From the NCBI RefSeq assembly GCF_013374995.1, contig NZ_CP056030.1:6108501-6172500 (forward strand): a DNA stretch of 64,000 nt, written 5' to 3'. Below the pieces are notes generated by a model, which was not told where the DNA came from, did not search any database, and saw nothing but the letters and a program-made list of their open reading frames with translations. Shown here piece by piece: positions 1-64,000 of this stretch. How positions within the stretch are numbered: the stretch's first letter is position 1; each line of letters starts with the position of its first letter. Source of the stretch: Pseudomonas eucalypticola. GTDB taxonomy: Bacteria; Pseudomonadota; Gammaproteobacteria; Pseudomonadales; Pseudomonadaceae. The position numbers and the translations under genes are program-made.

Positions 1-594
1 GGCACTGGCCTGGGCCACGAACCCCGCGGCGCTGCCTACGCTGAGGAAGACGCTCTGGCCGGTGTCCCCGCTGGCAATGGTCTCGGTGGCGCTGATCTGC
101 TGCATCACCGCGTTGTCGTCACCCTGGTAGGTGAGGTTGCCGTCGGCGTCTGCTACGAACGTCTGGCTCTCGCTCTGGTAGCCGGAAAAGATGTAGTTGC
201 CGTTGCTATCCGTGGTATTGGCCAAGGACACCAGCGTGTCGTAGATGCCTTGCAGCGAAGTGGCGATGGACGCGCGGTCATCATCACTGAGGGTGCCGTC
301 GCCAGCCTGGATCAACAGGGTCTTGGCGCTGGTGATTGCATCGCTGATGCTGTCCAGAGCGCTCTCTTCGGTAGACAACGACGTGGTCACCGAGGTGCGC
401 GAAGCGGCGTACTGGTCGTTGAGCGACGAAGCCTGTTGCACCACCACTGCCTGGGCTGCCGCCGACGAATCGTCGGAAGGGTTCACCACGCGCTTGCCGC
501 TGGATACCTCGCTGCTGGCGTCCAGGTAGGCGGCTTCCTGGGTGAGCATGTTGCTCAGGCCCTGGCTGTAGACGGTCTGGGTGGAAATACGCAT
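1..594 (-). CDS. flgL: Flagellar hook-filament junction protein FlgL (HAP3), N-terminal 198 aa only
   Basis: FlgL joins the hook to the filament outside the cell. The protein starts MRISTQTVYSQGL, the usual D0 opening, and the reading frame runs off the left edge with no stop. The segments NPSDD (about residue 38) and GTLSDDDRASIATSLQG followed by LANTTDSNGNYIFSGY match enteric FlgL as I remember it better than the P. aeruginosa protein. The start lies 16 bases beyond the flgK stop, so the two are cotranscribed from the FliA-type promoter before flgK. Only the N-terminal half can be judged. Confidence 0.95.
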   Translation of the reverse strand, partial: MRISTQTVYSQGLSNMLTQEAAYLDASSEVSSGKRVVNPSDDSSAAAQAVVVQQASSLNDQYAASRTSVTTSLSTEESALDSISDAITSAKTLLIQAGDGTLSDDDRASIATSLQGIYDTLVSLANTTDSNGNYIFSGYQSESQTFVADADGNLTYQGDDNAVMQQISATETIASGDTGQSVFLSVGSAAGFVAQASA

Positions 595-610
595 CGGTCA
601 AGCCTCCTTG

Positions 611-2221
611 TCAGGCGTCCATGCTCAGAATGGTGTCGAGCACGGTGGAACCCACCTCGACGATTTTCGCGCAGGCCTGGTAGTACGCCTGGTAGCGCAC
701 AAGGTCGGCGGCCTCTTCGTCCAGGTTCACGCCCGAGGACGACTGCTGCAGGGTGGTCAGTTGTTCGGTGACGCTGGTCTGGTTGTCCAGTTGCGTGCTG
801 ATGGAACTGGTGGTGCTGCCTACTTTGCTGACCAGCGATGCATAGGCTTCGGTCAGGGTGGACGTACCGCCCACCAGGTCCTGGTTCTGCAAGTCGAGCA
901 TTTCCAGGGCGATGCTGTTGTCACTGTCCCCGCCACCGGCGCCTGCGGCGATCAGCGATGGGTCATCGATTTCGGTGTCCAGCGTGCTGGCGGCGCTGCT
1001 CAGGGGCTTGACCAGGAAGCTGTCGCCGTCGTTGGCAGTGCCGCTGATGGTCACGGTCAGGCCGCCGAAGCCGAGGGTGCCGGTGTCGGCGTCATAGGTG
1101 CTTTCCACGGCCTCCCCGGTGCTGGCATCCGTCACGCTGTAGCCGTTATCGACCGTATAGGTGACGGTGTAATTGCTGGTGGTCAGGCCGTCCAGGTCAT
1201 CGGAAAAGGTGGCGCTCAGGCTCGCGGTGCCGGTATTGCCGGTATTGCTGTACACCACCGGGTCGTCCACCGAAAAGAATGCGGTGCCGGTGTCGCCATT
1301 GAGGTCCGTGCCACTGGTTTGCAGGGCATTGAAAGCGCTGGCCAAGGCGACGGCCATCTGGCCCAACTGATTCTGGGCGGTATCGAGGGTTTCGCTGCGG
1401 AAGGTCAACAGGCCACCGATGGAGCCCCCGCTGATGGTCGACTCGTCGAGCTCGGTTTCGTTGCCGGCGGCATCCACGTAGCTGACCACCGTCTGGGAAG
1501 GGTCGCTAGCGGAGGTGGTAGTTGCCAATTCGAAGCTTTGATTACCGGACACCAGCGACAGACCATTGCTCAGGGACAGGCTGTAGCTGCCGTTGTCCTG
1601 GACGGTGAGGTCGACATCCACCAGCTCATTCAGCGAGGTAACCAGGGCGTCGCGCTGGTCCATCAGGGTGTTGGCCGAGTCCGAGTTGCTGCCCAGCGCA
1701 CTGATCTGCTGGTTGAGGGTAGCGATCTGGTCGGTGATATCGTTGACCTGGTCGACCTGGTCGCTCAACTGCGAGTTGACGCTGCTCTGCATGTCATCCA
1801 GGTAACTGCCCAGGGAATTGAACTGGGACACCAGGGTTTCTGCCGAGCCTATCACCTCTTCGCGGGCTGCCGAGTCACTGGCATCGCTGCTCATGGTCTG
1901 TACCGAGGAGAAGAAATCCTGCATCAGGGTATCCAGGTCCGAGGTGCTGTCGGCCAGCAGATCGTCGACCTGGGAGACTTGCGTCGAGTAGGTGCTGAGC
2001 GCGCTCTCGGTGCTGGTGGACGCATTCAGCTGGGCCGCGATAAACTGGTCGAACGTACGGTCGACACTGGTCACCTCCACGCCCCCCGAGGTGCTCGCGG
2101 CCAGCGATGCAGACTCCAGGTTGTAGCCATCGGTATACACGTTGGTGATGTTGTTGCTGCTGGTGCTGAGGGCCACTTGTGCCGCATTCAGACCGCTGAC
2201 ACCGATCGATATGATGCTCAT
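611..2221 (-). CDS. flgK: Flagellar hook-associated protein FlgK (HAP1)
   Basis: FlgK is the first hook-filament junction protein. The N-terminus MSIISIGVSGLNAAQVAL, with NNITN near residue 23, is the conserved helical D0 region. The C-terminus has NLDEEAADLVRYQAYYQA, the matching D0 helix. The variable middle is rich in Ser, Thr, Asp and Gly. At 536 aa it is close to E. coli FlgK (about 547) and much shorter than the roughly 680-aa protein I associate with the polar flagellum of P. putida and P. aeruginosa. A FliA-type promoter lies 29 bases upstream, so flgKL can be expressed as a late unit. Confidence 0.96.
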   Translation of the reverse strand: MSIISIGVSGLNAAQVALSTSSNNITNVYTDGYNLESASLAASTSGGVEVTSVDRTFDQFIAAQLNASTSTESALSTYSTQVSQVDDLLADSTSDLDTLMQDFFSSVQTMSSDASDSAAREEVIGSAETLVSQFNSLGSYLDDMQSSVNSQLSDQVDQVNDITDQIATLNQQISALGSNSDSANTLMDQRDALVTSLNELVDVDLTVQDNGSYSLSLSNGLSLVSGNQSFELATTTSASDPSQTVVSYVDAAGNETELDESTISGGSIGGLLTFRSETLDTAQNQLGQMAVALASAFNALQTSGTDLNGDTGTAFFSVDDPVVYSNTGNTGTASLSATFSDDLDGLTTSNYTVTYTVDNGYSVTDASTGEAVESTYDADTGTLGFGGLTVTISGTANDGDSFLVKPLSSAASTLDTEIDDPSLIAAGAGGGDSDNSIALEMLDLQNQDLVGGTSTLTEAYASLVSKVGSTTSSISTQLDNQTSVTEQLTTLQQSSSGVNLDEEAADLVRYQAYYQACAKIVEVGSTVLDTILSMDA

Positions 2222-2249
2222 AAATAATTCCTACACGACGTGCCACGTG

Positions 2250-2276
2250 TTATCGGCCGATTGCCTGAAAACTTGA
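2250..2276 (-). promoter_or_regulatory. FliA (sigma-28) type promoter for flgKL
   Basis: On the minus strand TCAAGTT is followed after 12 bases by GCCGATA. Both elements and the spacing match the sigma-28 consensus and are the same as in the promoter before flgM at 10247. It sits just before the flgK start, the classic place for a late flagellar promoter. No start site has been mapped. Confidence 0.85.
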
Positions 2277-2347
2277 AAAATCAGGCGGTTTTTTTGTGCC
2301 CCCAACGTTGTCGTGGCCCCGTGGGAGCGGGCGCATTCCAGCCGGGT

Positions 2348-3235
2348 TCAAGGTTCCAGGCGGGCGGATTGCAGGGGTGGGCGCAGCGGGCCGATGGTAG
2401 CCATCACGGCGATCAGCTTGCTGGCGTAGTCGGGGTCGGTGGCATACCCGCCCTTTTGCAAGGCATGCGCCGCCTGCAAGGGGTCGCGGGCCGATAGCAC
2501 CCCGGCGTAGTTGGCGTTGCTGCCGATCAACTGGGTGTAGTCGGCCAAGGCTGCTTCATCGCTGGCGTAGGCGCGGAAGCTCTGCAGCTGCTTGCGCATT
2601 TCGCCGTCCTGAAACTCCGTGGTCATGACTTCGGTACTTGCCCCGCGCCAGCGTCCACCCGCCTTGATGCCGAACAGGTTGTGGCTGTCCTCGCCGCCAG
2701 CGGTGGTGATCTTGCGCCGCCCCCAATCGGTTTCCAGCGCTGCCTGCGCCACGATCAATTCGGCGGGCACGCCGCTGCTGCGCGACGCTTGCTGGGCTGG
2801 CCCGGCCAGGCGCTGGACGAAATCCTCCACATGGGCTGCCCGCGCACTCGCCTCGCCCACGGCACGGCGCTGCCAGGCGGCGAATGTCTGCTGCACGTTG
2901 GCAACCATCCCCGACGGCGCGCTGACTCGCTGCCCGGTATCGCCCCCCAACTGCCGCTCCAACTGTTCAGCCAGGCCCAGGCCTTTGCCGGCCAGGTGCT
3001 GTGACCACTGCTCATCGAGCATTTCGGTGTACAGGCTGGTCTGCGAGTCCTTGTCCAGGTCGGACTTGGGGATGGCGGCGCGCATGCTCTTGAGCATCAT
3101 CTGCAAGAACATCGCTTCGAATTGCTTGCTGGCCTCCTTGGCCCCGGCGGCCCGGTCGTTCTGGGCCGTGCGGCGCAGGTTGGCCAGGCCCTGCATGTCC
3201 AGGGCGAAGCCGTCGGTGCTACTGGCCAGGCTCAT
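2348..3235 (-). CDS. flgJ: Flagellar rod-assembly protein and peptidoglycan hydrolase FlgJ
   Basis: FlgJ opens the peptidoglycan so the rod can pass. The N-terminal rod-binding domain (about residues 30-105) contains QFEAMFLQMMLKSMRAAIP and AGKGLGLAEQLERQL. The C-terminal glucosaminidase domain (about 130-285) contains ELIVAQAALETDWGRR with the catalytic Glu, and later FRAYASDEAALADY. The length of 295 aa is close to enteric FlgJ (about 313). The start overlaps the flgI stop by one base, indicating translational coupling. The 126 bases before flgK hold the flgKL promoter and a short GC-rich stretch. Confidence 0.96.
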   Translation of the reverse strand: MSLASSTDGFALDMQGLANLRRTAQNDRAAGAKEASKQFEAMFLQMMLKSMRAAIPKSDLDKDSQTSLYTEMLDEQWSQHLAGKGLGLAEQLERQLGGDTGQRVSAPSGMVANVQQTFAAWQRRAVGEASARAAHVEDFVQRLAGPAQQASRSSGVPAELIVAQAALETDWGRRKITTAGGEDSHNLFGIKAGGRWRGASTEVMTTEFQDGEMRKQLQSFRAYASDEAALADYTQLIGSNANYAGVLSARDPLQAAHALQKGGYATDPDYASKLIAVMATIGPLRPPLQSARLEP

Positions 3236-4344
3236 CAGATGATCTCCAGCTCGGCGCGCAGGGAACCGGCAGCCTTGAGCGCCTGCAGTATCACCATCAG
3301 GTCCTGGGGCGTAGCGCCCAGGGCGTTGAGGCCCTTGACCACATCCATCAGGCTGGCGCTGCCTTCCATGAAGTGCAGCAGGCCGCCCTGCTCCTGGATC
3401 GAGATGTTGCTATTAGCGGTGCCGGCGGTCTGCCCTTGGCTCAAGGCGCCCGGCTGGCTGACCTGGTTAGTGGTGTCGATGATCACCGACAAGTTGCCAT
3501 GGGCCACGGCTGCGCGCCCCAGCTTCACGGCGCTGTTGAGCACCACCGAACCTGTGCGCGAGTCGATGATGACCTTCGGCCGGGCCTCGGCGGGCAGCAC
3601 TGCAATGCCCTCGACGCGGGCCATGAAATTGACCCGCTCGTTGGGCGACATCGGCCCCTGCAACTGAATCACGCCGCCATTGACGGCCGACGCCACGGTG
3701 CGGCGGAATTCGGAGTTGATGGCAAACACCACTCGCTCGGTGGTGGCAAAATCGGCCTGGTTCAGGTACAGGCTCAGCATCCCGTCATTGCCACCCAGGT
3801 GCAGCGGCACCTCGCGCTCGACCACCGCGCCGCGCGGGATGCGCCCACCGGCCAGCTGGTTGACCGTGACGCTGCTGCCATTGGCCGCCGCGCCCGCGCC
3901 GCCCACCAGCAAGTTGCCCTGGGCCATGGCGTAGACGTCACCGTCGGCGCCTTTGAGTGGTGTCATCAGCAACGTGCCGCCGCGCAGGCTACGGGCGTTG
4001 CCGATGGACGACACCACCACGTCGATCTGCTGGCCCGGCCGGGCGAAAGGCGGCAGCGTGGCCGTGAGCATGACGGCAGCGATATTCTTCATCTGCATGT
4101 TGGCGCCATCGGGCAGGGTCAGGCCCAGCTGGGACAACATGTTGGTCAGGCTCTGCTCGGTGAAGGGGCTTTGCGTGGTCTGGTCGCCACTGCCGTCCAG
4201 GCCCACGACCAGCCCGTAGCCCACCAGGCTGTTGGGGCGCACGCCGGCGAATTCAGCGATATCGCGAATCTGCTCGGCCCACGCCGGGCCAGCGATGGTC
4301 AGCAATAGCAGGCCACCTAGAAGGGAGCGAATCAGGTCAGCCAT
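3235..4344 (-). CDS. flgI: Flagellar P-ring protein FlgI
   Basis: FlgI forms the periplasmic P-ring around the rod in the peptidoglycan layer. A signal peptide, MADLIRSLLGGLLLLTIAGP ending AWA, precedes mature EQIRDIAEFAGVRPNSLVGY and the family block GLVVGLDGSGDQTTQSPFT. The start MADL is chosen because an AGGG sequence lies 8 bases before it. An in-frame ATG at 4359 overlaps the flgH stop and is a possible coupled start. Export and folding need FlgA, encoded at 9519. Confidence 0.95.
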   Translation of the reverse strand: MADLIRSLLGGLLLLTIAGPAWAEQIRDIAEFAGVRPNSLVGYGLVVGLDGSGDQTTQSPFTEQSLTNMLSQLGLTLPDGANMQMKNIAAVMLTATLPPFARPGQQIDVVVSSIGNARSLRGGTLLMTPLKGADGDVYAMAQGNLLVGGAGAAANGSSVTVNQLAGGRIPRGAVVEREVPLHLGGNDGMLSLYLNQADFATTERVVFAINSEFRRTVASAVNGGVIQLQGPMSPNERVNFMARVEGIAVLPAEARPKVIIDSRTGSVVLNSAVKLGRAAVAHGNLSVIIDTTNQVSQPGALSQGQTAGTANSNISIQEQGGLLHFMEGSASLMDVVKGLNALGATPQDLMVILQALKAAGSLRAELEII

Positions 4345-4355
4345 GGTAGCAGCCC

Positions 4356-5012
4356 TCATAGCGGAGAGATGTTCAGGAAGAAGCGATGCAGCCAGCCCAT
4401 GCGCTGCGCTTCGTTGATGTAGCCGTCACCGACGTATTCGATTCGCGCGTCCGATACCTGGGTGGACGCGACGGTGTTTTCACCGGTGATGGTGCGCGGG
4501 TTGACCACGCCGGAAAACCGGATGAACTCAGTGCCCTGGTTGATGGCGATCTGTTTTTCGCCGCGTACCCGCAGGTTGCCATTGGGCATGACCTGCATCA
4601 CCGCCACGGCAATGGTGCCGGTGAACGAATTGGTGGCCTGGGAACCGCCGCTGCCGGTGAAGTCGTTGTCAACCGAGGCGTCGAGGCCATAGCTGCCTTC
4701 CTGGGAGGCTCGGCTGGAGGTGGCCTTCATGCTCAGGCCGACCGAGCCACTACGCCCGGCGTTGGAGGCCGAATTCTTGCTGGCGCTGACCTGTTCATTC
4801 AGGGTGATGGTCAAGGTATCCCCGACCATGCGCGGCCGACGGTCCTCGAACAGCGGCTGCAGGCCACGCCGCACCTGGTAAATGGCGCCATCGGCCTGGC
4901 GCGCTGGCAGTGGCGGCACCACCATGCTTTCGTCCTGCACCACCGGTTTGCGCGGCAACACATCGCAGCCGGCCAGCAGGCCGACGACGATGCACAACGC
5001 CAGCTTGTTCAT
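4356..5012 (-). CDS. flgH: Flagellar L-ring lipoprotein FlgH
   Basis: FlgH is the outer-membrane L-ring lipoprotein. [19 protein letters not shown] is a lipoprotein signal with lipobox LAGC. Family blocks include [20 protein letters not shown] and [19 protein letters not shown], and the C-terminus reads [19 protein letters not shown]. The start MNKL is chosen for its signal peptide and a GAGG six bases upstream. An ATG at 5024 overlaps the flgG stop and is an alternative. Lipid attachment would need Lgt, encoded at 13866. Confidence 0.95.
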
Positions 5013-5020
5013 GCCGCACC

Positions 5021-5803
5021 TCATAGCTGCGTCAGGCGCTGCAGCATTTCGTTGGAGGCATCCACCGCTTTGCTGTTGATCTCGTACGCGCGCTGCACCT
5101 GGATCATGCTGACCATCTCCTCCACCACATTGACGTTGGAGGTTTCCACATAGCCTTCGGACAAGGTGCCGGCGCCATTCAGCCCCGGCGTGCTTTCCGT
5201 AGGCGCGCCCGACGCGTCGGTTTCCAGGTACAGGTTCTGACCGATGCTTTCCAGGCCGGCGGGGTTGATGAACAGTGCCACGTTCAACTGCCCCACCTGG
5301 GTGGAGGTAGAAGAACCGGAGTTCACCACCGAGACGATGCCGTCGGTGCTCACCGACACCGAAGTGGCGGTGCTGGGAATGGTGATACCACCGGTCAGGG
5401 TGTAACCGTTGGACGTCACCATCTGGCCGTTGGCGTCAAGCTGGAAGCTGCCATCACGGGTATAGGCAGTGGTGCCGTCGGGCATGTCCACCTCGAAGAA
5501 ACCATTGCCGTTGATGGCCAGGTCCTTGGAGTTGTCGGTCTCGGTCAGGTTGCCCTGGGTGTGCAGGCGCTCGGTGGCCACCTGGCGAACACCGGTACCT
5601 ACCTGCAGCCCCGACGGCAGCTTGGTCTGGCTGGTGCTCTGCGCGCCGGGCTGGCGCATGTTCTGGTACAGCAGGTCTTCGAACACCGCACGCGACTTCT
5701 TGAAGCCGTTGGTGCTGACGTTGGCCAGGTTGTTGGCGATGACGTCCATTTGCGCCTGCTGGGCTTCCAGGCCGGTTTTCGCCGTCCACAGTGATCGGAT
5801 CAT
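5021..5803 (-). CDS. flgG: Flagellar distal rod protein FlgG
   Basis: FlgG polymerises as the distal rod. The N-terminus [20 protein letters not shown], with [21 protein letters not shown], is the standard rod/hook D0 signature. [12 protein letters not shown] and [15 protein letters not shown] are FlgG-specific blocks. The C-terminal helix ends [20 protein letters not shown]. The 260-aa length is that of E. coli FlgG. It is spaced 31 bases from flgF and overlaps the alternative flgH start. Confidence 0.97.
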
Positions 5804-5834
5804 CGATCATTCCTCGTTCAATTCAACCGGTGTT

Positions 5835-6590
5835 TCAGCCCTGCAGGGACAGCAGGCTGTTGGCGTTCTTGGCGTTGTCGTCGGCGTCGCTGATGACCTT
5901 CATCTGCATCTCGTAACGCCGGGAGTTGTCGATCATCGCGACCATTGCGCTGGTAGGGCTGATGTTGCTGCCCTCCAGGTTGCCGGGGCTCAGGCGCATG
6001 GCGTCGTCGGCCGGCAGCGGTTGCCGGGTGCCGTCGGGGCCTGGCGGCGCACGGAACAGGCCATCGCTGCCAGCCTCGACGGTGCCCGGCAGCGCCGAGA
6101 CCAGCTTCAGCCGGCCCACTTGGGCCAGGCCCTTGGCGCCGCCGGTCTGCTCACGAACGCTGAGCGTTCCGTCGCTGCCGATGCTGACCTCGCTGCCCGG
6201 CGGCACGCTGACAGGCCCGCCATCGCCTATCACCGGGCGACCGCCCACCGTGACGTTGCCGGCACCATCCACCTGCAGGTCGCCACGGCGGGTATAGGCC
6301 TCACCGCCGTCGCTGGTCTGCACGGCGAGCAGCCCGTTGACGTCCAGGGCCACGTCCAGGTTGCGATCGGTGCGGGTCACCGGGCCCTGGCTCCAATCCA
6401 CGCCAATACCGGTAGCCGACACCGCCACGCGGGTCGGCAGGCCCTCGCCGGCTACCGGCACGGCCTGCATTTGCGCCAGTTGCGAACGAAAACCCGGGGT
6501 CACCACGTTGGCCAGGTTGTTGGCCACCACGGCTTGCTGGTCCAGGGACTGGGAGGCGCCGCTCATGGCGGTGTAGAGCATGCGATCCAT
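5835..6590 (-). CDS. flgF: Flagellar proximal rod protein FlgF
   Basis: FlgF is a proximal rod subunit. The N-terminus MDRMLYTAMSGASQSLDQQA, followed by NNLANVVTPGFRSQLAQMQA, is the FlgF form of the rod signature. The C-terminal helix contains MVAMIDNSRRYEMQMKVI. The 251-aa length equals enteric FlgF. It begins two bases after the flgE stop, so flgE and flgF are in one transcript here. Confidence 0.96.
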   Translation of the reverse strand: MDRMLYTAMSGASQSLDQQAVVANNLANVVTPGFRSQLAQMQAVPVAGEGLPTRVAVSATGIGVDWSQGPVTRTDRNLDVALDVNGLLAVQTSDGGEAYTRRGDLQVDGAGNVTVGGRPVIGDGGPVSVPPGSEVSIGSDGTLSVREQTGGAKGLAQVGRLKLVSALPGTVEAGSDGLFRAPPGPDGTRQPLPADDAMRLSPGNLEGSNISPTSAMVAMIDNSRRYEMQMKVISDADDNAKNANSLLSLQG

Positions 6591-6592
6591 GA

Positions 6593-7762
6593 TTACGACC
6601 CGAGGCTAACCGCTTGCTGGAGGACTTCGCTCTGGGTCTTGACCGATTGCGAGTTGGCCTGGAAGTTGCGCTGGGCAATGATCAGGTTCACCAACTCCGT
6701 GGTCAGGTCGACGTTGGAGTCTTCGGTCACGCCGCTCTCGATGGAGCCCAATTGGCCGGTGCCGGCCGTACCCAACAGGGCCACGCCCGATTCGGTGGTA
6801 GCGGTCCAACTGTTGTCGCCCACAGCCTTGAGGCCCTGCTCATTGTTGAAGGTGGCCAGCACGATCTGGTCGATGATCTGGGTCTGGTCGTTGGAGTAGC
6901 TGGCGACCACGTTGCCGCTCGAATCGATGGTGAAACCGGTCAGGCTTCCGGAGGTGTAGCCGTCCTGGGAACTGCTGGACAGTTCGAAGTCGTTGCCGAA
7001 CTGGGTAGTGCCGGTCAGGTCGAGCTCGATACTCATTTCGGCGGCGCCGTTGTCCGGGTCATAGCTGTAGGTCGCCGTAGCGCCGCTGGTGAGCAGGCCG
7101 CTGGTGTCGAAGGCCACCTCCTGGCTCACGGCATTGCCGTCGTCATCGGTGACGGTGTTGCCGTCGATGGCGGTGTAGACGTTCCAGGTGTTGGTGTCAT
7201 CGCTCTTGGCGAAATACAGCGTCATGCTGTGGCTGTTACCCAGCGAGTCGTACACCGTGGCGCTGGTGGAGTACGAGTAACTGGTGGCGTCGGTGGCGTC
7301 GAAGGTGCTGGTGATGGCGTCGGAACTGGAGTCCAGGTTCAGGGTGGCGTCCACCTCGGTGGTGGCACTGGCCTGCAGGCCGGAGGACGGGATCTGGATC
7401 ACGCCGCTGGCACCCACCAGCTTGGCGCCCGCGGCATTTTCCAGGTACCCATCGGAGCTCAAGGTCAGTTGCCCATCGCGCGAGTAGGTCGTGGTGGTGC
7501 CATCGTTGAACACGAAGAAACCATCACCACTCACGGCCAGGTCCAGGTCATTGTCGGTAGTCGTCAGGCTGCCTGACTCGAAGTTCTGCACCACCCCGGA
7601 CACCGAAGTACCCAGGCCCACCTCGGCGTCGGCGTAGACGTCGGCGAACTCGGTGGTGGAGCTTTTGAAGCCCACGGTTTCGGAGTTGGAGATGTTGTTG
7701 CTGATGACGTTGAGGTCGGTCGATGCTGCGCTCAGACCGCTGAGTGCTTGGGAAAAGCCCAT
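6593..7762 (-). CDS. flgE: Flagellar hook protein FlgE
   Basis: FlgE is the hook subunit. MGFSQALSGLSAASTDLNVI and SNNISNSETVGFKSSTTEFA form the N-terminal D0 domain, and LVNLIIAQRNFQANSQSVKT is the C-terminal helix. The middle is rich in Ser, Thr, Asp and Gly with almost no Cys, as in other hook proteins. At 389 aa it is near E. coli FlgE (about 402) and shorter than the 440-460 aa I recall for polar Pseudomonas FlgE. The hook cap gene flgD lies 84 bases upstream. Confidence 0.96.
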   Translation of the reverse strand: MGFSQALSGLSAASTDLNVISNNISNSETVGFKSSTTEFADVYADAEVGLGTSVSGVVQNFESGSLTTTDNDLDLAVSGDGFFVFNDGTTTTYSRDGQLTLSSDGYLENAAGAKLVGASGVIQIPSSGLQASATTEVDATLNLDSSSDAITSTFDATDATSYSYSTSATVYDSLGNSHSMTLYFAKSDDTNTWNVYTAIDGNTVTDDDGNAVSQEVAFDTSGLLTSGATATYSYDPDNGAAEMSIELDLTGTTQFGNDFELSSSSQDGYTSGSLTGFTIDSSGNVVASYSNDQTQIIDQIVLATFNNEQGLKAVGDNSWTATTESGVALLGTAGTGQLGSIESGVTEDSNVDLTTELVNLIIAQRNFQANSQSVKTQSEVLQQAVSLGS

Positions 7763-7846
7763 ATTTCGCTCCTTGAAGCCGATAAGGACCGGGCAGCCGC
7801 AAACGCCGCGAAGGTCACGTTTCTGTGAAAGGTCTTGGGTAAGGCG

Positions 7847-8527
7847 TTACAGCAACAGGCGAATGTCGCTGAGGCTGGCGCTGTCGGTATTGGCGCCCAG
7901 TTCCAGTACCACGGCGCTGGAATCATCCGTGCTGACACCCGATACCAGGGCGTAATTGAGCGCCGTGGCGGTCACGGCGCTGCCGTCTTCGGTGGCGCTG
8001 ATGCTCACCGTGTAATCGCCGTCCGGGGCGGTGGTGCCGTCGTCCGCCAGGCCGTCCCAGCTCAGCGAATGCACGCCTTCGTCCAGCGCCCCCACGTCGA
8101 TGGTGCGCACTACGTTGCCACTGCTGTCGGTGATGGTGGCGGTGACGGTGTCGGCATCCCCGTCCAGGTTCACCCCGTAGGCCGTGGCGCTGCCACCGGA
8201 TACGGTGATCGAATCGCCGTCCACCAGCACGCCTTTGCCCACCAGTGCCGAGGCTTGCAACGCCTGGCTGGTATCGATCTGGCCGGAGATGCTGTCCAGC
8301 GTGTCACCCAGGTCGGTGATGCCGCTGATCATGTTGATCTGCGCCAACTGCGAAACCATTTCTGTGTTGTCCATGGGTTCGGACGGGTCCTGGTTCTGCA
8401 GTTCGGTCACCAGCAGGGTGAGAAACTGGCTTTGCAGGTCGTCCGCCGTGGTGGCCGTCGAGGTACTGGTGGTGGTCGTGCTGGTGTTCATGCTCGACAG
8501 CACTGAGCTGCTGATGGTGTTGGTCAT
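7847..8527 (-). CDS. flgD: Flagellar hook-capping protein FlgD
   Basis: FlgD caps the growing hook and is later lost. The N-terminus is low in complexity (Ser/Thr-rich, residues 1-28). It is followed by the conserved block DDLQSQFLTLLVTELQNQDP and PMDNTEMVSQLAQINMISGI. The C-terminal half carries the FLG/FN3-like beta domain with DAGxH-type text near VHSLSWDGLADDGTTAPDGD. The 226-aa length matches enteric FlgD (231). It follows flgC by three bases. Confidence 0.95.
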   Translation of the reverse strand: MTNTISSSVLSSMNTSTTTTSTSTATTADDLQSQFLTLLVTELQNQDPSEPMDNTEMVSQLAQINMISGITDLGDTLDSISGQIDTSQALQASALVGKGVLVDGDSITVSGGSATAYGVNLDGDADTVTATITDSSGNVVRTIDVGALDEGVHSLSWDGLADDGTTAPDGDYTVSISATEDGSAVTATALNYALVSGVSTDDSSAVVLELGANTDSASLSDIRLLL

Positions 8528-8530
8528 GGA

Positions 8531-8929
8531 TCAGGACTCTCCCAGAGTCAGGGTCTTAAGCATCAGTTGCTTGCTCGTGCTCATGACCTCGACGTTGGCC
8601 TGGTAGGAGCGCGAAGCGGAAATCATGTTGACCATCTCGCCCACAGGCTCGACGTTGGGCATGCTCACGTAGCCGTCGGCGTCGGCCATGGGGTCGCCGG
8701 GGCGGTATTCCTTGCGAAAATCGGACTGGTCTTCCACCACCTGGCTGACGCGCACACCACCAAGCCCCGCGGCCTGGGCCTCGAACACGGCCTGACGAGC
8801 ACGGTACGGCTGGCCGTCGGGGCCGCTGACGCTATCGGCGTTGGCCAGGTTGCTGGCGGTCACGTTCATGCGCTGGGACTGGGCACTCAGCGCGGAACCG
8901 GCAATATCGAAAATGCTGAACATCGACAT
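8531..8929 (-). CDS. flgC: Flagellar proximal rod protein FlgC
   Basis: FlgC is a proximal rod subunit. The N-terminus [20 protein letters not shown] with [11 protein letters not shown] is the FlgC form of the rod signature. [20 protein letters not shown] and [20 protein letters not shown] form the C-terminal helix. The 132-aa length matches the family. It lies between flgB (14-base gap) and flgD. Confidence 0.96.
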
Positions 8930-8943
8930 GAGGGGTACCTGCT

Positions 8944-9357
8944 CTATTCGGACTGCATGGCGGTCTTGAGCGCCTGCAGCCGGCTATTCAGAAACGTGAG
9001 GCTGGCCTCGTAGCGCACCGAGTTGTCGCTGAACTGCGCGCGTTCGCGGTCCATGTCCACGGTGTTGCCGTCCAGGCTGGGCTGGTCGGGTACGCGATAG
9101 AGCATTTCGTGCAGCGAGTTGCCGCTGAAGGTTGCCGCCAGGTGCCGATCGGAGGTGGTCGCCAGGCTCATGCCGCTGGCCTTGGGCATACCCTGGCCCA
9201 AAGCGCTGGCCAACTCGCCGGAGAAATCGAAATCGCGGGCGCGATAACCCGGCGTATCGGCATTGGCGATGTTGTTGGCCAACACCTGCTGGCGTTCGGC
9301 GCGCAGGCTCAGTGCGTTCTGCTGAAAGCTGAGCTCGTTGTCGAGCTTGTCGATCAT
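8944..9357 (-). CDS. flgB: Flagellar proximal rod protein FlgB
   Basis: FlgB is the most proximal FlgB/C-type rod protein. The ATG at 9357 gives [20 protein letters not shown] and [20 protein letters not shown], the family opening. The C-terminus is [21 protein letters not shown] longer in-frame start at 9459 would add 34 residues without family character and is rejected. This is the first gene of the minus-strand flg operon, and its start faces flgA across 161 bases with no chemotaxis gene between. Confidence 0.95.
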
Positions 9358-9518
9358 GCTGGCAGCCTCGGACTCGGATTGGGGGTGAGGCGCGCAGAGT
9401 AGTCGCAAGGTGGCCAAGCCAAAGGCTGAAACAGACACGCATTTATCGAGCACTTCCAACCTTGCATCGCGGCGCGGCGCTCTAGAATCACCTGCACGAC
9501 CCTCGACGAATCAGCCGC
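9358..9518. promoter_or_regulatory. Divergent flgB/flgA control region
   Basis: These 161 bases must drive both flgB (left) and flgA (right). I see no well-spaced sigma-54 box: the nearest GG...GC pair on the minus strand is two bases too far apart. This fits a non-FleQ/RpoN flagellar regulon, such as an FlhDC-type control, but no FlhDC site was identified by eye. Confidence 0.45.
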
Positions 9519-10217
9519 ATGAACCCACGCACCACCCTTGCCACGCGCGCCCGGCTCGCCACTGTCGGCGCCTGCCTGGGCACGCTGTTGTGGTTACCCA
9601 CCAGCGCCACGGCAATGGCCGAAGACAGCCTTGAACAGGGGCGCATCCGCGAACTGCTGATCGCTGCCCTGCCCGCCCATAGCCATCACCCGCAGGTCGA
9701 GTTGCCAGCCAGTACCACGGCCTGCGACGACCCCAGGCCGTTTCTGGCCCACCCCGAGCAACGCAGCTATGGCCGCGTGCTGGTGGGCGTGCGCTGTGGC
9801 CAGGCGTTGCACTACGTGCAGGCCAGGGTTTCAGTAATGGGAACGTACGTGGTCAGCCTGCAGAACATCGCAGCCAACCAGGTGGTCGAGGCGAGCATGC
9901 TGGCGATGAGGGCCGGCGCCCTGGAGCGCCTGCCGGCCAACGCAGTGCTTGATGCTCGCGAGGTGGTGGGCCTGCGTGCCACCCACGCGCTAAGGGCCGG
10001 CGCCCCCTTGATCGCCAGCGCGCTGCGCAAGACGTGGCTGGTGGAACAGAACCACCAGGTTGCCATGCAGTTTCGCGGCGCCGGTTTTGTTCTGAGCCGC
10101 CAGGGCAAGGCACTGGACAACGGCTACCTGGGTGACGAGGTGCGGGTGGTGCCCGAGCGCGGCAGGGTTCTGCGCGCAACCGTGACCGGGCCTGACCAAC
10201 TGATGGTGCGCGATTGA
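9519..10217 (+). CDS. flgA: Flagellar P-ring assembly chaperone FlgA
   Basis: FlgA is a periplasmic chaperone for FlgI. A signal sequence covers about residues 1-34, ending SATAMA. The C-terminal SAF-like domain has VVSLQNIAANQVVEASML, followed by RVVPERGRVLRATVTGPDQL at the end. The 232-aa length is close to E. coli FlgA (219). It is divergent to flgB and precedes flgM by 87 bases, the same flgA-flgM-flgN order as in enteric bacteria. Confidence 0.93.
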   Translation: MNPRTTLATRARLATVGACLGTLLWLPTSATAMAEDSLEQGRIRELLIAALPAHSHHPQVELPASTTACDDPRPFLAHPEQRSYGRVLVGVRCGQALHYVQARVSVMGTYVVSLQNIAANQVVEASMLAMRAGALERLPANAVLDAREVVGLRATHALRAGAPLIASALRKTWLVEQNHQVAMQFRGAGFVLSRQGKALDNGYLGDEVRVVPERGRVLRATVTGPDQLMVRD

Positions 10218-10246
10218 AACGCGCCATAAATTTGAAATACAGGCGT

Positions 10247-10272
10247 TCAAGTTCACCCACCCAATGCCGATA
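10247..10272 (+). promoter_or_regulatory. FliA (sigma-28) type promoter for flgMN
   Basis: TCAAGTT is followed after 12 bases by GCCGATA, the same two elements and spacing as before flgK. A FliA promoter here lets the anti-sigma factor gene respond to its own target, as known for class 3 flgM promoters. Confidence 0.85.
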
Positions 10273-10290
10273 GTGGGCAAAAGGGACACT

Positions 10291-10308
10291 ATGAAAATTC
10301 GACCGTGA
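10291..10308 (+). other. Five-codon leader frame overlapping the flgM start
   Basis: An ATG with a good ribosome-binding site (AGGGA five bases upstream) opens a five-codon frame, MKIRP. Its TGA stop overlaps the GTG that opens flgM (GTGA). Ribosomes finishing the leader could restart on flgM. The alternative is that a base has been lost or misread and the ATG is the true flgM start. Confidence 0.4.
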
Positions 10309-10595
10309 AAATAATCAGCACAGCGCTCAGCAACACACTGCCCAATACCGATCTGACGGCCAACAACCGGCTGCAGAAAAGCGAGGCCAGTGACACGGAC
10401 CCGGCGGTGAGCAATACGCTGGAACTCAATGACAGCCTGCAAGGCGCCAACGCATCCACTGCCGATATCGACATGAATCGGGTGAATGAGATTCGCCAGG
10501 CGATCAGCGACGGCACCTTGCAGGTGGACTCGTCACGGATCTTCGACGGTATGGCTGAAAGTGTGATGGAAATGAATGGGCAAGCCACTGAGTGA
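10305..10595 (+). CDS. flgM: Anti-sigma-28 factor FlgM
   Basis: FlgM holds FliA (sigma-28) inactive until the hook is finished and FlgM is exported. At 96 aa it has the family length (E. coli 97). The N-terminal half is Asn/Ser/Thr-rich and disordered. The C-terminal half contains DMNRVNEIRQAISDGTLQVD and SSRIFDGMAESVMEMN, the sigma-binding helices. The start is GTG and lacks its own clear ribosome-binding site (see the leader frame at 10291). The end overlaps flgN by 20 bases. Confidence 0.9.
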   Translation: MKIISTALSNTLPNTDLTANNRLQKSEASDTDPAVSNTLELNDSLQGANASTADIDMNRVNEIRQAISDGTLQVDSSRIFDGMAESVMEMNGQATE

Positions 10596-11064
10596 CGCTC
10601 GGCCGCCGGCCGGACATGAAATTGCCAGAGGCCTGGCGCGCCACCTGCAACGCCAGCAGGTAGCGGCCCAGCGCCTGCTGACGTTGCTGGACCAGGAACG
10701 CCTGGCCTTGGCCGGCCCGCGGATAGACGGCGAGCGGCTGACAGAGCTGAGCATCGCCAAGCAGTCCATCCTGGAAGCCCTGGAGCAACTGGAAACCACC
10801 CGCCGCCGCGCACAGCGCTCGCTGGGCCATGCACCGACCCAGCAAGGCGCCATGCAACTGGCCAAGGACCAGGGTTGCCTGCCAGCCTGGACCCGCCTTC
10901 AGGACCTGGCGGCCCGTGCCCAGCGCCTCAACCAGCTCAATGGCGACTCGCTGCGTGTGCGCCAGCAACAGAACCAGCGCATCCTCAATTACCTCAATGA
11001 AGCCAGCGGCCGCACCCTCTACGGGCCGGACGGCCGCCACGCCGGCCATTCAAGCCGGGCATGA
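10576..11064 (+). CDS. flgN: Flagellar export chaperone FlgN
   Basis: FlgN is the cytoplasmic chaperone for FlgK and FlgL. The protein is helical throughout, with LARHLQRQQVAAQRLLTLLD near the start, SIAKQSILEALEQLETTRRR in the middle and QQNQRILNYLNEASGRTLYG at the end. These are typical FlgN positions. It overlaps the 3' end of flgM and its stop overlaps the end of the convergent gene at 11050 by 15 bases. The start is uncertain because upstream Met codons lie inside flgM. Confidence 0.88.
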   Translation: MGKPLSDARPPAGHEIARGLARHLQRQQVAAQRLLTLLDQERLALAGPRIDGERLTELSIAKQSILEALEQLETTRRRAQRSLGHAPTQQGAMQLAKDQGCLPAWTRLQDLAARAQRLNQLNGDSLRVRQQQNQRILNYLNEASGRTLYGPDGRHAGHSSRA

Positions 11065-11517
11065 AGCGCCTGCGGCCTGCAGGGTGCGGGCCGCGCAACT
11101 GAGCCCCTCGCCCAGCACCCGGCGAAACAGCGCCAGCAAGGTGTTGGCCCGCAGGGGCTTCTGCACGATACCCAGCAAGGGTTGGGCTGGGTGCTGTACC
11201 TGACAGGCCAGCAAGGCCGGTGCCGGGACCTGGCCATCGGACAGCAGAATCAAATGCCTGACCTTGTTTTCGGCATAGACCAGCTCGGCCAGGTCCAGGT
11301 CGCTCATGCCGAAGGTACCCACGCTGCAAATAGCCACGTCGAACGGTACCTGGCGCTCGCGCAACACGCGGGTCACTTCGTCCTGGCTCATGGCCGGGGT
11401 CAGGTAATGGCAACCCAGGTCGTAGAGCAGGGTCTGGGTATCGAACAGTTGGAAGGCATGGGGTTCTATCAACAGAATTCGCAGCCTGGAATTTTCTAGA
11501 AGCTCTCTATCGGTCAC
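11050..11517 (-). CDS. Atypical single-domain receiver-like protein lacking the phospho-acceptor Asp
   Basis: From a GTG start this is 155 aa and resembles one CheY-like receiver with no output domain. LRILLIEPHAFQLF supplies the first strand and an acidic residue (Glu18). The strand that normally carries the phospho-Asp reads FDVAICSVGTFGM, with Ser65 at that position. GIVQKPLRANTLLALF supplies the conserved Lys120-Pro. Phosphorylation on the canonical site is therefore unlikely. It is convergent to flgN with a 15-base overlap. A longer frame opens at 11622, so the N-terminus is uncertain. The function is unknown. Confidence 0.6.
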   Translation of the reverse strand: MTDRELLENSRLRILLIEPHAFQLFDTQTLLYDLGCHYLTPAMSQDEVTRVLRERQVPFDVAICSVGTFGMSDLDLAELVYAENKVRHLILLSDGQVPAPALLACQVQHPAQPLLGIVQKPLRANTLLALFRRVLGEGLSCAARTLQAAGASCPA

Positions 11518-11657
11518 GGCAAACCCCGTAGGCAAGGATCGTTGGCGCACCGAGGTTAAAGGCGTCGACCGCTGAACAATGGGCAGAACATCACACCCAA
11601 ACAGCGCCAATTCCGCTTGCAACTGCTCCCCCCTGCGCCACCGGGCTTGCCCGCGGG

Positions 11658-12278
11658 TCAGTGGATGAGCATGGCCGCCGCCGCCGCGACCATGATCGCG
11701 GCGGCGCCGCGGAACAGGCGCTGCTGGGCACGCAAGCTGGACAACAGGTGGCGGATACGGACGGCGCCCAGGATATACACCGCCCCTACGGCCAACAGTA
11801 CCAGTGCAGTCAGGGGCACCAGCATCAAGCCCCAGGTCTGCGGCGTGACCGACTCCAGGTTGATCACCAAAGGCAGTAGCGCCAGGTAGAACGCAATGGT
11901 CTTCGGGTTACCCAGCGTAATGGTCAGGCCTGAAACCGCCGCTGACAGCAGTTCCTTGCGCTGTACAGGCCTGTCGGTTTCGAAGGCTTGGGGCTCGGCA
12001 AACCAGAACAGCCAGGCCAGGTAGCACAGGTAGACCGCCGCCGCCCAGCGCACCAGTTGAAACAGCCCATTGAAGTGCTCCGCCACCATCGCCAGGCCGA
12101 ACACGGCGAACGACAGATATGTCAGGTCGCCGAGAATTATCCCGAACAGCAGGCAAAAGCCCGACAGCGCACCACCACCGACACTGCGAGCCACCAATGC
12201 GGCCATGCCCGGCCCAGGGATGGCGGCGGCGACGGCCAATGCTGCGCTGTAGGTCAGTATTTGTGAGGTATCGAGCAT
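11658..12278 (-). CDS. LysE/RhtB-family amino acid exporter
   Basis: This is a 206-aa inner-membrane exporter of the LysE superfamily. MLDTSQILTYSAALAVAAAI and PGPGMAALVARSVGGG form the diagnostic first helix and PGP motif. Later blocks are FGIILGDLTYLSFAVFGLAM, RWAAAVYLCYLAWLFW and GLTITLGNPKTIAFYLALLP, giving about six helices. The start at 12278 is chosen to place the first helix at the N-terminus. It faces an Lrp-type regulator, the usual control arrangement. The substrate is unknown. Confidence 0.9.
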   Translation of the reverse strand: MLDTSQILTYSAALAVAAAIPGPGMAALVARSVGGGALSGFCLLFGIILGDLTYLSFAVFGLAMVAEHFNGLFQLVRWAAAVYLCYLAWLFWFAEPQAFETDRPVQRKELLSAAVSGLTITLGNPKTIAFYLALLPLVINLESVTPQTWGLMLVPLTALVLLAVGAVYILGAVRIRHLLSSLRAQQRLFRGAAAIMVAAAAAMLIH

Positions 12279-12411
12279 GTGAAGGCATCCGTGACAGCGG
12301 GTTGAGGCGGAAAATGCTACTCCGCACACCCGGAAAAATTTCTTCTAAGTTTGCCGTCCAAGCGGTTATTTTAGGCAGAAGCTGCCTTTATGAAGCACAA
12401 GGAAGAAATGA

Positions 12412-12897
12412 ATGACCAGCGAGCTGTTGAGCATCATGGATGTGAAGCTTCTGACCGCCCTGCAACAGGACGGCCGCATGACCAACCAGAACCTGGCCGA
12501 CGCCCTGGGCATGTCGGCGTCGCCCTGCTGGCGGCGGGTTCGCCATCTGGAAGAGCATCGCTTTATCCAGGGCTACCGCGCCGTGCTTGACCGCCGCAAG
12601 ATCGGCCTTGGGGTGATGGTGTTCATCCGCATCAGCATCGACAGCCACAGCGAAGCGCAAGCGCGCAAGTTCGAGCAGGAAGTAATGCAGCTGGAAGACG
12701 TGGTGGCCTGCTACAGCATCGGTGGCGATGCCGATTTCCTGTTGCAGGTGGTGGCGCGGGACCTGGACTCGTTTGCCGAGTTCGCCATGTCGGTAGTGCG
12801 GCGGCTGCCGGGCATCAAGGAGATGCAGAGCATGTTCGTGCTCAAGGAGATCAAGCCGTTCATGTCGTTTCCCGTCAAACGGCCTGAAGCGTCCTGA
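12412..12897 (+). CDS. Lrp/AsnC-family transcriptional regulator
   Basis: This 161-aa regulator has an N-terminal helix-turn-helix (MDVKLLTALQQDGRMTNQNL then ADALGMSASPCWRRVRHLEE). The C-terminal RAM/AsnC ligand domain contains VVACYSIGGDADFLLQVVAR. A GGAAG box lies six bases before the ATG. It is divergent from the LysE exporter with 133 bases between, so it probably controls that gene in response to an amino acid. Confidence 0.92.
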   Translation: MTSELLSIMDVKLLTALQQDGRMTNQNLADALGMSASPCWRRVRHLEEHRFIQGYRAVLDRRKIGLGVMVFIRISIDSHSEAQARKFEQEVMQLEDVVACYSIGGDADFLLQVVARDLDSFAEFAMSVVRRLPGIKEMQSMFVLKEIKPFMSFPVKRPEAS

Positions 12898-12905
12898 CAA
12901 GACCT

Positions 12906-12937
12906 GTGCCGCGCCCTTGCAGGGTCGAGCGCGGCAC
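12906..12937. terminator. Hairpin between the Lrp gene and thyA
   Basis: GTGCCGCGC pairs with GCGCGGCAC (9 bp) around a 14-base loop. It sits between two convergent genes and could serve both strands, although no U-tract follows. A second small palindrome, CTGACAGACTGTCAG, at 12942-12956 overlaps the thyA stop. Confidence 0.5.
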
Positions 12938-12952
12938 GGCCCTGACAGACTG

Positions 12953-13786
12953 TCAGATGGCGACCGGCGCCTTGATGCCCGGATGCGGGTCGTAACCGAC
13001 GATTTCGAAATCTTCGAACTTGTAGTCGTAGATTGACGCTGGCTTGCGCTTGATGTTCAGCGTTGGCAGTGCGCGCGGCTCGCGGGCCAGTTGGGTCTGG
13101 ATCTGTTCCATGTGGTTGGCGTACGCATGGGTGTCGCCCGTGGTGACGATGATCTCGTGGGGAATCAGGTCGCACTGCTGGGCCAGCATATGGGTCAGCA
13201 AGGCCAGGGCCGCGGTGTTGTAGGGCAGGCCCAGGAACACATCGGAGCTACGGATGTACAACTGCATCGACAGGTGCCCTTCATGCACGAAGGCCTGGTA
13301 CAGCAGGTGGCACGGCGGCAAAGCCTGGCGACCTTCCAGCGCATTCTGCTGCGGGCTCTTGGACTCGTCGGGCAGGTATTCCACGTTCCAGCCGTGGAAC
13401 AGGATGCGGCGGCTGTTGGGGTTGTTCTTCAGGGTCTCGACCATATAGTCGATCTGGTTGATGGTCTTGCCGTCCTTGGTCGGCCACGCCGTCCACTGCT
13501 CGCCGTACACCGGGCCCAGGTCGCCGCTTTCGGTCGCCCACTCGTCCCAGATGGTCACGCCATTCTCGTTCAGCCACTTCACGTTGGTGTTGCCACTGAG
13601 CATCCAGATCAGCTCGTTGGCGATGCTCTTGAAGTGCAGCTTCTTGGTGGTCAACAACGGAAAACCGTTGGCCAGGTTGTGGCGGAACTGGCGGGCGAAG
13701 ACGGCCTTGGTGCCGGTGCCAGTGCGATCGCCCTTGCCCACGCCGTTGGTGATCACATCGGTCAGGAGATCCAGGTACGCTTTCAT
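12953..13786 (-). CDS. thyA: Thymidylate synthase
   Basis: ThyA converts dUMP and methylene-tetrahydrofolate to dTMP and dihydrofolate. The protein is 277 aa. [40 protein letters not shown], the catalytic Cys159 in [30 protein letters not shown] and [14 protein letters not shown] are all present. A short insertion ([16 protein letters not shown]) before the catalytic Cys is absent from E. coli ThyA and explains the extra length. A terminator lies between it and upstream lgt, so thyA probably has its own promoter. Confidence 0.98.
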
Positions 13787-13829
13787 TGGGGCCTCAAGTC
13801 GGTCGCCAGCAGACGCGACCGTTTACAGA

Positions 13830-13859
13830 AAAAGAAAAAGGCGGGGCCTGCGCCCCGCC
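13830..13859 (-). terminator. Rho-independent terminator after lgt
   Basis: On the minus strand GGCGGGGC, a four-base loop and GCCCCGCC form an 8-bp stem. It is followed by a U-rich run from the A-tract at 13829-13839. It lies just past the lgt stop. Confidence 0.88.
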
Positions 13860-13865
13860 CGTCAA

Positions 13866-14678
13866 TCACACCGCGGCGCTTTTCGGCGCGGCGGGCCGGT
13901 TGTAGGCCCACCAGATCAAGCCTAGCCCACCGAGGATCATCGGGATGCAGAGGATCTGGCCCATGGTGACCCAACCGAAGGCCAGGTAGCCCAGCTGGGC
14001 GTCCGGCACGCGGACGAACTCGACGATGAAACGGAAAATACCGTAGAACAGCGCGAACATGCCGGAAACGGCCATGGTCGGGCGCGGTTTGCGCGAGAAC
14101 AGCCACAGGATGATGAACAGCGCCACGCCTTCCAGGGCGAACTGGTACAGCTGCGACGGGTGGCGCGGCAACTGGGCCGGGTCGCTCAGCGGCGGGAAGA
14201 TCATCGCCCACGGCACGTCGGTAGGCTTGCCCCACAACTCGCCGTTGATGAAGTTGCCGATGCGCCCGGCGCCCAGGCCAATGGGTACCAGCGGAGCAAT
14301 GAAGTCCATCAGCTCGAAGAACGACTTGCCGTTCTTGCGGCCGAACCACCAGGTGGCCAGCATCACGCCGATCAGGCCGCCGTGGAACGCCATGCCGCCT
14401 TTCCACACTTCGAAGATCAGGGTGGGGTTGTCGATGTATACCTTCAGGTCATAGAACAGCACGTAACCCAGGCGCCCACCGACGATCACGCCCATGGCAC
14501 ACCAGAACACCAGGTCGGAAAGCTTCTCCTTGGTCCAGGTGGGGTCGAAACGGTTCAGGCGGCTGGAGGCCAGCAGCCAGGCACTGCCGATGCCGATCAG
14601 GTACATCAGGCCGTACCAGTGGATTTGAAGCGGTCCGATGGCGACGGCCACCGGGTCGATCTGCGGGTAAGGCAGCAT
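13866..14678 (-). CDS. lgt: Prolipoprotein diacylglyceryl transferase
   Basis: Lgt transfers diacylglycerol from phosphatidylglycerol to the lipobox Cys of prolipoproteins in the inner membrane. The start at 14678 gives [39 protein letters not shown] carries the essential His, and [18 protein letters not shown] is the Lgt signature. About seven membrane helices are visible in 270 aa. Clients in this window include FlgH and the DUF1190 lipoprotein. A longer in-frame opening at 14882 has no family character. Confidence 0.97.
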
Positions 14679-14887
14679 TGCAACTCCTTGACTTGAACAG
14701 GCGGCAGGATCGCCCCCGGCGTTCCCGAATGGCCATGGCGGCCAGGAAAACCAGAGACTATGCCCCGCCCGGCTGCCCGCTGCCATGAAACTTGTGTCAG
14801 CGAAAACTGGAGCGCATGGTAACGGATGGGGGCATTTGCCTCTACTGTGACGGGATGGAGTGCAACCGTGAACACAAGGCAAACCTT

Positions 14888-15634
14888 ATGTGCTTGATCG
14901 TATTCGCCTGGCGCCCCGGGCACCCTGTCCCGCTGATACTGGCGGCCAACCGCGACGAATTCTATGCTCGCCCGAGCCAGGCGCTCGGCCAATGGCCCGA
15001 TGCCGAAGGCGTCTGGGCCGGGCGCGACCTGGAGGCCGGCGGTACGTGGCTAGGGCTGGGAAGCGCCGGCAGGTTCGCGGCGCTGACCAACATTCGCGAC
15101 CCCGGGCAACCCGCAGGAAGGCGCTCGCGCGGTGACCTGGTAGCGCGTTTTCTGACCAGTAGCGTCGGCATTGACGACTACCTGGATGACGTGGGCAGCC
15201 GGGCCGCGGAGTATTCGGGGTTCAACCTGTTGCTGGGGGCAGCGGGAAGGCTGTGCTACTTCAATCAGCGCGAGCGGCGGGCGGTGGATTTATCCACAGG
15301 GGTGTATGGGTTGTCCAATGCGGGCTTGGATACCCCTTGGCCGAAGCTGTTGAAGGCCCGGGCAGCGCTGGCCGAGCAGCTGAATGACCCGCAGCCCGAG
15401 CCGTTGCTGGCGATATTGAAAGACAGCACCCCCGCCGCGGACGCCGAGCTACCGGATACCGGCGTGGGCCTGGCCACGGAATCGTTGCTGTCCAGCGTGT
15501 TTATCGCCAGCCCCACGTACGGCACCCGCGCCAGCACGGCGCTGATCGTGCGGGCCGATGGGTCGCGGCGCATTGTGGAGCGCAGCTTCGGGCCTTATGG
15601 CGGTGCGCTGGGCGAGGTGGACCTGGCGTTGTGA
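14888..15634 (+). CDS. NRDE/TANGO2-family protein
   Basis: The 248-aa protein begins MCLIVFAWRPGHPVPLILAA, directly followed by the family motif NRDE at about residues 21-24. WAGRDLEAGGTWLGL, FAALTNIRDPGQPAGRRSRG and YGLSNAGLDTPWPKL are further TANGO2/NRDE blocks. The Cys at position 2 after Met suggests an Ntn-type fold, which is family inference. The biochemical role is not settled; TANGO2 has been linked to lipid and haem handling. It is convergent with ptsP. Confidence 0.88.
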   Translation: MCLIVFAWRPGHPVPLILAANRDEFYARPSQALGQWPDAEGVWAGRDLEAGGTWLGLGSAGRFAALTNIRDPGQPAGRRSRGDLVARFLTSSVGIDDYLDDVGSRAAEYSGFNLLLGAAGRLCYFNQRERRAVDLSTGVYGLSNAGLDTPWPKLLKARAALAEQLNDPQPEPLLAILKDSTPAADAELPDTGVGLATESLLSSVFIASPTYGTRASTALIVRADGSRRIVERSFGPYGGALGEVDLAL

Positions 15635-15672
15635 CCCACCCCAATCCTTTCGTGGGATCGGGCTCAGCCGAT

Positions 15673-17952
15673 TTAAAGCGTCTTGGGCGCGGCGGGGTTG
15701 ATCATGCGCGCCAGCCCCAGGTTTTTCAGGGCCAGTTGCAGCGAGCTGTGGATAACCTGCGGGTTGTCGATTTTCATCAACTGCGCCAGCAGTTCCTTGG
15801 ACTTCGCCAGGCTGACCTGGCGCAGCATCCATTTCACCTTGGGCAAGTTGGTGGCGTTCATCGACAGGCTGTCAAAGCCCATGGCCATCAACAGCACCGC
15901 CGCCGCCGGGTCGCCGGCCATCTCGCCGCAGATGCTCACCGGCTTGCCTTCGGCATGGGCTTCGGTGACCACGTGCTGCAGGGCTTGCAGCACGGCGGGG
16001 TGCAGGTAGTCGTACAGGTCGGCCACCCGAGGGTTGTTTCGGTCCACGGCCAACAAGTATTGGGTCAGGTCGTTGGAGCCCACCGACAGGAAGTCGACCT
16101 GGCGCGCCAGCTCGCGGGTCAGGTACACCGCCGCGGGAATTTCCACCATCACGCCCACTGGCGGCATCGGCACGTCGGTGCCTTCGTCGCGCACTTCGCC
16201 CCAGGCCCGGTGAATCAGGTGCAGGGCCTCTTCGGTTTCGTGGGTGCCGGAAATCATCGGCAGTAGAATGCGCAGGTTATTCAGGCCCTCACTGGCCTTG
16301 AGCATCGCGCGAGTCTGCACCAGGAAGATTTCCGGGTGGTCGAGGGTAACGCGAATGCCGCGCCAGCCCAGGAATGGGTTGTCTTCCTTGATGGGGAAGT
16401 ACGAGAGCGACTTGTCACCGCCAATGTCCAGGCTGCGCATGGTCACCGGCAGCGGGTGGAAGGCAGCCAGCTGCTCGCGATAAATGGCCAGCTGTTCCTT
16501 TTCGCTGGGGAAACGCTGGTTGATCATGAACGGCACTTCGGTGCGGTACAGGCCGACCCCTTCGGCGCCGCGCTGCTGGGCCCGGGCGACATCGGCCAGC
16601 AGGCCGGTGTTCACCCACAACGGCATGCGGTGGCCGTCCAGGGTCACGCAGGGCAGTTCACGCAGGGCATCAAGGCCCTGAGCCAGCTGGCGCTCTTCCT
16701 CCACCACGTCGGCGTACTGCTTGGCCAGCACTTCGCTGGGGTTGGTGTAAACCTCGCCCTTGTAGCCATCGACGATCATCTGAATGCCGTCGACCTTGGA
16801 ATACGGCAGGTCCACCAGGCCCATCACCGTCGGGATACCCATGGCTCGAGCCAGGATCGCGACGTGGGAGTTACCCGAACCCAGCACCGAGATCAGGCCC
16901 ACCAGCTTGCCTTCAGGCACTTCACCAAGCATGGCCGGGGACAGCTCTTCGCTGATCAGGATGGTATTGTCGGGGTAAACCAGGGTTTGCTGCCGGGCTT
17001 CCTGCAAGTAGGCCAGCAGGCGGCGGCCCAGGTCCTTGACGTCCGAGGCCCGCTCGCGCAGGTAGGCGTCGTCCATCAATTCGAAACGGTTGACGTGCTC
17101 GGTGACTACCTGGCGCAGCGCACCCTGGGCCCACTGGCCGGTCTTGATGACATTGGTCACTTCACTGCCCAACGAGGCATCGTCGAGCATCATCAGGTAG
17201 ACGTCGAACAGTGCGCGCTCTTCCGGGCGCAATTGGGTGGCCAATTTTGCCGAAAGTGTGCGCATATCATGGCGAACACCTTCCAGGGCGGTCTGAAACA
17301 GTTGCAGTTCGGCGGCGATATCGGTGACGGTCTTGTCCGGCACCACTTCCAGGTCGGCCGGCGGCAGCATGACCACGGCAGTACCCACCGCCGCGCCTGG
17401 CGACCCAGGTACGCCAACGAATTTGGCCTCCTGAATGCCCTTGCCCTGGCGGCCCAAGCCCCGGATCGAACCGGTGGCCTCAGCGTGGGCAATAACGCCG
17501 GCCAATTGCGCGCTCATGGTGACCAGGAAGGCTTCTTCGCCCTCGTCGAACTGACGGCGCTCCTTTTGCTGGATGACCAATACCCCCACCACGCGGCGGT
17601 GGTGAATGATCGGCGCGCCGAGGAATGAAGCGAAGCGCTCCTCGCCGGTCTCGGCGAAGTAGCGGTAACGGGGATGGTCGGCGGCGTTTTCCAGGTTCAG
17701 CGGTTCTTCACGCGTGCCCACCAGGCCCACCAGGCCCTCGTTGGGCGCCATGCTGACCTTGCCGATGGAGCGCTTGTTCAAGCCTTCGGTAGCCATCAGC
17801 ACGAAGCGGTTGGTTTCCGGGTCAAGCAGGTAGACCGAGCAGACCTGGCTGCCCATGGCCTCTTTGACACGCAGCACAATGATCCCCAACGCCGTCTTGA
17901 GATCCTTGGCGGAGTTGACTTCCTGGACGATCTTGCGCAGCGTATTGAGCAT
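15673..17952 (-). CDS. ptsP: Nitrogen-PTS phosphoenolpyruvate-protein phosphotransferase (EI-Ntr)
   Basis: EI-Ntr starts the nitrogen phosphotransferase chain by taking phosphate from PEP and passing it to NPr. The 759-aa protein has an N-terminal GAF domain (about residues 15-165, YLLDPETNRFVLMATEGLN). The phospho-His domain follows, with GSGNSHVAILARAMGIPTVM, and then the C-terminal PEP-binding domain with SLDIGGDKSLSYFP and FLSVGSNDLTQYLLAVDRNN. The start at 17952 is the one giving the usual length. It follows rppH by 22 bases, the conserved rppH-ptsP operon. Confidence 0.97.
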   Translation of the reverse strand: MLNTLRKIVQEVNSAKDLKTALGIIVLRVKEAMGSQVCSVYLLDPETNRFVLMATEGLNKRSIGKVSMAPNEGLVGLVGTREEPLNLENAADHPRYRYFAETGEERFASFLGAPIIHHRRVVGVLVIQQKERRQFDEGEEAFLVTMSAQLAGVIAHAEATGSIRGLGRQGKGIQEAKFVGVPGSPGAAVGTAVVMLPPADLEVVPDKTVTDIAAELQLFQTALEGVRHDMRTLSAKLATQLRPEERALFDVYLMMLDDASLGSEVTNVIKTGQWAQGALRQVVTEHVNRFELMDDAYLRERASDVKDLGRRLLAYLQEARQQTLVYPDNTILISEELSPAMLGEVPEGKLVGLISVLGSGNSHVAILARAMGIPTVMGLVDLPYSKVDGIQMIVDGYKGEVYTNPSEVLAKQYADVVEEERQLAQGLDALRELPCVTLDGHRMPLWVNTGLLADVARAQQRGAEGVGLYRTEVPFMINQRFPSEKEQLAIYREQLAAFHPLPVTMRSLDIGGDKSLSYFPIKEDNPFLGWRGIRVTLDHPEIFLVQTRAMLKASEGLNNLRILLPMISGTHETEEALHLIHRAWGEVRDEGTDVPMPPVGVMVEIPAAVYLTRELARQVDFLSVGSNDLTQYLLAVDRNNPRVADLYDYLHPAVLQALQHVVTEAHAEGKPVSICGEMAGDPAAAVLLMAMGFDSLSMNATNLPKVKWMLRQVSLAKSKELLAQLMKIDNPQVIHSSLQLALKNLGLARMINPAAPKTL

Positions 17953-17974
17953 GGCTCGGGGTCGAACTCCGTCG

Positions 17975-18454
17975 TCAGTCGCGCGCCAGCAGGCGCGGGG
18001 CAAGCTCTTTGAGAGCGCGGCGATACACCTCGCGCTTGAATGTCACCACCTGGCCCAGCGGGTACCAATAGCTGACCCAGCGCCAGCCATCGAATTCCGG
18101 TTTACCGGTCAAATCCATTCTCACGCGCTGCTCGTTGGACACCAGGCGCAAGAGAAACCACTTCTGCTTCTGCCCGATGCACAGCGGTTGGCTGTGGGTA
18201 CGCACCAGGCGTTGAGGTAAACGATAACGCAACCAGCCGCGGGTGCAGGCAAGAATTTCAACATCTTGTCGCTCCAGCCCCACTTCTTCATTCAACTCGC
18301 GGTACAAGGCCTCTTCCGGCGTCTCCTGGGGGTTGATCCCCCCCTGGGGAAACTGCCAGGCATCCTGATTGATACGACGAGCCCATAGCACCTGTCCGGC
18401 ATCATTGGTCAGAATAATGCCGACATTGGGACGGAAACCATCGGGGTCGATCAC
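17975..18454 (-). CDS. rppH: RNA pyrophosphohydrolase RppH (Nudix)
   Basis: RppH removes pyrophosphate from 5'-triphosphate RNA ends and triggers decay. The 159-aa protein begins at a GTG, M(V)[17 protein letters not shown], matching the conserved RppH start. The Nudix box is [20 protein letters not shown] followed by VGLE. A longer frame from 18496 adds 14 residues without conservation and is rejected. It is the first gene of the rppH-ptsP unit and faces a HAD phosphatase gene. Confidence 0.96.
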
Positions 18455-18595
18455 GGCAGCAACCTCGCAAACGCATGTCTTGGCATTGTTCCACAAAGAT
18501 CGTCAAGGCAGCAACGCACCCGCATACCTTATGTGCACTGTTGTGAAAAGTCCGTATTCTGTGGGTCTTTTCCGGTTTTTAGACGAGTAACTTCC

Positions 18596-19252
18596 ATGCG
18601 CCTGGCTTTATTCGACCTCGACAACACCCTGCTTGGTGGCGACAGTGACCACGCCTGGGGCGATTACCTGTGCGAGCGCGGCATCCTCGACCCAGTGGAA
18701 TACAAGAATCGCAACGATGCCTTCTACCAGGACTACCTGGCCGGCCAGTTGAACCTGACCGACTACCTGAACTTCAGCCTGGAGATCCTCGCCGCCACCG
18801 ACATGGCCCAACTGGCCGAATGGCATGCCGACTTCATGCGCGACTGCATCGAACCGATCATTCTGCCCAAGGCGTTGGCACTGCTGCAGCAGCACCGCGA
18901 TGCGGGCGACAAGCTGGTCATCATCACCGCCACCAACCGCTTCGTGACCGGCCCGATCGCCGAGCGCCTGGGGGTTGATACGCTGCTGGCCACCGAATGC
19001 GAGATGGCTGATGGTCGTTATACCGGCCGCAGCACCGACGTGCCGTGCTTCCGCGAAGGCAAGGTGGCGCGGCTGAACCGCTGGATGGAAGAAAACGGCA
19101 TGAACCTGGAGGGCAGCTACTTCTATAGCGACTCGATGAACGACTTGCCCCTGCTGGAGAAGGTCGCGAACCCGGTGGTGGTGGATGCCGACCCGAACCT
19201 GCTGGCCGAGGCCCAGCGCCGCGGCTGGCGGATCATGTCACTGCGCGATTGA
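18596..19252 (+). CDS. HAD-superfamily (SerB-like, IB) phosphatase
   Basis: The 218-aa protein begins [20 protein letters not shown], with the DxDxT nucleophile motif at residues 7-11. Motif II appears as [20 protein letters not shown], and the C-terminal metal site as [16 protein letters not shown]. It belongs to the HAD-IB group containing phosphoserine phosphatase-like enzymes. The substrate is not evident. It is divergent from rppH. Confidence 0.92.
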
Positions 19253-19348
19253 AGTCGGCGTCGCGCTTCTCGAGCTTCGCCTGCTCCCACTGGATATGTG
19301 CAGCATCTTGCGGGACCAGGCCAGGCACGGGAATACGACACGCCCGCT

Positions 19349-19798
19349 CTAGACGGGTTTGGCCAGCATCAACACCAGAATGGCCACCAGCACCACCAGC
19401 GACACCCCGGCGAACACGGCTGCCAGTTTGCGCTGACGCACCACCTGTACCTGGTTATAGGCCGCCGCGGCCTGGCGCCAGCGGATGGTGCGGCGCAGCA
19501 ACAGCAAAAACCCGAACACGCCCACCACGTACAGCACCGAGCCGCCCAACAGCCAGGCCTGGCCCAACGGCCAGCCCACGGTGTGCATCATCCACCAGCC
19601 GGTGAACGGAAAGCTGGCCACACTCAGCCCCATCAGCACCCAGGCATACAGCCACGGGCGTTGCAGGGTCTGGGCGAAGGCCGACTTGTTGCCGGCGCGC
19701 CAACCGCGCCAGGTCTGGAACAGCACCGCCGCCACACTGCCCAGCAGCAGGGCGGTGGCGATGCCATGGAGCATTTTCAGCAGGCTCAGGGTTTCCAT
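19349..19798 (-). CDS. DUF2269-family integral membrane protein
   Basis: The 149-aa protein has four predicted membrane helices: LLKMLHGIATALLLGSVAAV, WLYAWVLMGLSVASFPFTGW, LLGGSVLYVVGVFGFLLLL and AAVFAGVSLVVLVAILVLML. The spacing and the HGIATALLLG opening fit DUF2269. No catalytic residues are evident. It stands alone between a HAD phosphatase (convergent) and ilvA (upstream, same strand, 43 bases). Confidence 0.75.
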   Translation of the reverse strand: METLSLLKMLHGIATALLLGSVAAVLFQTWRGWRAGNKSAFAQTLQRPWLYAWVLMGLSVASFPFTGWWMMHTVGWPLGQAWLLGGSVLYVVGVFGFLLLLRRTIRWRQAAAAYNQVQVVRQRKLAAVFAGVSLVVLVAILVLMLAKPV

Positions 19799-19841
19799 GG
19801 GGCAGCTCCTGTGCGTGTGGCGATGCTGTACAGCCTAGCAG

Positions 19842-21356
19842 TCAGCCGAGGAACAGCCGATACGCCGGGTTATCGGTTTCGTCCCAGAACGGGTAGCCAA
19901 TTTCCTCAAGGGCCGCGGCCACCTGGCCTCGCTCGTGGGCGGGGACCTGTAAGCCTGCCACCACGCGACCGTCGGCGGCACCGTGGTTGCGGTAATGGAA
20001 CATGGAGATGTTCCAGCGCCCGCCCAACTTGTTGAGGAAGTTGAACAGCGCCCCAGGCCGCTCCGGGAACTCGAAACGCATGACCATTTCATCGCTGACC
20101 TGCACCGCATGGCCGCCCACCATGTGGCGAATATGCAACTTGGCCAGCTCATTATCGGTCAGGTCCAGCACCGGGAAGCCCTGCTCGGCAAGGCTGGCCA
20201 CCAACGCCGCGCGCGGGTCGGTGTCGGGGTGGGTCTGCACGCCAACGAAAATGTGCGCCTCGCGGCCGGTGTGGTAGCGGTAGTTGAATTCGGTGATCTG
20301 GCGCTTGCCGATGGCCTCGCAGAACGCCTTGAAGCTACCGGGACGCTCGGGGATGGTCACGGCGATGATGGCTTCGCGGCCCTCACCCAGCTCGGCACGC
20401 TCGGCCACGTGGCGCAGGCGATCGAAGTTGACGTTGGCACCCGAATCGATGGCCACCAGGGTCTGGCCGCTGACGCCGTGCAGCTCCACGTACTTCTTGA
20501 TCCCGGCCACGCCCAGGGCGCCAGCGGGTTCGGTGATGGAGCGGGTGTCGTCGTAGATGTCCTTGATGGCCGCGCAGATCTCGTCGGTGCTGACGGTGAT
20601 CACGTCGTCCACGTAGTCCTTGCAGATATCGAAGGTGTGCTGGCCGATCTGCGCCACGGCAACGCCGTCGGCGAAGATGCCGACCGACGGCAACACCACC
20701 CGCTCGCCCGCGGCCATGGCCGCTTGCAGGCAGTTGGAGTCGTCAGGCTCCACGCCGATGATCTTGATATCCGGGCGCAGGTACTTCACGTAGGCCGCGA
20801 TACCGGCGATCAGGCCGCCGCCGCCCACCGGCACGAAGATGGCGTCCAGTTTGCCCGGGTGCTGGCGCAGGATCTCCATGGCCACGGTGCCCTGGCCGGC
20901 AATGGTGTGCGGGTCGTCATAAGGGTGGATATAGACGTAGCCCTTTTCGTCTACCAGCTTCAGCGAATAGGCCAGCGCCTCGGGGAAGGAGTCGCCATGC
21001 AACACCACCTTGCCGCCGCGCGAGCGCACGCCTTCGACCTTGATCTCGGGAGTGGTCTTGGGCATCACGATGGTGGCTTTCACGCCCATTTCCCGCGCCG
21101 CCAGGGCCAGGCCCTGGGCGTGGTTGCCCGCCGAGGCGGTGACGACGCCACGGGCACGTTCTTCGTCGCTCAACTGCGCCAGCTTGTTGTAGGCGCCGCG
21201 AATCTTGAAGGAGAACACCGGCTGCAGGTCTTCACGCTTGAGCAGAATCTGGTTGCCAAGGCGTTTGGACAGCTGGCCGGCGGCCTGCAGAGGGGTTTCC
21301 ACAGCGACGTCGTAGACGCGCGAGGTGAGGATCTTCTTAACGTACTGTTCGAGCAT
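19842..21356 (-). CDS. ilvA: Biosynthetic threonine dehydratase IlvA
   Basis: IlvA deaminates threonine to 2-oxobutanoate at the start of isoleucine synthesis. In the 504-aa protein the PLP Lys is Lys51 in [13 protein letters not shown]. The phosphate loop appears as [15 protein letters not shown] and [14 protein letters not shown]. Two C-terminal ACT-like domains begin near residue 325 with [20 protein letters not shown] and [18 protein letters not shown], indicating feedback control by isoleucine. The start MLEQ is chosen over an ATG four codons upstream. It is divergent from rpiA. Confidence 0.96.
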
Positions 21357-21431
21357 CGGAAGCATCACTGGCGGTTGAGCAAGACCTGGGAGTCTACCCC
21401 AGCGTTCCCGCCAAGGACCACAGCAAACGGG

Positions 21432-21437
21432 TATAAT
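21432..21437 (+). promoter_or_regulatory. Consensus -10 box before rpiA
   Basis: A perfect TATAAT lies 43 bases before the rpiA ATG. No good -35 sequence is found 16-18 bases upstream, so the promoter may be weak at -35 or use an activator. Confidence 0.55.
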
Positions 21438-21479
21438 GCCGCCCTTCCCCCGCTACTTTGTGCCCGCTCCGGAGCCCGC

Positions 21480-22151
21480 ATGACCCAGGACCAACTCAAA
21501 CAGGCCGTCGCCCAGGCTGCTGTCGACTTCATTCTGCCCAAGCTGGACGACAAGAGCATCGTCGGCGTCGGCACCGGTTCGACCGCCAACTGCTTCATCG
21601 ATGCCCTGGCCCAGCACAAGGGTGCCTTCGACGGCGCCGTTGCCAGCTCCGAAGCCACCGCCGCGCGCCTCAAGGGCCATGGCATTCCGGTGTATGAACT
21701 GAATACGGTCAGCGACCTGGAGTTCTACATCGACGGCGCCGACGAGAGCGACGAACACCTGAACCTGATCAAAGGCGGCGGCGCGGCCCTGACCCGCGAG
21801 AAGATCGTCGCGGCCGTGGCCAAGACGTTCATCTGCATCGCCGATGGCAGCAAGCTGGTGCCGGTGCTGGGCGCTTTCCCGCTGCCGGTGGAAGTCATTC
21901 CCATGGCCCGCAGCCACGTGGCGCGCCAGCTGGTGAAGCTGGGCGGCGACCCGGTGTACCGTGAAGGGGTTGTGACCGACAACGGCAACATCATCCTGGA
22001 CGTGCACAACATGCAGATCACTGATCCGGTGGCGCTGGAAGTGCAGATCAACGCCATTGTCGGTGTGGTCACCAACGGCCTGTTCGCCTCGCGCCCGGCC
22101 GATTTGCTGTTGCTCGGCACGCCTGAAGGCGTGAAAACCCTCACCCGGTAA
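21480..22151 (+). CDS. rpiA: Ribose-5-phosphate isomerase A
   Basis: RpiA interconverts ribose-5-phosphate and ribulose-5-phosphate. The 223-aa protein carries [40 protein letters not shown] with ALTREKI, and [17 protein letters not shown]. The catalytic Asp-Gly-Ala-Asp-Glu motif is intact. The frame is open far upstream through ilvA antisense, but the ATG at 21480 begins the conserved protein. It faces ilvA with 123 bases between. Confidence 0.97.
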
Positions 22152-22211
22152 TAGCCTCACCTCTGCCCGGGAAGAAGCCACAACGCAACATCAGATGCGC
22201 CGTGCTGCCGT

Positions 22212-22230
22212 CTTCCCGAGCTTCGCCCGG
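22212..22230. repeat. REP-like unit (CTTCCCGAGCTTCGCCCGG family)
   Basis: The 19-base sequence CTTCCCGAGCTTCGCCCGG occurs here and, exactly or with few changes, at 43386, 47700, 62529 and 62631. All lie between genes. The inner bases form a short palindrome. It looks like a REP family distinct from the better-known P. putida REP. Confidence 0.7.
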
Positions 22231-22252
22231 GCCACAGAGGTTCAAGCGATAC

Positions 22253-23179
22253 TCAGAACTTGCGGAACACGTAGAACAGGTTCGGTTCGCTGACCATGTA
22301 GAGGGTGCCGCTTTCGTCCATGGCCACGCCTTCTGCGCGCGGAATGGTGTCTTTCAGGCCGTTCAAGCCGCCCAGCAACGTCATGTAGCTGACCTGGCGA
22401 CCGCTGGGGTCCAGTTCCAGCAGCATGTGCGAATCCGCCGACAGCACCAGGGTGTTGCCCGTACGCGGGTCGATGCCCAGGGAAGACAGGTTGCGCAGAT
22501 TCAGAGTGCTGAACGGCAACTTGACCTTGGCCCCCTGCCATTGCCCATTGGCATCGACCTTCAGGCTGTACATGGCCGCCGGGCGCTCCTCACCCAACAG
22601 CAGTTGCCCGCGGCGCGGGTCCCAGGCGATGCCTTCATAACCTTTGTTCTGATTCGCCGATGGCCCCAGGTCGAACTGCGGCCAATCGGCCAGGGTCAAG
22701 GCCTGGGTGTCCGCGGTCACCTTGACCACCGTCATCAGGTGCTGGCGCTCATCGGTAATGGCCATCTTGCCACCGCCGATGTAGGCCACCCCTTCCGGGT
22801 TCGACCAACCCTTGAGCGGCATTTTGCGCAGCACGTCGCCTTCCAGGGTCAGCTCCACCAGAAAGGCGTTCTTGCCCATCACCGAGAACAGCGTCCTGGT
22901 GTCGGGGTTGTAGGTCAGGTCAGAGGCTTCGTCCTTCTCCATGCCGGGCAGCGCCTTGCCGTCGATGAAGGCGCGATAGTCCGGCAACCACACCGCCGCA
23001 TCGCGTTGCGCCTGCGGGGTCATGCGCTCCACCACCCAGAGTTTGACCCGGGTGTCCCAGTGCATGACTGCGGCGATAGCATAGGCAGCGGCCACGATCA
23101 GCAGCCAGACATACCAGCGCGTCATGAGGCGCGGCTTGCGCTCGTGCGCAGCCGGGGAAAGAGAGGGAGGTACGGCCAT
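22253..23179 (-). CDS. SdiA-regulated (YjiK-like) beta-propeller protein
   Basis: The 308-aa protein has one membrane anchor near the N-terminus (WYVWLLIVAAAYAIAAVM), followed by a periplasmic repeat domain of the SdiA-regulated/YjiK family. Typical blocks are DEASDLTYNPDTRTLFSVMG, GNSNPEGVAY-like text (WSNPEGVAYIGGGKMAITDE) and NKGYEGIAWDPRRGQLLLGE. The start at 23179 has AGGAAG eight bases upstream. Function is unknown. It is convergent with rpiA. Confidence 0.85.
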   Translation of the reverse strand: MAVPPSLSPAAHERKPRLMTRWYVWLLIVAAAYAIAAVMHWDTRVKLWVVERMTPQAQRDAAVWLPDYRAFIDGKALPGMEKDEASDLTYNPDTRTLFSVMGKNAFLVELTLEGDVLRKMPLKGWSNPEGVAYIGGGKMAITDERQHLMTVVKVTADTQALTLADWPQFDLGPSANQNKGYEGIAWDPRRGQLLLGEERPAAMYSLKVDANGQWQGAKVKLPFSTLNLRNLSSLGIDPRTGNTLVLSADSHMLLELDPSGRQVSYMTLLGGLNGLKDTIPRAEGVAMDESGTLYMVSEPNLFYVFRKF

Positions 23180-23284
23180 GTCGATATCTTCCTGAGAATA
23201 CGGCAACCCTGGGCGCGAAGGCGCTCAGGGTGATCAAGCCGTATTATCCGGATGACGTGTGAAAAAAAAGCAAAAACCTGGCCG

Positions 23285-23950
23285 TCAGCTCACGACAGTT
23301 TCGAAACGACTGGCGCCCGGCAGCTCCAGCACCAGTTCATCACCCGGGTTCAGCGCCCCCACCCCGGCCGGCGTGCCGGTCAGAATCACGTCGCCGGCCA
23401 GCAGCGAGAAGTTGGCCGCCATGTACTGGATCATCGGCACGATGGGGTTGAGCATCAGGTTGCTGTTGCCGTCCTGGCGCACTTCACCGTTGATGGTCAG
23501 ACGGATCGGGATGTCGGTCACGTCCGGGAAAGTACTGCCCACCACGAATGGGGCCAGCACACAGGCGCCATCGAACGCCTTGGCCAGCTCCCATGGCAGG
23601 CCTTTTTCCTTGAGCTTGCTCTGCACGTCACGCAGGGTCAGGTCCAGGGCCGGAGCGAAACCGGAAATGGCATCCAGCACTTCTTCTTCCGTGGGCCTGG
23701 TGGACAGGGACTTGCCCAGCAGCACGGCGATTTCCGCTTCGTAATGCACCGAACCCCGGTCGGTGGGGATCTTGAACCCGCCTTCGGTTGGCACCACGCA
23801 GCTGCCCGGCTTGATGAACAGCAGCGGTTCGGTGGGCACGGGGTTGTTGAGTTCCTTGGCGTGCTCGGCGTAGTTGCGCCCGATGCACACCACCTTGCCC
23901 ACAGGAAAATGAATATGGGTACCGTCGAGGTATTGGTGTTGATAGCTCAT
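23285..23950 (-). CDS. Fumarylacetoacetate hydrolase-family protein
   Basis: The 221-aa protein has the FAH fold, which cleaves C-C bonds in or decarboxylates beta-dicarbonyl compounds with a divalent metal. VVCIGRNYAEHAKELNN and LLFIKPGSC form the N-terminal loop. GSVHYEAEIAVLLGK supplies metal-binding acidic residues, and GDVILTGTPAGVGALNPGDE is the C-terminal signature. An AAGGAG box precedes the ATG. It lies 30 bases after the FAD-linked dehydrogenase gene and is probably cotranscribed; the substrate (acylpyruvate or oxaloacetate type) is not determined. Confidence 0.9.
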   Translation of the reverse strand: MSYQHQYLDGTHIHFPVGKVVCIGRNYAEHAKELNNPVPTEPLLFIKPGSCVVPTEGGFKIPTDRGSVHYEAEIAVLLGKSLSTRPTEEEVLDAISGFAPALDLTLRDVQSKLKEKGLPWELAKAFDGACVLAPFVVGSTFPDVTDIPIRLTINGEVRQDGNSNLMLNPIVPMIQYMAANFSLLAGDVILTGTPAGVGALNPGDELVLELPGASRFETVVS

Positions 23951-23980
23951 TGCCCGACTCCTTGATGGGAAAACTGCGAA

Positions 23981-25375
23981 TCAAACAGCAAAGATCTTGC
24001 CCGGATTCATGATGCCGTTGGGGTCGAACACCGCCTTCAGGGCTTTCATGTACTGGATTTCCGCTTCGCTGCGGCTGTAGTTCAGGTAGTCCCGCTTGAC
24101 CAGCCCCACGCCGTGCTCGGCCGAAATGGAGCCGTTGTACTTCTGCACGGTCTCGAATACTGCCTTGTTGACGCTGACGCACTTGGCGAAGAACGCTTCC
24201 TTGTCCAGGTCTTCAGGCTTGAGGATATTGAGGTGCAGGTTGCCGTCACCGATGTGGCCGTACCAGACCACTTCGAAGTCGGGGTAGCTTTCACTGACGA
24301 TCGCGTCAATTTCCTTCAGAAACGCCGGCACCTGGGCCACCGTCACCGAGATGTCGTTCTTGTAGGGCGTGCGGTGCGAGATGGTTTCGGAGATGTACTC
24401 ACGCAGTTTCCAGAGGTTGGCCAGCTGCTGCTCGCTCTGGCTCATCACCCCATCGATGACCCAGCCTTGCTCGACGCAGTGCTCGAAGGTGGCCAATGCC
24501 TCGTTGGACACTTGCTCGGTAGTGGCCTCGAACTCCAGCAAGGCATAGAACGGGCATTCGGTAGTGAACGGCGGCGGCACATCGCCCCGGGCCATGACCT
24601 TGGCCAAGGCCTTGTCGGAAAAAAATTCGAAGGCGGTAAGGTCCAGTTTGCCGCGAAACGCATGCAGCACTGGCATGATCGAATCAAAGTCCGGTGTGCC
24701 CAGCACCATGGCGGTCAGGTTCTTCGGGGCCCGGTCCAGGCGCATGGTGGCTTCCACGACGAAGCCCAGGGTGCCTTCGGCGCCGATGAACAGCTGGCGC
24801 AGGTCATAGCCGGTAGCGTTCTTGATCAGGTCCTTGTTCAGCTCCAGCAAGTCCCCCTTGCCGGTGACCACTTTCAGACCAGCGACCCAATTGCGGGTCA
24901 TGCCGTAGCGAATGACCTTGATCCCACCGGCATTGGTGCCGATGTTGCCGCCAATCTGGCTGGAGCCCGATGAGGCGAAGTCTACCGGGTAGTAGAGGTC
25001 GTGGTCCTTGGCCAGGTTCTGCAATTGCTTGGTGATGACCCCAGGTTGGCACACCACTGTCCGATCAACGGTGTTCACGGCGCCTGTCTTGTTCATATAG
25101 TCGAACGACACCACCACTTCGCCATTGGTGGCCACCGCGGCGGCGGAAAGGCCGGTGCGCCCGCCAGACGGTACCAGCGCCACCTTGTGGGTGTTGGCCC
25201 AGCGCACGATGGCCTGAACCTGCTCGGTAGTCTTGGGGAACACGATGGCACTGGGGGCAGGGGCGAATTGTTTCGTCCAGTCCTTGCCGTAAGCCTCCAG
25301 CGAGTCGGCATCGGTGAGTACTTTGCCGGGGTCGACCAGGGTGTGAAGCTCTTCAAGAAACGCAGAATGGGTCAT
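23981..25375 (-). CDS. FAD-linked oxidoreductase, D-2-hydroxyglutarate dehydrogenase type
   Basis: The 464-aa protein has a FAD_binding_4 (PCMH) domain near residues 40-220, with VALVPSGGRTGLSAAAVATN and GTNAGGIKVIRYGMTRNWVA. A GlcD-type C-terminal domain has VWYGHIGDGNLHLNIL (metal-binding His) and ISAEHGVGLVKRDYL. It is divergent from serA. SerA can make D-2-hydroxyglutarate from 2-oxoglutarate, and a dehydrogenase that recycles it is a known partner, so this role is likely but inferred. The start MTHSAFLEEL is used; a longer frame opens at 25420. Confidence 0.9.
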   Translation of the reverse strand: MTHSAFLEELHTLVDPGKVLTDADSLEAYGKDWTKQFAPAPSAIVFPKTTEQVQAIVRWANTHKVALVPSGGRTGLSAAAVATNGEVVVSFDYMNKTGAVNTVDRTVVCQPGVITKQLQNLAKDHDLYYPVDFASSGSSQIGGNIGTNAGGIKVIRYGMTRNWVAGLKVVTGKGDLLELNKDLIKNATGYDLRQLFIGAEGTLGFVVEATMRLDRAPKNLTAMVLGTPDFDSIMPVLHAFRGKLDLTAFEFFSDKALAKVMARGDVPPPFTTECPFYALLEFEATTEQVSNEALATFEHCVEQGWVIDGVMSQSEQQLANLWKLREYISETISHRTPYKNDISVTVAQVPAFLKEIDAIVSESYPDFEVVWYGHIGDGNLHLNILKPEDLDKEAFFAKCVSVNKAVFETVQKYNGSISAEHGVGLVKRDYLNYSRSEAEIQYMKALKAVFDPNGIMNPGKIFAV

Positions 25376-25442
25376 TGCTGAACTCTCGAACTGTTCATAG
25401 TCACCCTGAGTACTCTTCACGTCCCAGGGATGGGCTTACCAA

Positions 25443-25468
25443 GGGGGGATATGCTAGCATACGCCCCC
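25443..25468. promoter_or_regulatory. Palindrome in the serA / FAD-dehydrogenase divergent region
   Basis: A perfect 12-base palindrome, TATGCTAGCATA (25450-25461), is flanked by five G on the left and five paired C on the right. TATGCT is read as a possible -10 on both strands, so the site may hold overlapping divergent promoters or an operator. Confidence 0.5.
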
Positions 25469-25544
25469 CCGCTAATCGTGCTTCCGGCCGATCCGCGATC
25501 GCTACACTTCCTGCCATTTTTCTCCGGGACACAGGTTTACGCAG

Positions 25545-26774
25545 ATGAGCAAGACTTCTCTCGATAAGAGCAAGATCAAGTTCCTTCTTCTCGAAGGCGT
25601 CCACCAATCCGCCGTCGACGTTCTCAAGGCCGCCGGGTATTCGAATATCGAGTACCACACCAAGTCGCTGCCCGAGGCCGAGCTGAAGGAAAAGATCGCC
25701 GATGCTCACTTCATCGGTATCCGCTCCCGCACCCAGCTGACCGAAGAGCTCTTCGATTGTGCGAAAAAACTGGTCGCCGTCGGCTGCTTCTGCATCGGCA
25801 CCAACCAGGTTGACCTGGACGCGGCTCGCGAGCGCGGTATCGCCGTGTTCAACGCGCCGTACTCCAACACCCGTTCGGTAGCCGAACTGGTGCTGGCCGA
25901 GGCCATCCTGCTGCTGCGCGGCATCCCCGAGAAGAACGCTTCCTGCCACCGCGGTGGCTGGATCAAGAGCGCGGCCAACTCCTTCGAGATCCGTGGCAAG
26001 AAGCTGGGCATCGTCGGCTACGGCTCCATCGGTACCCAACTGTCGGTACTGGCCGAAGGCCTGGGCATGCAGGTGTTCTTCTATGACACCATCACCAAAC
26101 TGCCGCTGGGCAACGCTACCCAGGTAGCCAGCCTGACCGAACTGCTGGGCATGTCCGACATCGTCTCGCTGCACGTACCTGAAACCGCCGCCACCCAGTG
26201 GATGATCGGCGAGAAGGAAATCCGCGCCATCAAGAAGGGTGGCATCCTGATCAACGCTGCCCGTGGCACCGTGGTCGAGCTGGACCACCTGGCAGCCGCC
26301 ATCAAGGACCAGCACCTGATCGGCGCGGCCATCGACGTGTTCCCGGTGGAGCCGCGCTCCAACGACGACATCTTCGAAAGCCCGCTGCGCGGCCTGGACA
26401 ACGTGATCCTGACCCCGCACATCGGTGGCTCCACTGCCGAGGCCCAGGCCAATATCGGCCTGGAAGTGGCCGAGAAGCTGGTCAAGTACAGCGACAACGG
26501 TACCTCGGTTTCGTCGGTCAACTTCCCGGAAGTGGCCCTGCCAGCTCACCCGGGCAAGCACCGCCTGCTGCACATCCACGAAAACATCCCGGGCGTGCTC
26601 AGCGAGATCAACAAGGTGTTCGCCGAGAACGGCATCAACATCTCCGGTCAGTTCCTGCAGACCAACGAGAAAGTCGGTTACGTGGTCATCGACGTCGACG
26701 CCGAATACTCGGACCTGGCCCAGGCCAAGCTGCAACAGATCAACGGCACCATTCGTAGCCGCGTTCTGTTCTAA
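25545..26774 (+). CDS. serA: D-3-phosphoglycerate dehydrogenase SerA
   Basis: SerA oxidises 3-phosphoglycerate in the first step of serine synthesis. The 409-aa protein has the NAD-binding fold KLGIVGYGSIGTQLSVLAEG, the catalytic region INAARGTVVELDHLAAAI and PHIGGSTAEAQANIGLEVAE with the catalytic His. A C-terminal ACT domain (about residues 338-409, GVLSEINKVFAENGINISGQ) is expected to bind serine. It is divergent from the FAD dehydrogenase and followed by a strong terminator. Confidence 0.98.
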   Translation: MSKTSLDKSKIKFLLLEGVHQSAVDVLKAAGYSNIEYHTKSLPEAELKEKIADAHFIGIRSRTQLTEELFDCAKKLVAVGCFCIGTNQVDLDAARERGIAVFNAPYSNTRSVAELVLAEAILLLRGIPEKNASCHRGGWIKSAANSFEIRGKKLGIVGYGSIGTQLSVLAEGLGMQVFFYDTITKLPLGNATQVASLTELLGMSDIVSLHVPETAATQWMIGEKEIRAIKKGGILINAARGTVVELDHLAAAIKDQHLIGAAIDVFPVEPRSNDDIFESPLRGLDNVILTPHIGGSTAEAQANIGLEVAEKLVKYSDNGTSVSSVNFPEVALPAHPGKHRLLHIHENIPGVLSEINKVFAENGINISGQFLQTNEKVGYVVIDVDAEYSDLAQAKLQQINGTIRSRVLF

Positions 26775-26790
26775 GCACACCTGCGTCATG

Positions 26791-26823
26791 AAAAAGGGGA
26801 GGCCTTCGGGCCTCCCCTTTTTT
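26791..26823 (+). terminator. Rho-independent terminator after serA
   Basis: AAAAAGGGGAGGCC, a TTCG loop and GGCCTCCCC plus a T-run form a 14-bp stem with a UUCG tetraloop. It begins 17 bases past the serA stop. Confidence 0.95.
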
Positions 26824-26872
26824 GCTTTCATACTTTTTCATCTGGTCCTGCGGGGGGGGGCCAGGAGGCACG

Positions 26873-27310
26873 TTATTTAACCGTAACGGTGATCTTCTTC
26901 GATTCCACCGCCGGCTTGAACGGCACATGGAAGCGGTCCGCCAGCAGCAGTTGCAAGGTGTGCTTGCCCGGGGCCAGGGTCAGGGTGGTCTCGGTCTGCG
27001 CCTTGCCGAAGTGCAGGATATGGTCGGTTACCGGGAGCGGCTGGTCGGCTGGCGGTTGCTGGTCAACGTCTACCAGCAGGTGGTGGTGGCCGGTGTTCGG
27101 GGTCGGGTCGCCAGCCGGGGCCAGCTTCATGCCTTCGATGCCGAATTTGACGGTGAAGGTCTTGTCGACGGTAGCACCGTCGGCAGGGGAAACGATGAAC
27201 ACCTTGGCACCCGCTGGCGCTTCGACACTTTTCAGGTCATCGGCACTGGCCAGCAACGAGGCGCCCATCAGCAGTCCAGCAACGGCAGCGCGGCAAAAAA
27301 GAGATTTCAT
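26873..27310 (-). CDS. DUF4399-domain periplasmic protein
   Basis: The 145-aa protein has a signal peptide (MKSLFCRAAVAGLLMGASLL then ASA) and one DUF4399 domain. That domain contains KVFIVSPADGATVDKTFTVK, the His cluster TGHHHLLVDVDQ and FGKAQTETTLTLAPGKHTLQ. The His cluster suggests metal binding, but no function is established. The start at 27310 places the signal peptide correctly. It is convergent with serA; a run of nine G (26852-26860) lies just past its stop. Confidence 0.82.
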   Translation of the reverse strand: MKSLFCRAAVAGLLMGASLLASADDLKSVEAPAGAKVFIVSPADGATVDKTFTVKFGIEGMKLAPAGDPTPNTGHHHLLVDVDQQPPADQPLPVTDHILHFGKAQTETTLTLAPGKHTLQLLLADRFHVPFKPAVESKKITVTVK

Positions 27311-27411
27311 CGGGGAACTCCAGGATATGTTTCCGGTTTTGTCTGGAAACACCTTAGCCTATTTCGTCAGGGTACGGCGCGCTGGAAGGCCTGTGCCAGA
27401 GCAGGTTTCAT

Positions 27412-27900
27412 CTAGTTTTCCAACGCTGCCAGCGCCTGGGCGGCCTCGGCCAGCTGTTGCTCGTTGAATACCTGCACCCCTTCACGTCGCAACAGTGCCG
27501 CGGTAACGCCTTCACCCTGCACCTTGGTGGCGGTGAACGTCCCGTCGTAGGTCAGCGTATTTCCGCACGAGGGGCTGTTGGCCTTGAGCACCGCGACGCG
27601 GATGCCATGCCGGCGTACCGCCTGCAGCGCCAGCTGGGCGCCGCGCATGAAGGCAGCGGTGAAGTCCTCGCCCGCCGCTGTCAGCACCAGCGCTTGCCCT
27701 TCCAGCACCTGCATACCCTGGCCACCCGGAATCTCGGCCGCCGGGCGCGGGGTGGGCAAGCCTCCGGCCACCTCGGGGCACAGGCCAACGACACGGCCTT
27801 CGGCCAGCCACGCGTCGAGCTGGTCGAAGGGGCCGCTGGCACCGCCGTCATAGCGCACCCGGTGGCCCAGCAGGCAGCGGCTGACCAGCACCTTGTGCAT
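27412..27900 (-). CDS. DUF523-family protein
   Basis: The 162-aa protein has family motifs KVLVSRCLLGHRVRYDGG at the start, LCPEVAGGLPTPRPAAEI and VLKANSPSCGNTLTYDGTFT. Two conserved Cys (SRCLLG and SPSCG) suggest a metal or Fe-S site. The function is unknown. The start is one base after the stop of the upstream 2OG-oxygenase gene, so the two are cotranscribed. Confidence 0.85.
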   Translation of the reverse strand: MHKVLVSRCLLGHRVRYDGGASGPFDQLDAWLAEGRVVGLCPEVAGGLPTPRPAAEIPGGQGMQVLEGQALVLTAAGEDFTAAFMRGAQLALQAVRRHGIRVAVLKANSPSCGNTLTYDGTFTATKVQGEGVTAALLRREGVQVFNEQQLAEAAQALAALEN

Positions 27901-27901
27901 A

Positions 27902-28525
27902 TCAGAAGGGCTCGTTGCCACGGCGGCGGAACCAGCCCGTCAACGACAGGCGGTCATGCATGGCCGGCATGACTTCATGGGGCACTTCACCCGACAGGAA
28001 TACCACCAGGCAGCCGCCGGTCGGCGCGACGTCGTGCTCGCGATCCTGTTCGAGGTACATACGCAGTTGCCCGCCGTGTTCCGGGGCCCACGCCTCGTTC
28101 AGGTAGACAACCGCCGAGACCATGCGCCGGTCGTCATCCCGGAAGCGGTCCACATGCTTGCGGTAAAAGGCCCCGGGCGGGTACAGGGCGAAGTGGCACT
28201 CAAAATCCTCCAGGCCCAGGAACAGCCCGCGGTTGAGGGCTTCGCGCAGGGCATCCATCAGCGCCAGGTACTGGTCGCAGGCGCTCGACTCACCGGACTC
28301 CAGCCACTGGATACGGTCGCCGCGAATACCCTCGCGGATTTCCTGCGCGGGGCCACGGCCGACCGCGGCAGGTGCCAGCTCGCCTTGGGCCGCACGCTGG
28401 CGACACTCGGCCGCCAGCGCCGCGACAAGGGCCGGGGGCAGGAACAAGTCCTGCTGCGACCACCCGCGCTCGGCCAGGTCGTCGACGATAGAGAGCAGCA
28501 GCGGATGATCAGAGGATATTTGCAT
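27902..28525 (-). CDS. 2-oxoglutarate/Fe(II)-dependent oxygenase (SM-20/EGL-9-like)
   Basis: The 207-aa protein has the prolyl-hydroxylase fold. The iron facial triad appears as HVDRFRDDDRRMVSAVVYLN (His-x-Asp) and SGEVPHEVMPAMHDRLSLTG (distal His and the 2OG-binding Arg). FALYPPGAFYRKHVD is typical of the SM-20 group. The target is unknown. The start MQISSD is preferred over an ATG six codons upstream. It lies directly before the DUF523 gene. Confidence 0.9.
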   Translation of the reverse strand: MQISSDHPLLLSIVDDLAERGWSQQDLFLPPALVAALAAECRQRAAQGELAPAAVGRGPAQEIREGIRGDRIQWLESGESSACDQYLALMDALREALNRGLFLGLEDFECHFALYPPGAFYRKHVDRFRDDDRRMVSAVVYLNEAWAPEHGGQLRMYLEQDREHDVAPTGGCLVVFLSGEVPHEVMPAMHDRLSLTGWFRRRGNEPF

Positions 28526-28676
28526 GCCGCGCATAGTATCCATGTGCCCACGAAACGGACAGAGCCACTTGGCCCCCGACGCGCAGCACGTCGATTATGT
28601 TGCGCCGCTTGTTACGAATTCTCGACAAAGCCCTGCCCGGCCACGGACAATGGCGGCCTGCCGACAGGAGTCCCTG

Positions 28677-29444
28677 ATGCGCCGTTTGTTTTTCCTTTTG
28701 ATCATGTGCTGCACCCTGCCTGCATGGGCAGACAGTCACGACCAGTTGTACAAGGTCGCTGGCTGGCCAGAGCAGCGGGCGCATTTCACCGACGCCCTGA
28801 AAGCAGCCCAGCAGCGCTACCAGAACAGCTTGCCCCCCGCGGTATTCCAGGCCCTGGTCAATAACAGCGACCAGCGTTTCGCGCCCCAGGCCATGGACCA
28901 GCGCGCCGAAACCCGGCTGCGCCAGACCCTTGCCGACCCCAACCCGGCCCTGGCCTTTTTCCAGTCGCCGCTGGGGCGCAAAGTGGTGGCCGCCGAGCTT
29001 TTGGCCACCCGCCGCGACCAACTGGCCAAGAACGCCCAGGGCCTGCCGCACATGCAGGTCAGCGATACCCGCGCACTGATCATCGGCCACCTGTCACGCG
29101 CCTTGCCCGCCCGCGAGGCCGGCGCCGAAGTCAGCCTGGCCATCGCCGGCGTCGCCGCCGACAGCCTCAGCCAGATGATTCCCGGCCTGCTGGGCAGTGA
29201 CCAGGCCCAAGGCATGCTCGACGGCCAGCGCCAGCGCCTGATGGGGCAGATCGGCACCGAGCTGGATAACACCCTGCTATATGTGTACCGCGACCTGTCG
29301 GACCCGGAACTGGAGGAATTCGCCAACTTCGCCGAGTCGCCCGAAGGGCAGGCCTATTACAAGGCGGCGCTGGCAGCGGTGCGGGCCAGTCTGGCAGTGG
29401 GCCAGAGCACGTCGAGTCTCAACCCGCCGAAGCCTGGCACCTGA
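28677..29444 (+). CDS. DUF2059-domain secreted protein
   Basis: The 255-aa protein has a signal peptide, MRRLFFLLIMCCTLPAWADS. The rest is helical and carries two DUF2059-like segments, the second being LYVYRDLSDPELEEFANFAE with SPEGQAYYKAALAAVRASL. It stands alone, divergent from the 2OG-oxygenase gene, and its role is unknown. The upstream in-frame codons from 28524 lack a signal peptide and are rejected. Confidence 0.82.
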   Translation: MRRLFFLLIMCCTLPAWADSHDQLYKVAGWPEQRAHFTDALKAAQQRYQNSLPPAVFQALVNNSDQRFAPQAMDQRAETRLRQTLADPNPALAFFQSPLGRKVVAAELLATRRDQLAKNAQGLPHMQVSDTRALIIGHLSRALPAREAGAEVSLAIAGVAADSLSQMIPGLLGSDQAQGMLDGQRQRLMGQIGTELDNTLLYVYRDLSDPELEEFANFAESPEGQAYYKAALAAVRASLAVGQSTSSLNPPKPGT

Positions 29445-29475
29445 GACCGCCCAGGTGCTGAACCACATGATCAGG

Positions 29476-30405
29476 TCAGCGCCCCAGCCACTCACCCACA
29501 AATGAAAAATACCGCTCCCTGATCGGTACCACTTCATTGGCCAAATGATGCCGTGCCCCCGGCAGCATCAGCACCTGGGGGCTGCGAAACTTGGCCTGCA
29601 GCACACCGAGGTTGTGTTGCCAGTCCACCGTCATGTCAGCGTCGCCCTGCACGATCAGCGGCGAACGCGTGCTGACCGGCGCGGCTTCTATCCGTGGCAC
29701 CCAGTTGACCAGCGCACCTACCCAGGCGGTAGGAAGACGAATGGGTTGCAACGGGTCTGCCTGCAGGAACGGCATGAATTCAGGGTCATTGGTGTTTTCA
29801 CTGAAGCGCCGGGCAATGCCGCTGACGAAGGGGCTGAGCAGCCGATAGCTGACCTGGGACCAGCGCCAGCCACGCGGGCGCACCAGCGGCGCCAACAGGA
29901 TCGCCTGGCCCTGCGCCGGGCTATCGGGGCCGTGGTGCAGCAAATGGTCGAGGACAATCGCGCCGCCGGTGCTCTGGCCCATCAGGTGCCAGGGCTGCGG
30001 CAAGCCAATGCTGGCGGCCTCGGCGAACAGGCCGCTCAAGGCCGCCTGGTAGTCGTCGAAGTCATCGATGCGTGCCCGTTCGCCACTGGACAGCCCGTGG
30101 CCTGGGAGGTCGCCCGAAATCACCGCGAAACCATGCTCCAGCGCCCAACGGATCACGTGCCGATACAGGCCCATGTGATCATAGAAACCATGCAGCAGCA
30201 CCAGCGTCGCGACCGGTGATGGCGGTAGCCAGACCTGGCTTACCAGCTCGTAACCGGCTGCCTCGAAACGGCCCAGCCAGGTCTGGCACGGCAGGTCGAT
30301 GCCGTAGAAGCGCTGGTAGGCCATCGCTTCCTCGGAGAGAGGCAGGTGGGCGGCCAGGGGCTTGAGGCTTGCGCGAAGCGCGTCTGGCCGGAACGTGGCG
30401 GGCAT
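29476..30405 (-). CDS. Alpha/beta hydrolase (serine aminopeptidase S33 / lysophospholipase type)
   Basis: The 309-aa protein has the nucleophile elbow in WHLMGQSTGGAIVLDHLL (GxSxG). The acid is in LIVQGDADMTVDWQHN and the catalytic His in MLPGARHHLANE. VATLVLLHGFYDHMGLYRHV forms the oxyanion loop. No signal peptide is visible. The start MPATFRPDAL is chosen; the open frame to 30813 runs antisense to the next gene. It is divergent from the thioredoxin-like gene at 30502. Confidence 0.88.
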   Translation of the reverse strand: MPATFRPDALRASLKPLAAHLPLSEEAMAYQRFYGIDLPCQTWLGRFEAAGYELVSQVWLPPSPVATLVLLHGFYDHMGLYRHVIRWALEHGFAVISGDLPGHGLSSGERARIDDFDDYQAALSGLFAEAASIGLPQPWHLMGQSTGGAIVLDHLLHHGPDSPAQGQAILLAPLVRPRGWRWSQVSYRLLSPFVSGIARRFSENTNDPEFMPFLQADPLQPIRLPTAWVGALVNWVPRIEAAPVSTRSPLIVQGDADMTVDWQHNLGVLQAKFRSPQVLMLPGARHHLANEVVPIRERYFSFVGEWLGR

Positions 30406-30501
30406 AAGGTCTCGCAGCGGTAAGCGAATAAACACACCTCCGATATTCTTCTCTATGGCCAGGCATGGCAAGCTGGGTGTCCTGTTACGGATCGAGCCTT
30501 T

Positions 30502-31080
30502 ATGTCTGCCTCGCGCCGCAAAACCCTGCTCCTCACCCTGCTGGCCCTGATCTGCGTGGCCACGCTGTGGCTGGCCTATGACTGGTTCGAGTCCCGCTAC
30601 ATCCGAGCGTTCAGCGAACATGCCACACTTTTCGAAGGCGACCGCCTGCAACTGCCCCCGGCACTGGCCGGCCCCGGCCCGATCCGCCTGGTGCATTTCT
30701 GGGAGCCGGCCTGCCCGTGCAACGTGGGCAACCAGCAGCACCTGAGTGAGTTGCAGGCACATTTCGGCCCCCAGGGCGTGACGTTCTACAGCGTGCAGAA
30801 AACCGGCAGCCACGGCCAGCTACCGGCCAATCTGGACAGTTTCAAGGCCCTTGCGGCCATCCATGGCAGCGAAGGCGTGCCGGCCAGCCCCGCCGTGGCA
30901 ATCTGGGACCAGAAAGGCCAGCTCGCCTACTTCGGCCCCTACAGCGAAGGCGCGACCTGCGATTCGAGCAACAGCTTCATTGAGCCGATTCTCAAGGCGC
31001 TGACCGAAGGGCGTGCCGTGAACGCCACCCATACCCTGGCCCAGGGTTGCTATTGCCCGTGGGACAGTGCCGGGCCATGA
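30502..31080 (+). CDS. DUF6436 thioredoxin-like membrane-anchored protein
   Basis: The 192-aa protein has one N-terminal membrane helix (TLLLTLLALICVATLWLAYD). A periplasmic thioredoxin-fold domain follows, with RLVHFWEPACPCNVGNQQHL, where CPC takes the place of CxxC, and GVPASPAVAIWDQKG at the cis-Pro region. A Cys pair near the end (QGCYCPW) could be a second redox site. Client proteins are unknown. It precedes the penicillin-acylase gene by 21 bases and is probably cotranscribed with it. Confidence 0.8.
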   Translation: MSASRRKTLLLTLLALICVATLWLAYDWFESRYIRAFSEHATLFEGDRLQLPPALAGPGPIRLVHFWEPACPCNVGNQQHLSELQAHFGPQGVTFYSVQKTGSHGQLPANLDSFKALAAIHGSEGVPASPAVAIWDQKGQLAYFGPYSEGATCDSSNSFIEPILKALTEGRAVNATHTLAQGCYCPWDSAGP

Positions 31081-31101
31081 GGCATCACTAAAGGACTTCC
31101 G

Positions 31102-33477
31102 ATGAAACGCAGCCTCACCGTCCTCGCCGTTCTGATCGCCGCCGCCGTTGGCGGCGGTGCCTGGTACATCCACGGCAAGCAACCTCGACGCAGCGGTGAA
31201 ATAGCCCTGCAACATCTGCAGGCGCCCGTCAGCGTGCGCTATGACGGGCGCGGTGTGCCGCACATCCAGGCGCAGAACCAGGCCGACCTGTACCGCGCCC
31301 TGGGCTACGTACAGGCCCAGGACCGCTTGTTCCAGATGGAGATGATGCGCCGCCTGGCCCGCGGTGAACTCGCCGAGGTGCTGGGGCCCAGGCTGGTAGC
31401 CACCGACACCCTGTTCCGCAGCCTGCGCATTCGCGACCAGGCCGAGGTCGCCCTGGCTCGCGAAGATCGCCAGTCACCCAGTTGGAAAGCCATAGAGGCC
31501 TACCTGGATGGCATCAACCAATACCAGGCCAGCCACCCTAGCCCCATGGAGTTCGATGCGCTGGGGATTACCCCGCGGCCCTTCACGGCCCAGGACATCT
31601 TCAGCGTCACCGGCTACATGGCCTACAGCTTCGCCGCCGCCTTCCGCACCGAGCCCATGCTGACATTCGTGCGCGACCAACTGGGCGCCGGGTACCTGAA
31701 GGTATTCGACATCGACTGGCACCCCCAGGGTGCGTTACCACTGGCGGCCGAGGACTGGAAAAGCCTGAACACCATGGCACGCCTGAGCCAGCAGGCACTG
31801 CAAGAGGCCGGCCTGCCCCAGTTCGAAGGCAGCAATGCCTGGGTGATCGCGGGCAACCGCACCGCCAGCGGCAGACCGCTGCTGGCCGGCGACCCGCACA
31901 TCCGCTTCTCGGTGCCCTCGGTATGGTATGAGGCCCACCTGTCCGCACCGGGCTTCGAACTTTACGGCTACCACCAGGCACTTGGCGCCTTCGCCACCCT
32001 GGGCCAGAACAAGGAGTTCGGCTGGAGCCTGACCATGTTCCAGAACGACGACCTGGACCTGGTGGCCGAAAAGGTCAACCCAGGCAACCCGAACCAGGTC
32101 TGGTACCACGACCAGTGGGTAGACCTGCAAACCACCCAGGAGCAGATAGCCGTCAAGGGTGAAGAGCCGGTGACCATCACCCTGCGCCGCTCGCCCCATG
32201 GGCCCATCGTCAACGACGCCTTGGGTAAAGTGGCACCCACCACGCCCATCGCCATGTGGTGGTCGTTCCTGGAGTCGCAGAACCCCATTCTCGAGGGTTT
32301 CTACGAAATCAACCGCGCCGACACCCTGGCCAAGATGCGCGCCGCGGCCGCCAAGGTACAGGCGCCGGGCCTGAACTTCATCTGGGCCAACGCCAAGGGT
32401 GATATCGGTTGGTGGGCGGCGGCGCAACTACCCATTCGCCCCGCGGGCGTGCAGCCCATGTTCATTCTCGATGGCAGTGGCCGTGATGCCGACAAGCTGG
32501 GCTTCTACCCCTTCAGTGCCAACCCCCAGGAAGAAAACCCCGCCCGGGGTTTCATCGTTTCGGCCAACTTCCAGCCGGTGTCGCCGCAGGGCATCGAGAT
32601 TCCCGGTTATTACAACCTGGCCGACCGTGGCCAGCAGCTGTTCAGCCAACTGAATGACGACAGCGTGAAATGGGACAGTGCCCACGCCCAGGCCCTGCAA
32701 CTGGGTACCCGCACAGGCTACGCCCAGCGCGTGCTGGCGCCGTTGCTGCCGGTGCTACGGCAGGTGGTGAGCGAACCGGGGGAAAAGGCGCTGGTGGAGC
32801 AACTGGGGCGCTGGCAGGGTGACTATCCGCTGGACTCGGTCCCGGCCACGGTCTTCAGCGAGTTCCTCTACGACCTGACCTATGCCGCCATGCACGATGA
32901 ACTGGGTGACGCCATGTTCGATACCCTGCTGGCCACCCGCGAACTGGACACCGCCCTGCCCCGCCTGGCGGCAGATGAAGACTCCCCGTGGTGGGATGAC
33001 CGCGCGTCGGCAGCCCATGAGACACGCGCCGATATCGTCCGGCTGGCCTGGGGCAATACCCTGCGCCAGCTCAAGGCAACCCTGGGCGACGACCCTGGCC
33101 AATGGCAATGGGGCAAGGCCCATACCCTCACCCATGAACACCCGCTGGGCAGCCAGAAACCACTGGATCGGCTATTCAACGTCGGCCCGTTCGCGGCACC
33201 GGGCAGCCATGAGGTACCGAACAACCTGTCCGGGCGGCTGGGGCCTGCGCCATGGCACGTCGGCTATGGCCCTTCGACCCGCCGCGTCATCGACTTCGCC
33301 GACCCGGCCCATGCCACCACCATCAACCCGGTGGGGCAAAGCGGGGTGCTGTTCGATGCGCATTACAGCGATCAGGCCCAGGACTACATCGATGGCAAAT
33401 ACCATCAAGTGCTGATTGACCCGGCGGATGTGGCCAACGGAACGGTCAGTACCATGAACCTGGTACCGGCGAGGTAG
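31102..33477 (+). CDS. hacB: Penicillin acylase-family Ntn-hydrolase, probable HacB-type acyl-homoserine lactone acylase
   Basis: The 791-aa precursor has an N-terminal membrane signal (SLTVLAVLIAAAVGGGAWYI). It should self-cleave before Ser244, in EGSNAWVIAGN, to give alpha and beta chains with Ser244 as nucleophile. DPHIRFSVPSVWYEAHLSAP and LNFIWANAKGDIGWW are beta-chain family blocks. Position next to spuH matches P. aeruginosa PA0305 (hacB), an acyl-homoserine lactone acylase, as I recall. The symbol rests on this synteny; the actual substrate cannot be read from sequence. Confidence 0.85.
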   Translation: MKRSLTVLAVLIAAAVGGGAWYIHGKQPRRSGEIALQHLQAPVSVRYDGRGVPHIQAQNQADLYRALGYVQAQDRLFQMEMMRRLARGELAEVLGPRLVATDTLFRSLRIRDQAEVALAREDRQSPSWKAIEAYLDGINQYQASHPSPMEFDALGITPRPFTAQDIFSVTGYMAYSFAAAFRTEPMLTFVRDQLGAGYLKVFDIDWHPQGALPLAAEDWKSLNTMARLSQQALQEAGLPQFEGSNAWVIAGNRTASGRPLLAGDPHIRFSVPSVWYEAHLSAPGFELYGYHQALGAFATLGQNKEFGWSLTMFQNDDLDLVAEKVNPGNPNQVWYHDQWVDLQTTQEQIAVKGEEPVTITLRRSPHGPIVNDALGKVAPTTPIAMWWSFLESQNPILEGFYEINRADTLAKMRAAAAKVQAPGLNFIWANAKGDIGWWAAAQLPIRPAGVQPMFILDGSGRDADKLGFYPFSANPQEENPARGFIVSANFQPVSPQGIEIPGYYNLADRGQQLFSQLNDDSVKWDSAHAQALQLGTRTGYAQRVLAPLLPVLRQVVSEPGEKALVEQLGRWQGDYPLDSVPATVFSEFLYDLTYAAMHDELGDAMFDTLLATRELDTALPRLAADEDSPWWDDRASAAHETRADIVRLAWGNTLRQLKATLGDDPGQWQWGKAHTLTHEHPLGSQKPLDRLFNVGPFAAPGSHEVPNNLSGRLGPAPWHVGYGPSTRRVIDFADPAHATTINPVGQSGVLFDAHYSDQAQDYIDGKYHQVLIDPADVANGTVSTMNLVPAR

Positions 33478-33532
33478 ACGGCTACCCACCCCCTGCCGGT
33501 GCCACAGGAAAATGGCGATGCCCTGTAACGAA

Positions 33533-33552
33533 CAAGGCCCCGAAGGGCCTTG
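33533..33552. terminator. Terminator-like hairpin between hacB and spuH
   Basis: CAAGGCCC, loop CGAA and GGGCCTTG form a perfect 8-bp stem between two convergent genes. It can serve both directions; no long U-tract follows either strand. Confidence 0.7.
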
Positions 33553-33554
33553 TG

Positions 33555-34445
33555 TCATGCGGCTATCGGCGCTTGCGCACGGCGCGGGTCGGGCTGTTTC
33601 CAGCCATCGGCCGCGGCTTCTTCGATGGCCGCCTGAATCGCGCGCTTGCGGCGCTCTTCGGCCCGGCGGGTGAAGAACCACACCAGGAAGGTGAAGATGG
33701 AAACGGTCAGCAGGATCAGGCTGGCCACGGCGTTGATCTCCGGCTTCACGCCCAGGCGCACGGCCGAGAACACTTCCATCGGCAGGGTGGTGGAACCCGG
33801 GCCCGACACGAAGCTGGCCAGCACCAGGTCGTCCAGCGACAGGGCAAACGACATCATGCCGCCGGCCGCCAGCGAAGGGGCGATCATGGGAATGGTGATC
33901 AGCATGAACACTTTCCATGGGCGCGCCCCCAGGTCCATGGCCGCCTCCTCGATGGACAGGTCCAGCTCGCGCAAGCGCGCCGACACCACTACCGCCACAT
34001 AGGCGGCACAGAACGTGGTGTGGGCGATCCAGATGGTGGCGATGCCACGCTCCTGGGGCCAGCCGATGGCCTGGGCCATGGCCACGAACAGCAGCAACAG
34101 CGACAGACCGGTGATGACCTCGGGCATCACCAGCGGCGCGGTCACCAGGCCGCCAAACAGCGTACGGCCCTTGAAGCGCGCCACACGGGTCAGCACGAAC
34201 GCTGCCAGGGTACCCAGGATCACCGCGGCGATGGCCGTGTAGCAGGCGATTTCCAGCGAACGGGCCACCGAGCCCATCAACTGGGTGTTATCCACCAGGC
34301 CCACATACCACTTCACCGACCAGCCGCCCCATACCGTCACCAGCTTGGAGGCGTTGAACGAGTAGATCACCAGAATGACCATGGGCGCATAGATGAACAC
34401 CAGGCCCAGCACCAGCATCAGGCTGGAAAAACTGAAACGTTTCAT
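33555..34445 (-). CDS. spuH: Polyamine ABC transporter permease SpuH (PotI type)
   Basis: SpuH is one of two inner-membrane permeases for putrescine or spermidine uptake. The 296-aa protein has about six helices, beginning SSLMLVLGLVFIYAPMVILV. The EAA loop is RLRELDLSIEEAAMDLGARP followed by WKVFMLITIPMIAPSLAAG. The last 30 residues are basic and cytoplasmic. The start overlaps the spuG stop by four bases. Confidence 0.93.
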   Translation of the reverse strand: MKRFSFSSLMLVLGLVFIYAPMVILVIYSFNASKLVTVWGGWSVKWYVGLVDNTQLMGSVARSLEIACYTAIAAVILGTLAAFVLTRVARFKGRTLFGGLVTAPLVMPEVITGLSLLLLFVAMAQAIGWPQERGIATIWIAHTTFCAAYVAVVVSARLRELDLSIEEAAMDLGARPWKVFMLITIPMIAPSLAAGGMMSFALSLDDLVLASFVSGPGSTTLPMEVFSAVRLGVKPEINAVASLILLTVSIFTFLVWFFTRRAEERRKRAIQAAIEEAAADGWKQPDPRRAQAPIAA

Positions 34446-35362
34446 ACCTTGCCCTCCATCTCTTTGGCCTGACTACGGTTGAAGAGCAGGATGGGCACGA
34501 TCAGGATCGCCAGCATCACTACCGCCAGGGCAGACGCCACCGGCCAGTCACGGTTGTTGAAGAACTCTTGCCACAGCACACGGCCGATCATCAGGGTTTC
34601 CGGGCCGCCCAGCAGCTCGGGAATCACGAACTCACCCACTACTGGAATGAACACCAGCATGCAACCGGCGATGATACCGTTCCTGGACAGCGGCACGGTG
34701 ATCTTCCAGAAGCTGTTGAAGGTGCTCGAACCCAGGTCGGATGCGGCTTCCAGCAAGCTTTCATCGTGCTTCACCAGGTTGGCGAACAACGGCAGGATCA
34801 TGAACGGCAGGTACGAATAGACCACGCCGATGTACACCGCCAGGTTGGTGTTGAGGATCTGCAACGGTTGGTCGATCAGCCCCAGCCACATCAGGAAGGC
34901 ATTGAGCAGGCCGTTGTTGCTCAGGATACCCATCCAGGCGTAGACGCGAATCAGGATCGCCGTCCAGGTCGGCATCATGATCAGCAGCAACAGCACCGTC
35001 TGCACTTCCTTGCGGGCACGGGCAATGGCGTAGGCCATGGGATAGCCGATCACCAGGCACAACAGCGTGCTGAAGAACGCCATTTTCAGCGAACCCAGGT
35101 ACGCGGAGATGTACAGGTCGTCATCGCCCAGCATTGCGTAGTTGCCCAGGTTGAGCAGCAACTGGATCTTCTGGTCGACGTAGGTGTAGATCTCGGTGTA
35201 CGGCGGAATCGCCACGTCCGCTTCAGCGAAGCTGATCTTCAGGACAATGAAGAACGGCAACATGAAGAACAGGAACAGCCACAGGAACGGCACGCCGATC
35301 ACCAGTTGGCGGCCACCGGGCGTTATTCGATGCAGGATGCGTTTGATGTTTTTTGTATTCAT
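34442..35362 (-). CDS. spuG: Polyamine ABC transporter permease SpuG (PotH type)
   Basis: SpuG pairs with SpuH in the polyamine importer. The 306-aa protein has six helices, including LVIGVPFLWLFLFFMLPFFI, and the EAA loop KHDESLLEAASDLGSSTFNS. LGGPETLMIGRVLWQEFFNN is typical of PotH. The start at 35362 overlaps the spuF stop (ATGA); a longer frame to 35398 is inside spuF. Confidence 0.93.
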   Translation of the reverse strand: MNTKNIKRILHRITPGGRQLVIGVPFLWLFLFFMLPFFIVLKISFAEADVAIPPYTEIYTYVDQKIQLLLNLGNYAMLGDDDLYISAYLGSLKMAFFSTLLCLVIGYPMAYAIARARKEVQTVLLLLIMMPTWTAILIRVYAWMGILSNNGLLNAFLMWLGLIDQPLQILNTNLAVYIGVVYSYLPFMILPLFANLVKHDESLLEAASDLGSSTFNSFWKITVPLSRNGIIAGCMLVFIPVVGEFVIPELLGGPETLMIGRVLWQEFFNNRDWPVASALAVVMLAILIVPILLFNRSQAKEMEGKV

Positions 35363-36501
35363 GAGCGCAGTACCACGCCGCTGTCGTCTTCCCACCACAC
35401 GTACACCTGGTCATCCCAGGTTGGCCGCGCGCCGCGACGTTCGGCGTTGGCCACGAACGACTGGACCAGCTTGCCGCACGGCAGCTCCACGTAGAACACC
35501 GAGTGGCCGCCCAGGTAGGCGATGTCGTGTACCTTGCCGCGCGACCAGTTGTACTCACCGGCAGGCGGCTCGACCGTCACCAACAGTTTTTCCGGGCGAA
35601 TGGCGTAGGTGATGTGCTTGTCCTGCACCGAAGTGCTGATGCCGTGGCCCACATAGATATTGCGCTCCAGCTCCGGGCTGTGGATCAGCGCATGGCCTTC
35701 GGCATCGTCCACCACGTCGCCTTCGAACAGGTTGACGTTGCCGATGAACTCGCACACCAGGCGGCTGGTAGGCGTTTCATAGATGTCGATGGGGCTGCCG
35801 ATCTGAGCAATCCAGCCCAGGTGCATGATGGCGATGCGCTGGGCCATGGTCATGGCCTCTTCCTGGTCGTGGGTCACCATCACGCAGGTCACGCCCACGC
35901 GTTCGATGATCTCCACCAGCTCCAGTTGCATCTGCGAACGCAGTTTCTTGTCCAGCGCGCCCATGGGCTCGTCGAGCAGCAGCAGCTTCGGGCGCTTGGC
36001 CAGCGAGCGGGCCAGGGCCACGCGCTGGCGCTGGCCACCGGACAACTGGTGGGGTTTGCGCTTGGCGTACTGGGTCATCTGCACCAGCTTGAGCATCTCG
36101 GCCACACGTGCGTCGATCTCGGCCGCCGGGATCTTGTCCTGCTTCAGGCCGAAGGCAATGTTCTGCGCCACGGTCATGTGCGGGAACAGCGCGTAGGACT
36201 GGAACATCATGTTGATCGGCCGCTCATAGGGCGGCATGTCGGTGATGTCCACGCCATCGAGGTAGATACGCCCCTCGGTCGGCCGTTCGAAACCGGCCAG
36301 CATGCGCAGCAAGGTGGATTTACCCGAGCCGGAGCCGCCGAGCAGGGCAAAGATCTCGCCCTTGTTGATTTGCAGCGACACGTCGTCGACCGCAACCGTC
36401 TCGTCGAACTTCTTGGTGACCCGGTCGATTTTGACCAGCACCTGTTTAGGTTGCTGATCGCCCTCGAGGGCTTTCTTATAGGCACCGGAGGCAACTGCCA
36501 T
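35359..36501 (-). CDS. spuF: Polyamine ABC transporter ATPase SpuF (PotG/PotA type)
   Basis: SpuF powers polyamine import. The 380-aa protein has Walker A GGSGSGKSTLLRML, signature LSGGQRQRVALARSL, Walker B LLLLDEPMGALDKKL and switch His VTHDQEEAMTMA. The C-terminal TOBE-type domain (about 285-375) contains HITYAIRPEKLLV. The start MAVASGAYKK is used over an ATG six codons upstream. A 348-base gap separates it from spuD. Confidence 0.95.
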   Translation of the reverse strand: MAVASGAYKKALEGDQQPKQVLVKIDRVTKKFDETVAVDDVSLQINKGEIFALLGGSGSGKSTLLRMLAGFERPTEGRIYLDGVDITDMPPYERPINMMFQSYALFPHMTVAQNIAFGLKQDKIPAAEIDARVAEMLKLVQMTQYAKRKPHQLSGGQRQRVALARSLAKRPKLLLLDEPMGALDKKLRSQMQLELVEIIERVGVTCVMVTHDQEEAMTMAQRIAIMHLGWIAQIGSPIDIYETPTSRLVCEFIGNVNLFEGDVVDDAEGHALIHSPELERNIYVGHGISTSVQDKHITYAIRPEKLLVTVEPPAGEYNWSRGKVHDIAYLGGHSVFYVELPCGKLVQSFVANAERRGARPTWDDQVYVWWEDDSGVVLRS

Positions 36502-36849
36502 TAACGAAACTCCCAACAAAATTTTACAGCCCGCCCCGGATAGGCGGACCTTGGATTCTTGCAGCCTGTTCCTTCAGGTCGTATGAAACGGCCAACGACG
36601 TCGGCTCCATTACAAATGTGCACGATAGGCCTCTGGTGAGTCCCGGCGGGCACGGCCTTGCAAAATAAAGTGCAACAACTGACTACCTCGTTTCCTGCCT
36701 GCGGCAGGCGGCAACGTGCCAACCGTTTGGAAAAAACCGGCGCGCAACTTACCCTTGATGACGCTGAGTCGCAAAAACTATTTCAAATTCAGAAGCCTGC
36801 GGTACTGTGCCGAGACCACCGGCACAGTACCCAGGGCATCACAGCCGGC
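36502..36849. other. 348-base gap between spuD and spuF with strong hairpin
   Basis: No convincing gene is seen. An 11-bp perfect stem (GGTACTGTGCC with GGCACAGTACC, 36801-36831, nine-base loop) lies 19 bases past the spuD stop. It has no U-tract. Such hairpins after binding-protein genes often stabilise the upstream mRNA and reduce permease expression. A second small GC-rich hairpin lies near 36694-36710. In P. aeruginosa a second binding protein gene (spuE) occupies this place. Confidence 0.7.
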
Positions 36850-37947
36850 TTACTTGCCCGACTTGATGGTGGTCCAGGTGCGCGTCAGGATGCGCTGGGT
36901 CGCGGCCGGCAGGTCGGCGATGGCGTACAGCTTGGCCTGCACGTCAGCCGGCGGGTAAATGCCCGGGTCGCTGGAAATTTCCTTCGCCACCAGTGGCGTC
37001 GCCGCGGCGTTGCCGTTCGGGTAGCCCACGGCATCGCTGATTTCAGCCATTACCTTTGGCTGCAAGATGAAGTTCATGAACTTGTAGGCGCCTTCGACGT
37101 TTTCGGCATCTTTAGGGATGGCGACCATGTCGTAGAAGCTGCCGGCGCCTTCCTTCGGAATGCTGTAGTTCACGTGCACCTTGTCACCGGCTTCCTTGGC
37201 ACGGGAAGCAGCCTGCTTGATGTCACCGGAGTAGCCGATGGCCACGCAAATGTTGCCGTTGGCCAGGTCCGAGATGTACTTGGACGAGTGGAAGTAGGCG
37301 ATCGATGGGCGGATCTTGAGGAACAGGTCCTCGGCCTTCTTGATCTCGTCCTTGTTCTGGGTGTCGGTCTTGAAGCCCAGGTAGTGCAGCGCGGCCGGGA
37401 TCATTTCGGTCGGCGAGTCGAGGAAGCTGATGCCACAACCCTTGAGCTTGGCAGCGTTCTCGGGCTTGAACACCAGGTCCCAGGAGTTGACCGGGGCGTC
37501 GGCGCCCAGCGCCGCCTTGACCTTCTCGGGGTTGTAGCCGATACCGATGGTGCCCCACATGTACGGGAAGGCGTGGGCGTTGTTCGGGTCGCTGACGGAC
37601 ACTGCCTTGAGCAGGTCCTTGTTCAGGTTGCCGTAATTGCTCAGCTTGGATTTGTCCAGCTCCTGGTAGACGCCCGCCTTGATCTGCTTGGCCAGGAAGT
37701 TGTTCGAAGGCACGACGATGTCATACCCCGACTTGCCAGCCAGCAGCTTGGCTTCCAGGGTTTCGTTGCTGTCGAATACGTCGTAGACGACCTTGATCCC
37801 CGACTCCTTCTCGAAATCCGCGATGGTGTTCGGCGCAATGTAGTCGGACCAGTTGTACACGTGCAGGACCTTGTCGTCCGCGTGTGCCGCACCGGCCATC
37901 ACACCCATAAGGGACATGGCGAGGAGGGTCTTGCCAAATATCTTCAT
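36850..37947 (-). CDS. spuD: Polyamine ABC transporter substrate-binding protein (SpuD/PotF)
   Basis: This 365-aa periplasmic protein captures putrescine or spermidine. The signal peptide [20 protein letters not shown] ends AHA. Mature protein starts [20 protein letters not shown], the PotF/PotD signature. [17 protein letters not shown] and [20 protein letters not shown] follow. P. aeruginosa has SpuD (putrescine) and SpuE (spermidine) side by side; here there is one protein, so which polyamine it prefers is open. Confidence 0.93.
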
Positions 37948-38091
37948 GCGTAAGGCTCCAATATTTTTTTAATTCCGTCTGTCCAGTAGCCGGGGCAACT
38001 GCAACAGCTGCTAGTCTGGCAAGGTCCAAGGCGCCCTTTCAATTAAAAGAGCAACCTTCTGTAGCCCCCCGAACCAAGCCAAGACTAGCAC

Positions 38092-39456
38092 TCAGCCATT
38101 CAAAGCCTGCAAGGTCAGATCCAGGCACTTGCGCGCCTTGGTCACCAGCTCGTCGATTTCCTCACGAGTGATCACCAGCGATGGCGCAATGATCATGGTG
38201 TCGCCCACGGCGCGCATGATCAGGCCATTGTCGAAGCAGAAGTTGCGGCAGATCATGCCCACACCCATCCCCTCGTACCGTTGGCGCGTGGCTTTGTCCT
38301 TGACCAGCTCGATGGCGCCCAGCAGCCCCAGCCCGCGAACCTCGCCCACCAACGGGTGGTCGTTCAGCTCACGCAGACGTTTCTGCAAATACGGTGCCGT
38401 TTCTTCGCGCACCCGCTCGATAATTTTCTCGTCGCGCAGGATGCGGATGTTTTCCAGGCCCACGGCAGCTGCCACCGGGTGCCCCGAATAGGTAAAGCCG
38501 TGGTTGAAATCGCCACCTTCGGAGAGGGTCTTGGCCACTTCGTCCCGCACGATTACCCCACCCATGGGGATATAGCCTGAGGTCAGGCCCTTGGCGATGG
38601 TCATCAGGTCGGGTTCGAGGCCGTAGTAATCACTGCCGAACCACTCCCCGGTACGGCCGAAACCGCAGATCACCTCGTCGGCGACGAACAGGATGTCGTA
38701 TTTGGCCAGAATCTCCTTGATCTTCGGCCAGTAGGTTTCAGGCGGAATGATCACGCCGCCGGCGCCCTGGATAGGCTCGGCGATGAAGGCCGCGACGGTG
38801 TCCACGCCCAGTTCCAGAATCTTCTTCTCCAACTGTTCGGCGGCCCAGGTGCCGAACTCTGCCTCGGACAGGTCGCCGCCTTCGCCGAACCAGTACGGCT
38901 GGGCGATGTGGACAATGCCGGGGATCGGCAGGTCGCCCTGCTCGTGCATGCCTACCATGCCGCCCAGGCTGGCGCCGGCCACGGTGGAGCCGTGGTAGCC
39001 GTTGATGCGGCTGATGATGACCTTCTTCTCTGGCTTGCCCTTCAGCGCCCAGTAGTGGCGGACCATGCGCAGCACGGTGTCGTTGCCTTCGGAGCCGGAG
39101 CCGGTGAAGAACACATGGCTCATGCCGGCTGGCGCGACTTCGGAAACGGCCTTGGCCAGTTCCAGCGCCGGCGGGTGGGCGGTCTGGAAAAACAAGTTGT
39201 AATACGGGAGCTCGCGCATCTGTTTCGCCGCCACGTCGGCCAGCTCATCGCGGCCATAGCCCACGGCCACGCACCAGAGCCCGGCCATGCCGTCGAGGAT
39301 CTTGTTGCCTTCGCTGTCCCACAGGTGCACGCCCTTGGCCTTGGTGATGATGCGCGGGCCTTTTTCCTTGAGCTGCTTGTAGTCGCTGAACGGCGCCAGG
39401 TGGTGCTCACCGCTCAGGGCCTGCCACGCTTGGGTTTGCGAATTCTTGTTGCTCAT
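38092..39456 (-). CDS. spuC: Polyamine:pyruvate aminotransferase SpuC
   Basis: SpuC transaminates putrescine, cadaverine and related amines with pyruvate. The 454-aa class III aminotransferase has FFTGSGSEGNDTVLRMVRHY, the PLP-contact block FVADEVICGFGRTGEWFGSD and Lys289 in LMTIAKGLTSGYIPMGG. The start MSNKNSQTQAW is chosen over an upstream frame inside spuB. It follows spuB by 34 bases. Confidence 0.95.
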   Translation of the reverse strand: MSNKNSQTQAWQALSGEHHLAPFSDYKQLKEKGPRIITKAKGVHLWDSEGNKILDGMAGLWCVAVGYGRDELADVAAKQMRELPYYNLFFQTAHPPALELAKAVSEVAPAGMSHVFFTGSGSEGNDTVLRMVRHYWALKGKPEKKVIISRINGYHGSTVAGASLGGMVGMHEQGDLPIPGIVHIAQPYWFGEGGDLSEAEFGTWAAEQLEKKILELGVDTVAAFIAEPIQGAGGVIIPPETYWPKIKEILAKYDILFVADEVICGFGRTGEWFGSDYYGLEPDLMTIAKGLTSGYIPMGGVIVRDEVAKTLSEGGDFNHGFTYSGHPVAAAVGLENIRILRDEKIIERVREETAPYLQKRLRELNDHPLVGEVRGLGLLGAIELVKDKATRQRYEGMGVGMICRNFCFDNGLIMRAVGDTMIIAPSLVITREEIDELVTKARKCLDLTLQALNG

Positions 39457-39490
39457 TGCCTTCTCCTCATCGGGGCGAGCCCCGCGTTGA

Positions 39491-40849
39491 TCACACCGCG
39501 AACAGCAGGAATTCACGTTCCCATGAGCTGATGACGCGCTTGAAGTTCTCGTGTTCGGCGCGCTTGACCGCGACGTAACCGATGATGAATTTGTTGCCCA
39601 GGTACTTCTCGACCGTCTTGCAGTTTTCCATGCGCTCCAGGGCGTCCTCGATGGTCAACGGCAGGCGCAGGTTGCGCCTTTCGTAACCGCGGCCCTGCAC
39701 CGGGGCGCTGGGCTCGATGCCCTCGACCATGCCGATGTAGCCGCACAACAGGCTGGCCGCGATGGCCAGGTACGGGTTGGCGTCGGCGCCCGGCAGGCGG
39801 TTCTCCACACGGCGGTTCTGCGGCGTGGCATCGGGCACCCGCAGGCCTACGGTACGGTTCTCTTCACCCCATTCCACGTTCACTGGCGCCGAGGTGTCGG
39901 GCAGGAAACGACGAAACGAGTTCACGTTGGGGGCGAACAATGGCAGCAGCTCGGGAATGAATTTCTGCAAGCCGCCCACGTGGTGCAGGAACAGCTCGCT
40001 CATGCTGCCGTCATCGTTGGAAAAGATGTTCTTGCCGGTCTCGATGTCGACGATGCTCTGGTGCAGGTGCATGGCACTGCCGGGTTCGCCGGTCATGGGC
40101 TTGGCCATGAACGTGGCGGCCACGTTGTGCTTGAGCGCGGCCTCGCGCATGGTGCGCTTGAACACCAGGATCTGGTCGGCCAGGTGCAAGGCGTTGCCGT
40201 GGCGGAAATTGATCTCCATCTGCGCCGTGCCGTCTTCATGGATCAGGGTGTCCAGGTCCAGATGCTGCAATTCGCACCAGTCGTAGACGTCCTCGAACAG
40301 CGGGTCGAACTCGTTCGCCGCTTCGATGGAGAACGATTGCCGGCCGGTTTCCGGGCGCCCGGAGCGGCCCACCGGAGGCTGCAGCGGGAAGTCCGGGTCT
40401 TCGCAGCGGCGCGTCAGGTAAAACTCCATCTCTGGCGCCACGATGGGTAGCCAGCCCTTGTCGCTATAAAGCTTCAGGACCTTCTTGAGCACGTTGCGCG
40501 GCGACAGCTCGATGGGGTTGCCCTGCTTGTCATAGGTGTCGTGGATCACCTGTGCCGTGGGCTCGATGGCCCAGGGCACCAGAAACACTGCGTTCTCGTC
40601 TGGCCGGCAGATCATGTCAATGTCGGCCGGGTCCAGCAGGTCGTAGTAAATGTCGTCTTCCACGTAGTCGCCGGTGACCGTCTGCAGCAGAACACTTTCC
40701 GGCAGACGCATGCCTTTCTCGGCGATGAACTTGTTGGTCGGCGAGATCTTGCCCCGCGTGATGCCGGTCAGGTCGGCGATCAGGCATTCGACTTCAGTGA
40801 TCTTGTGCTCTTTCAACCAATCGGTGAGCTGGTCGAGGCTGGTACGCAT
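39491..40849 (-). CDS. spuB: Gamma-glutamyl-polyamine synthetase SpuB (glutamine synthetase family)
   Basis: SpuB ligates glutamate to a polyamine using ATP. The 452-aa protein has the GS beta-grasp N-terminus (EVECLIADLTGITRGKISPT) and the catalytic region GTAQMEINFRHGNALHLADQ, FMAKPMTGEPGSAMHLHQSI and ENRLPGADANPYLAIAASLL. It lies between spuA and spuC on one strand. A paralogue, spuI, lies across spuA in the opposite direction. Confidence 0.94.
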   Translation of the reverse strand: MRTSLDQLTDWLKEHKITEVECLIADLTGITRGKISPTNKFIAEKGMRLPESVLLQTVTGDYVEDDIYYDLLDPADIDMICRPDENAVFLVPWAIEPTAQVIHDTYDKQGNPIELSPRNVLKKVLKLYSDKGWLPIVAPEMEFYLTRRCEDPDFPLQPPVGRSGRPETGRQSFSIEAANEFDPLFEDVYDWCELQHLDLDTLIHEDGTAQMEINFRHGNALHLADQILVFKRTMREAALKHNVAATFMAKPMTGEPGSAMHLHQSIVDIETGKNIFSNDDGSMSELFLHHVGGLQKFIPELLPLFAPNVNSFRRFLPDTSAPVNVEWGEENRTVGLRVPDATPQNRRVENRLPGADANPYLAIAASLLCGYIGMVEGIEPSAPVQGRGYERRNLRLPLTIEDALERMENCKTVEKYLGNKFIIGYVAVKRAEHENFKRVISSWEREFLLFAV

Positions 40850-40863
40850 AAATACCTCAGGGG

Positions 40864-41643
40864 CTAGATAGCAGTCCTGGACGCGGCTGCGTCGCGTTGG
40901 GTCGCACGCTGTCTGCAGGCCTGGCCAAAGGCCTGGAAAATGGCCAGGTAGTGCGGGTTATCCAGCACTTGCCATTCGGGATGCCACTGCAAGCCTAGTG
41001 CAAAACCTCCGCCCCCCTCGACCGACACGGCTTCTACCAGGCCATCGGGCGCCACGGCCTCGATGCGCAAACCCGGGGCCACGCGGTCGATACCCTGGGC
41101 GTGAATGGAGTTGACCTGCAACTGCGCCGGCAAACCAATGGCCTGTAAAACACCGCCGGGCTGGACAGCCACCGCATGACGCAGGGCATACTGGGCCTCG
41201 ACCGGTTGGTCCTTGGGCTCACGGTGGTCCATGAAGGTTCCGGTTTCGTGAACCTTCTGGTGCAGCGAGCCGCCCAGCGCCACGTTCAGCTCCTGAAAAC
41301 CGCGGCAAATGCCCAATACAGGCACGCCAGCGGCCACGGCGGCGCGAATCAGCGGTAGAGTGGTAGCATCACGTTCAGGGTCGTGTAGCGTGCCAGGCGT
41401 GCTGTCGGCACCGGCGTAATGGCGCGGCTCTACGTTGGACGGTGAACCGGTAAAGAGAATGCCGTCCAGCCCGTCAAGTATTTGGGTCGGTTTGAACAGT
41501 TCGCCGAGCGACGGGATGATCATCGGCAAGCCTGCGGCGGCCACGGCGACCGCGCGGACATATTTGTCACCACAGGTATGGCTGGCGTGCAGGCCGACTG
41601 GCTTTATGCAGGCGGTGACGCCGATTGTCGGCAGGCGTGCCAT
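40864..41643 (-). CDS. spuA: Gamma-glutamyl-GABA hydrolase SpuA (PuuD type)
   Basis: SpuA hydrolyses the gamma-glutamyl bond of gamma-glutamyl-GABA to release GABA. The 259-aa class I glutamine amidotransferase-like protein carries the nucleophile Cys113 in VLGICRGFQELNVALGG and the His-Glu dyad in LQWHPEWQV. LFTGSPSNVEPRHY is typical of PuuD. The start MARLPTIG is used; it is divergent from spuI across 277 bases. Confidence 0.93.
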   Translation of the reverse strand: MARLPTIGVTACIKPVGLHASHTCGDKYVRAVAVAAAGLPMIIPSLGELFKPTQILDGLDGILFTGSPSNVEPRHYAGADSTPGTLHDPERDATTLPLIRAAVAAGVPVLGICRGFQELNVALGGSLHQKVHETGTFMDHREPKDQPVEAQYALRHAVAVQPGGVLQAIGLPAQLQVNSIHAQGIDRVAPGLRIEAVAPDGLVEAVSVEGGGGFALGLQWHPEWQVLDNPHYLAIFQAFGQACRQRATQRDAAASRTAI

Positions 41644-41920
41644 GAGCTCCCCCGGTATTATTGGCGTTATGGGTTGCAAACGAGCTTAGCGTTGTTCATT
41701 TTTTTTCACAACACCCCCGTAAAAAATACAACACGGGCTGTTGAATAATTCATCTGAGGGCATTCACGGACGTAAAAAATGCCCCATTAAGCGGCAAAAA
41801 TGGCTTTCAGGCGCCATTTCAGGGCAAACCGAGGCTCGCTTGACTTCATGATGGCTTTCGGATTGACTGAAACAGCAAAAGCCCAATGATTGATATTTTT
41901 AACAACAAAGGTGTTGCATC
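41644..41920. promoter_or_regulatory. Divergent spuA/spuI control region
   Basis: This AT-rich stretch lies between two polyamine operons. It contains the inverted repeat AAATGGC / GCCATTT (41798-41819, eight-base loop) and the small inverted repeat CAACACGGGCTGTTG near 41730. I could not place a confident -35/-10 pair. A regulator acting on both sides is likely but not visible. Confidence 0.5.
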
Positions 41921-43297
41921 ATGTCGGTACCCCCGCGTGCCGTTCAGCTCAACGAAGCGAACGCATTCCTTAAGGAACATCCTGAGGTTCTGTACGTCGA
42001 CCTTCTGATTGCAGATATGAATGGTGTGGTGCGTGGCAAGCGCATCGAACGCACCAGCCTCCACAAGGTTTACGAGAAGGGCATCAACCTGCCCGCCTCG
42101 CTCTTCGCCCTGGACATCAACGGCTCTACGGTGGAAAGCACCGGGCTGGGCCTGGACATCGGCGACGCAGACCGTATCTGCTTTCCGATTCCCGACACCC
42201 TCTCCAACGAGCCCTGGCAGAAACGCCCTACCGCGCAACTGCTGATGACCATGCACGAACTGGAAGGCGAACCCTTCTTTGCCGACCCGCGCGAAGTGCT
42301 GCGCCAGGTGGTCGCGAAGTTCGACGAGCTGGGCCTGACCATCTGCGCCGCTTTCGAGCTGGAGTTCTACCTGATCGACCAGGAGAACGTGAACGGCCGC
42401 CCGCAACCGCCGCGCTCACCTATTTCCGGTAAACGCCCGCACTCGACCCAGGTGTACCTGATCGACGACCTGGACGAGTACGTGGACTGCCTGCAGGACA
42501 TCCTGGAAGGCGCCAAGGAACAAGGCATCCCGGCCGACGCCATCGTCAAGGAAAGTGCCCCGGCGCAGTTCGAAGTGAACCTGCACCACGTGGCCGACCC
42601 GATGAAGGCCTGCGACTACGCCGTGCTGCTCAAGCGCCTGATCAAGAACATCGCCTACGACCATGAAATGGACACCACCTTCATGGCCAAGCCCTACCCG
42701 GGCCAGGCGGGCAATGGCCTGCACGTGCATATCTCGATCCTGGACAAGGACGGCAAGAATATCTTCACCAGTGAGGATCCCGAGCAGAACGCCGCGCTGC
42801 GTCACGCGATCGGCGGTGTGCTCGAGACCCTGCCCGCGTCGATGGCGTTCCTGTGCCCGAACGTCAACTCGTACCGCCGTTTCGGCGCCCAGTTCTACGT
42901 GCCGAACTCGCCCTGCTGGGGCCTGGACAACCGCACCGTGGCCCTGCGCGTGCCTACCGGCACCCCGGACGCCGTGCGCATCGAACACCGCGTGGCCGGT
43001 GCCGACGCCAACCCGTACCTGCTGATGGCCGCCGTGCTGGCGGGCGTGCACCACGGCCTGACCAACAAGGTCGAGCCCAACGAGCCGGTGGAAGGCAACT
43101 CGTACGAGCAGAACGAGCAGAGCCTGCCCAACAACCTGCGCGACGCCCTGCGCGAGCTGGACGACAGCGAGATCCTGGCACGGTATATCGATCCGAAGTA
43201 CATCGATATCTTCGTGGCGTGCAAGGAAAGCGAGCTGGAGGAATTCGAGCACTCCATCTCCGACCTTGAGTACAACTGGTATCTGCATACGGTGTAA
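41921..43297 (+). CDS. spuI: Gamma-glutamyl-polyamine synthetase SpuI (glutamine synthetase family)
   Basis: This second GS-family ligase has 458 aa. LYVDLLIADMNGVVRGKRIE opens the protein, with catalytic blocks ESAPAQFEVNLHHVADPMKA, FMAKPYPGQAGNGLHVHISI and IEHRVAGADANPYLLMAAVL. It differs enough from SpuB for the two to have separate polyamine preferences. It is transcribed away from spuA and is followed by a strong terminator. Confidence 0.94.
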   Translation: MSVPPRAVQLNEANAFLKEHPEVLYVDLLIADMNGVVRGKRIERTSLHKVYEKGINLPASLFALDINGSTVESTGLGLDIGDADRICFPIPDTLSNEPWQKRPTAQLLMTMHELEGEPFFADPREVLRQVVAKFDELGLTICAAFELEFYLIDQENVNGRPQPPRSPISGKRPHSTQVYLIDDLDEYVDCLQDILEGAKEQGIPADAIVKESAPAQFEVNLHHVADPMKACDYAVLLKRLIKNIAYDHEMDTTFMAKPYPGQAGNGLHVHISILDKDGKNIFTSEDPEQNAALRHAIGGVLETLPASMAFLCPNVNSYRRFGAQFYVPNSPCWGLDNRTVALRVPTGTPDAVRIEHRVAGADANPYLLMAAVLAGVHHGLTNKVEPNEPVEGNSYEQNEQSLPNNLRDALRELDDSEILARYIDPKYIDIFVACKESELEEFEHSISDLEYNWYLHTV

Positions 43298-43313
43298 GCC
43301 GATGCAAAAAACG

Positions 43314-43341
43314 CCGCAGGCCAAGGCCTGCGGTTTTTTTT
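43314..43341 (+). terminator. Rho-independent terminator after spuI
   Basis: CCGCAGGCC, a two-base AA loop and GGCCTGCGG are followed by eight T. The stem starts 17 bases past the spuI stop. Confidence 0.93.
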
Positions 43342-43385
43342 GCCTCGGGATTCGCTGTTGCCACAGAGCACATGCCCGGGTGGCG

Positions 43386-43404
43386 CCGGGCGAAGCTCGG
43401 GAAG
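43386..43404. repeat. REP-like unit
   Basis: CCGGGCGAAGCTCGGGAAG is the exact reverse complement of the unit at 22212. It lies between the spuI terminator and the TetR gene, 54 bases before the TetR start. Confidence 0.7.
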
Positions 43405-43457
43405 CAGACGACGCCGATTCAAAACCCTACAATGCGTGGCCCGAGATGGAGAACCTC

Positions 43458-44090
43458 ATGACCCGCACCGCCACGCCCCGCAAACCCCGTGCCCGCAGCC
43501 AGGCACGGATCGACTCGATTCTCGAGGCGGCGCGCGCCCTGCTGGCCAGTGAGGGGGTGGGCAGCCTGTCGATCTACAGCGTTGCCGAGCGCGCGGAGAT
43601 CCCGCCGTCGTCGGTGTACCACTTCTTCGCCAGCGTCCCGGCGCTGCTGGAAGCGCTGACGGCAGATGTTCATGCCGCTTTCCGCGCCTGCCTGCTGGAG
43701 CCCGTGGATCATGAGCAACTGCGTGAATGGCGCGACCTGTCGCGCTTGGTGGAAGAGCGCATGCTGGTCATCTACAGCCAGGACGCCGCGGCCCGCCAGT
43801 TGATTCTGGCCCAGCATGGGCTGGCCGAGGTCACCCAGGCTGACCGCCAGCATGACCTGGAGCTGGGGGTGCTCATGCACCAGGTATTCGACCGGTATTT
43901 CCAGCTGCCGAGCCTGCCGCAAGACGTGGATGTTTTTGCCCTGGCCATGGAGCTGGGCGACCGGGTATACGCGCGGTCGGTGCAGCTGCATGGGCAGATC
44001 ACCCCACGCATGGCGGAGGAAGGGATGCGGGTGTTCGATGCTTACCTGGGGCTGTACCTGCCGCCGTTCCTGCCTAAAAGATCGGCCTAG
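43458..44090 (+). CDS. TetR-family transcriptional regulator
   Basis: The 210-aa protein has an N-terminal helix-turn-helix, ARIDSILEAARALLASEGVG followed by SLSIYSVAERAEIPPSSVYH and FFASVPALLEAL. The C-terminal ligand domain has no recognisable relatives. An ATG at 43446 four codons earlier is an alternative start. It lies after spuI and ends 15 bases from the convergent yjfC-like gene, so either the spu genes or the yjf operon could be its target. Confidence 0.88.
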   Translation: MTRTATPRKPRARSQARIDSILEAARALLASEGVGSLSIYSVAERAEIPPSSVYHFFASVPALLEALTADVHAAFRACLLEPVDHEQLREWRDLSRLVEERMLVIYSQDAAARQLILAQHGLAEVTQADRQHDLELGVLMHQVFDRYFQLPSLPQDVDVFALAMELGDRVYARSVQLHGQITPRMAEEGMRVFDAYLGLYLPPFLPKRSA

Positions 44091-44105
44091 CGCCGTTCCC
44101 GGGCT

Positions 44106-45260
44106 TCAGCCCAGGATCAAATGCGGGAGGAACCGGCTGGTATCCTTGGTGATCAGGCTGTCATCTTCGCGGATACCTATCCCCGCGGCGCGGTCGCCGA
44201 TCACCCATGAACCTACCAGCGTGTAGCTGTCGCCGAACTTGGGCAATGGCGCCAATCGCTGCAAGACATAGGGTGCATCGTCGTACGGGCCATCCACCAC
44301 GTGCAGCTGGTCATCAGGCGTGCGCAGCTCGATGTTTGCGCCTTCCCTGGAGAAGTACGGCTTGCGTACCCAGCCCTTGGGCACCGGCGAGCGCGGGTTG
44401 GTATCCAGATGGCTTTCCAGCAGGTTCGGGTGGCCTTTGTGAGCCTCCCACAGCATCGGCAGGATGCCCTTGTTGGAGAGAATCGCCTTCCAGGCGGGCT
44501 CCATGAACTGGGTGTCACACTGAGCGATGGCCGCGCCGAAAGGCTCGTGGAAGATGAACTCCCAGGCGTGCAGCTTGAACAGGTGGGGGATCCAGCGGTC
44601 CTGCAGGTCGACGAAGCGGCCATCAAGCAGGCCGATGTCTTCCAGGTCGATGTGCCGTGACTCTATACCCACCTTCTCGGCGACCAAGCGCAGGTAGTCC
44701 GTGGTCGCCTTGTCTTCCACGGAGCCTTTTATCGAAGCGAAATAGAACGGCCGCTGGATGTTCAGCGCGGCGAAGGCTTCGTGCAGGCGCGTGTCGATGC
44801 TGTTGAACTGGTCCACCGAGGCCGGCAGCATGCCGCGCTCGATGCACTGCTCCAGCCAGCCCCACTGGAAGGCCGCTGCCTCGTACAGGCTGGTGGGGGT
44901 GTCGTAGTTCAGCTCCAGCAACTTGGCCGGGCCGGTACCGTCGTAGGAGAAGTCCATACGCCCGTACAGGTGCGGGTGGCCTTCGCGCCAGGAGGTGCGC
45001 ACCAGGTCGTGAAACGCCGGCGGGATGGCCAGGCGTTCCAGTTTTTCCTCACTGTTCACCACGTCGCTGACCAGGTCCATGCACAGTTCATGAAGGGCCT
45101 GGGTCGGGTCTTCCAGGTCGTCCTCGATCTGCTTGAGGGTGAACTGGTAGTAGGCGCTTTCATCCCAATAGGGCTCGCCATCAATGGTGTGGAACATGAA
45201 GCCCAGGCGTTCGGCAGTCTGCTTCCAGTCGGGGCGTTCGGCGATGGCGATTTTCTTCAT
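44106..45260 (-). CDS. yjfC: Glutathionylspermidine synthase-like ATP-grasp protein (YjfC/YgiC)
   Basis: The 384-aa protein matches the synthetase half of glutathionylspermidine synthase without the amidase half. MKKIAIAERPDWKQTAERLG, GRMDFSYDGTGPAKLLELNY with DTPTSLYEAA, and GWVRKPYFSREGANIEL are family blocks. It would join an amine to a carboxylate using ATP; the real substrate is not known. It is the last gene of the yjfI-J-rhomboid-K-L-M-C operon, seven bases after the DUF1190 gene. Confidence 0.9.
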   Translation of the reverse strand: MKKIAIAERPDWKQTAERLGFMFHTIDGEPYWDESAYYQFTLKQIEDDLEDPTQALHELCMDLVSDVVNSEEKLERLAIPPAFHDLVRTSWREGHPHLYGRMDFSYDGTGPAKLLELNYDTPTSLYEAAAFQWGWLEQCIERGMLPASVDQFNSIDTRLHEAFAALNIQRPFYFASIKGSVEDKATTDYLRLVAEKVGIESRHIDLEDIGLLDGRFVDLQDRWIPHLFKLHAWEFIFHEPFGAAIAQCDTQFMEPAWKAILSNKGILPMLWEAHKGHPNLLESHLDTNPRSPVPKGWVRKPYFSREGANIELRTPDDQLHVVDGPYDDAPYVLQRLAPLPKFGDSYTLVGSWVIGDRAAGIGIREDDSLITKDTSRFLPHLILG

Positions 45261-45267
45261 GCTGCCC

Positions 45268-46002
45268 TCAACCGCCGAAACTGCTGCGCGACGATGAACC
45301 GCTCCAGCCACTGCGGGCCGTAGCCGAACTGCCGAAACCGCCGCGGGTGGTCGCCTGGCGTACCGACACCGGGTTGGCGTTGATACGGCCGAAGCTACTG
45401 CCACTACTGCTATAGCCGTTGCCCGACTCGCTTTGCCGCGAGCGCGAGAACGTGGCGCCGCTGTTGATGCGCGAACCCAGGGTGGAGCTGGCGTAATTGC
45501 CGCGGTCGTCACGGTACTGGTACACCGGCGCCGACCTGAAATTGCCGGTGCTGCTGCTTAGCATGTGGCCGATGAGCAGACCTGTCAGCAGGCCGCTGCC
45601 ATTGAAGCCGCCTGCGCTGCTGTCGCCGCCGCTGCGGGCCACCTCGGCCTTGGCCGAATCCAGCTGCGACTGGGTAACGGTGCCGTCGGCATCCACCTCG
45701 AAACCGCCCAGCTGGGGCATGTACTTGCCGGCCGAGTCGACCTGGCAGTAGTCCGGCACGAAGTCGGCTTCGCAGTCAGCCTTGTTGTCGTACACCGGGG
45801 CAATCTTGCGGTGCTGGCTGAGCGCGGCGATATAGGCATCGGAACACACGTCTACCGGAAACTTCTGCGCGGTGCATTCGGCCACCGTCTTGAAGTCGAA
45901 GGTTTTCTTCACCTGGTAGGTCTTCTCCGGCGCACCGCAACCGGCTACCGCCAGCGCCACCGAGGCAGCCAGCGAGAGTTGTACGTACTTGCTTCGTTTC
46001 AT
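45268..46002 (-). CDS. yjfM: DUF1190 lipoprotein (YjfM/YgiB family)
   Basis: The 244-aa protein has a lipoprotein signal, MKRSKYVQLSLAASVALAVA followed by GCGAPEK. The DUF1190 domain shows Cys-containing repeats ECTAQKFPVDVCSDAYIAAL and CEADFVPDYCQVDSAGKYMP. The last 90 residues are Ser/Gly/Arg-rich and end SSRSSFGG, a disordered tail. It sits directly before the ATP-grasp gene, as ygiB does before ygiC in E. coli. Confidence 0.88.
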   Translation of the reverse strand: MKRSKYVQLSLAASVALAVAGCGAPEKTYQVKKTFDFKTVAECTAQKFPVDVCSDAYIAALSQHRKIAPVYDNKADCEADFVPDYCQVDSAGKYMPQLGGFEVDADGTVTQSQLDSAKAEVARSGGDSSAGGFNGSGLLTGLLIGHMLSSSTGNFRSAPVYQYRDDRGNYASSTLGSRINSGATFSRSRQSESGNGYSSSGSSFGRINANPVSVRQATTRGGFGSSATARSGWSGSSSRSSFGG

Positions 46003-46016
46003 CCCTGGCTCCGCGA

Positions 46017-46445
46017 TCAGTTGGTGTTGGGCGTCATGCAGGCGGCGTTGAGCATGCCGACGCTGATGGCCACGGCCGCCACGTAGATACCGGTGGCCAC
46101 CTCACCGCGCTGGATGCGTGCCGATACGCCCTTGAGCACCAGGCTGGCGGCGAAGAATGCCAACAGCTGCACCACACCGGCGATCAGTGCCCAGACCACG
46201 AAGTCCAGCAGGCTGATGGAGTAGGCAATGACGTTGCTGGCCGGAATCGCGAAGCCGATGATGGCGCCGCCCAGGGCAATGGCAGCGGCGACGTTGCCCT
46301 CGCGAATCAGCTCGAACTCCTTGTGCGGCGTCATGCGTGTGTAGATGAACTGGAACAGCGCGAGGAAGACCCCCGCCCCCACCACGTACAACAGAAACCC
46401 CAGCACGGCGGTGGGGTTCAGCGAAATCGAAAGTGCTTCTAGCAT
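46017..46445 (-). CDS. yjfL: DUF350 integral membrane protein (YjfL)
   Basis: The 142-aa protein has four membrane helices, including AVLGFLLYVVGAGVFLALFQ, IALGGAIIGFAIPASNVIAY and LDFVVWALIAGVVQLLAFFA. The short basic/acidic link TRMTPHKEFELIREGNVAAA is the DUF350 signature. Its function is unknown. It is 18 bases after the DUF2491 gene in the same operon. Confidence 0.9.
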   Translation of the reverse strand: MLEALSISLNPTAVLGFLLYVVGAGVFLALFQFIYTRMTPHKEFELIREGNVAAAIALGGAIIGFAIPASNVIAYSISLLDFVVWALIAGVVQLLAFFAASLVLKGVSARIQRGEVATGIYVAAVAISVGMLNAACMTPNTN

Positions 46446-46463
46446 GGCATGTCCCTATGGATG

Positions 46464-47114
46464 TCAGAGGATGTTCAAGTCGGTGGGGTACAGCGAAATG
46501 CCGAGCGAGGCGCTGAGGCTGACGGTGCCCTCCTCGTCCTGTTCCACCGAGAACAGCAGGAATTCGCGGCGGTCGGTCAGCCCGGTATCACGGGCGTACA
46601 GCATGGCGCGGTGCTCGACCACGTAGGACTCGTTGGGGTTGACGACCCGTTCACGCAGGTCGGTCAGTTCGGTTTGCCCTGCCTCGGTGCCCCACTCGCG
46701 GGTGTATTGCACGCCGTCGAGGTCATAGGTCGGTAGGCCGATGTCACTGTTGGGGCCGGCCAGGCGCTGCAGCTCGCTGTTGCTGCTGATGGTGGCGTAG
46801 CGCAGGTAGTTGAACAGGATCACCGATTCGACCTGGCCATCGCGGTCACCCGTGGTGTGCACCTGCAGCCAGTAGTCCTCCTCGTCCATGTAATAGCGGT
46901 TCAACCACTGGGACTGGCCCAGGTCCACCGTGCCCACGCTGAAGATCTGCTGGGTGGGCGGAATGATCACCTTGCTGGCACCATCGAGCAGCAGCTTGAG
47001 GGTGCCGTCGAAGCTCACCGAGCGGCCCTGGGCCAGGCCCAGCGCGCCTTCCACCGCGGCCTGCGGCTTGCCGGCGGGTGCTTCCAGGCCCATGAACTGT
47101 TTGAACCAACCCAT
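46464..47114 (-). CDS. yjfK: DUF2491-family protein (YjfK)
   Basis: From the ATG at 47114 the 216-aa protein begins MGWFKQFMGLEAPAGKPQAA. WLNRYYMDEEDYWLQVHTTG and YVVEHRAMLYARDTGLTDRR are the clearest family blocks. No signal peptide or membrane helix is present, so it should act in the cytoplasm. The frame stays open upstream through the rhomboid gene, which is coincidental. No biochemical role is known. Confidence 0.85.
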   Translation of the reverse strand: MGWFKQFMGLEAPAGKPQAAVEGALGLAQGRSVSFDGTLKLLLDGASKVIIPPTQQIFSVGTVDLGQSQWLNRYYMDEEDYWLQVHTTGDRDGQVESVILFNYLRYATISSNSELQRLAGPNSDIGLPTYDLDGVQYTREWGTEAGQTELTDLRERVVNPNESYVVEHRAMLYARDTGLTDRREFLLFSVEQDEEGTVSLSASLGISLYPTDLNIL

Positions 47115-47116
47115 CT

Positions 47117-47665
47117 TCAGACTCCTTCTTCTTTGCGCAAAAGCACCCGTGCCGCCACAAACCCCGCCACCGCACCGGCGATATGGGATTCGAACGAAAC
47201 GCCATAGCGTGGCAGAAAACCGTAGACCAGCCCACCGTACAGCAGCATCGCGGCCGCGGCACACAAGAGATTGGCCCAACTGTGGTGGAACCAGGCACGG
47301 GCCACTACGTATACCCACAGGCCAAACACCCAGCCGCTGGCCCCTACATGGTAATAGCCACGGCCGAACAGCCATACCAACACGCCACCGACCACGATGA
47401 TCAGGCCGCTGGCGGCGAGGAACCGGCCGACACCGTCCTTGGCCACCAGCGTACCCAGCACGATGAACGGCACCAGGTTGCCCAGCAGGTGCCACAGCGA
47501 ACCATGCAGGAACGGTGCGCTGATGATACCCAGCAGGCCCTGGGCCGAACGCGGCAGCAGGCCGTAGGTGTTCAGGCTGTAACCGGAGAGCAGGTTGAGC
47601 GCCTGCACCACGCACATCACCCCGGCGAGCCAGAGTACGGGTTTGAAATCCTTGGCAGCGATCAC
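47117..47665 (-). CDS. Rhomboid-family intramembrane serine protease
   Basis: From a GTG start with AGGGAGAG just upstream, the protein has 182 aa. FLHGSLWHLLGNLVPFIVLG is the L1/TM2 block. The nucleophile is Ser110 in HVGASGWVFGLW and the catalytic His161 is in FESHIAGAVAGFVAA. Six helices are visible. The yjfK start follows after two bases, so it is part of the operon. E. coli yjf operons lack it as I remember; it may shed or activate a membrane partner such as the DUF350 protein. Confidence 0.88.
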   Translation of the reverse strand: MIAAKDFKPVLWLAGVMCVVQALNLLSGYSLNTYGLLPRSAQGLLGIISAPFLHGSLWHLLGNLVPFIVLGTLVAKDGVGRFLAASGLIIVVGGVLVWLFGRGYYHVGASGWVFGLWVYVVARAWFHHSWANLLCAAAAMLLYGGLVYGFLPRYGVSFESHIAGAVAGFVAARVLLRKEEGV

Positions 47666-47699
47666 TGCGCTCTCCCTGTGTTGCCATTCCCCCGCAGGG

Positions 47700-47718
47700 C
47701 CGGGCGACGATCGGGAAG
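47700..47718. repeat. Diverged REP-like unit inside the yjf operon
   Basis: CCGGGCGACGATCGGGAAG differs at two positions from the unit at 43386. It lies in the 124 bases between the yjfJ stop and the rhomboid start, the widest gap in the operon. Confidence 0.55.
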
Positions 47719-47789
47719 AAGGTGCCACGCTGCATCAGGGATGCATGCGGGCACTGTTCCCGGCGTCCGTCCGGTCCTGCAGAAGGACG

Positions 47790-48494
47790 TTACTGGCCGG
47801 CTTGCTGCTTGCGCAGGCGTTCCAGGATGGCGTCGGCGCTGCCGGTATCCGGGACGATGCCGGCTTCCTTGAGCTTGCGCTCCAGGTCATTGCCGGTTGA
47901 GGCCTCGGCCAGTTGGTCCTGGGCCTCGAGTTCGGCAGCGCGCTGCTCCTGCTTGGCCTGCAGGCGGTTCAGGGTGCCCACGGCGGTTTCCAGCTTGCCG
48001 TTGGCGCCGCCGCTGGCAATGGAAGCGCTGACCTGGGCCTTCTGCACGCTTTCACGCGCCTTGGCCACGTCTACCTGCTGGCGCAGGCTCTTGATGCGGG
48101 CCTCGGCCTTGGTGATGTCCTTGCGCATCTTCTCGACGTAACCGCCGAACTCCACGACCTGCTTGTGCTCAGCCTCACGCTCGTTGACCTGCACGGCGAT
48201 GGCCTCGGCCACTTCGTGGGCCAGATCATTGCGCTCGGCTTTCATCGCCGCCAGCGCCTTGCTTTCCAGGTCGCCGATGCGGGCGTCGTACTGGGCCACG
48301 CGGTCGGTGGCCAGCTTGTGCTTGGCCATGATGGTCACCAGTTCGCGCTTGGCGTTGGCCAGGGCAGTGTCGGCGTCACGGATTTCCTGGTCCAGGATGC
48401 GCAGGGCCTGCTGGTCGACGATGGACTCGCCCACCTCGCTGGCACCACCGCGCAGCGCCGTGAACAACTTGCTCCAGATGGATTGATTACTCAT
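47790..48494 (-). CDS. yjfJ: PspA/IM30-family protein (YjfJ)
   Basis: The 234-aa protein is a long coiled coil of the ESCRT-III-related PspA family, which coats damaged inner membrane. Typical text is LDQEIRDADTALANAKRELV, MKAERNDLAHEVAEAIAVQV and LETAVGTLNRLQAKQEQRAA. The N-terminal amphipathic start of PspA is shortened to SIWSKLFTALRGGASEVGES. It follows yjfI by four bases. Confidence 0.92.
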   Translation of the reverse strand: MSNQSIWSKLFTALRGGASEVGESIVDQQALRILDQEIRDADTALANAKRELVTIMAKHKLATDRVAQYDARIGDLESKALAAMKAERNDLAHEVAEAIAVQVNEREAEHKQVVEFGGYVEKMRKDITKAEARIKSLRQQVDVAKARESVQKAQVSASIASGGANGKLETAVGTLNRLQAKQEQRAAELEAQDQLAEASTGNDLERKLKEAGIVPDTGSADAILERLRKQQAGQ

Positions 48495-48498
48495 GTCG

Positions 48499-49167
48499 TT
48501 ACTCCTTGGCTTTCTTGAAGAAGCCTTCGAAGGCTTCGGCGGCGCGTTGCACGTTATCGACCAGGGTGAACACTTCGGTCACCACGTTGGTCAGGCTCGA
48601 ATTGGCGCTCAGGGCGCCAAACATGTTGTAGACGGTCTGCCCGTTGGGCATCACTTCCAGGCCGATGGACGACAGCGGGAACAGCTCGCGGCTGCGCAGC
48701 ACGGCGTCATTGAAGCGGGCCACATCCTTTATGGAGTCGACGTCCACCAGCACGGTGTCGACGATGATCTGCTCGCCCACCACGGCAATGTGAATCGGCA
48801 GGCCGCCGTACTCGTTCATTTCCAGCTTCAGGCTTTGCTCGGCCCCTTGCACCAGGGTCGGGGTGATTTCCTTCGACGCCACTTCATCCAGGGCCTGGAA
48901 GGCCTGGTGAAGGCGGTCGAGGGTCCATTTCTCCGCTGAGGTCATGTGTTCCTCCAACTTGAATGTGCCAGCCATCACAGGCTGGCGGAGCTGTTTTTCC
49001 ACTTGCTTGAGCAACCCGCGGTTCTCCGGGAGCACCCACGCCTCGTGTTTCACATACCCGGCATCGGCCAGCCCGGCTCGCATTTTCTTCATGTAGAAGC
49101 TGGAGGTTTTTTTCTCCGCAGGGGCCTTCTTTACCGTTGCCTTGTCGTTGCCAGCCTTGCTTGCCAT
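48499..49167 (-). CDS. yjfI: DUF2170-family protein (YjfI)
   Basis: The 222-aa protein has a basic N-terminal tail (residues 1-22, Lys/Ala-rich), then SSFYMKKMRAGLADAGYVKH, a short helix-turn-helix-like segment. The DUF2170 domain contains GLPIHIAVVGEQIIVDTVLV and FPLSSIGLEVMPNGQTVYNM. It is first in the operon. The basic tail and HTH-like text would fit a DNA-binding role, which is inference only. The end, AAEAFEGFFKKAKE, runs to four bases before yjfJ. Confidence 0.85.
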   Translation of the reverse strand: MASKAGNDKATVKKAPAEKKTSSFYMKKMRAGLADAGYVKHEAWVLPENRGLLKQVEKQLRQPVMAGTFKLEEHMTSAEKWTLDRLHQAFQALDEVASKEITPTLVQGAEQSLKLEMNEYGGLPIHIAVVGEQIIVDTVLVDVDSIKDVARFNDAVLRSRELFPLSSIGLEVMPNGQTVYNMFGALSANSSLTNVVTEVFTLVDNVQRAAEAFEGFFKKAKE

Positions 49168-49180
49168 CGGGTCGATTCCG

Positions 49181-49261
49181 TATCACATGTGATAAACATA
49201 CACCCTTTGCAGAAACCTGCAACACATCACGCGTGAGAAAATATTTCCGGAAAACGGAAAT
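49181..49261. promoter_or_regulatory. Cluster of four palindromes upstream of the yjf operon
   Basis: The 96 bases before yjfI hold TATCACATGTGATA (49181-49194), TTGCAG-4-CTGCAA (49207-49222), TCACGCGTGA (49227-49236) and ATTTCCG-5-CGGAAAT (49243-49261). The first and third share TCAC-N2-GTGA and are centred 44 bases apart, like two sites for one dimeric regulator. Confidence 0.6.
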
Positions 49262-49262
49262 G

Positions 49263-49296
49263 AAAAAACCCCGCCGGGCGCAAGCCCGGCGGGGTT
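49263..49296 (-). terminator. Rho-independent terminator after ssuF
   Basis: CCCCGCCGGGC, loop GCAA and GCCCGGCGGGG form an 11-bp stem at 49269-49294. On the minus strand it is followed by a U-run from six A at 49263-49268. It ends the ssuEADCBF transcript. Confidence 0.93.
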
Positions 49297-49315
49297 GAAC
49301 ATGACGCAGCCGTGG

Positions 49316-49531
49316 TTACAGCTTGGCGATCGACACTTCGGTGGATTTGACGAAGGCAATCACTTCACTGCCGATCACCAGTTCCAACTCACGCACCGAA
49401 CGGGTGGTGATCACCGAAGTAACGATGCCGGAAGCTGTCTGCACATCGATTTCCGACAGCACCGGGCCTTCGATGATTTCCTTGACGGTGCCCTTGAACT
49501 GGTTACGCACGTTGATCGCTTTGATAGTCAT
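49316..49531 (-). CDS. ssuF: Molybdopterin-binding (Mop/TOBE) protein SsuF
   Basis: The 71-aa protein is a single Mop/TOBE domain: MTIKAINVRNQFKGTVKEII then GPVLSEIDVQTASGIVTSVI and VIAFVKSTEVSIAKL. It follows ssuB by 32 bases, the position of ssuF in P. putida ssuEADCBF. In that organism ssuF is needed for growth on sulfonates or sulfate esters, though its exact role is unclear. Confidence 0.92.
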   Translation of the reverse strand: MTIKAINVRNQFKGTVKEIIEGPVLSEIDVQTASGIVTSVITTRSVRELELVIGSEVIAFVKSTEVSIAKL

Positions 49532-49563
49532 GAGGTTCTTCCTGTTCAAACGAGGGGTGTGAT

Positions 49564-50376
49564 TCAGAGTGCCCAGCGCAATTGCGTGGGCAACGGGGCC
49601 GTGGGTTCCGGCTCGGGCGGTGTGCCCGGCAGCGACAACACACGGTTGAGGACTTCGGTTTCCAGCGCCGCCAGGCGGTGCGAACCACGGGCCCGGGGAC
49701 GTGGCAGGTCGACAGTGAGGTCCAGGCCGATCTCGCCGTCTTCGATCAGAATGACCCGGTCGGCGACCGCAACCGCCTCGGCCACGTCATGGGTGACCAA
49801 CAGCACCGTGAAGCCATGCTGTTTCCACAGGCGTTCAATCAGTTGCTGCATTTCGATACGGGTCAGAGCATCCAGCGCGCCCAATGGCTCATCGAGCAAC
49901 AGCAGGCGCGGTTTGTGGATCAGCGCACGGGCCAGGGCCACACGTTGCTTCTGGCCCCCCGACAGGGCCGCCGGCCACTCGTTGGCGCGCTCGGCCAGGC
50001 CCACGGCTTCCAGCGCCTCCAGGGCCTTGGGCCGCCAGTTGCCCTTGAGGCCGAGACCCACGTTATCGATGACTTTTTTCCAGGGCAGCAGGCGCGCTTC
50101 CTGGAACATCAGGCGGGTGTCGTCCCGCGCCTCGCTCAAGGGCGCGGAGCCTGCCAGCAGTTGGCCGGCGCTGGGTTTATCCAGCCCTGCCAGCAAGCGC
50201 AGCAAGGTGCTCTTGCCGCAACCACTGCGGCCGACCACGGCCACGAATTGGCCCGCCGGAATGTGCAGGTCGATGTCCTTGAGCACCTGGCGGCTGCCAA
50301 AGCTCTTCTGCAGACGGTCCAGCGCCAGCGGAATGCCTTGCAGCAGGCGCGGCGGTTGTTGCTTCAGCGCGTTCAT
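49564..50376 (-). CDS. ssuB: Aliphatic sulfonate ABC transporter ATPase SsuB
   Basis: SsuB drives sulfonate import. The 270-aa protein has Walker [20 protein letters not shown], signature [15 protein letters not shown] and Walker [20 protein letters not shown], with [13 protein letters not shown] as the switch. The start MNALKQQPP overlaps the ssuC stop by four bases; a longer frame is inside ssuC. Confidence 0.95.
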
Positions 50377-51155
50377 GCCGCACCTCCCTTGGCAACCTGG
50401 TAAGCCGGGTGCCAGCGCAGCCACACACGTTCCAGGCCACGGGCGGCCAGGTCGGCCAGCTTGCCCAGCACGGCATAGAGAACGATGGCCAGCACCACCA
50501 CGTCGGTTTGCAGGAACTCACGGGCGTTCATGGCCAGGTAGCCGATGCCAGAGCTGGCGGAAATGGTTTCGGCGACGATCAGGGTCAGCCACATGAAACC
50601 CAGGGCAAAGCGCACACCTACCAGAATGGAAGGCAGTGCCCCCGGCAGGATCACCTGGCGGAACAGCGCGAAGCCGCTCAAGCCATAGCTGCGTGCCATT
50701 TCCACCAGAGCCGGGTCGACGTTGCGGATGCCATGGTAGGTATTCAGGTAGATCGGGAACAACGTGCCCAGCGCCACCAGAAAGATCTTCGCCGACTCAT
50801 CGATCCCGAACCACAGGATCACCAACGGGATCAACGCCAGGTGCGGCACGTTGCGGATCATCTGCATGGAGCTGTCGAGCAGGCGCTCGCCCCATGTCGA
50901 CAGGCCGACGACGAAGCCCAGCACCAGCCCCAGCGAGCCGCCGATGACGAAGCCCACGCCTGCACGCCAGCCACTGATGGCCAGGTGGGTCCAGATTTCG
51001 CCGCTGCGCACCAATTCGACACCGGCCGCTACGACCGCGCTGGGCGCGGGCAGAATGCGCGTGGACAGCCAGCCGGCGCTCACCGACAACTGCCATACCG
51101 CCAGCAACAACACCGGCAACGCCCAGGGCGCTAGCCTGTGAATAATTTTGTTCAT
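50373..51155 (-). CDS. ssuC: Aliphatic sulfonate ABC transporter permease SsuC
   Basis: SsuC forms the inner-membrane channel for sulfonates. The 260-aa protein has about six helices and the EAA-type loop [20 protein letters not shown] followed by [37 protein letters not shown] is the SsuC/TauC family block. It lies nine bases after ssuD. Confidence 0.95.
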
Positions 51156-51164
51156 GACCAGCCC

Positions 51165-52313
51165 TCAGCTCTGGGACGCGGCTTTGGGCAGAATGTCGTT
51201 AGCGACCATCTCACCGAAAGGGCTCACGTAGTTGGCGCCTTGCGGCTGTTCAGGGCGTTGCACGTCCAGGTGTGGGAACAGCAGCTCGGCAACGCGGTAA
51301 GACTCTTCCAGGTGCGGGTAGCCCGAGAAGATGAAGGTATCGATCCCCAGGTCGGCGTACTCCTTGACCCGCGCGGCCACGGTCGGACCATCGCCCACCA
51401 GCGCCGTGCCGGCACCGCCGCGCACCAGGCCCACGCCTGCCCACAGGTTGGGGCTGACTTCCAGGTTGTCGCGGTTGCCACCATGCAGGGCCGCCATGCG
51501 TTGCTGGCCCACCGAGTCAAAGCGTGCCAGCGACGCCTGGGCGCGGGCGATGGTGTCATCGTCCAGGTGCGAGATCAGGCGGTCAGCCGCGGCCCAGGCC
51601 TCGGCGTTGGTTTCGCGCACGATCACGTGCAGACGGATGCCGAAACGCACGGTACGGCCCAGCTTGGCGGCCTTCTCCCGCACTTCGGCGATTTTCTCGG
51701 CCACGGCCGCAGGTGGCTCGCCCCAGGTCAAATACAACTCCACCTGCTCGGCAGCCAGGTCCTGGGCGGCTTCCGAGGAGCCGCCGAAATACAACGGTGG
51801 CCGTGGCTGCTGAACCGGTGGGTAGAGCAGCTTGGCGCCTTTGACTTTGATGTGTTCGCCGTCATAGTCGACGGTTTCGCCTTCCAGCACGCGGCGCCAG
51901 ATACGGGTGAATTCCACCGAGGCTTGATAGCGCTCCTCGTGGCTGAGGAACAGGCCGTCGCCGGACAACTCCTCAGGGTCGCCTCCGGTTACCAGGTTGA
52001 ACAGCGCGCGGCCACCGGACAGGCGGTCCAGGGTCGCGGCCTGGCGGGCCGCCACGGTAGGGGAAATGATGCCTGGGCGCAGGGCCACCAGGAATTTGAG
52101 CCGCTGGGTCACCGGAATCAGCGACGCTGCCACCAGCCAGGAATCCTCGCAGGAACGGCCCGTGGGGATCAGCACGCCACCGAACCCCAGGCGGTCGGCA
52201 GCCTGGGCGATCTGTTGCAAGTAGCCATGGTCCACGGCGCGGGCGCCTTCGGCGGTGCCAAGGTAATGACCGTCGCCGTGGGTGGGAAGAAACCAGAAAA
52301 TGTTAAGGCTCAT
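51165..52313 (-). CDS. ssuD: FMNH2-dependent alkanesulfonate monooxygenase SsuD
   Basis: SsuD cleaves alkanesulfonates to aldehyde and sulfite using FMNH2 from SsuE. The 382-aa luciferase-like protein has [60 protein letters not shown] and [20 protein letters not shown]. These are the usual SsuD blocks. It lies 58 bases after the ssuA stop. Confidence 0.96.
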
Positions 52314-52371
52314 TGGAGTTGTCTCCTAAGGGTGGCTAGGGCCGGTGCGGTGCACCGGCCCGCGGTACGAA

Positions 52372-53336
52372 TCACGGGGCGGTGGCGACCTTGGCCGGTG
52401 GCGTCCAGATCACATCCTTGATGCTCAGCGGTTTGGGAATCAGCTTGAGTTGGTAAAAAGCGTCGGCGATCTTCTGCTGGGCAGCGGCCACGTCAGGGGT
52501 GATGAACTCGGCGCCGAAGCCTTGGCGCTTGACCGAGGTCAGGGTGATGTCAGCCGGCAAGCCCAGCAGCGGCGCCACCTCTTTGGTCACCTGTTCGGGG
52601 TTGGATTTGGACCACTCGCCCACCGAGCGCACCTCGTCCACCAGGGTGGCGATCACGTCCGGGTGCTGCTGGGCGTACGGTTTGGTCGCCAGGTAGAACT
52701 GGTTGTTGTCCACCAGGCCTTTACCGTCACGCAGGGTACGCGCTTGCAGCTGCTGTTCGGCGGCCGCCTGGTAGGGGTCCCAGATGACCCAGGCGTCGAC
52801 GCTGCCACGCTCGAACGCAGCACGGGCGTCGGCCGGGGGCAGGTAGACGGTCTGGATGTCGGTGTATTTGAGGCCGGCGTCTTCCAGGGCACGCACCAGC
52901 AGGTAGTGCACGTTGGAGCCCTTGTTCAGCACCACTTTCTTGCCCTTGAGGTCGGCCACCGACTTGATCGGCGAATCCTTGGGCACCAGGATCGCTTCGC
53001 TGGTGGGGCCGGTGGCTCGTGGGCCACGTAGAGCAGGTCGGCGCCCGCGGCCTGGGCGAATACCGGTGGCGTCTCGCCGGTCACGCCGAAATCGATGGAG
53101 CCTACGTTGAGGCCTTCCAGCAACTGCGGCCCACCGGGAAATTCGGTCCATTGCACCTGCACGCCCTGGGCGGCCAGGCGCTTCTCCAGCGAACCGCGGG
53201 CCTTGAGCAGCACCAGGGTGCCGTACTTCTGGTAGCCGATGCGCAGGGTATCAGCCTGGGCCTGGGTAATGGCGCCGTACGACACAGCCGCAGCAAACAG
53301 AGCGACCAGCCCGCGACGCAAAAAGACTGTGCGCAT
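52372..53336 (-). pseudogene. ssuA: Aliphatic sulfonate-binding protein SsuA, interrupted by a frameshift
   Basis: The N-terminal part (from 53336) reads signal peptide plus DTLRIGYQKYGTLVLLKARG and TPPVFAQAAGADLLYVAHEP, then leaves frame. The family text resumes in another frame as TSEAILVPKDSPIKSVADLK and runs to 52372. Restoring one base in the run of four G at 53005-53008 joins them as HEPPAPTSEAILV and gives 321 aa, the normal length. Everything else looks intact. It may be a recent mutation or an assembly error. Confidence 0.85.
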
Positions 53337-53450
53337 AGCGCCGCTCCTTTGCTATTGGGTATATGGCTGCACCTGCTTGCCCGTTGGCGGGCGAGTAAGG
53401 CCAGTGAAATTGAATGTGCTACCTGTGGGAGCCGGTAAGCCAGCCCGCAC

Positions 53451-54044
53451 TTAAATGCTCCAGCGCGCGCTCAGCAATCTTTCGTTCAGCAGGTTCGGGT
53501 CCAAGGGCTGTGGCCGACGGCTCAGCGCGTAGTGGAACTCCTGAAGCGCATTTTCCAAACGTTGTTCCAGCGCTGGCGCCAGCTGCGCGGCGGCAGTGCC
53601 CTCCCCGTAGGCGATCTGGCTGTCGTCAGCAAAGATCCCCTGCAGCATTTCCTGGGCCTTGAGCGCCGCCAGTACCGGCTTGAGCGCGTAATCCACCGCG
53701 AGCATGTGGGCGATGCTGCCGCCCGTGGCGATGGGCAGTACCACCTTGTTGGCCAGGGCCCGCTCGGGCAGCAGGTCCAGCAGGGTTTTCAGCGCACCCG
53801 AGAACGACGCTTTGTACACCGGCGTAGCCACGATCAGGCCATCGGCTTTCTGCACCAGTTCCAGGAAGTCCAGCACCTTGGGGCTATCGAAGCGAGCGTG
53901 CAGCAGGTCCTCGGCGGCGAAGTCGCGCACCTGGAAGGTCACTACTTCAACACCATGGCGTTGCAGCCACTGACGGGTCCGTTCAAGCAATACACCGGAA
54001 CGCGAGCGCACACTGGGACTGCCACCGAGAGATACAACCAGCAT
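53451..54044 (-). CDS. ssuE: NAD(P)H-dependent FMN reductase SsuE
   Basis: SsuE supplies FMNH2 to SsuD. The 197-aa flavodoxin-fold protein starts [20 protein letters not shown], the FMN phosphate loop. [20 protein letters not shown] and [20 protein letters not shown] are family blocks. It is the first gene of the ssu operon. The 184 bases before it are very AT-rich and hold the lsfA terminator at the far end. Confidence 0.95.
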
Positions 54045-54178
54045 GGGTTACGCTTCCTTTAACCGTCCAAAAGGCCTCGCGGTCGGCGAGATGGGAGTGA
54101 CCATAACAGGCCTTTTATATATCCATAAATCATATTTTTTCATTTGGTTATTCGTTAATTGAATATGATTATTTGGAC

Positions 54179-54204
54179 AAAAAAAGAGCCGTCATGAACG
54201 GCTC
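54179..54204 (-). terminator. Rho-independent terminator after lsfA
   Basis: On the minus strand GAGCCGT, a five-base loop and ACGGCTC are followed by seven U. It starts 25 bases past the lsfA stop. Confidence 0.92.
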
Positions 54205-54228
54205 GAAACCCTGTCGTGGGAGGATGAA

Positions 54229-54867
54229 TCAGCGGTTGGGCTGCGGGGTCAGGCGCAGGTAGGGCTTCACTGCGCGATAACCCTTGGGAAAGCGTTGCTT
54301 GATCTCTTCCTCGTCCTTGAGCGAGGGCACGATCACTACCTCGTCACCGTCCTGCCAGTTGGCCGGGGTGGCCACCTTGTGGCTGTCGGTGAGTTGCAGC
54401 GAATCGATTACCCGCAGGATTTCGTGGAAGTTGCGGCCGGTGCTGGCCGGGTAAGTAATGGTCAGGCGCACTTTCTTGTTCGGGTCGATCACGAACAGCG
54501 AGCGCACCGTCAGGGTGTCGTTGGCGTTGGGGTGGATGAGATCGTAAAGGTCGGCGACCTTGCGGTCGGCATCGGCCAGGATCGGGAAGTTGACGATGGT
54601 GTTCTGGGTTTCGTTGATGTCCTCGATCCACTTGTGGTGCGAGTCCACCGGGTCTACCGACAGGGCGATGGCCTTGACATTGCGCTTGGCGAATTCGTCC
54701 TTGAGCTTGGCGGTAAAGCCCAGTTCGGTGGTGCACACCGGGGTGAAGTCGGCGGGGTGGGAGAACAGCACGCCCCAGCTGTTGCCCAGCCATTCGTGGA
54801 AGCGGATCTTGCCGGCGCTGGAATCCTGTTCGAAGTCGGGGGCGATATCGCCCAGGCGGATGCTCAT
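54229..54867 (-). CDS. lsfA: 1-Cys peroxiredoxin LsfA
   Basis: LsfA reduces peroxides and is known in P. putida as a sulfate-starvation-induced protein. The 212-aa Prx6-type protein has its single Cys at position 45 in HPADFTPVCTTELG; no resolving Cys exists. SVDPVDSHHKWIEDINE and FVIDPNKKVRLTITYPASTG are Prx6 blocks. The start MSIRLGD is used; an upstream in-frame Met lacks family text. It sits between the porin and ssuE. Confidence 0.95.
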   Translation of the reverse strand: MSIRLGDIAPDFEQDSSAGKIRFHEWLGNSWGVLFSHPADFTPVCTTELGFTAKLKDEFAKRNVKAIALSVDPVDSHHKWIEDINETQNTIVNFPILADADRKVADLYDLIHPNANDTLTVRSLFVIDPNKKVRLTITYPASTGRNFHEILRVIDSLQLTDSHKVATPANWQDGDEVVIVPSLKDEEEIKQRFPKGYRAVKPYLRLTPQPNR

Positions 54868-54935
54868 GTGTGCTTGCTCCTTCAAGGGTGCGTTTATGGG
54901 TTCCACTGTGCACTCAGCGTAGACCAAATAAAAAG

Positions 54936-54953
54936 AATAAATATCGATTTATT
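54936..54953. promoter_or_regulatory. Inverted repeat upstream of lsfA
   Basis: AATAAAT-ATCG-ATTTATT is a perfect 7-bp inverted repeat, 69 bases before the lsfA start in an AT-rich promoter region. It is a possible operator or part of a CysB-type site. Confidence 0.45.
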
Positions 54954-54989
54954 AAGCACTGAAAGGAATAAGCTATTTCGGGCAAAACA

Positions 54990-55011
54990 AAGCCCGCCAA
55001 AGGGCGGGCTT
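54990..55011 (-). terminator. Rho-independent terminator after the porin gene
   Basis: On the minus strand AAGCCCGCC, loop CTTT and GGCGGGCTT form a 9-bp stem followed by TGTTTT. It separates the porin from lsfA. Confidence 0.88.
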
Positions 55012-55027
55012 CACTTTTAAGCCAGGC

Positions 55028-56386
55028 TTACAACAGCGGGATCGAGTAGCTCACGATCACGCGGTTTTCGTCCTGGTCGCGTTGGCCAGGGATGTCGTTG
55101 CGCCACATGGCGTTTTTCCACATCAGGCCCAGGCCCTTGAAGGTGCCTTGCGGTACGACGTAGGCCAGGGTCAGGTCGCGTTCCCACTCGGAACGGCCGG
55201 AACCGGCCACCGCGCCACTGGTGGCCACGGTGTCGATGTTGTCGCCACGCAGGTACACCAAGCCGGCGGTAGCGCCAGGGAAGCCGATGGCCGAGAAGTC
55301 ATACGAGTAGCGCGCCTGCCAGGTGCGCTCGCCGGCACGGCCGAACTTCTGGATCTGCATGTCGGTGATGGTGTAGTTCGACGAGCCGTCGCCCTGGTTC
55401 AGCCACGGGAAGTCCGAGCTGCCGTTGCTGACCTGGTAGCCACCGCCGAAGGTGTGGCCGGCCACGGTGTACAGGAACAGGCCGCTGTACAGGTTGTTGT
55501 CCACCGGGCCCTTGCCGCTGGCCACGCCGCTGTAGTTGCCGGTGGTGTAGTAGGCCGCATCGTTGCCGTTGGCGCCGTCGTCGGTGCTGTGGAACACGCG
55601 CAGGTCGGACTTCAGCACGCCCGGGCCGATGGCCCAGTTGTGGACCAGGCCCAGGAAGTGCTGCTTGTAGAATTGGTCCAGCTCACCGTAGTAGTACTGG
55701 ACCAGCAGGTCCTTGGTGATCTTGTAGTCGGCACCGGCGTAGTAGAACTTGTTGCTGCGCTCGCCAATGTTGCTGTTGCCACTGCCGTTGGCGCCGCTGA
55801 TGGACAGGTTCTCGTTGTTGCTGGAGTTACGCCCCTTGACCTGGCTGATCTGGCCGGCGGTCAGGGTCAGGTCCTTGATGTCGTTCGAGGTGATCTGGCC
55901 GCCCTGGAAGGTTTGCGGCAGCAGACGACCATCGTTGTACTGGATGACCGGCAGCTTGGGCATCAGGGTGCCCAGTTTCAGCTCGGTCTTGGAGATCTTG
56001 GCCTTGGCGGTCAGACCCAGGCTGGCGAAATCGTCGGCAGCCTGGTTGCCATCGCTCGGGAACACGGTACCACCGTCCAGGGTGCCGGTAGGGTTACCGT
56101 GCTTGGCGGTGCTGGAGTCCAGCTTCACGCCCAGCAGGCCAATGGCATCCACGCCGAAGCCGACGGTGCCGGCGGTGTAACCCGATTGGTATTCGAGCTG
56201 GAAGCCCTGGCCCCATTCAGCGGTGTAGTTGGCATTCTTGGCGGCGGCCGAGTCGCGGTTGTCGGTGTTGATGTAGTAGTTGCGCAGCTTCAGCGTGGCT
56301 TTGCTGTCTTCGAGAAAGCCTTCAGCGCTGGCTTGAGACGCCAACACGCCAACAGCCACGGCCAGAGCCAGGGAGGACTTGTACAT
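55028..56386 (-). CDS. OprD-family outer-membrane porin
   Basis: The 452-aa protein has a signal peptide MYKSSLALAVAVGVLASQAS and mature start EGFLEDSKATLKLRNYYINT, the OprD opening. The rest is a beta-barrel: GFQLEYQSGYTAGTVGFGVD, LLVQYYYGELDQFYKQHFLG and a C-terminus ENRVIVSYSIPLL. OprD-type porins admit specific small anions or amino acids. Position among sulfonate genes suggests an organosulfur substrate, which is inference. Confidence 0.92.
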   Translation of the reverse strand: MYKSSLALAVAVGVLASQASAEGFLEDSKATLKLRNYYINTDNRDSAAAKNANYTAEWGQGFQLEYQSGYTAGTVGFGVDAIGLLGVKLDSSTAKHGNPTGTLDGGTVFPSDGNQAADDFASLGLTAKAKISKTELKLGTLMPKLPVIQYNDGRLLPQTFQGGQITSNDIKDLTLTAGQISQVKGRNSSNNENLSISGANGSGNSNIGERSNKFYYAGADYKITKDLLVQYYYGELDQFYKQHFLGLVHNWAIGPGVLKSDLRVFHSTDDGANGNDAAYYTTGNYSGVASGKGPVDNNLYSGLFLYTVAGHTFGGGYQVSNGSSDFPWLNQGDGSSNYTITDMQIQKFGRAGERTWQARYSYDFSAIGFPGATAGLVYLRGDNIDTVATSGAVAGSGRSEWERDLTLAYVVPQGTFKGLGLMWKNAMWRNDIPGQRDQDENRVIVSYSIPLL

Positions 56387-56802
56387 GTGTTGCTCCTGTA
56401 ATGATTCTAATTCTTGTCTTGCTCCAGTCACGGGTCTGCTGCCCATTCACGCTGGAGTTGTGGCGATTAGCGCCAGTTGCGAACACCGCGTCAATCGCTC
56501 TAGGTCGCTTTACGACGATGGTCTATGTCCATTTTGTGACGACCAAGGGTAAATAATATTTCATAAGTCCAAAATGAATTGTTTCATCTTTTATCAGAAC
56601 ATTTTGGAATAACAGCGCGGACTTACCCACCCCTATGGCCTCTATGCTGTATCGACCTCTAAGCTAATGACTAAACAGTCTTTGCAAAATTTTTTTTAGA
56701 TCGTTTAGCTTTCAAAACACCGGACCACCGGACATTCCGTCACCCTTCCCCCCTGCACTGCCAGTGCGCTTCGAGGTGCCCATGTCCGGCCAGCGTCCAC
56801 GC
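56387..56802. promoter_or_regulatory. 416-base divergent region between the porin and an SsuA-like gene
   Basis: No gene is seen. The right half is AT-rich. At 56660-56710 the sequence TAAGCTAATGACTAAA followed by TTAGATC about 25 bases later closely resembles a block before tauA (58199). This is probably a shared sulfur-starvation promoter. The left part near 56540-56600 is AT-rich with candidate porin promoter elements that I could not assign. Confidence 0.6.
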
Positions 56803-57735
56803 ATGAAGAATATTTTAATCGCCGCCCTCAGCCTGTTCATCCTGGCGCCTACGGCGCAGGCGGTGGAAACGCTGCGTATCGGCTACCAGAAGTCCTCGAC
56901 CCTGATCACCTTGCTCAAGCAGCAAGGCACGCTGGAGAAAGACCTGGCCCGGCAAGGCATCGAGGTGAGCTGGCACGAGTTTCCCAGCGGGTTGCCACTG
57001 CTGGAGTCGCTGAACGTGGGCAACGTCGACATCAGCGCCGACGTCGCCGACACCGTGCCGGTATTCGCCCAGGCCGCGGGTGCCACCCTTACCTACTTCG
57101 CCCAGGAGACGGCGTCGCCCCAAGCCCAGGCCATCGTGGTGCGCCAGGACAGCCCCGTGCAGTCGCTGGCCGACCTGAAGGGCAAGAAAGTAGCGGTGAC
57201 CAAGGCTGCTGGCACCCACTACCTACTGATCGCCGCCCTGAACAAGGCGGGCCTGAAGTTCAGTGACATCCAGCCGGCGTACCTGACCCCCGCCGATGGC
57301 CGCGCAGCCTTTGAAAACGGCAAGGTCGATGCCTGGGTAACATGGGAGCCCTTCCTGACCAGCGTGCAGCGCCAGCTGCCTACCCGTACCCTGGCCGATG
57401 GCACCGGCCTGGCCCAATACAAGCGCTACTACCTGACCGGCACTGCCTATGCCAAGGCCCACCCCGAAGTGCTCAAACTCGTGTTCGCCGAGTTGCAGAA
57501 GGCTGGCGAATGGACCAAGGCCCACCCCGACCAGGCTGCCGCCATACTGGGGCCGCTGTGGGGCAACCTTGACAGCGCCACGGTGGAGGCTGCCAACCTG
57601 CACCGCACCTACCAGGTGCAAGCAGTGCAACCCGACCAACTGGGCGAGCAACAGAAAATCGCCGACGCGTTCTTTGCCGCCGGACTGTTGCCCAAAGCAG
57701 TCGATACCCGCGGCGTAGGTATCTGGCACCCCTGA
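56803..57735 (+). CDS. Aliphatic sulfonate ABC transporter substrate-binding protein, SsuA-like
   Basis: The 310-aa protein has a signal peptide MKNILIAALSLFILAPTAQA and mature VETLRIGYQKSSTLITLLKQ. VFAQAAGATLTYFAQETAS, DLKGKKVAVTKAAGTHYLLI and GRAAFENGKVDAWVTWEPFL are SsuA blocks. It has no permease or ATPase beside it and is followed by a long repeat, then tauABCD. It may feed the SsuBC or TauBC core. Confidence 0.92.
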   Translation: MKNILIAALSLFILAPTAQAVETLRIGYQKSSTLITLLKQQGTLEKDLARQGIEVSWHEFPSGLPLLESLNVGNVDISADVADTVPVFAQAAGATLTYFAQETASPQAQAIVVRQDSPVQSLADLKGKKVAVTKAAGTHYLLIAALNKAGLKFSDIQPAYLTPADGRAAFENGKVDAWVTWEPFLTSVQRQLPTRTLADGTGLAQYKRYYLTGTAYAKAHPEVLKLVFAELQKAGEWTKAHPDQAAAILGPLWGNLDSATVEAANLHRTYQVQAVQPDQLGEQQKIADAFFAAGLLPKAVDTRGVGIWHP

Positions 57736-57770
57736 AAACGGGTCCTTCACGGAATCCCAGGAAAGCTGAT

Positions 57771-58165
57771 GGTGCCTACAAAGATCTGTAGTGAACAAAC
57801 AAGGCGGACCAGGTGATCTCACAGGCATAACTGGTCCGGAACAAATGTGGGACCAGGCTTGCCTGGGAAGCGCCGCGCGGGCGGCGCTCGATCTCAACAG
57901 CGACACTACAACATCGCCTGGCGCCTTGAAGCCTTGGCGTAATCCCCAGCCGAGAGCTCCGATGAACAACCCTATCGGCCCGTCTTGCAATCGCATCAAG
58001 GCCACCAGATGCATGTCTTGGTTTTTCCTGCGCCCTTGAAACCGAGCGCCGCCCGCGCGGCGCTTCCCAGGCAAGCCTGGTCCCACATCCGTTTCGGGCC
58101 AGTTCTGCCTGGGACATCACCTGATCCGCTCTGTTTGCTCACCGCAGATCCGTGGTGGTGCCACC
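57771..58165. repeat. Long inverted repeat element with about 46-bp perfect arms
   Basis: The 46 bases at 57845-57890 are the perfect reverse complement of 58043-58088. Weaker complementarity continues outward to about 57771 and 58165. The 152-base centre has no convincing gene. The element separates the SsuA-like gene from tauA. It looks like a dispersed non-autonomous element; I recall similar sequences in P. putida genomes but cannot confirm it here. Confidence 0.8.
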
Positions 58166-58198
58166 AAATTTCAGGGGTACCGCAAGAAGAACCAAACA

Positions 58199-58245
58199 TA
58201 AGCTAATGCTAAAACGTTATTTATTTGGCAATTCTTAGATCAATT
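58199..58245 (+). promoter_or_regulatory. Promoter block before tauA shared with the SsuA-like gene
   Basis: TAAGCTAATGCTAAAACG, an AT-rich stretch and TTAGATCAATTAG match the block at 56660-56710 in order and spacing. It ends about 50 bases before the tauA start. CysB control under sulfate limitation is the obvious candidate, from family knowledge. Confidence 0.6.
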
Positions 58246-58295
58246 AGTCTCCATCATCACCCTAGCCGTCTGGCCGCCTGATGAGGAGCTACACC

Positions 58296-59270
58296 ATGTC
58301 TAAGCTCAACCCCCTTCGCCTGTTGGCGGCCCTCTCCCTGGCAGGCGCCGCGTTCATGGCTCAGGCAACGGACTTCACCGTCGCCTACCAGACCACCGTC
58401 GACCCGGCCAAAGTGGCCCAGGCCGATGGCGCCTATGAAAGGGCCACGCAGTCGAAGATCAGCTGGCGCAAATTCGACGGCGGCTCGCAGGTCATCACCG
58501 CTGTTGCCTCGGGCGACGTGCAGATCGGCTATGTCGGCTCCAGCCCGCTGGCGGCCGCCGCCACCCGCCAACTGCCGGTTGAAACCTTCCTTATCGCCAC
58601 CCAGATCGGTGCCGCCGAGGCCCTGGTAGCCCGTAACGGTGCGGGCATCAACAGCCCGCAGGACCTGGTCGGCAAGAAGATTGCCGTGCCCTTCGTGTCC
58701 ACCGGCCACTACAGCCTGCTGGCCGCGCTGAAGCAATGGAAGATCGACCCGTCGAAAGTCACCATTCTTAACCTTGACCCACCGGCCATCATTGCCGCCT
58801 GGAAGCGTGGCGACATCGACGCCACCTACGTCTGGGACCCTGCCCTGGGCGTGACCAAGGAGAGCGGCAAGGTGCTGATTACCTCGGGTGAGCTGGCCAA
58901 GGTCGGCGCACCGACCTTTGACGCCTGGATCGTGCGCAAGGATTTCGCCGCCAAGCACCCCGAGATCGTCAAGGCCTTCGCCAAGGTGACCCTGGACGCC
59001 TACGCCGACTACCGCAAAGACCCGAAAGCCTGGCTGGCCAACCAGAGCAACGTCGACAAGCTGGTGAAGCTGTCCGGTGCCAAGGTCGCTGATATTCCGC
59101 TGCTGTTGCAGGGCAACGTCTACCCGCTGGCGGCTGACCAGGTCACCGCTCTGGGCGCGCCGACCACCCAGGCCATCACCGACACCGCCACCTTTCTCAA
59201 GGAACAAGGCAAGGTCGACGCCGTGCTGCCCGACTACGCCCCGTACGTAAGCGCGCAGTTCGTTCAATAA
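58296..59270 (+). CDS. tauA: Taurine ABC transporter substrate-binding protein TauA
   Basis: TauA binds taurine in the periplasm. The 324-aa protein has a signal peptide MSKLNPLRLLAALSLAGAAF ending AQA and mature TDFTVAYQTTVDPAKVAQAD. VQIGYVGSSPLAAAATRQLP and GDIDATYVWDPALGVTKESG are TauA blocks. It opens tauABCD; tauB follows after 57 bases. Confidence 0.95.
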   Translation: MSKLNPLRLLAALSLAGAAFMAQATDFTVAYQTTVDPAKVAQADGAYERATQSKISWRKFDGGSQVITAVASGDVQIGYVGSSPLAAAATRQLPVETFLIATQIGAAEALVARNGAGINSPQDLVGKKIAVPFVSTGHYSLLAALKQWKIDPSKVTILNLDPPAIIAAWKRGDIDATYVWDPALGVTKESGKVLITSGELAKVGAPTFDAWIVRKDFAAKHPEIVKAFAKVTLDAYADYRKDPKAWLANQSNVDKLVKLSGAKVADIPLLLQGNVYPLAADQVTALGAPTTQAITDTATFLKEQGKVDAVLPDYAPYVSAQFVQ

Positions 59271-59327
59271 TCCGGCCGCTTGCCTGACGCCTGGACAAAT
59301 GCCACTGGCCAAAAGGAGCCCATACCC

Positions 59328-60119
59328 ATGGCCCTGCTACAACTCGAGCGCATCAGCGCACAGTACCCCGGCGCCAGCACGCCGGTGCTGGCCGACATCA
59401 ACCTGTCCCTGGGCCCGCAACAGCTGCTGGTGGCCCTGGGTCCTTCAGGCAGCGGCAAGACCTCGCTGTTGAACCTGATCGCCGGTTTCGTGGAGCCCAG
59501 CGCCGGGCGCATTACCCTCGACGGCGTACCGGTCAAAGGCCCCAGCGCCGAACGCGGCGTGGTGTTCCAGGACGATGCCCTGCTGCCCTGGCAGGACGTC
59601 CTCGCCAACGTTGCCTTCGGCCTGGAGCTGGCCGGCGTGCCTCGCGAGAAACGTGAACAGCGGGCACGGGAAATGCTCGCCCTGGTGGACTTGGCCGACT
59701 TCGGCAGCCGGCGTATCTGGCAGCTTTCGGGCGGCCAGAAGCAGCGCGTGGGCCTGGCCCGCGCCCTGGCCGCAGACCCACGCGTGCTACTGATGGACGA
59801 ACCCTTCGGCGCCCTCGACGCCTTCACCCGCGAGCAGATGCAGGAACTGCTGCTGCAGGTATGGAAGCGCACCGCCAAGCCGGTGTTCCTGATTACCCAC
59901 GACATCGAAGAAGCGGTGTTCCTGGCCACCGACCTGATCCTGCTGGCGCCCAACCCGGGCCAGGTGGTCGAACGCCTGCACCTGGATTTCGGCCAGCGCT
60001 ACGGCGCCGGTGAATCGGCGCGGTCGATCAAGTCCGACCCGCGCTTCATCGAAACCCGCGAACACGTGTTGTCCCGCGTGTTTTCCCAACGTACCGCACT
60101 GCAACAGGAGCCGGCATGA
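59328..60119 (+). CDS. tauB: Taurine ABC transporter ATPase TauB
   Basis: TauB powers taurine import. The 263-aa protein has Walker [20 protein letters not shown], signature [15 protein letters not shown], Walker [16 protein letters not shown] and switch [14 protein letters not shown]. The TauB-type [15 protein letters not shown]-loop is clear. The end overlaps tauC by four bases. Confidence 0.95.
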
Positions 60120-60949
60120 GCAGCTACGAGATTCCCGCCAGCGCCCAGCCAGCAGTGGCCACGCCGTTGAAACCACGCCGCCAGTTGAGCACACGCGCCA
60201 TCAGCACCCTGACCCTGCTGGCCTTGCTGGCCCTGTGGTGGGCGGTCACGGCCAGCGGCCTGATTGAGCCACTGTTCCTGCCCTCGCCTATCGCCGTGCT
60301 GCAGAAAGGCTGGCTGCTGGCGACCGAAGGCTACATGGACGCTACCCTGTGGCAGCACCTGGGTGCCAGCTTGAGCCGTATCGGCCTGGCCCTGGGTTTC
60401 GCCATTCTGACCGCGATTCCCATCGGCATCGCCATCGGCACCAACCGCATCGCCCGCGGCATCTTCGACCCATTGATCGAGTTCTACCGCCCGATTCCGC
60501 CACTGGCCTACCTACCGCTGATCGTGATCTGGTGCGGCATTGGCGAGTTGTCGAAGGTACTGCTGATCTACCTGGCCATCTTCGCCCCCATCGCCATCGC
60601 CACCGCCACCGGCGTGCGCACCGTGGACCCGGCCAAGCTGCGTGCCGCGCAATCGCTGGGCGCCACCCGTGCGCAATTGATCCGCCACGTGATCCTGCCC
60701 AGCGCCCTGCCCGACATCCTCACCGGGGTGCGCATCGGCTTGGGCGTGGGCTGGTCGACCCTGGTCGCCGCCGAACTGATCGCCGCCACCAGCGGCCTGG
60801 GTTTCATGGTGCAGTCGGCGGCGCAGTTCCTGGTCACCGACGTGGTGATCCTGGGCATCCTGGTGATCGCCGTCATCGCCTTCGCCCTGGAAATGGGCCT
60901 GCGCGCCCTGCAACGCAAACTGGTTCCCTGGCACGGCCAAGGTCATTGA
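60116..60949 (+). CDS. tauC: Taurine ABC transporter permease TauC
   Basis: TauC is the membrane channel for taurine. The 277-aa protein has about six helices beginning [22 protein letters not shown] text after a basic N-terminus. [20 protein letters not shown] and [20 protein letters not shown] with [17 protein letters not shown] are the family EAA blocks. The start overlaps the tauB stop; tauD follows after 34 bases. Confidence 0.95.
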
Positions 60950-60983
60950 TCGATCGCCGCTTACCTTGAATAACGAGATAGCC

Positions 60984-61817
60984 ATGAGCCTGACCATCAC
61001 CCCTATCAGCCCTGCCATTGGCGCCGTCATCAGCGGCATCGACATCGCCCAGCCGATCACGGCCGAGCACCGCGATGCCATCGAGCAGGCGCTGCTCAAG
61101 CACCACGTGATCTTCTTCCGCGACCAGCCGATCACCCCCCAACAGCAGGCGCGTTTCGCCGCCCAGTTCGGCGACCTGCACATTCACCCCATCTACCCCA
61201 ACGTGCCGGAACAGCCCGAAGTGCTGATCCTGGACACCGCCGTGACAGACGTACGCGACAACGCCATCTGGCACACCGACGTGACCTTCCTGCCCACCCC
61301 GGCCATGGGCGCGGTACTGAGTGCAAAACTGATTCCGCCGTATGGTGGCGATACCCTGTGGGCCAGCGGGATCGCCGCCTACGAGGCGCTTTCCGAGCCT
61401 TTGAAGCGGCTGTTGGACGCCCTGACCGCCACCCATGACTTCACCAAATCCTTCCCGCTGGAGCGCTTCGGCAGCACCCCGCAAGACCTGGCGCGCTGGG
61501 AAGAAGCCCGCCGCAAGAACCCGCCGATCAGCCACCCCGTGATTCGTACCCACCCGGTCAGCGGGCGCAAGTCCTTGTTCGTCAGCGATGGCTTCACCAC
61601 CCGCATCAACGAGCTGGAGGCGGCGGAAAGCGACGCCATCCTGAAGTTGCTATTCGCCCACGCCACCCGCCCGGAATTCTTCGTCCGCTGGCGCTGGCAG
61701 GAGAACGACGTGGCGTTCTGGGACAACCGCAGCACGCAGCATTACGCAGTGGATGATTACCGCCCGGCGCGGCGGGTGATGCAGCGGGCGACGATTCTGG
61801 GTGATGCGCCGTTCTGA
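60984..61817 (+). CDS. tauD: Taurine dioxygenase TauD
   Basis: TauD is a 2-oxoglutarate/Fe(II) dioxygenase that hydroxylates taurine, releasing sulfite. The 277-aa protein has [20 protein letters not shown], the metal ligands in [17 protein letters not shown] (His-x-Asp) and the distal His in [20 protein letters not shown] with the 2OG-binding Arg. The start MSLTITP is used. It ends the tau operon. Confidence 0.95.
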
Positions 61818-61854
61818 GACACCTCAGGCGATTCGCCCTCCCGGTATGCAAGGA

Positions 61855-61925
61855 AAAATCCTCACGATCATGAGGTTTTTAATTAAATTGCTGGCTGAAA
61901 ACCTAAAATCCTCACGACCATGAGG
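61855..61925. repeat. Two tandem palindromic sites 50 bases apart
   Basis: AAAATCCTCACGATCATGAG at 61855 recurs at 61905 with one base changed. The core CCTCA-N6-TGAGG is a near-perfect palindrome. Both lie between the tauD stop and the 3' end of the small gene at 61962, so they are not upstream of any gene I can see. They resemble operator pairs of antitoxin or Xre-type regulators. Confidence 0.65.
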
Positions 61926-61961
61926 ATTACTCTCCAACGATGAGTCAGAACCGGCGCGTGG

Positions 61962-62210
61962 CTACCTTTCAACCCCAATCAAGCCATGCATACGCTCCAG
62001 TACGTCGCACCCTTCTTGGAGCAGGTGACAGGCCACGTCGGCAACCACATTCAGGTCCTTGCCCTCGATCGAGCATGAATTCATGCAGGAAAGGCATTCC
62101 ATGAGATTGCGCACGGCCTGGAAGCGGCGGGTGGCGAATTCAAAGAGGTCTAGGTCGGGGCAGTCGGGGTTGATCAGGAAGATCGGGGGTGAGGCGTCTT
62201 GGTTGGTCAT
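61962..62210 (-). CDS. Small conserved-looking hypothetical protein, 82 aa
   Basis: The protein starts MTNQDASPPIFLINPDCPDL and has NLMECLSCMNSCSIEGKDLN and a helical C-terminus HLLQEGCDVLERMHGLIGVE. Five Cys are present, two in CLSCMNSC-like spacing. No known fold is recognised. An AGGGA box lies eight bases before the ATG, and a structured leader precedes it. It resembles small Pseudomonas proteins found behind similar leaders, but I cannot name the family. Confidence 0.6.
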   Translation of the reverse strand: MTNQDASPPIFLINPDCPDLDLFEFATRRFQAVRNLMECLSCMNSCSIEGKDLNVVADVACHLLQEGCDVLERMHGLIGVER

Positions 62211-62234
62211 GGCTAAGTCCCTAAAGCTGATGAA

Positions 62235-62340
62235 CCGCCACCATCGTTTGCACGCGATTTCAGGGTGGCGGCTGTGCGCAGGTGTGCAAAACCGGGCTTT
62301 AGATCCGGCAGACCCGAAGGTCTCCCACGCACAGCCACCA
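62235..62340 (-). ncRNA. Candidate structured leader RNA of the 82-aa gene
   Basis: Read on the minus strand, GGTGGCTGTGCG (62339-62328) pairs with CGCACAGCCGCCACC (62278-62264), a 12-bp stem with a three-base bulge. Inside is a GACC-UUCG-GGUC hairpin (62322-62311) and a CCGG/CCGG stem. The downstream strand CCGCCACC (62271-62264) can instead pair with GGTGGCGG (62242-62235), close to the start codon. Two exclusive structures suggest a switch or attenuator. No ligand is known. Confidence 0.55.
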
Positions 62341-62350
62341 TAAAGCCGAA

Positions 62351-62374
62351 CAGCAGACATGAATATGCCTGCTG
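62351..62374. other. Hairpin in the leader upstream region
   Basis: CAGCAGACAT-GAAT-ATGCCTGCTG forms a 10-pair stem with one mismatch. Flanking it, a GTGTGCAAA...GCTTTAGA stretch (62282-62304) recurs inverted at 62394-62416, so the whole block is palindromic around 62349. The remaining 62417-62526 shows nothing I can assign. Confidence 0.5.
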
Positions 62375-62528
62375 TGCAGATTGATGGCTACAGCGTCTAA
62401 AGCACGGGTTTGCACGCCCGGTCGCTGATGCTCAGCAACGCAGAGGACTATAGGGCGATGCCCCAGGCATCACTACCCGGCCACTTCCGATAACACCGTG
62501 GGAAAAATCCCAACATTTGTGGTGCCCG

Positions 62529-62656
62529 CTTCCCGAGCTTCGCCCGGTCCCACATGGGCGCGCGCCCCATCTTGAACTGACCCCAAAAAGTTGGATGTGG
62601 GTGTGCAACTTTTTGGAGTCAGTTCATCCCTGTGGGACCGGGCGAAGCTCGGGAAG
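62529..62656. repeat. Inverted pair of REP-like arms
   Basis: The 26 bases at 62529-62554 are the exact reverse complement of 62631-62656 and contain the REP-like core seen at 22212 and 43386. Between the arms lies an IS3-type end palindrome (62573-62626). Confidence 0.8.
62573..62626. mobile_element. Back-to-back IS3-family-like terminal repeats without a transposase
   Basis: TGAACTGACCCCAAAAAGTTG (62573-62593) is repeated inverted at 62606-62626 with one base changed; only 12 bases lie between. The TGAACTGACCCC...AAAGTTG text is typical of IS3-family ends. No transposase remains, so this is a remnant, a deletion product or a very small element. Confidence 0.6.
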
Positions 62657-62670
62657 GGAACGACGCGGTT

Positions 62671-63597
62671 CTATTTCAAGACAGCGCTGCTGACATCCAC
62701 ATGCGTGGGCAACAACCGGTTCTGATAAAACAGATCCGCCGTCACCTGCTGCGCCGCCATGATCGTGTCGTCGATCGGCGAGATCGGCGATGGCGGGCGG
62801 TTGTCGATGTACTGCGCCACTACCGGCTTGGGCAGGCTCATGTTGCCGGCCAGCAAGTTAATGCTCTCGTCACGCTGGCTGCGGGTGAGTGCTTCGGCCT
62901 GGCTGAGTTCGTCGAGCAGACTGTGAATGAAGGGGCCATTCTGCTCCGCGTACTGGCGCCGGGCGGTGTACAGCGGGCCGGACAGGCCCAGGCCGGTGCC
63001 GTCGGCGAGCTTGCGGGTGTGGCCTTCGCTGAGCGCCAGCGAGGAGTAAGGGTCCCAGATCACCCAGGCGTCGACGCTGCCTTGCTCGAACGCGGCGCGG
63101 GCGTCGGCGGGGCTGAGGTAGATGGGCTGGATGTCCTTGTAGTTCAGGCCGGCCTTGTTCAGCGCGCGCAGGATCAGGTTGTGGGAGCTGGAGCCTTTCT
63201 GGAAGGCGACTTTCTTGCCCTTCAGCTCGGCCACGCTGTGCAACGGGCTATCGTTTTTCACCAGGATGACTTCAGCGGCAGGCTTGGAAGGTTCCGCGCC
63301 GATGTACACCAGGTCCGCACCGGCCGCCTGGGCGAACAGCGGCGGGATATCGCCAGTGGAGCCTACGTCCAGGGCGCCCACGTTGAGTGCTTCCAGCATC
63401 TGCGGGCCAGCGGGGAATTCGATCCACTGCACGTTGGTTTGCGGGAACTGCTTTTCCAGCAGCCCGTGTTCCTTGGCCAGCACCAGGGCGATGGAGCCCT
63501 TCTGGTAGCCGATGCGCAGCGCGGCCGGGTCGGCCAGTGCGTTGAAGGTCAGGGCGAGCAGGGACAAGCCGGCCGCCAGGCGTGCTAGTGGTTTCAT
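62671..63597 (-). CDS. Aliphatic sulfonate/sulfate-ester ABC substrate-binding protein, SsuA-like
   Basis: The 308-aa protein has a signal peptide MKPLARLAAGLSLLALTFNA and mature DPAALRIGYQKGSIALVLAK. PPLFAQAAGADLVYIGAEPS, ELKGKKVAFQKGSSSHNLIL and ARAAFEQGSVDAWVIWDPYS are SsuA-family blocks. It aligns across the region broken in the operon ssuA, which is how the frameshift was located. No permease is adjacent. An aldo/keto reductase gene lies 54 bases upstream on the same strand and is probably cotranscribed. Confidence 0.92.
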   Translation of the reverse strand: MKPLARLAAGLSLLALTFNALADPAALRIGYQKGSIALVLAKEHGLLEKQFPQTNVQWIEFPAGPQMLEALNVGALDVGSTGDIPPLFAQAAGADLVYIGAEPSKPAAEVILVKNDSPLHSVAELKGKKVAFQKGSSSHNLILRALNKAGLNYKDIQPIYLSPADARAAFEQGSVDAWVIWDPYSSLALSEGHTRKLADGTGLGLSGPLYTARRQYAEQNGPFIHSLLDELSQAEALTRSQRDESINLLAGNMSLPKPVVAQYIDNRPPSPISPIDDTIMAAQQVTADLFYQNRLLPTHVDVSSAVLK

Positions 63598-63651
63598 CTG
63601 GAATCTCGCAAGGCAGGGCCGGGGAACGAAAAGTCCCCCGGCTTGGAAAGG

Positions 63652-64000
63652 TCATTCAGCCAGCGATGGCTTTTCCCACAGGTTGATGCCGCCTTCGACG
63701 GCGTAGCGGTCGATGGCTGCCAGTTCTTCCTGGGTGAACGACAGGTTTTTCAGGGCACCGACGTTTTCGATGATCTGCTCGGGCCGGCTGGCACCGATCA
63801 GGGCCGAGGTCACACGCGGGTCGCGCAGGGTCCACGCCAGCGCCAGTTGCGCCAGGCTCTGGCCGCGCTGCTGGGCAATTTCGTTGAGCGAGCGGATGTG
63901 CGCCAGGTTGCTTTCCGAAAGATGCGATTGCAGCAGCGAACCACCGCCGGGCTTGTTCACCCGTGCGTCTTTCGGCACGCCGTTGAGGTATTTGTCGGTC
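63652..64000 (-). CDS. Aldo/keto reductase (YghZ-like), C-terminal part only
   Basis: The frame enters from the right edge as TDKYLNGVPKDARVNKPGGG and continues RSLNEIAQQRGQSLAQLALA, LRDPRVTSALIGASRPEQII and LSFTQEELAAIDRYAVEGGI to a stop at 63652. These are the C-terminal blocks of NADPH-dependent aldo/keto reductases, with the NADP-binding SALIGASRPEQI. The catalytic Tyr/Lys lie outside the window. It is probably cotranscribed with the SsuA-like gene. Confidence 0.88.
   Translation of the reverse strand, partial: TDKYLNGVPKDARVNKPGGGSLLQSHLSESNLAHIRSLNEIAQQRGQSLAQLALAWTLRDPRVTSALIGASRPEQIIENVGALKNLSFTQEELAAIDRYAVEGGINLWEKPSLAE

Follow-up and report, generated by a model that had tools for sequence, protein, structure and literature searches.

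A PspA operon of the ATP-grasp class in Pseudomonas eucalypticola with a candidate DUF2170 autorepressor and a rhomboid protease gene

Introduction

For PspA systems other than the classical psp operon, the locus described here raises the question of how damage to the membrane is sensed. In E. coli pspF-pspABCDE, the stress protein PspA is under the control of PspF and sigma-54. The window (the whole stretch of DNA analysed, 64,000 nucleotides of Pseudomonas eucalypticola) carries a PspA gene in a different setting, which is probably an envelope-stress operon of the ATP-grasp class, with a DUF2170 protein acting as autorepressor and a rhomboid protease as a quality-control arm. A switch made of one protein with defined operators would, if confirmed, make damage sensing directly testable, and would give a bacterial rhomboid a physiological context.

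An operon of this kind without the rhomboid has already been published, as the third group in the section on CesT/Tir-PspA operon groups of Ravi et al. (2024; PMC11237479). The DUF2170-PspA pair, DUF2491, DUF350, DUF1190 lipoprotein and GSP_synth-type ATP-grasp ligase described there are all present on one strand in the window, whereas the K+ channel of that group is absent from the window's operon. Rhomboids receive no mention in the main text of that paper; its section on operon groups describes no operator and no DNA-binding part of DUF2170, and an RHH factor appears in it solely as a distinct gene at the end of the second group (PMC11237479). The bacABCDEF operon of P. aeruginosa also has a DUF2170-PspA pair at its head, but its regulation has been explained by sigma-54 and protein contacts, unlike the switch proposed here, and the terms ‘DNA-binding’ and ‘ribbon’ do not occur in the main text of that study (PMC10948618). 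In heat-evolved E. coli, yjfIJKL is raised (PMC12492005). Given these three reports, the statement in a first-pass annotation of the locus that no function is established for the gene combination was incomplete.

The operon and its products

The locus is a single minus-strand operon encoding, in order, DUF2170, PspA/IM30, a rhomboid, DUF2491, DUF350, a DUF1190 lipoprotein and a YjfC-type ATP-grasp ligase (Table 1). The seven genes are co-directional and tightly spaced, and they are probably co-transcribed. All seven Pfam matches lie above the curated cut-offs (DUF2170, 153.8 bits; PspA_IM30, 142.6; Rhomboid, 81; DUF2491, 143.2; DUF350, 125.6; DUF1190, 83.8; GSP_synth, 465.7). The first-pass annotation had read the locus as a yjf-type envelope module with PspA, equal to E. 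coli yjfIJKLMC plus a rhomboid, and this is what the gene set is: the six genes yjfI-J-K-L-M-C of E. coli K-12 MG1655 (locus L004) follow the window's order, no gene separating J from K, and the operon has no rhomboid and no channel. E. coli also differs in that YjfI has no N-terminal extension and the operon no operator palindrome. The last 94 bases of the originally reported interval (49168-49261) are a non-coding control region.

Table 1. Positions of the operon's genes and neighbouring elements in the window
Feature	Position	Strand	Details
DUF2170 (YjfI/BacA-like), 222 aa	48499..49167	-	PF09938; conserved N-terminal extension of ~50 residues + CesT/Tir-like domain
PspA/IM30 (YjfJ-like), 234 aa	47790..48494	-	PF04012; 37% identity to E. 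coli YjfJ
Rhomboid intramembrane protease, 182 aa	47117..47665	-	PF01694; GASG serine + SFExH histidine
DUF2491 (YjfK-like), 216 aa, beta-rich	46464..47114	-	PF10679; AF2 model pLDDT 82.3
DUF350 (YjfL-like) membrane protein, 142 aa	46017..46445	-	PF03994
DUF1190 (YjfM-like) lipoprotein, 244 aa	45268..46002	-	PF06693; lipobox VAGC; tail with RGGFG, final GG
YjfC/YgiC-type ATP-grasp ligase, 384 aa	44106..45260	-	PF03738; PDB 7uk6, 7uk8; 46% identity to YgiC
Palindrome 1 TCACATGTGA, candidate operator	49183..49192	.	15 bases from DUF2170 start codon
Palindrome 2 TCACGCGTGA, candidate operator	49227..49236	.	44 bases from palindrome 1, start to start
Terminator-like hairpin	49267..49296	-	3' of upstream Mop-domain gene; operon boundary

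The PspA protein is the sole PF04012 match in the genome; tested against the equivalog model of classical PspA (TIGR02977), it scored 22 bits, for a cut-off of 242.95. The closest solved structures to the ligase are those of YjfC and YgiC, and it matched 7uk6 over residues 14-394 (E 9e-118), a similarity extending over the full length. These matches support its assignment to the peptide-spermidine type and are in line with the earlier suggestion of a ligase that could attach spermidine. The lipoprotein proposed at the same time has the lipobox expected of it.

The rhomboid most likely begins at the GTG at 47665 rather than at 47728, to judge from the sequence: AGGGAGAG ends four bases ahead of this codon, and the rhomboids of relatives begin at the equivalent position. 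The score of the Rhomboid domain far exceeds the curated cut-off of 22.6 bits, and S110 (of the GxSG motif) and H161, the catalytic residues, are invariant in 11 aligned rhomboids; the protein is presumably an active protease with a membrane substrate. It is not a rhombosortase according to NCBIfam TIGR03902 (25.9 bits, cut-off 84). The rhomboids GlpG and Rhom7, which remove orphan membrane proteins in Shigella (PMC7232013), and YqgP (PMC7231995) act in membrane-protein quality control; unlike them, the window's rhomboid family has no solved relative detectable by profile search.

DUF2170 and the palindromes upstream

The C-terminal domain of DUF2170 has a CesT/Tir-like fold (that of type III secretion chaperones), and its model matches BacA (8q8o, E 3e-11), followed by SigE, YbjN and ExsC at E values of about 1e-3. 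The protein is related to BacA without being its equivalog (NF050185: 226.6 bits over residues 18-219, cut-off 300), and the NCBIfam model of BacA takes in the N-terminal extension. When profiled, the extension weakly resembled UrfF, ‘plasmid repression protein F’, in 7/9 members (best E 0.0018) and the MazE-like family PF11455 in 3/9 (best E 0.055, again weak), the window's protein not being among the latter; searched alone, the window's own extension matched the BacA model and neither UrfF nor the MazE-like family. Its AF2 model is poor (pLDDT mostly <50), with two helices and no strand, and no solved structure gave a credible match.

At least one TYACRYGTRA is found within 300 bp upstream of every yjf-type DUF2170 gene that has the extension (112/112; within 220 bp for 111 of them) and upstream of 15/15 bac-type genes. 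Searches of whole loci found the motif in none of the four where the extension is missing or broken and in none of six operons without DUF2170, and it was absent from all 2501 control windows away from the DUF2170 gene. At locus L092, two stops break the extension and both palindromes are degenerate. Across 126 loci (1.55 Mb), 197/198 sites lie no more than 330 bp from DUF2170, and all 82 palindrome pairs in the fetched loci are within 350 bp upstream of it. The pair pattern occurs once per genome in 79/276 genomes (none for the reversed-pattern control), and in the 6.4 Mb of the window's genome TCACRYGTGA is present at three places, two of which are this pair. A link between the extension and the palindromes as operators is thus well supported by sequence comparison, and the co-occurrence of this ~50-residue extension with TYACRYGTRA seems to be new. 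The first-pass annotation had mentioned neither.

A possible switch and its alternatives

Taken further, the data are compatible with a model in which the operon is transcribed as a single unit, its promoter lying between two palindromic operators dedicated to it. The DUF2170 extension would bind the TYACRYGTRA palindromes, while its CesT/Tir-like domain would hold PspA; membrane damage would recruit PspA to the membrane, alter the DUF2170-PspA-DNA state and derepress the operon without PspF or sigma-54, the promoter thus being controlled by PspA. The products may then act at the membrane as a PspA polymer, a channel-like DUF350 protein, and a DUF1190 lipoprotein with a spermidine-type ligase, and in many Pseudomonas the rhomboid, with or without a K+ channel, would clear damaged or orphan membrane proteins. 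In a broader version, put forward tentatively at slightly less than even confidence, extension-bearing DUF2170 would be an autorepressor that responds to PspA and has its own dedicated pair of operators, forming a PspF/sigma-54-independent Psp switch over two PspA operon families that in Pseudomonas have one intramembrane protease in common as quality-control arm. As YjfI of E. coli has no such extension, a universal switch can be ruled out. It would explain the over-accumulation of operon products in a bacA mutant, in which the other Bac proteins are increased 6-13-fold (PMC10948618); this mutant is a transposon insertion, and read-through could therefore also raise the downstream genes. AlphaFold2 predicts binding of BacA to BacB (PspA) with a score of 0.981 (PMC13092808). 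The decrease in P. aeruginosa PA3732 and PA3729 transcripts after heat shock (PMC4957987) counts against the explanation preferred here. Binding of the palindromes by another regulator, such as a TetR-like neighbour or a global factor, would suit a short extension with a poor predicted fold and no solved match, and perfect palindromes fit many repressor families; it is nevertheless improbable given that the sites track the extension in two operon types, disappear with it and are nearly confined to the DUF2170 gene. Transcription driven by sigma-54 as in classical psp, which has been proposed for P. aeruginosa bacA (PMC10948618), is very doubtful here: upstream of yjf-type genes, the best -24/-12 matches score no higher than those of shuffled sequence, and bac-type upstreams score similarly, as scored without a shuffle control. 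The window's operon has PspA in common with pspF-pspABCDE, but no sigma-54 site scoring above shuffle was found. In a sigma-70 promoter scan, no candidate reached the threshold.

The place of the rhomboid was judged from a sample of 298 genomes of the genus, 124 of them with DUF2491. The first-pass annotation had considered that the gene might be unique to this strain; it occupies the slot between J and K in 57/124 DUF2491-bearing genomes, and because of this recurrence the arrangement is not due to chance. In other genomes a K+ channel can share the slot, and 43 yjf-type operons in the genus have neither. The rhomboid also adjoins a DUF3686 ATPase in a second, bac-type PspA operon in 16 of the 25 DUF3686-bearing genomes, with no ligase in the stretch examined. 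That it recurs within the genus as a partner of the DUF2170-PspA pair seems to be new. The first-pass annotation suggested a regulated cleavage step, and the rhomboid may cut a named operon product in this way, the target being the signal region of the DUF1190 lipoprotein, DUF350 or the K+ channel. In all 57 rhomboid-bearing operons the DUF1190 protein does carry a canonical lipobox, and in one clade of 28 genomes that have neither rhomboid nor channel the lipobox has been lost, but that loss is one evolutionary event, the lipobox is also present in 18/18 channel-only operons, 16/44 with neither and 6/7 pairless-typed operons, and the bac-type operon with the same rhomboid has no DUF1190, DUF350 or channel in the stretches searched; this possibility is accordingly an unlikely one. 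Somewhat less unlikely, though still not favoured, is that the rhomboid is a passenger, the lineage's single-copy housekeeping rhomboid, present in PspA operons by chance and acting on unrelated substrates. Six of the 79 rhomboid-bearing genomes have no DUF2170 match, two rhomboid matches contain an internal stop, and the operon tree requires 10 gain/loss changes. Outside the genus, the rhomboid is absent from all four yjf-type operons examined (E. coli and loci L150-L152), and none of the 20 related rhomboids inspected, from a total of 44, adjoins a DUF2170-PspA pair, eight scanned neighbours having no common family. Against this, 73/79 copies are located in one of two distinct PspA operons, four genomes with both DUF3686 and a yjf-type operon retain their single rhomboid in the latter, the window's rhomboid ends two bases ahead of the DUF2491 start (47114), and the three sets in the rhomboid tree follow genomic context.

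The window operon and its neighbours

A yjf-type set with an inserted rhomboid protease, packed on one strand, was described in the first-pass annotation and is borne out by a Pfam profile search, in which each of the seven closely packed genes (DUF2170, PspA/IM30, rhomboid, DUF2491, DUF350, DUF1190 lipoprotein and ATP-grasp ligase) exceeds its own cut-off. The set had also been equated with E. coli yjfIJKLMC plus a protease, and E. coli K-12 does carry yjfI-J-K-L-M-C in the identical order, with no rhomboid. The upstream boundary is a terminator-like hairpin after a Mop-domain gene, adjoining sulfonate (ssu) genes, and a convergent TetR-like gene, scoring below equivalog cut-offs, lies downstream. 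The window PspA is 37% identical to YjfJ, and the nearest solved proteins to the ligase are E. coli YjfC and YgiC (46% identity to YgiC). Pederick is said to have found in 2023 that YjfC ligates spermidine to peptides, and the RefSeq name of E. coli YjfC agrees with this activity. The own genome has one PF04012 match and two rhomboid matches, the window copy and a longer one elsewhere. Genes resembling gamma-glutamylputrescine synthetase/glutamine synthetase and gamma-glutamyl-GABA hydrolase, all below equivalog cut-offs, adjoin the TetR-like gene; polyamine-catabolism-like genes are thus neighbours of a spermidine-type ligase.

Coordinates of the features discussed (window positions unless another handle is given)
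Feature	Position	Strand	Remark
Seven-gene yjf-type operon	44106-49167	minus	
Polyamine-catabolism-like genes	40864-43297		
Palindrome TCACATGTGA	49183-49192		in front of DUF2170
Palindrome TCACGCGTGA	49227-49236		in front of DUF2170
Third TCACRYGTGA of the own genome	G000:C1:6331026; about 1501-1510 of fetched locus L256		between UvrD-like and Tim44-like genes

The rhomboid in yjf-type operons

In a sample of 298 genomes drawn from the genus Pseudomonas, DUF2491 was present in 124 and a homolog of the window rhomboid in 79, with one match per genome. The surroundings of all 124 DUF2491 genomes and of 22 rhomboid-bearing genomes without DUF2491 were typed with purpose-built profile HMMs, the own genome being represented by the window itself. 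The first-pass annotation had proposed counting rhomboids between the J and K genes; one lies in the yjf-type operon of 57 of the 124 DUF2491-bearing genomes, and is thus not unique to this strain, presence counts across genomes not being independent observations. The slot between PspA and DUF2491 holds the rhomboid followed by a K+ channel (an Ion_trans_2 protein whose TrkA_N match stays below threshold) in 37/124, the rhomboid alone in 20/124 (window included; the contig of L155 begins at the rhomboid and that of L164 stops short of DUF2170), the channel alone in 16/124 (two cut by contig ends) and neither in 43/124; the last two counts cover the genus only, becoming 16 (+2) and 44 once E. 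coli and two other-family genomes are included. The DUF2170-PspA pair was not seen in 7/124 (in L106 owing to a contig end, its DUF2170 being on another contig), and DUF2491 stood alone in 1/124. Among 80 named Pseudomonas loci, which partly overlap with this sample, the rhomboid occupies the slot in 39 of the 76 having enough contig. A class sample contained DUF2491 in 4/274 genomes, the own one counted, and no rhomboid was found in the yjf-type operons of E. coli and the three other class-sample DUF2491 genomes.

Some operons depart from the common layout. One lineage (L087, and L257 from Pseudomonas sp. T1-3-2) has a second DUF2491-DUF350-DUF1190-ligase set after the first, and six operons (L114, L122-L126) keep these four genes without adjoining DUF2170 and PspA. 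In one clade of 28 genomes (e.g. L094, L120 and L108) that lack both rhomboid and channel, the DUF1190 lipobox is gone as well, apparently through one event.

The same rhomboid in bac-type operons

The 22 rhomboid-bearing genomes without DUF2491 form two groups. The order DUF2170, PspA, one or two open frames, DUF3686 ATPase and rhomboid was found in 15 of 20 loci re-fetched with upstream DNA, with a PLD-domain gene next after the rhomboid in 14 of them; a sixteenth case (genome G396) fits by coordinates. This operon is of the bac type, the first group of Ravi (PMC11237479), and by analogy with the accessible part of that paper its middle genes would be YqiJ-like and flotillin-like. In the remaining six (L131, L139, L140, L142, L143 and L149), the genome has no DUF2170 match and the rhomboid lies beside or near YaeQ/RecJ, perhaps as a leftover of a lost bac operon. 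DUF3686 was found in 25/298 genus genomes: the rhomboid adjoins it in 16, five have no rhomboid match in the genus-wide homolog search, and the other four also own a yjf-type operon, where their sole rhomboid copy is located. The rhomboid profile matched in 45/248 class-sample genomes, the own one counted; no DUF2170-PspA pair was seen beside the related rhomboids in 20 inspected of the 44 others, and eight neighbours scanned with Pfam bore no relation to one another.

In a quick rhomboid tree (SH-aLRT support only), three sets were seen, yjf-I (18), bac plus orphans (22) and yjf-II (39, the window among them), with no resolved branching order among them. A quick operon tree requires 10 changes for the rhomboid and 10 for the channel. 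Because the rhomboid sits deep in both main clades of the operon tree, it is read as old in the genus and repeatedly lost, although it may instead have been gained in parallel. The operon class itself is already published, as the accessible part of PMC11237479 makes clear; no paper tying the rhomboid to these operons was found in a search largely confined to the main texts of non-subscription papers, and the word 'rhomboid' occurs 0 times in the main text of PMC11237479 and in PMC10948618.

Putative operators and the N-terminal extension of DUF2170

A TYACRYGTRA palindrome lies within 220 bp upstream of 111/112 yjf-type DUF2170 genes with the N-terminal extension (two sites in 83, at a spacing of 46 in 64) and of 15/15 bac-type genes (two sites in 14, spacing 22-23), and was found in 0/2501 control windows of the same loci at least 300 bp off the gene. 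Within 300 bp, all 112 extension-bearing yjf-type genes, two of them from another family, have a site. The palindrome is absent from the whole locus in the four cases where the extension is not intact (L004 from E. coli, L151, L092 and L127) and in six operons without DUF2170. Each of the 80 named loci carries one or more sites (73 carry at least two), and 197 of 198 sites in 126 loci (1.55 Mb) lie within 330 bp of DUF2170. The stricter TCACRYGTGA occurs at three places in the own genome, two being the operator pair of the window; the third, between genes that we take to be UvrD-like and Tim44-like, is a possible further target. The operator-pair pattern occurs once per genome in 79/276 genomes, and its reversed control in 0/276. 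Leaving out G308, 76 of these 79 genomes have the pair in their fetched yjf locus, and the pairs of the window and G546 fit the yjf locus by coordinates; each of the 82 pairs in fetched yjf loci precedes DUF2170 by at most 350 bp. In L092, two stops break the extension and neither site is palindromic any longer, a joint decay of the presumed binder and its sites. About 50-200 bp upstream of DUF2170 in L158, a GC-rich, inverted-repeat-looking stretch lies between operator and gene, as if inserted.

The modelled C-terminal domain of DUF2170 matches the BacA fold (8q8o), which is CesT/YbjN/ExsC-like. The extension is conserved in yjf-type, bac-type and another family's DUF2170; by eye it looks helix-strand-helix, and its low-confidence AF2 model has two helices and no strand. 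Curated libraries gave weak matches to UrfF 'plasmid repression protein F' (7/9 members, best E 0.0018) and MazE-like (3/9, best 0.055); a PHROG named transcriptional regulator (2/9) and an unnamed PHROG (4/9, best 0.00037) also matched weakly, and the window's own extension alone matched only the BacA model.

DUF2170 may repress its own operon, with a repression responsive to PspA. This model is drawn from operators that track the extension, from the 6- to 13-fold rise of BacB-F in a bacA transposon mutant (PMC10948618, in the text available) and from the BacA-BacB binding predicted by AlphaFold2 (PMC13092808, likewise). The published results fit PspA-responsive autorepression, although read-through from the insertion could also explain the rise of BacB-F. 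The term 'DNA-binding' is absent from PMC10948618, and the accessible part of PMC13092808 names no DNA-binding part.

Operon output and a possible role for the rhomboid

Strongly raised yjfIJKL is described for heat-evolved E. coli, with a one-base promoter deletion as the cause predicted by the authors (PMC12492005, accessible text). PA3732 and PA3729 transcripts of P. aeruginosa are lower after heat shock (PMC4957987, in the portion available), which speaks against a simple heat model. The catalytic residues of the rhomboid are conserved. A 2025 review of rhomboids, in its available part, enters PA3086 of P. aeruginosa without substrate or function (PMC12615303). As far as the accessible texts go, orphan membrane proteins of Shigella are removed by rhomboids (PMC7232013) and one Bacillus rhomboid serves FtsH (PMC7231995); by analogy, we infer that the operon rhomboid may play a similar role.
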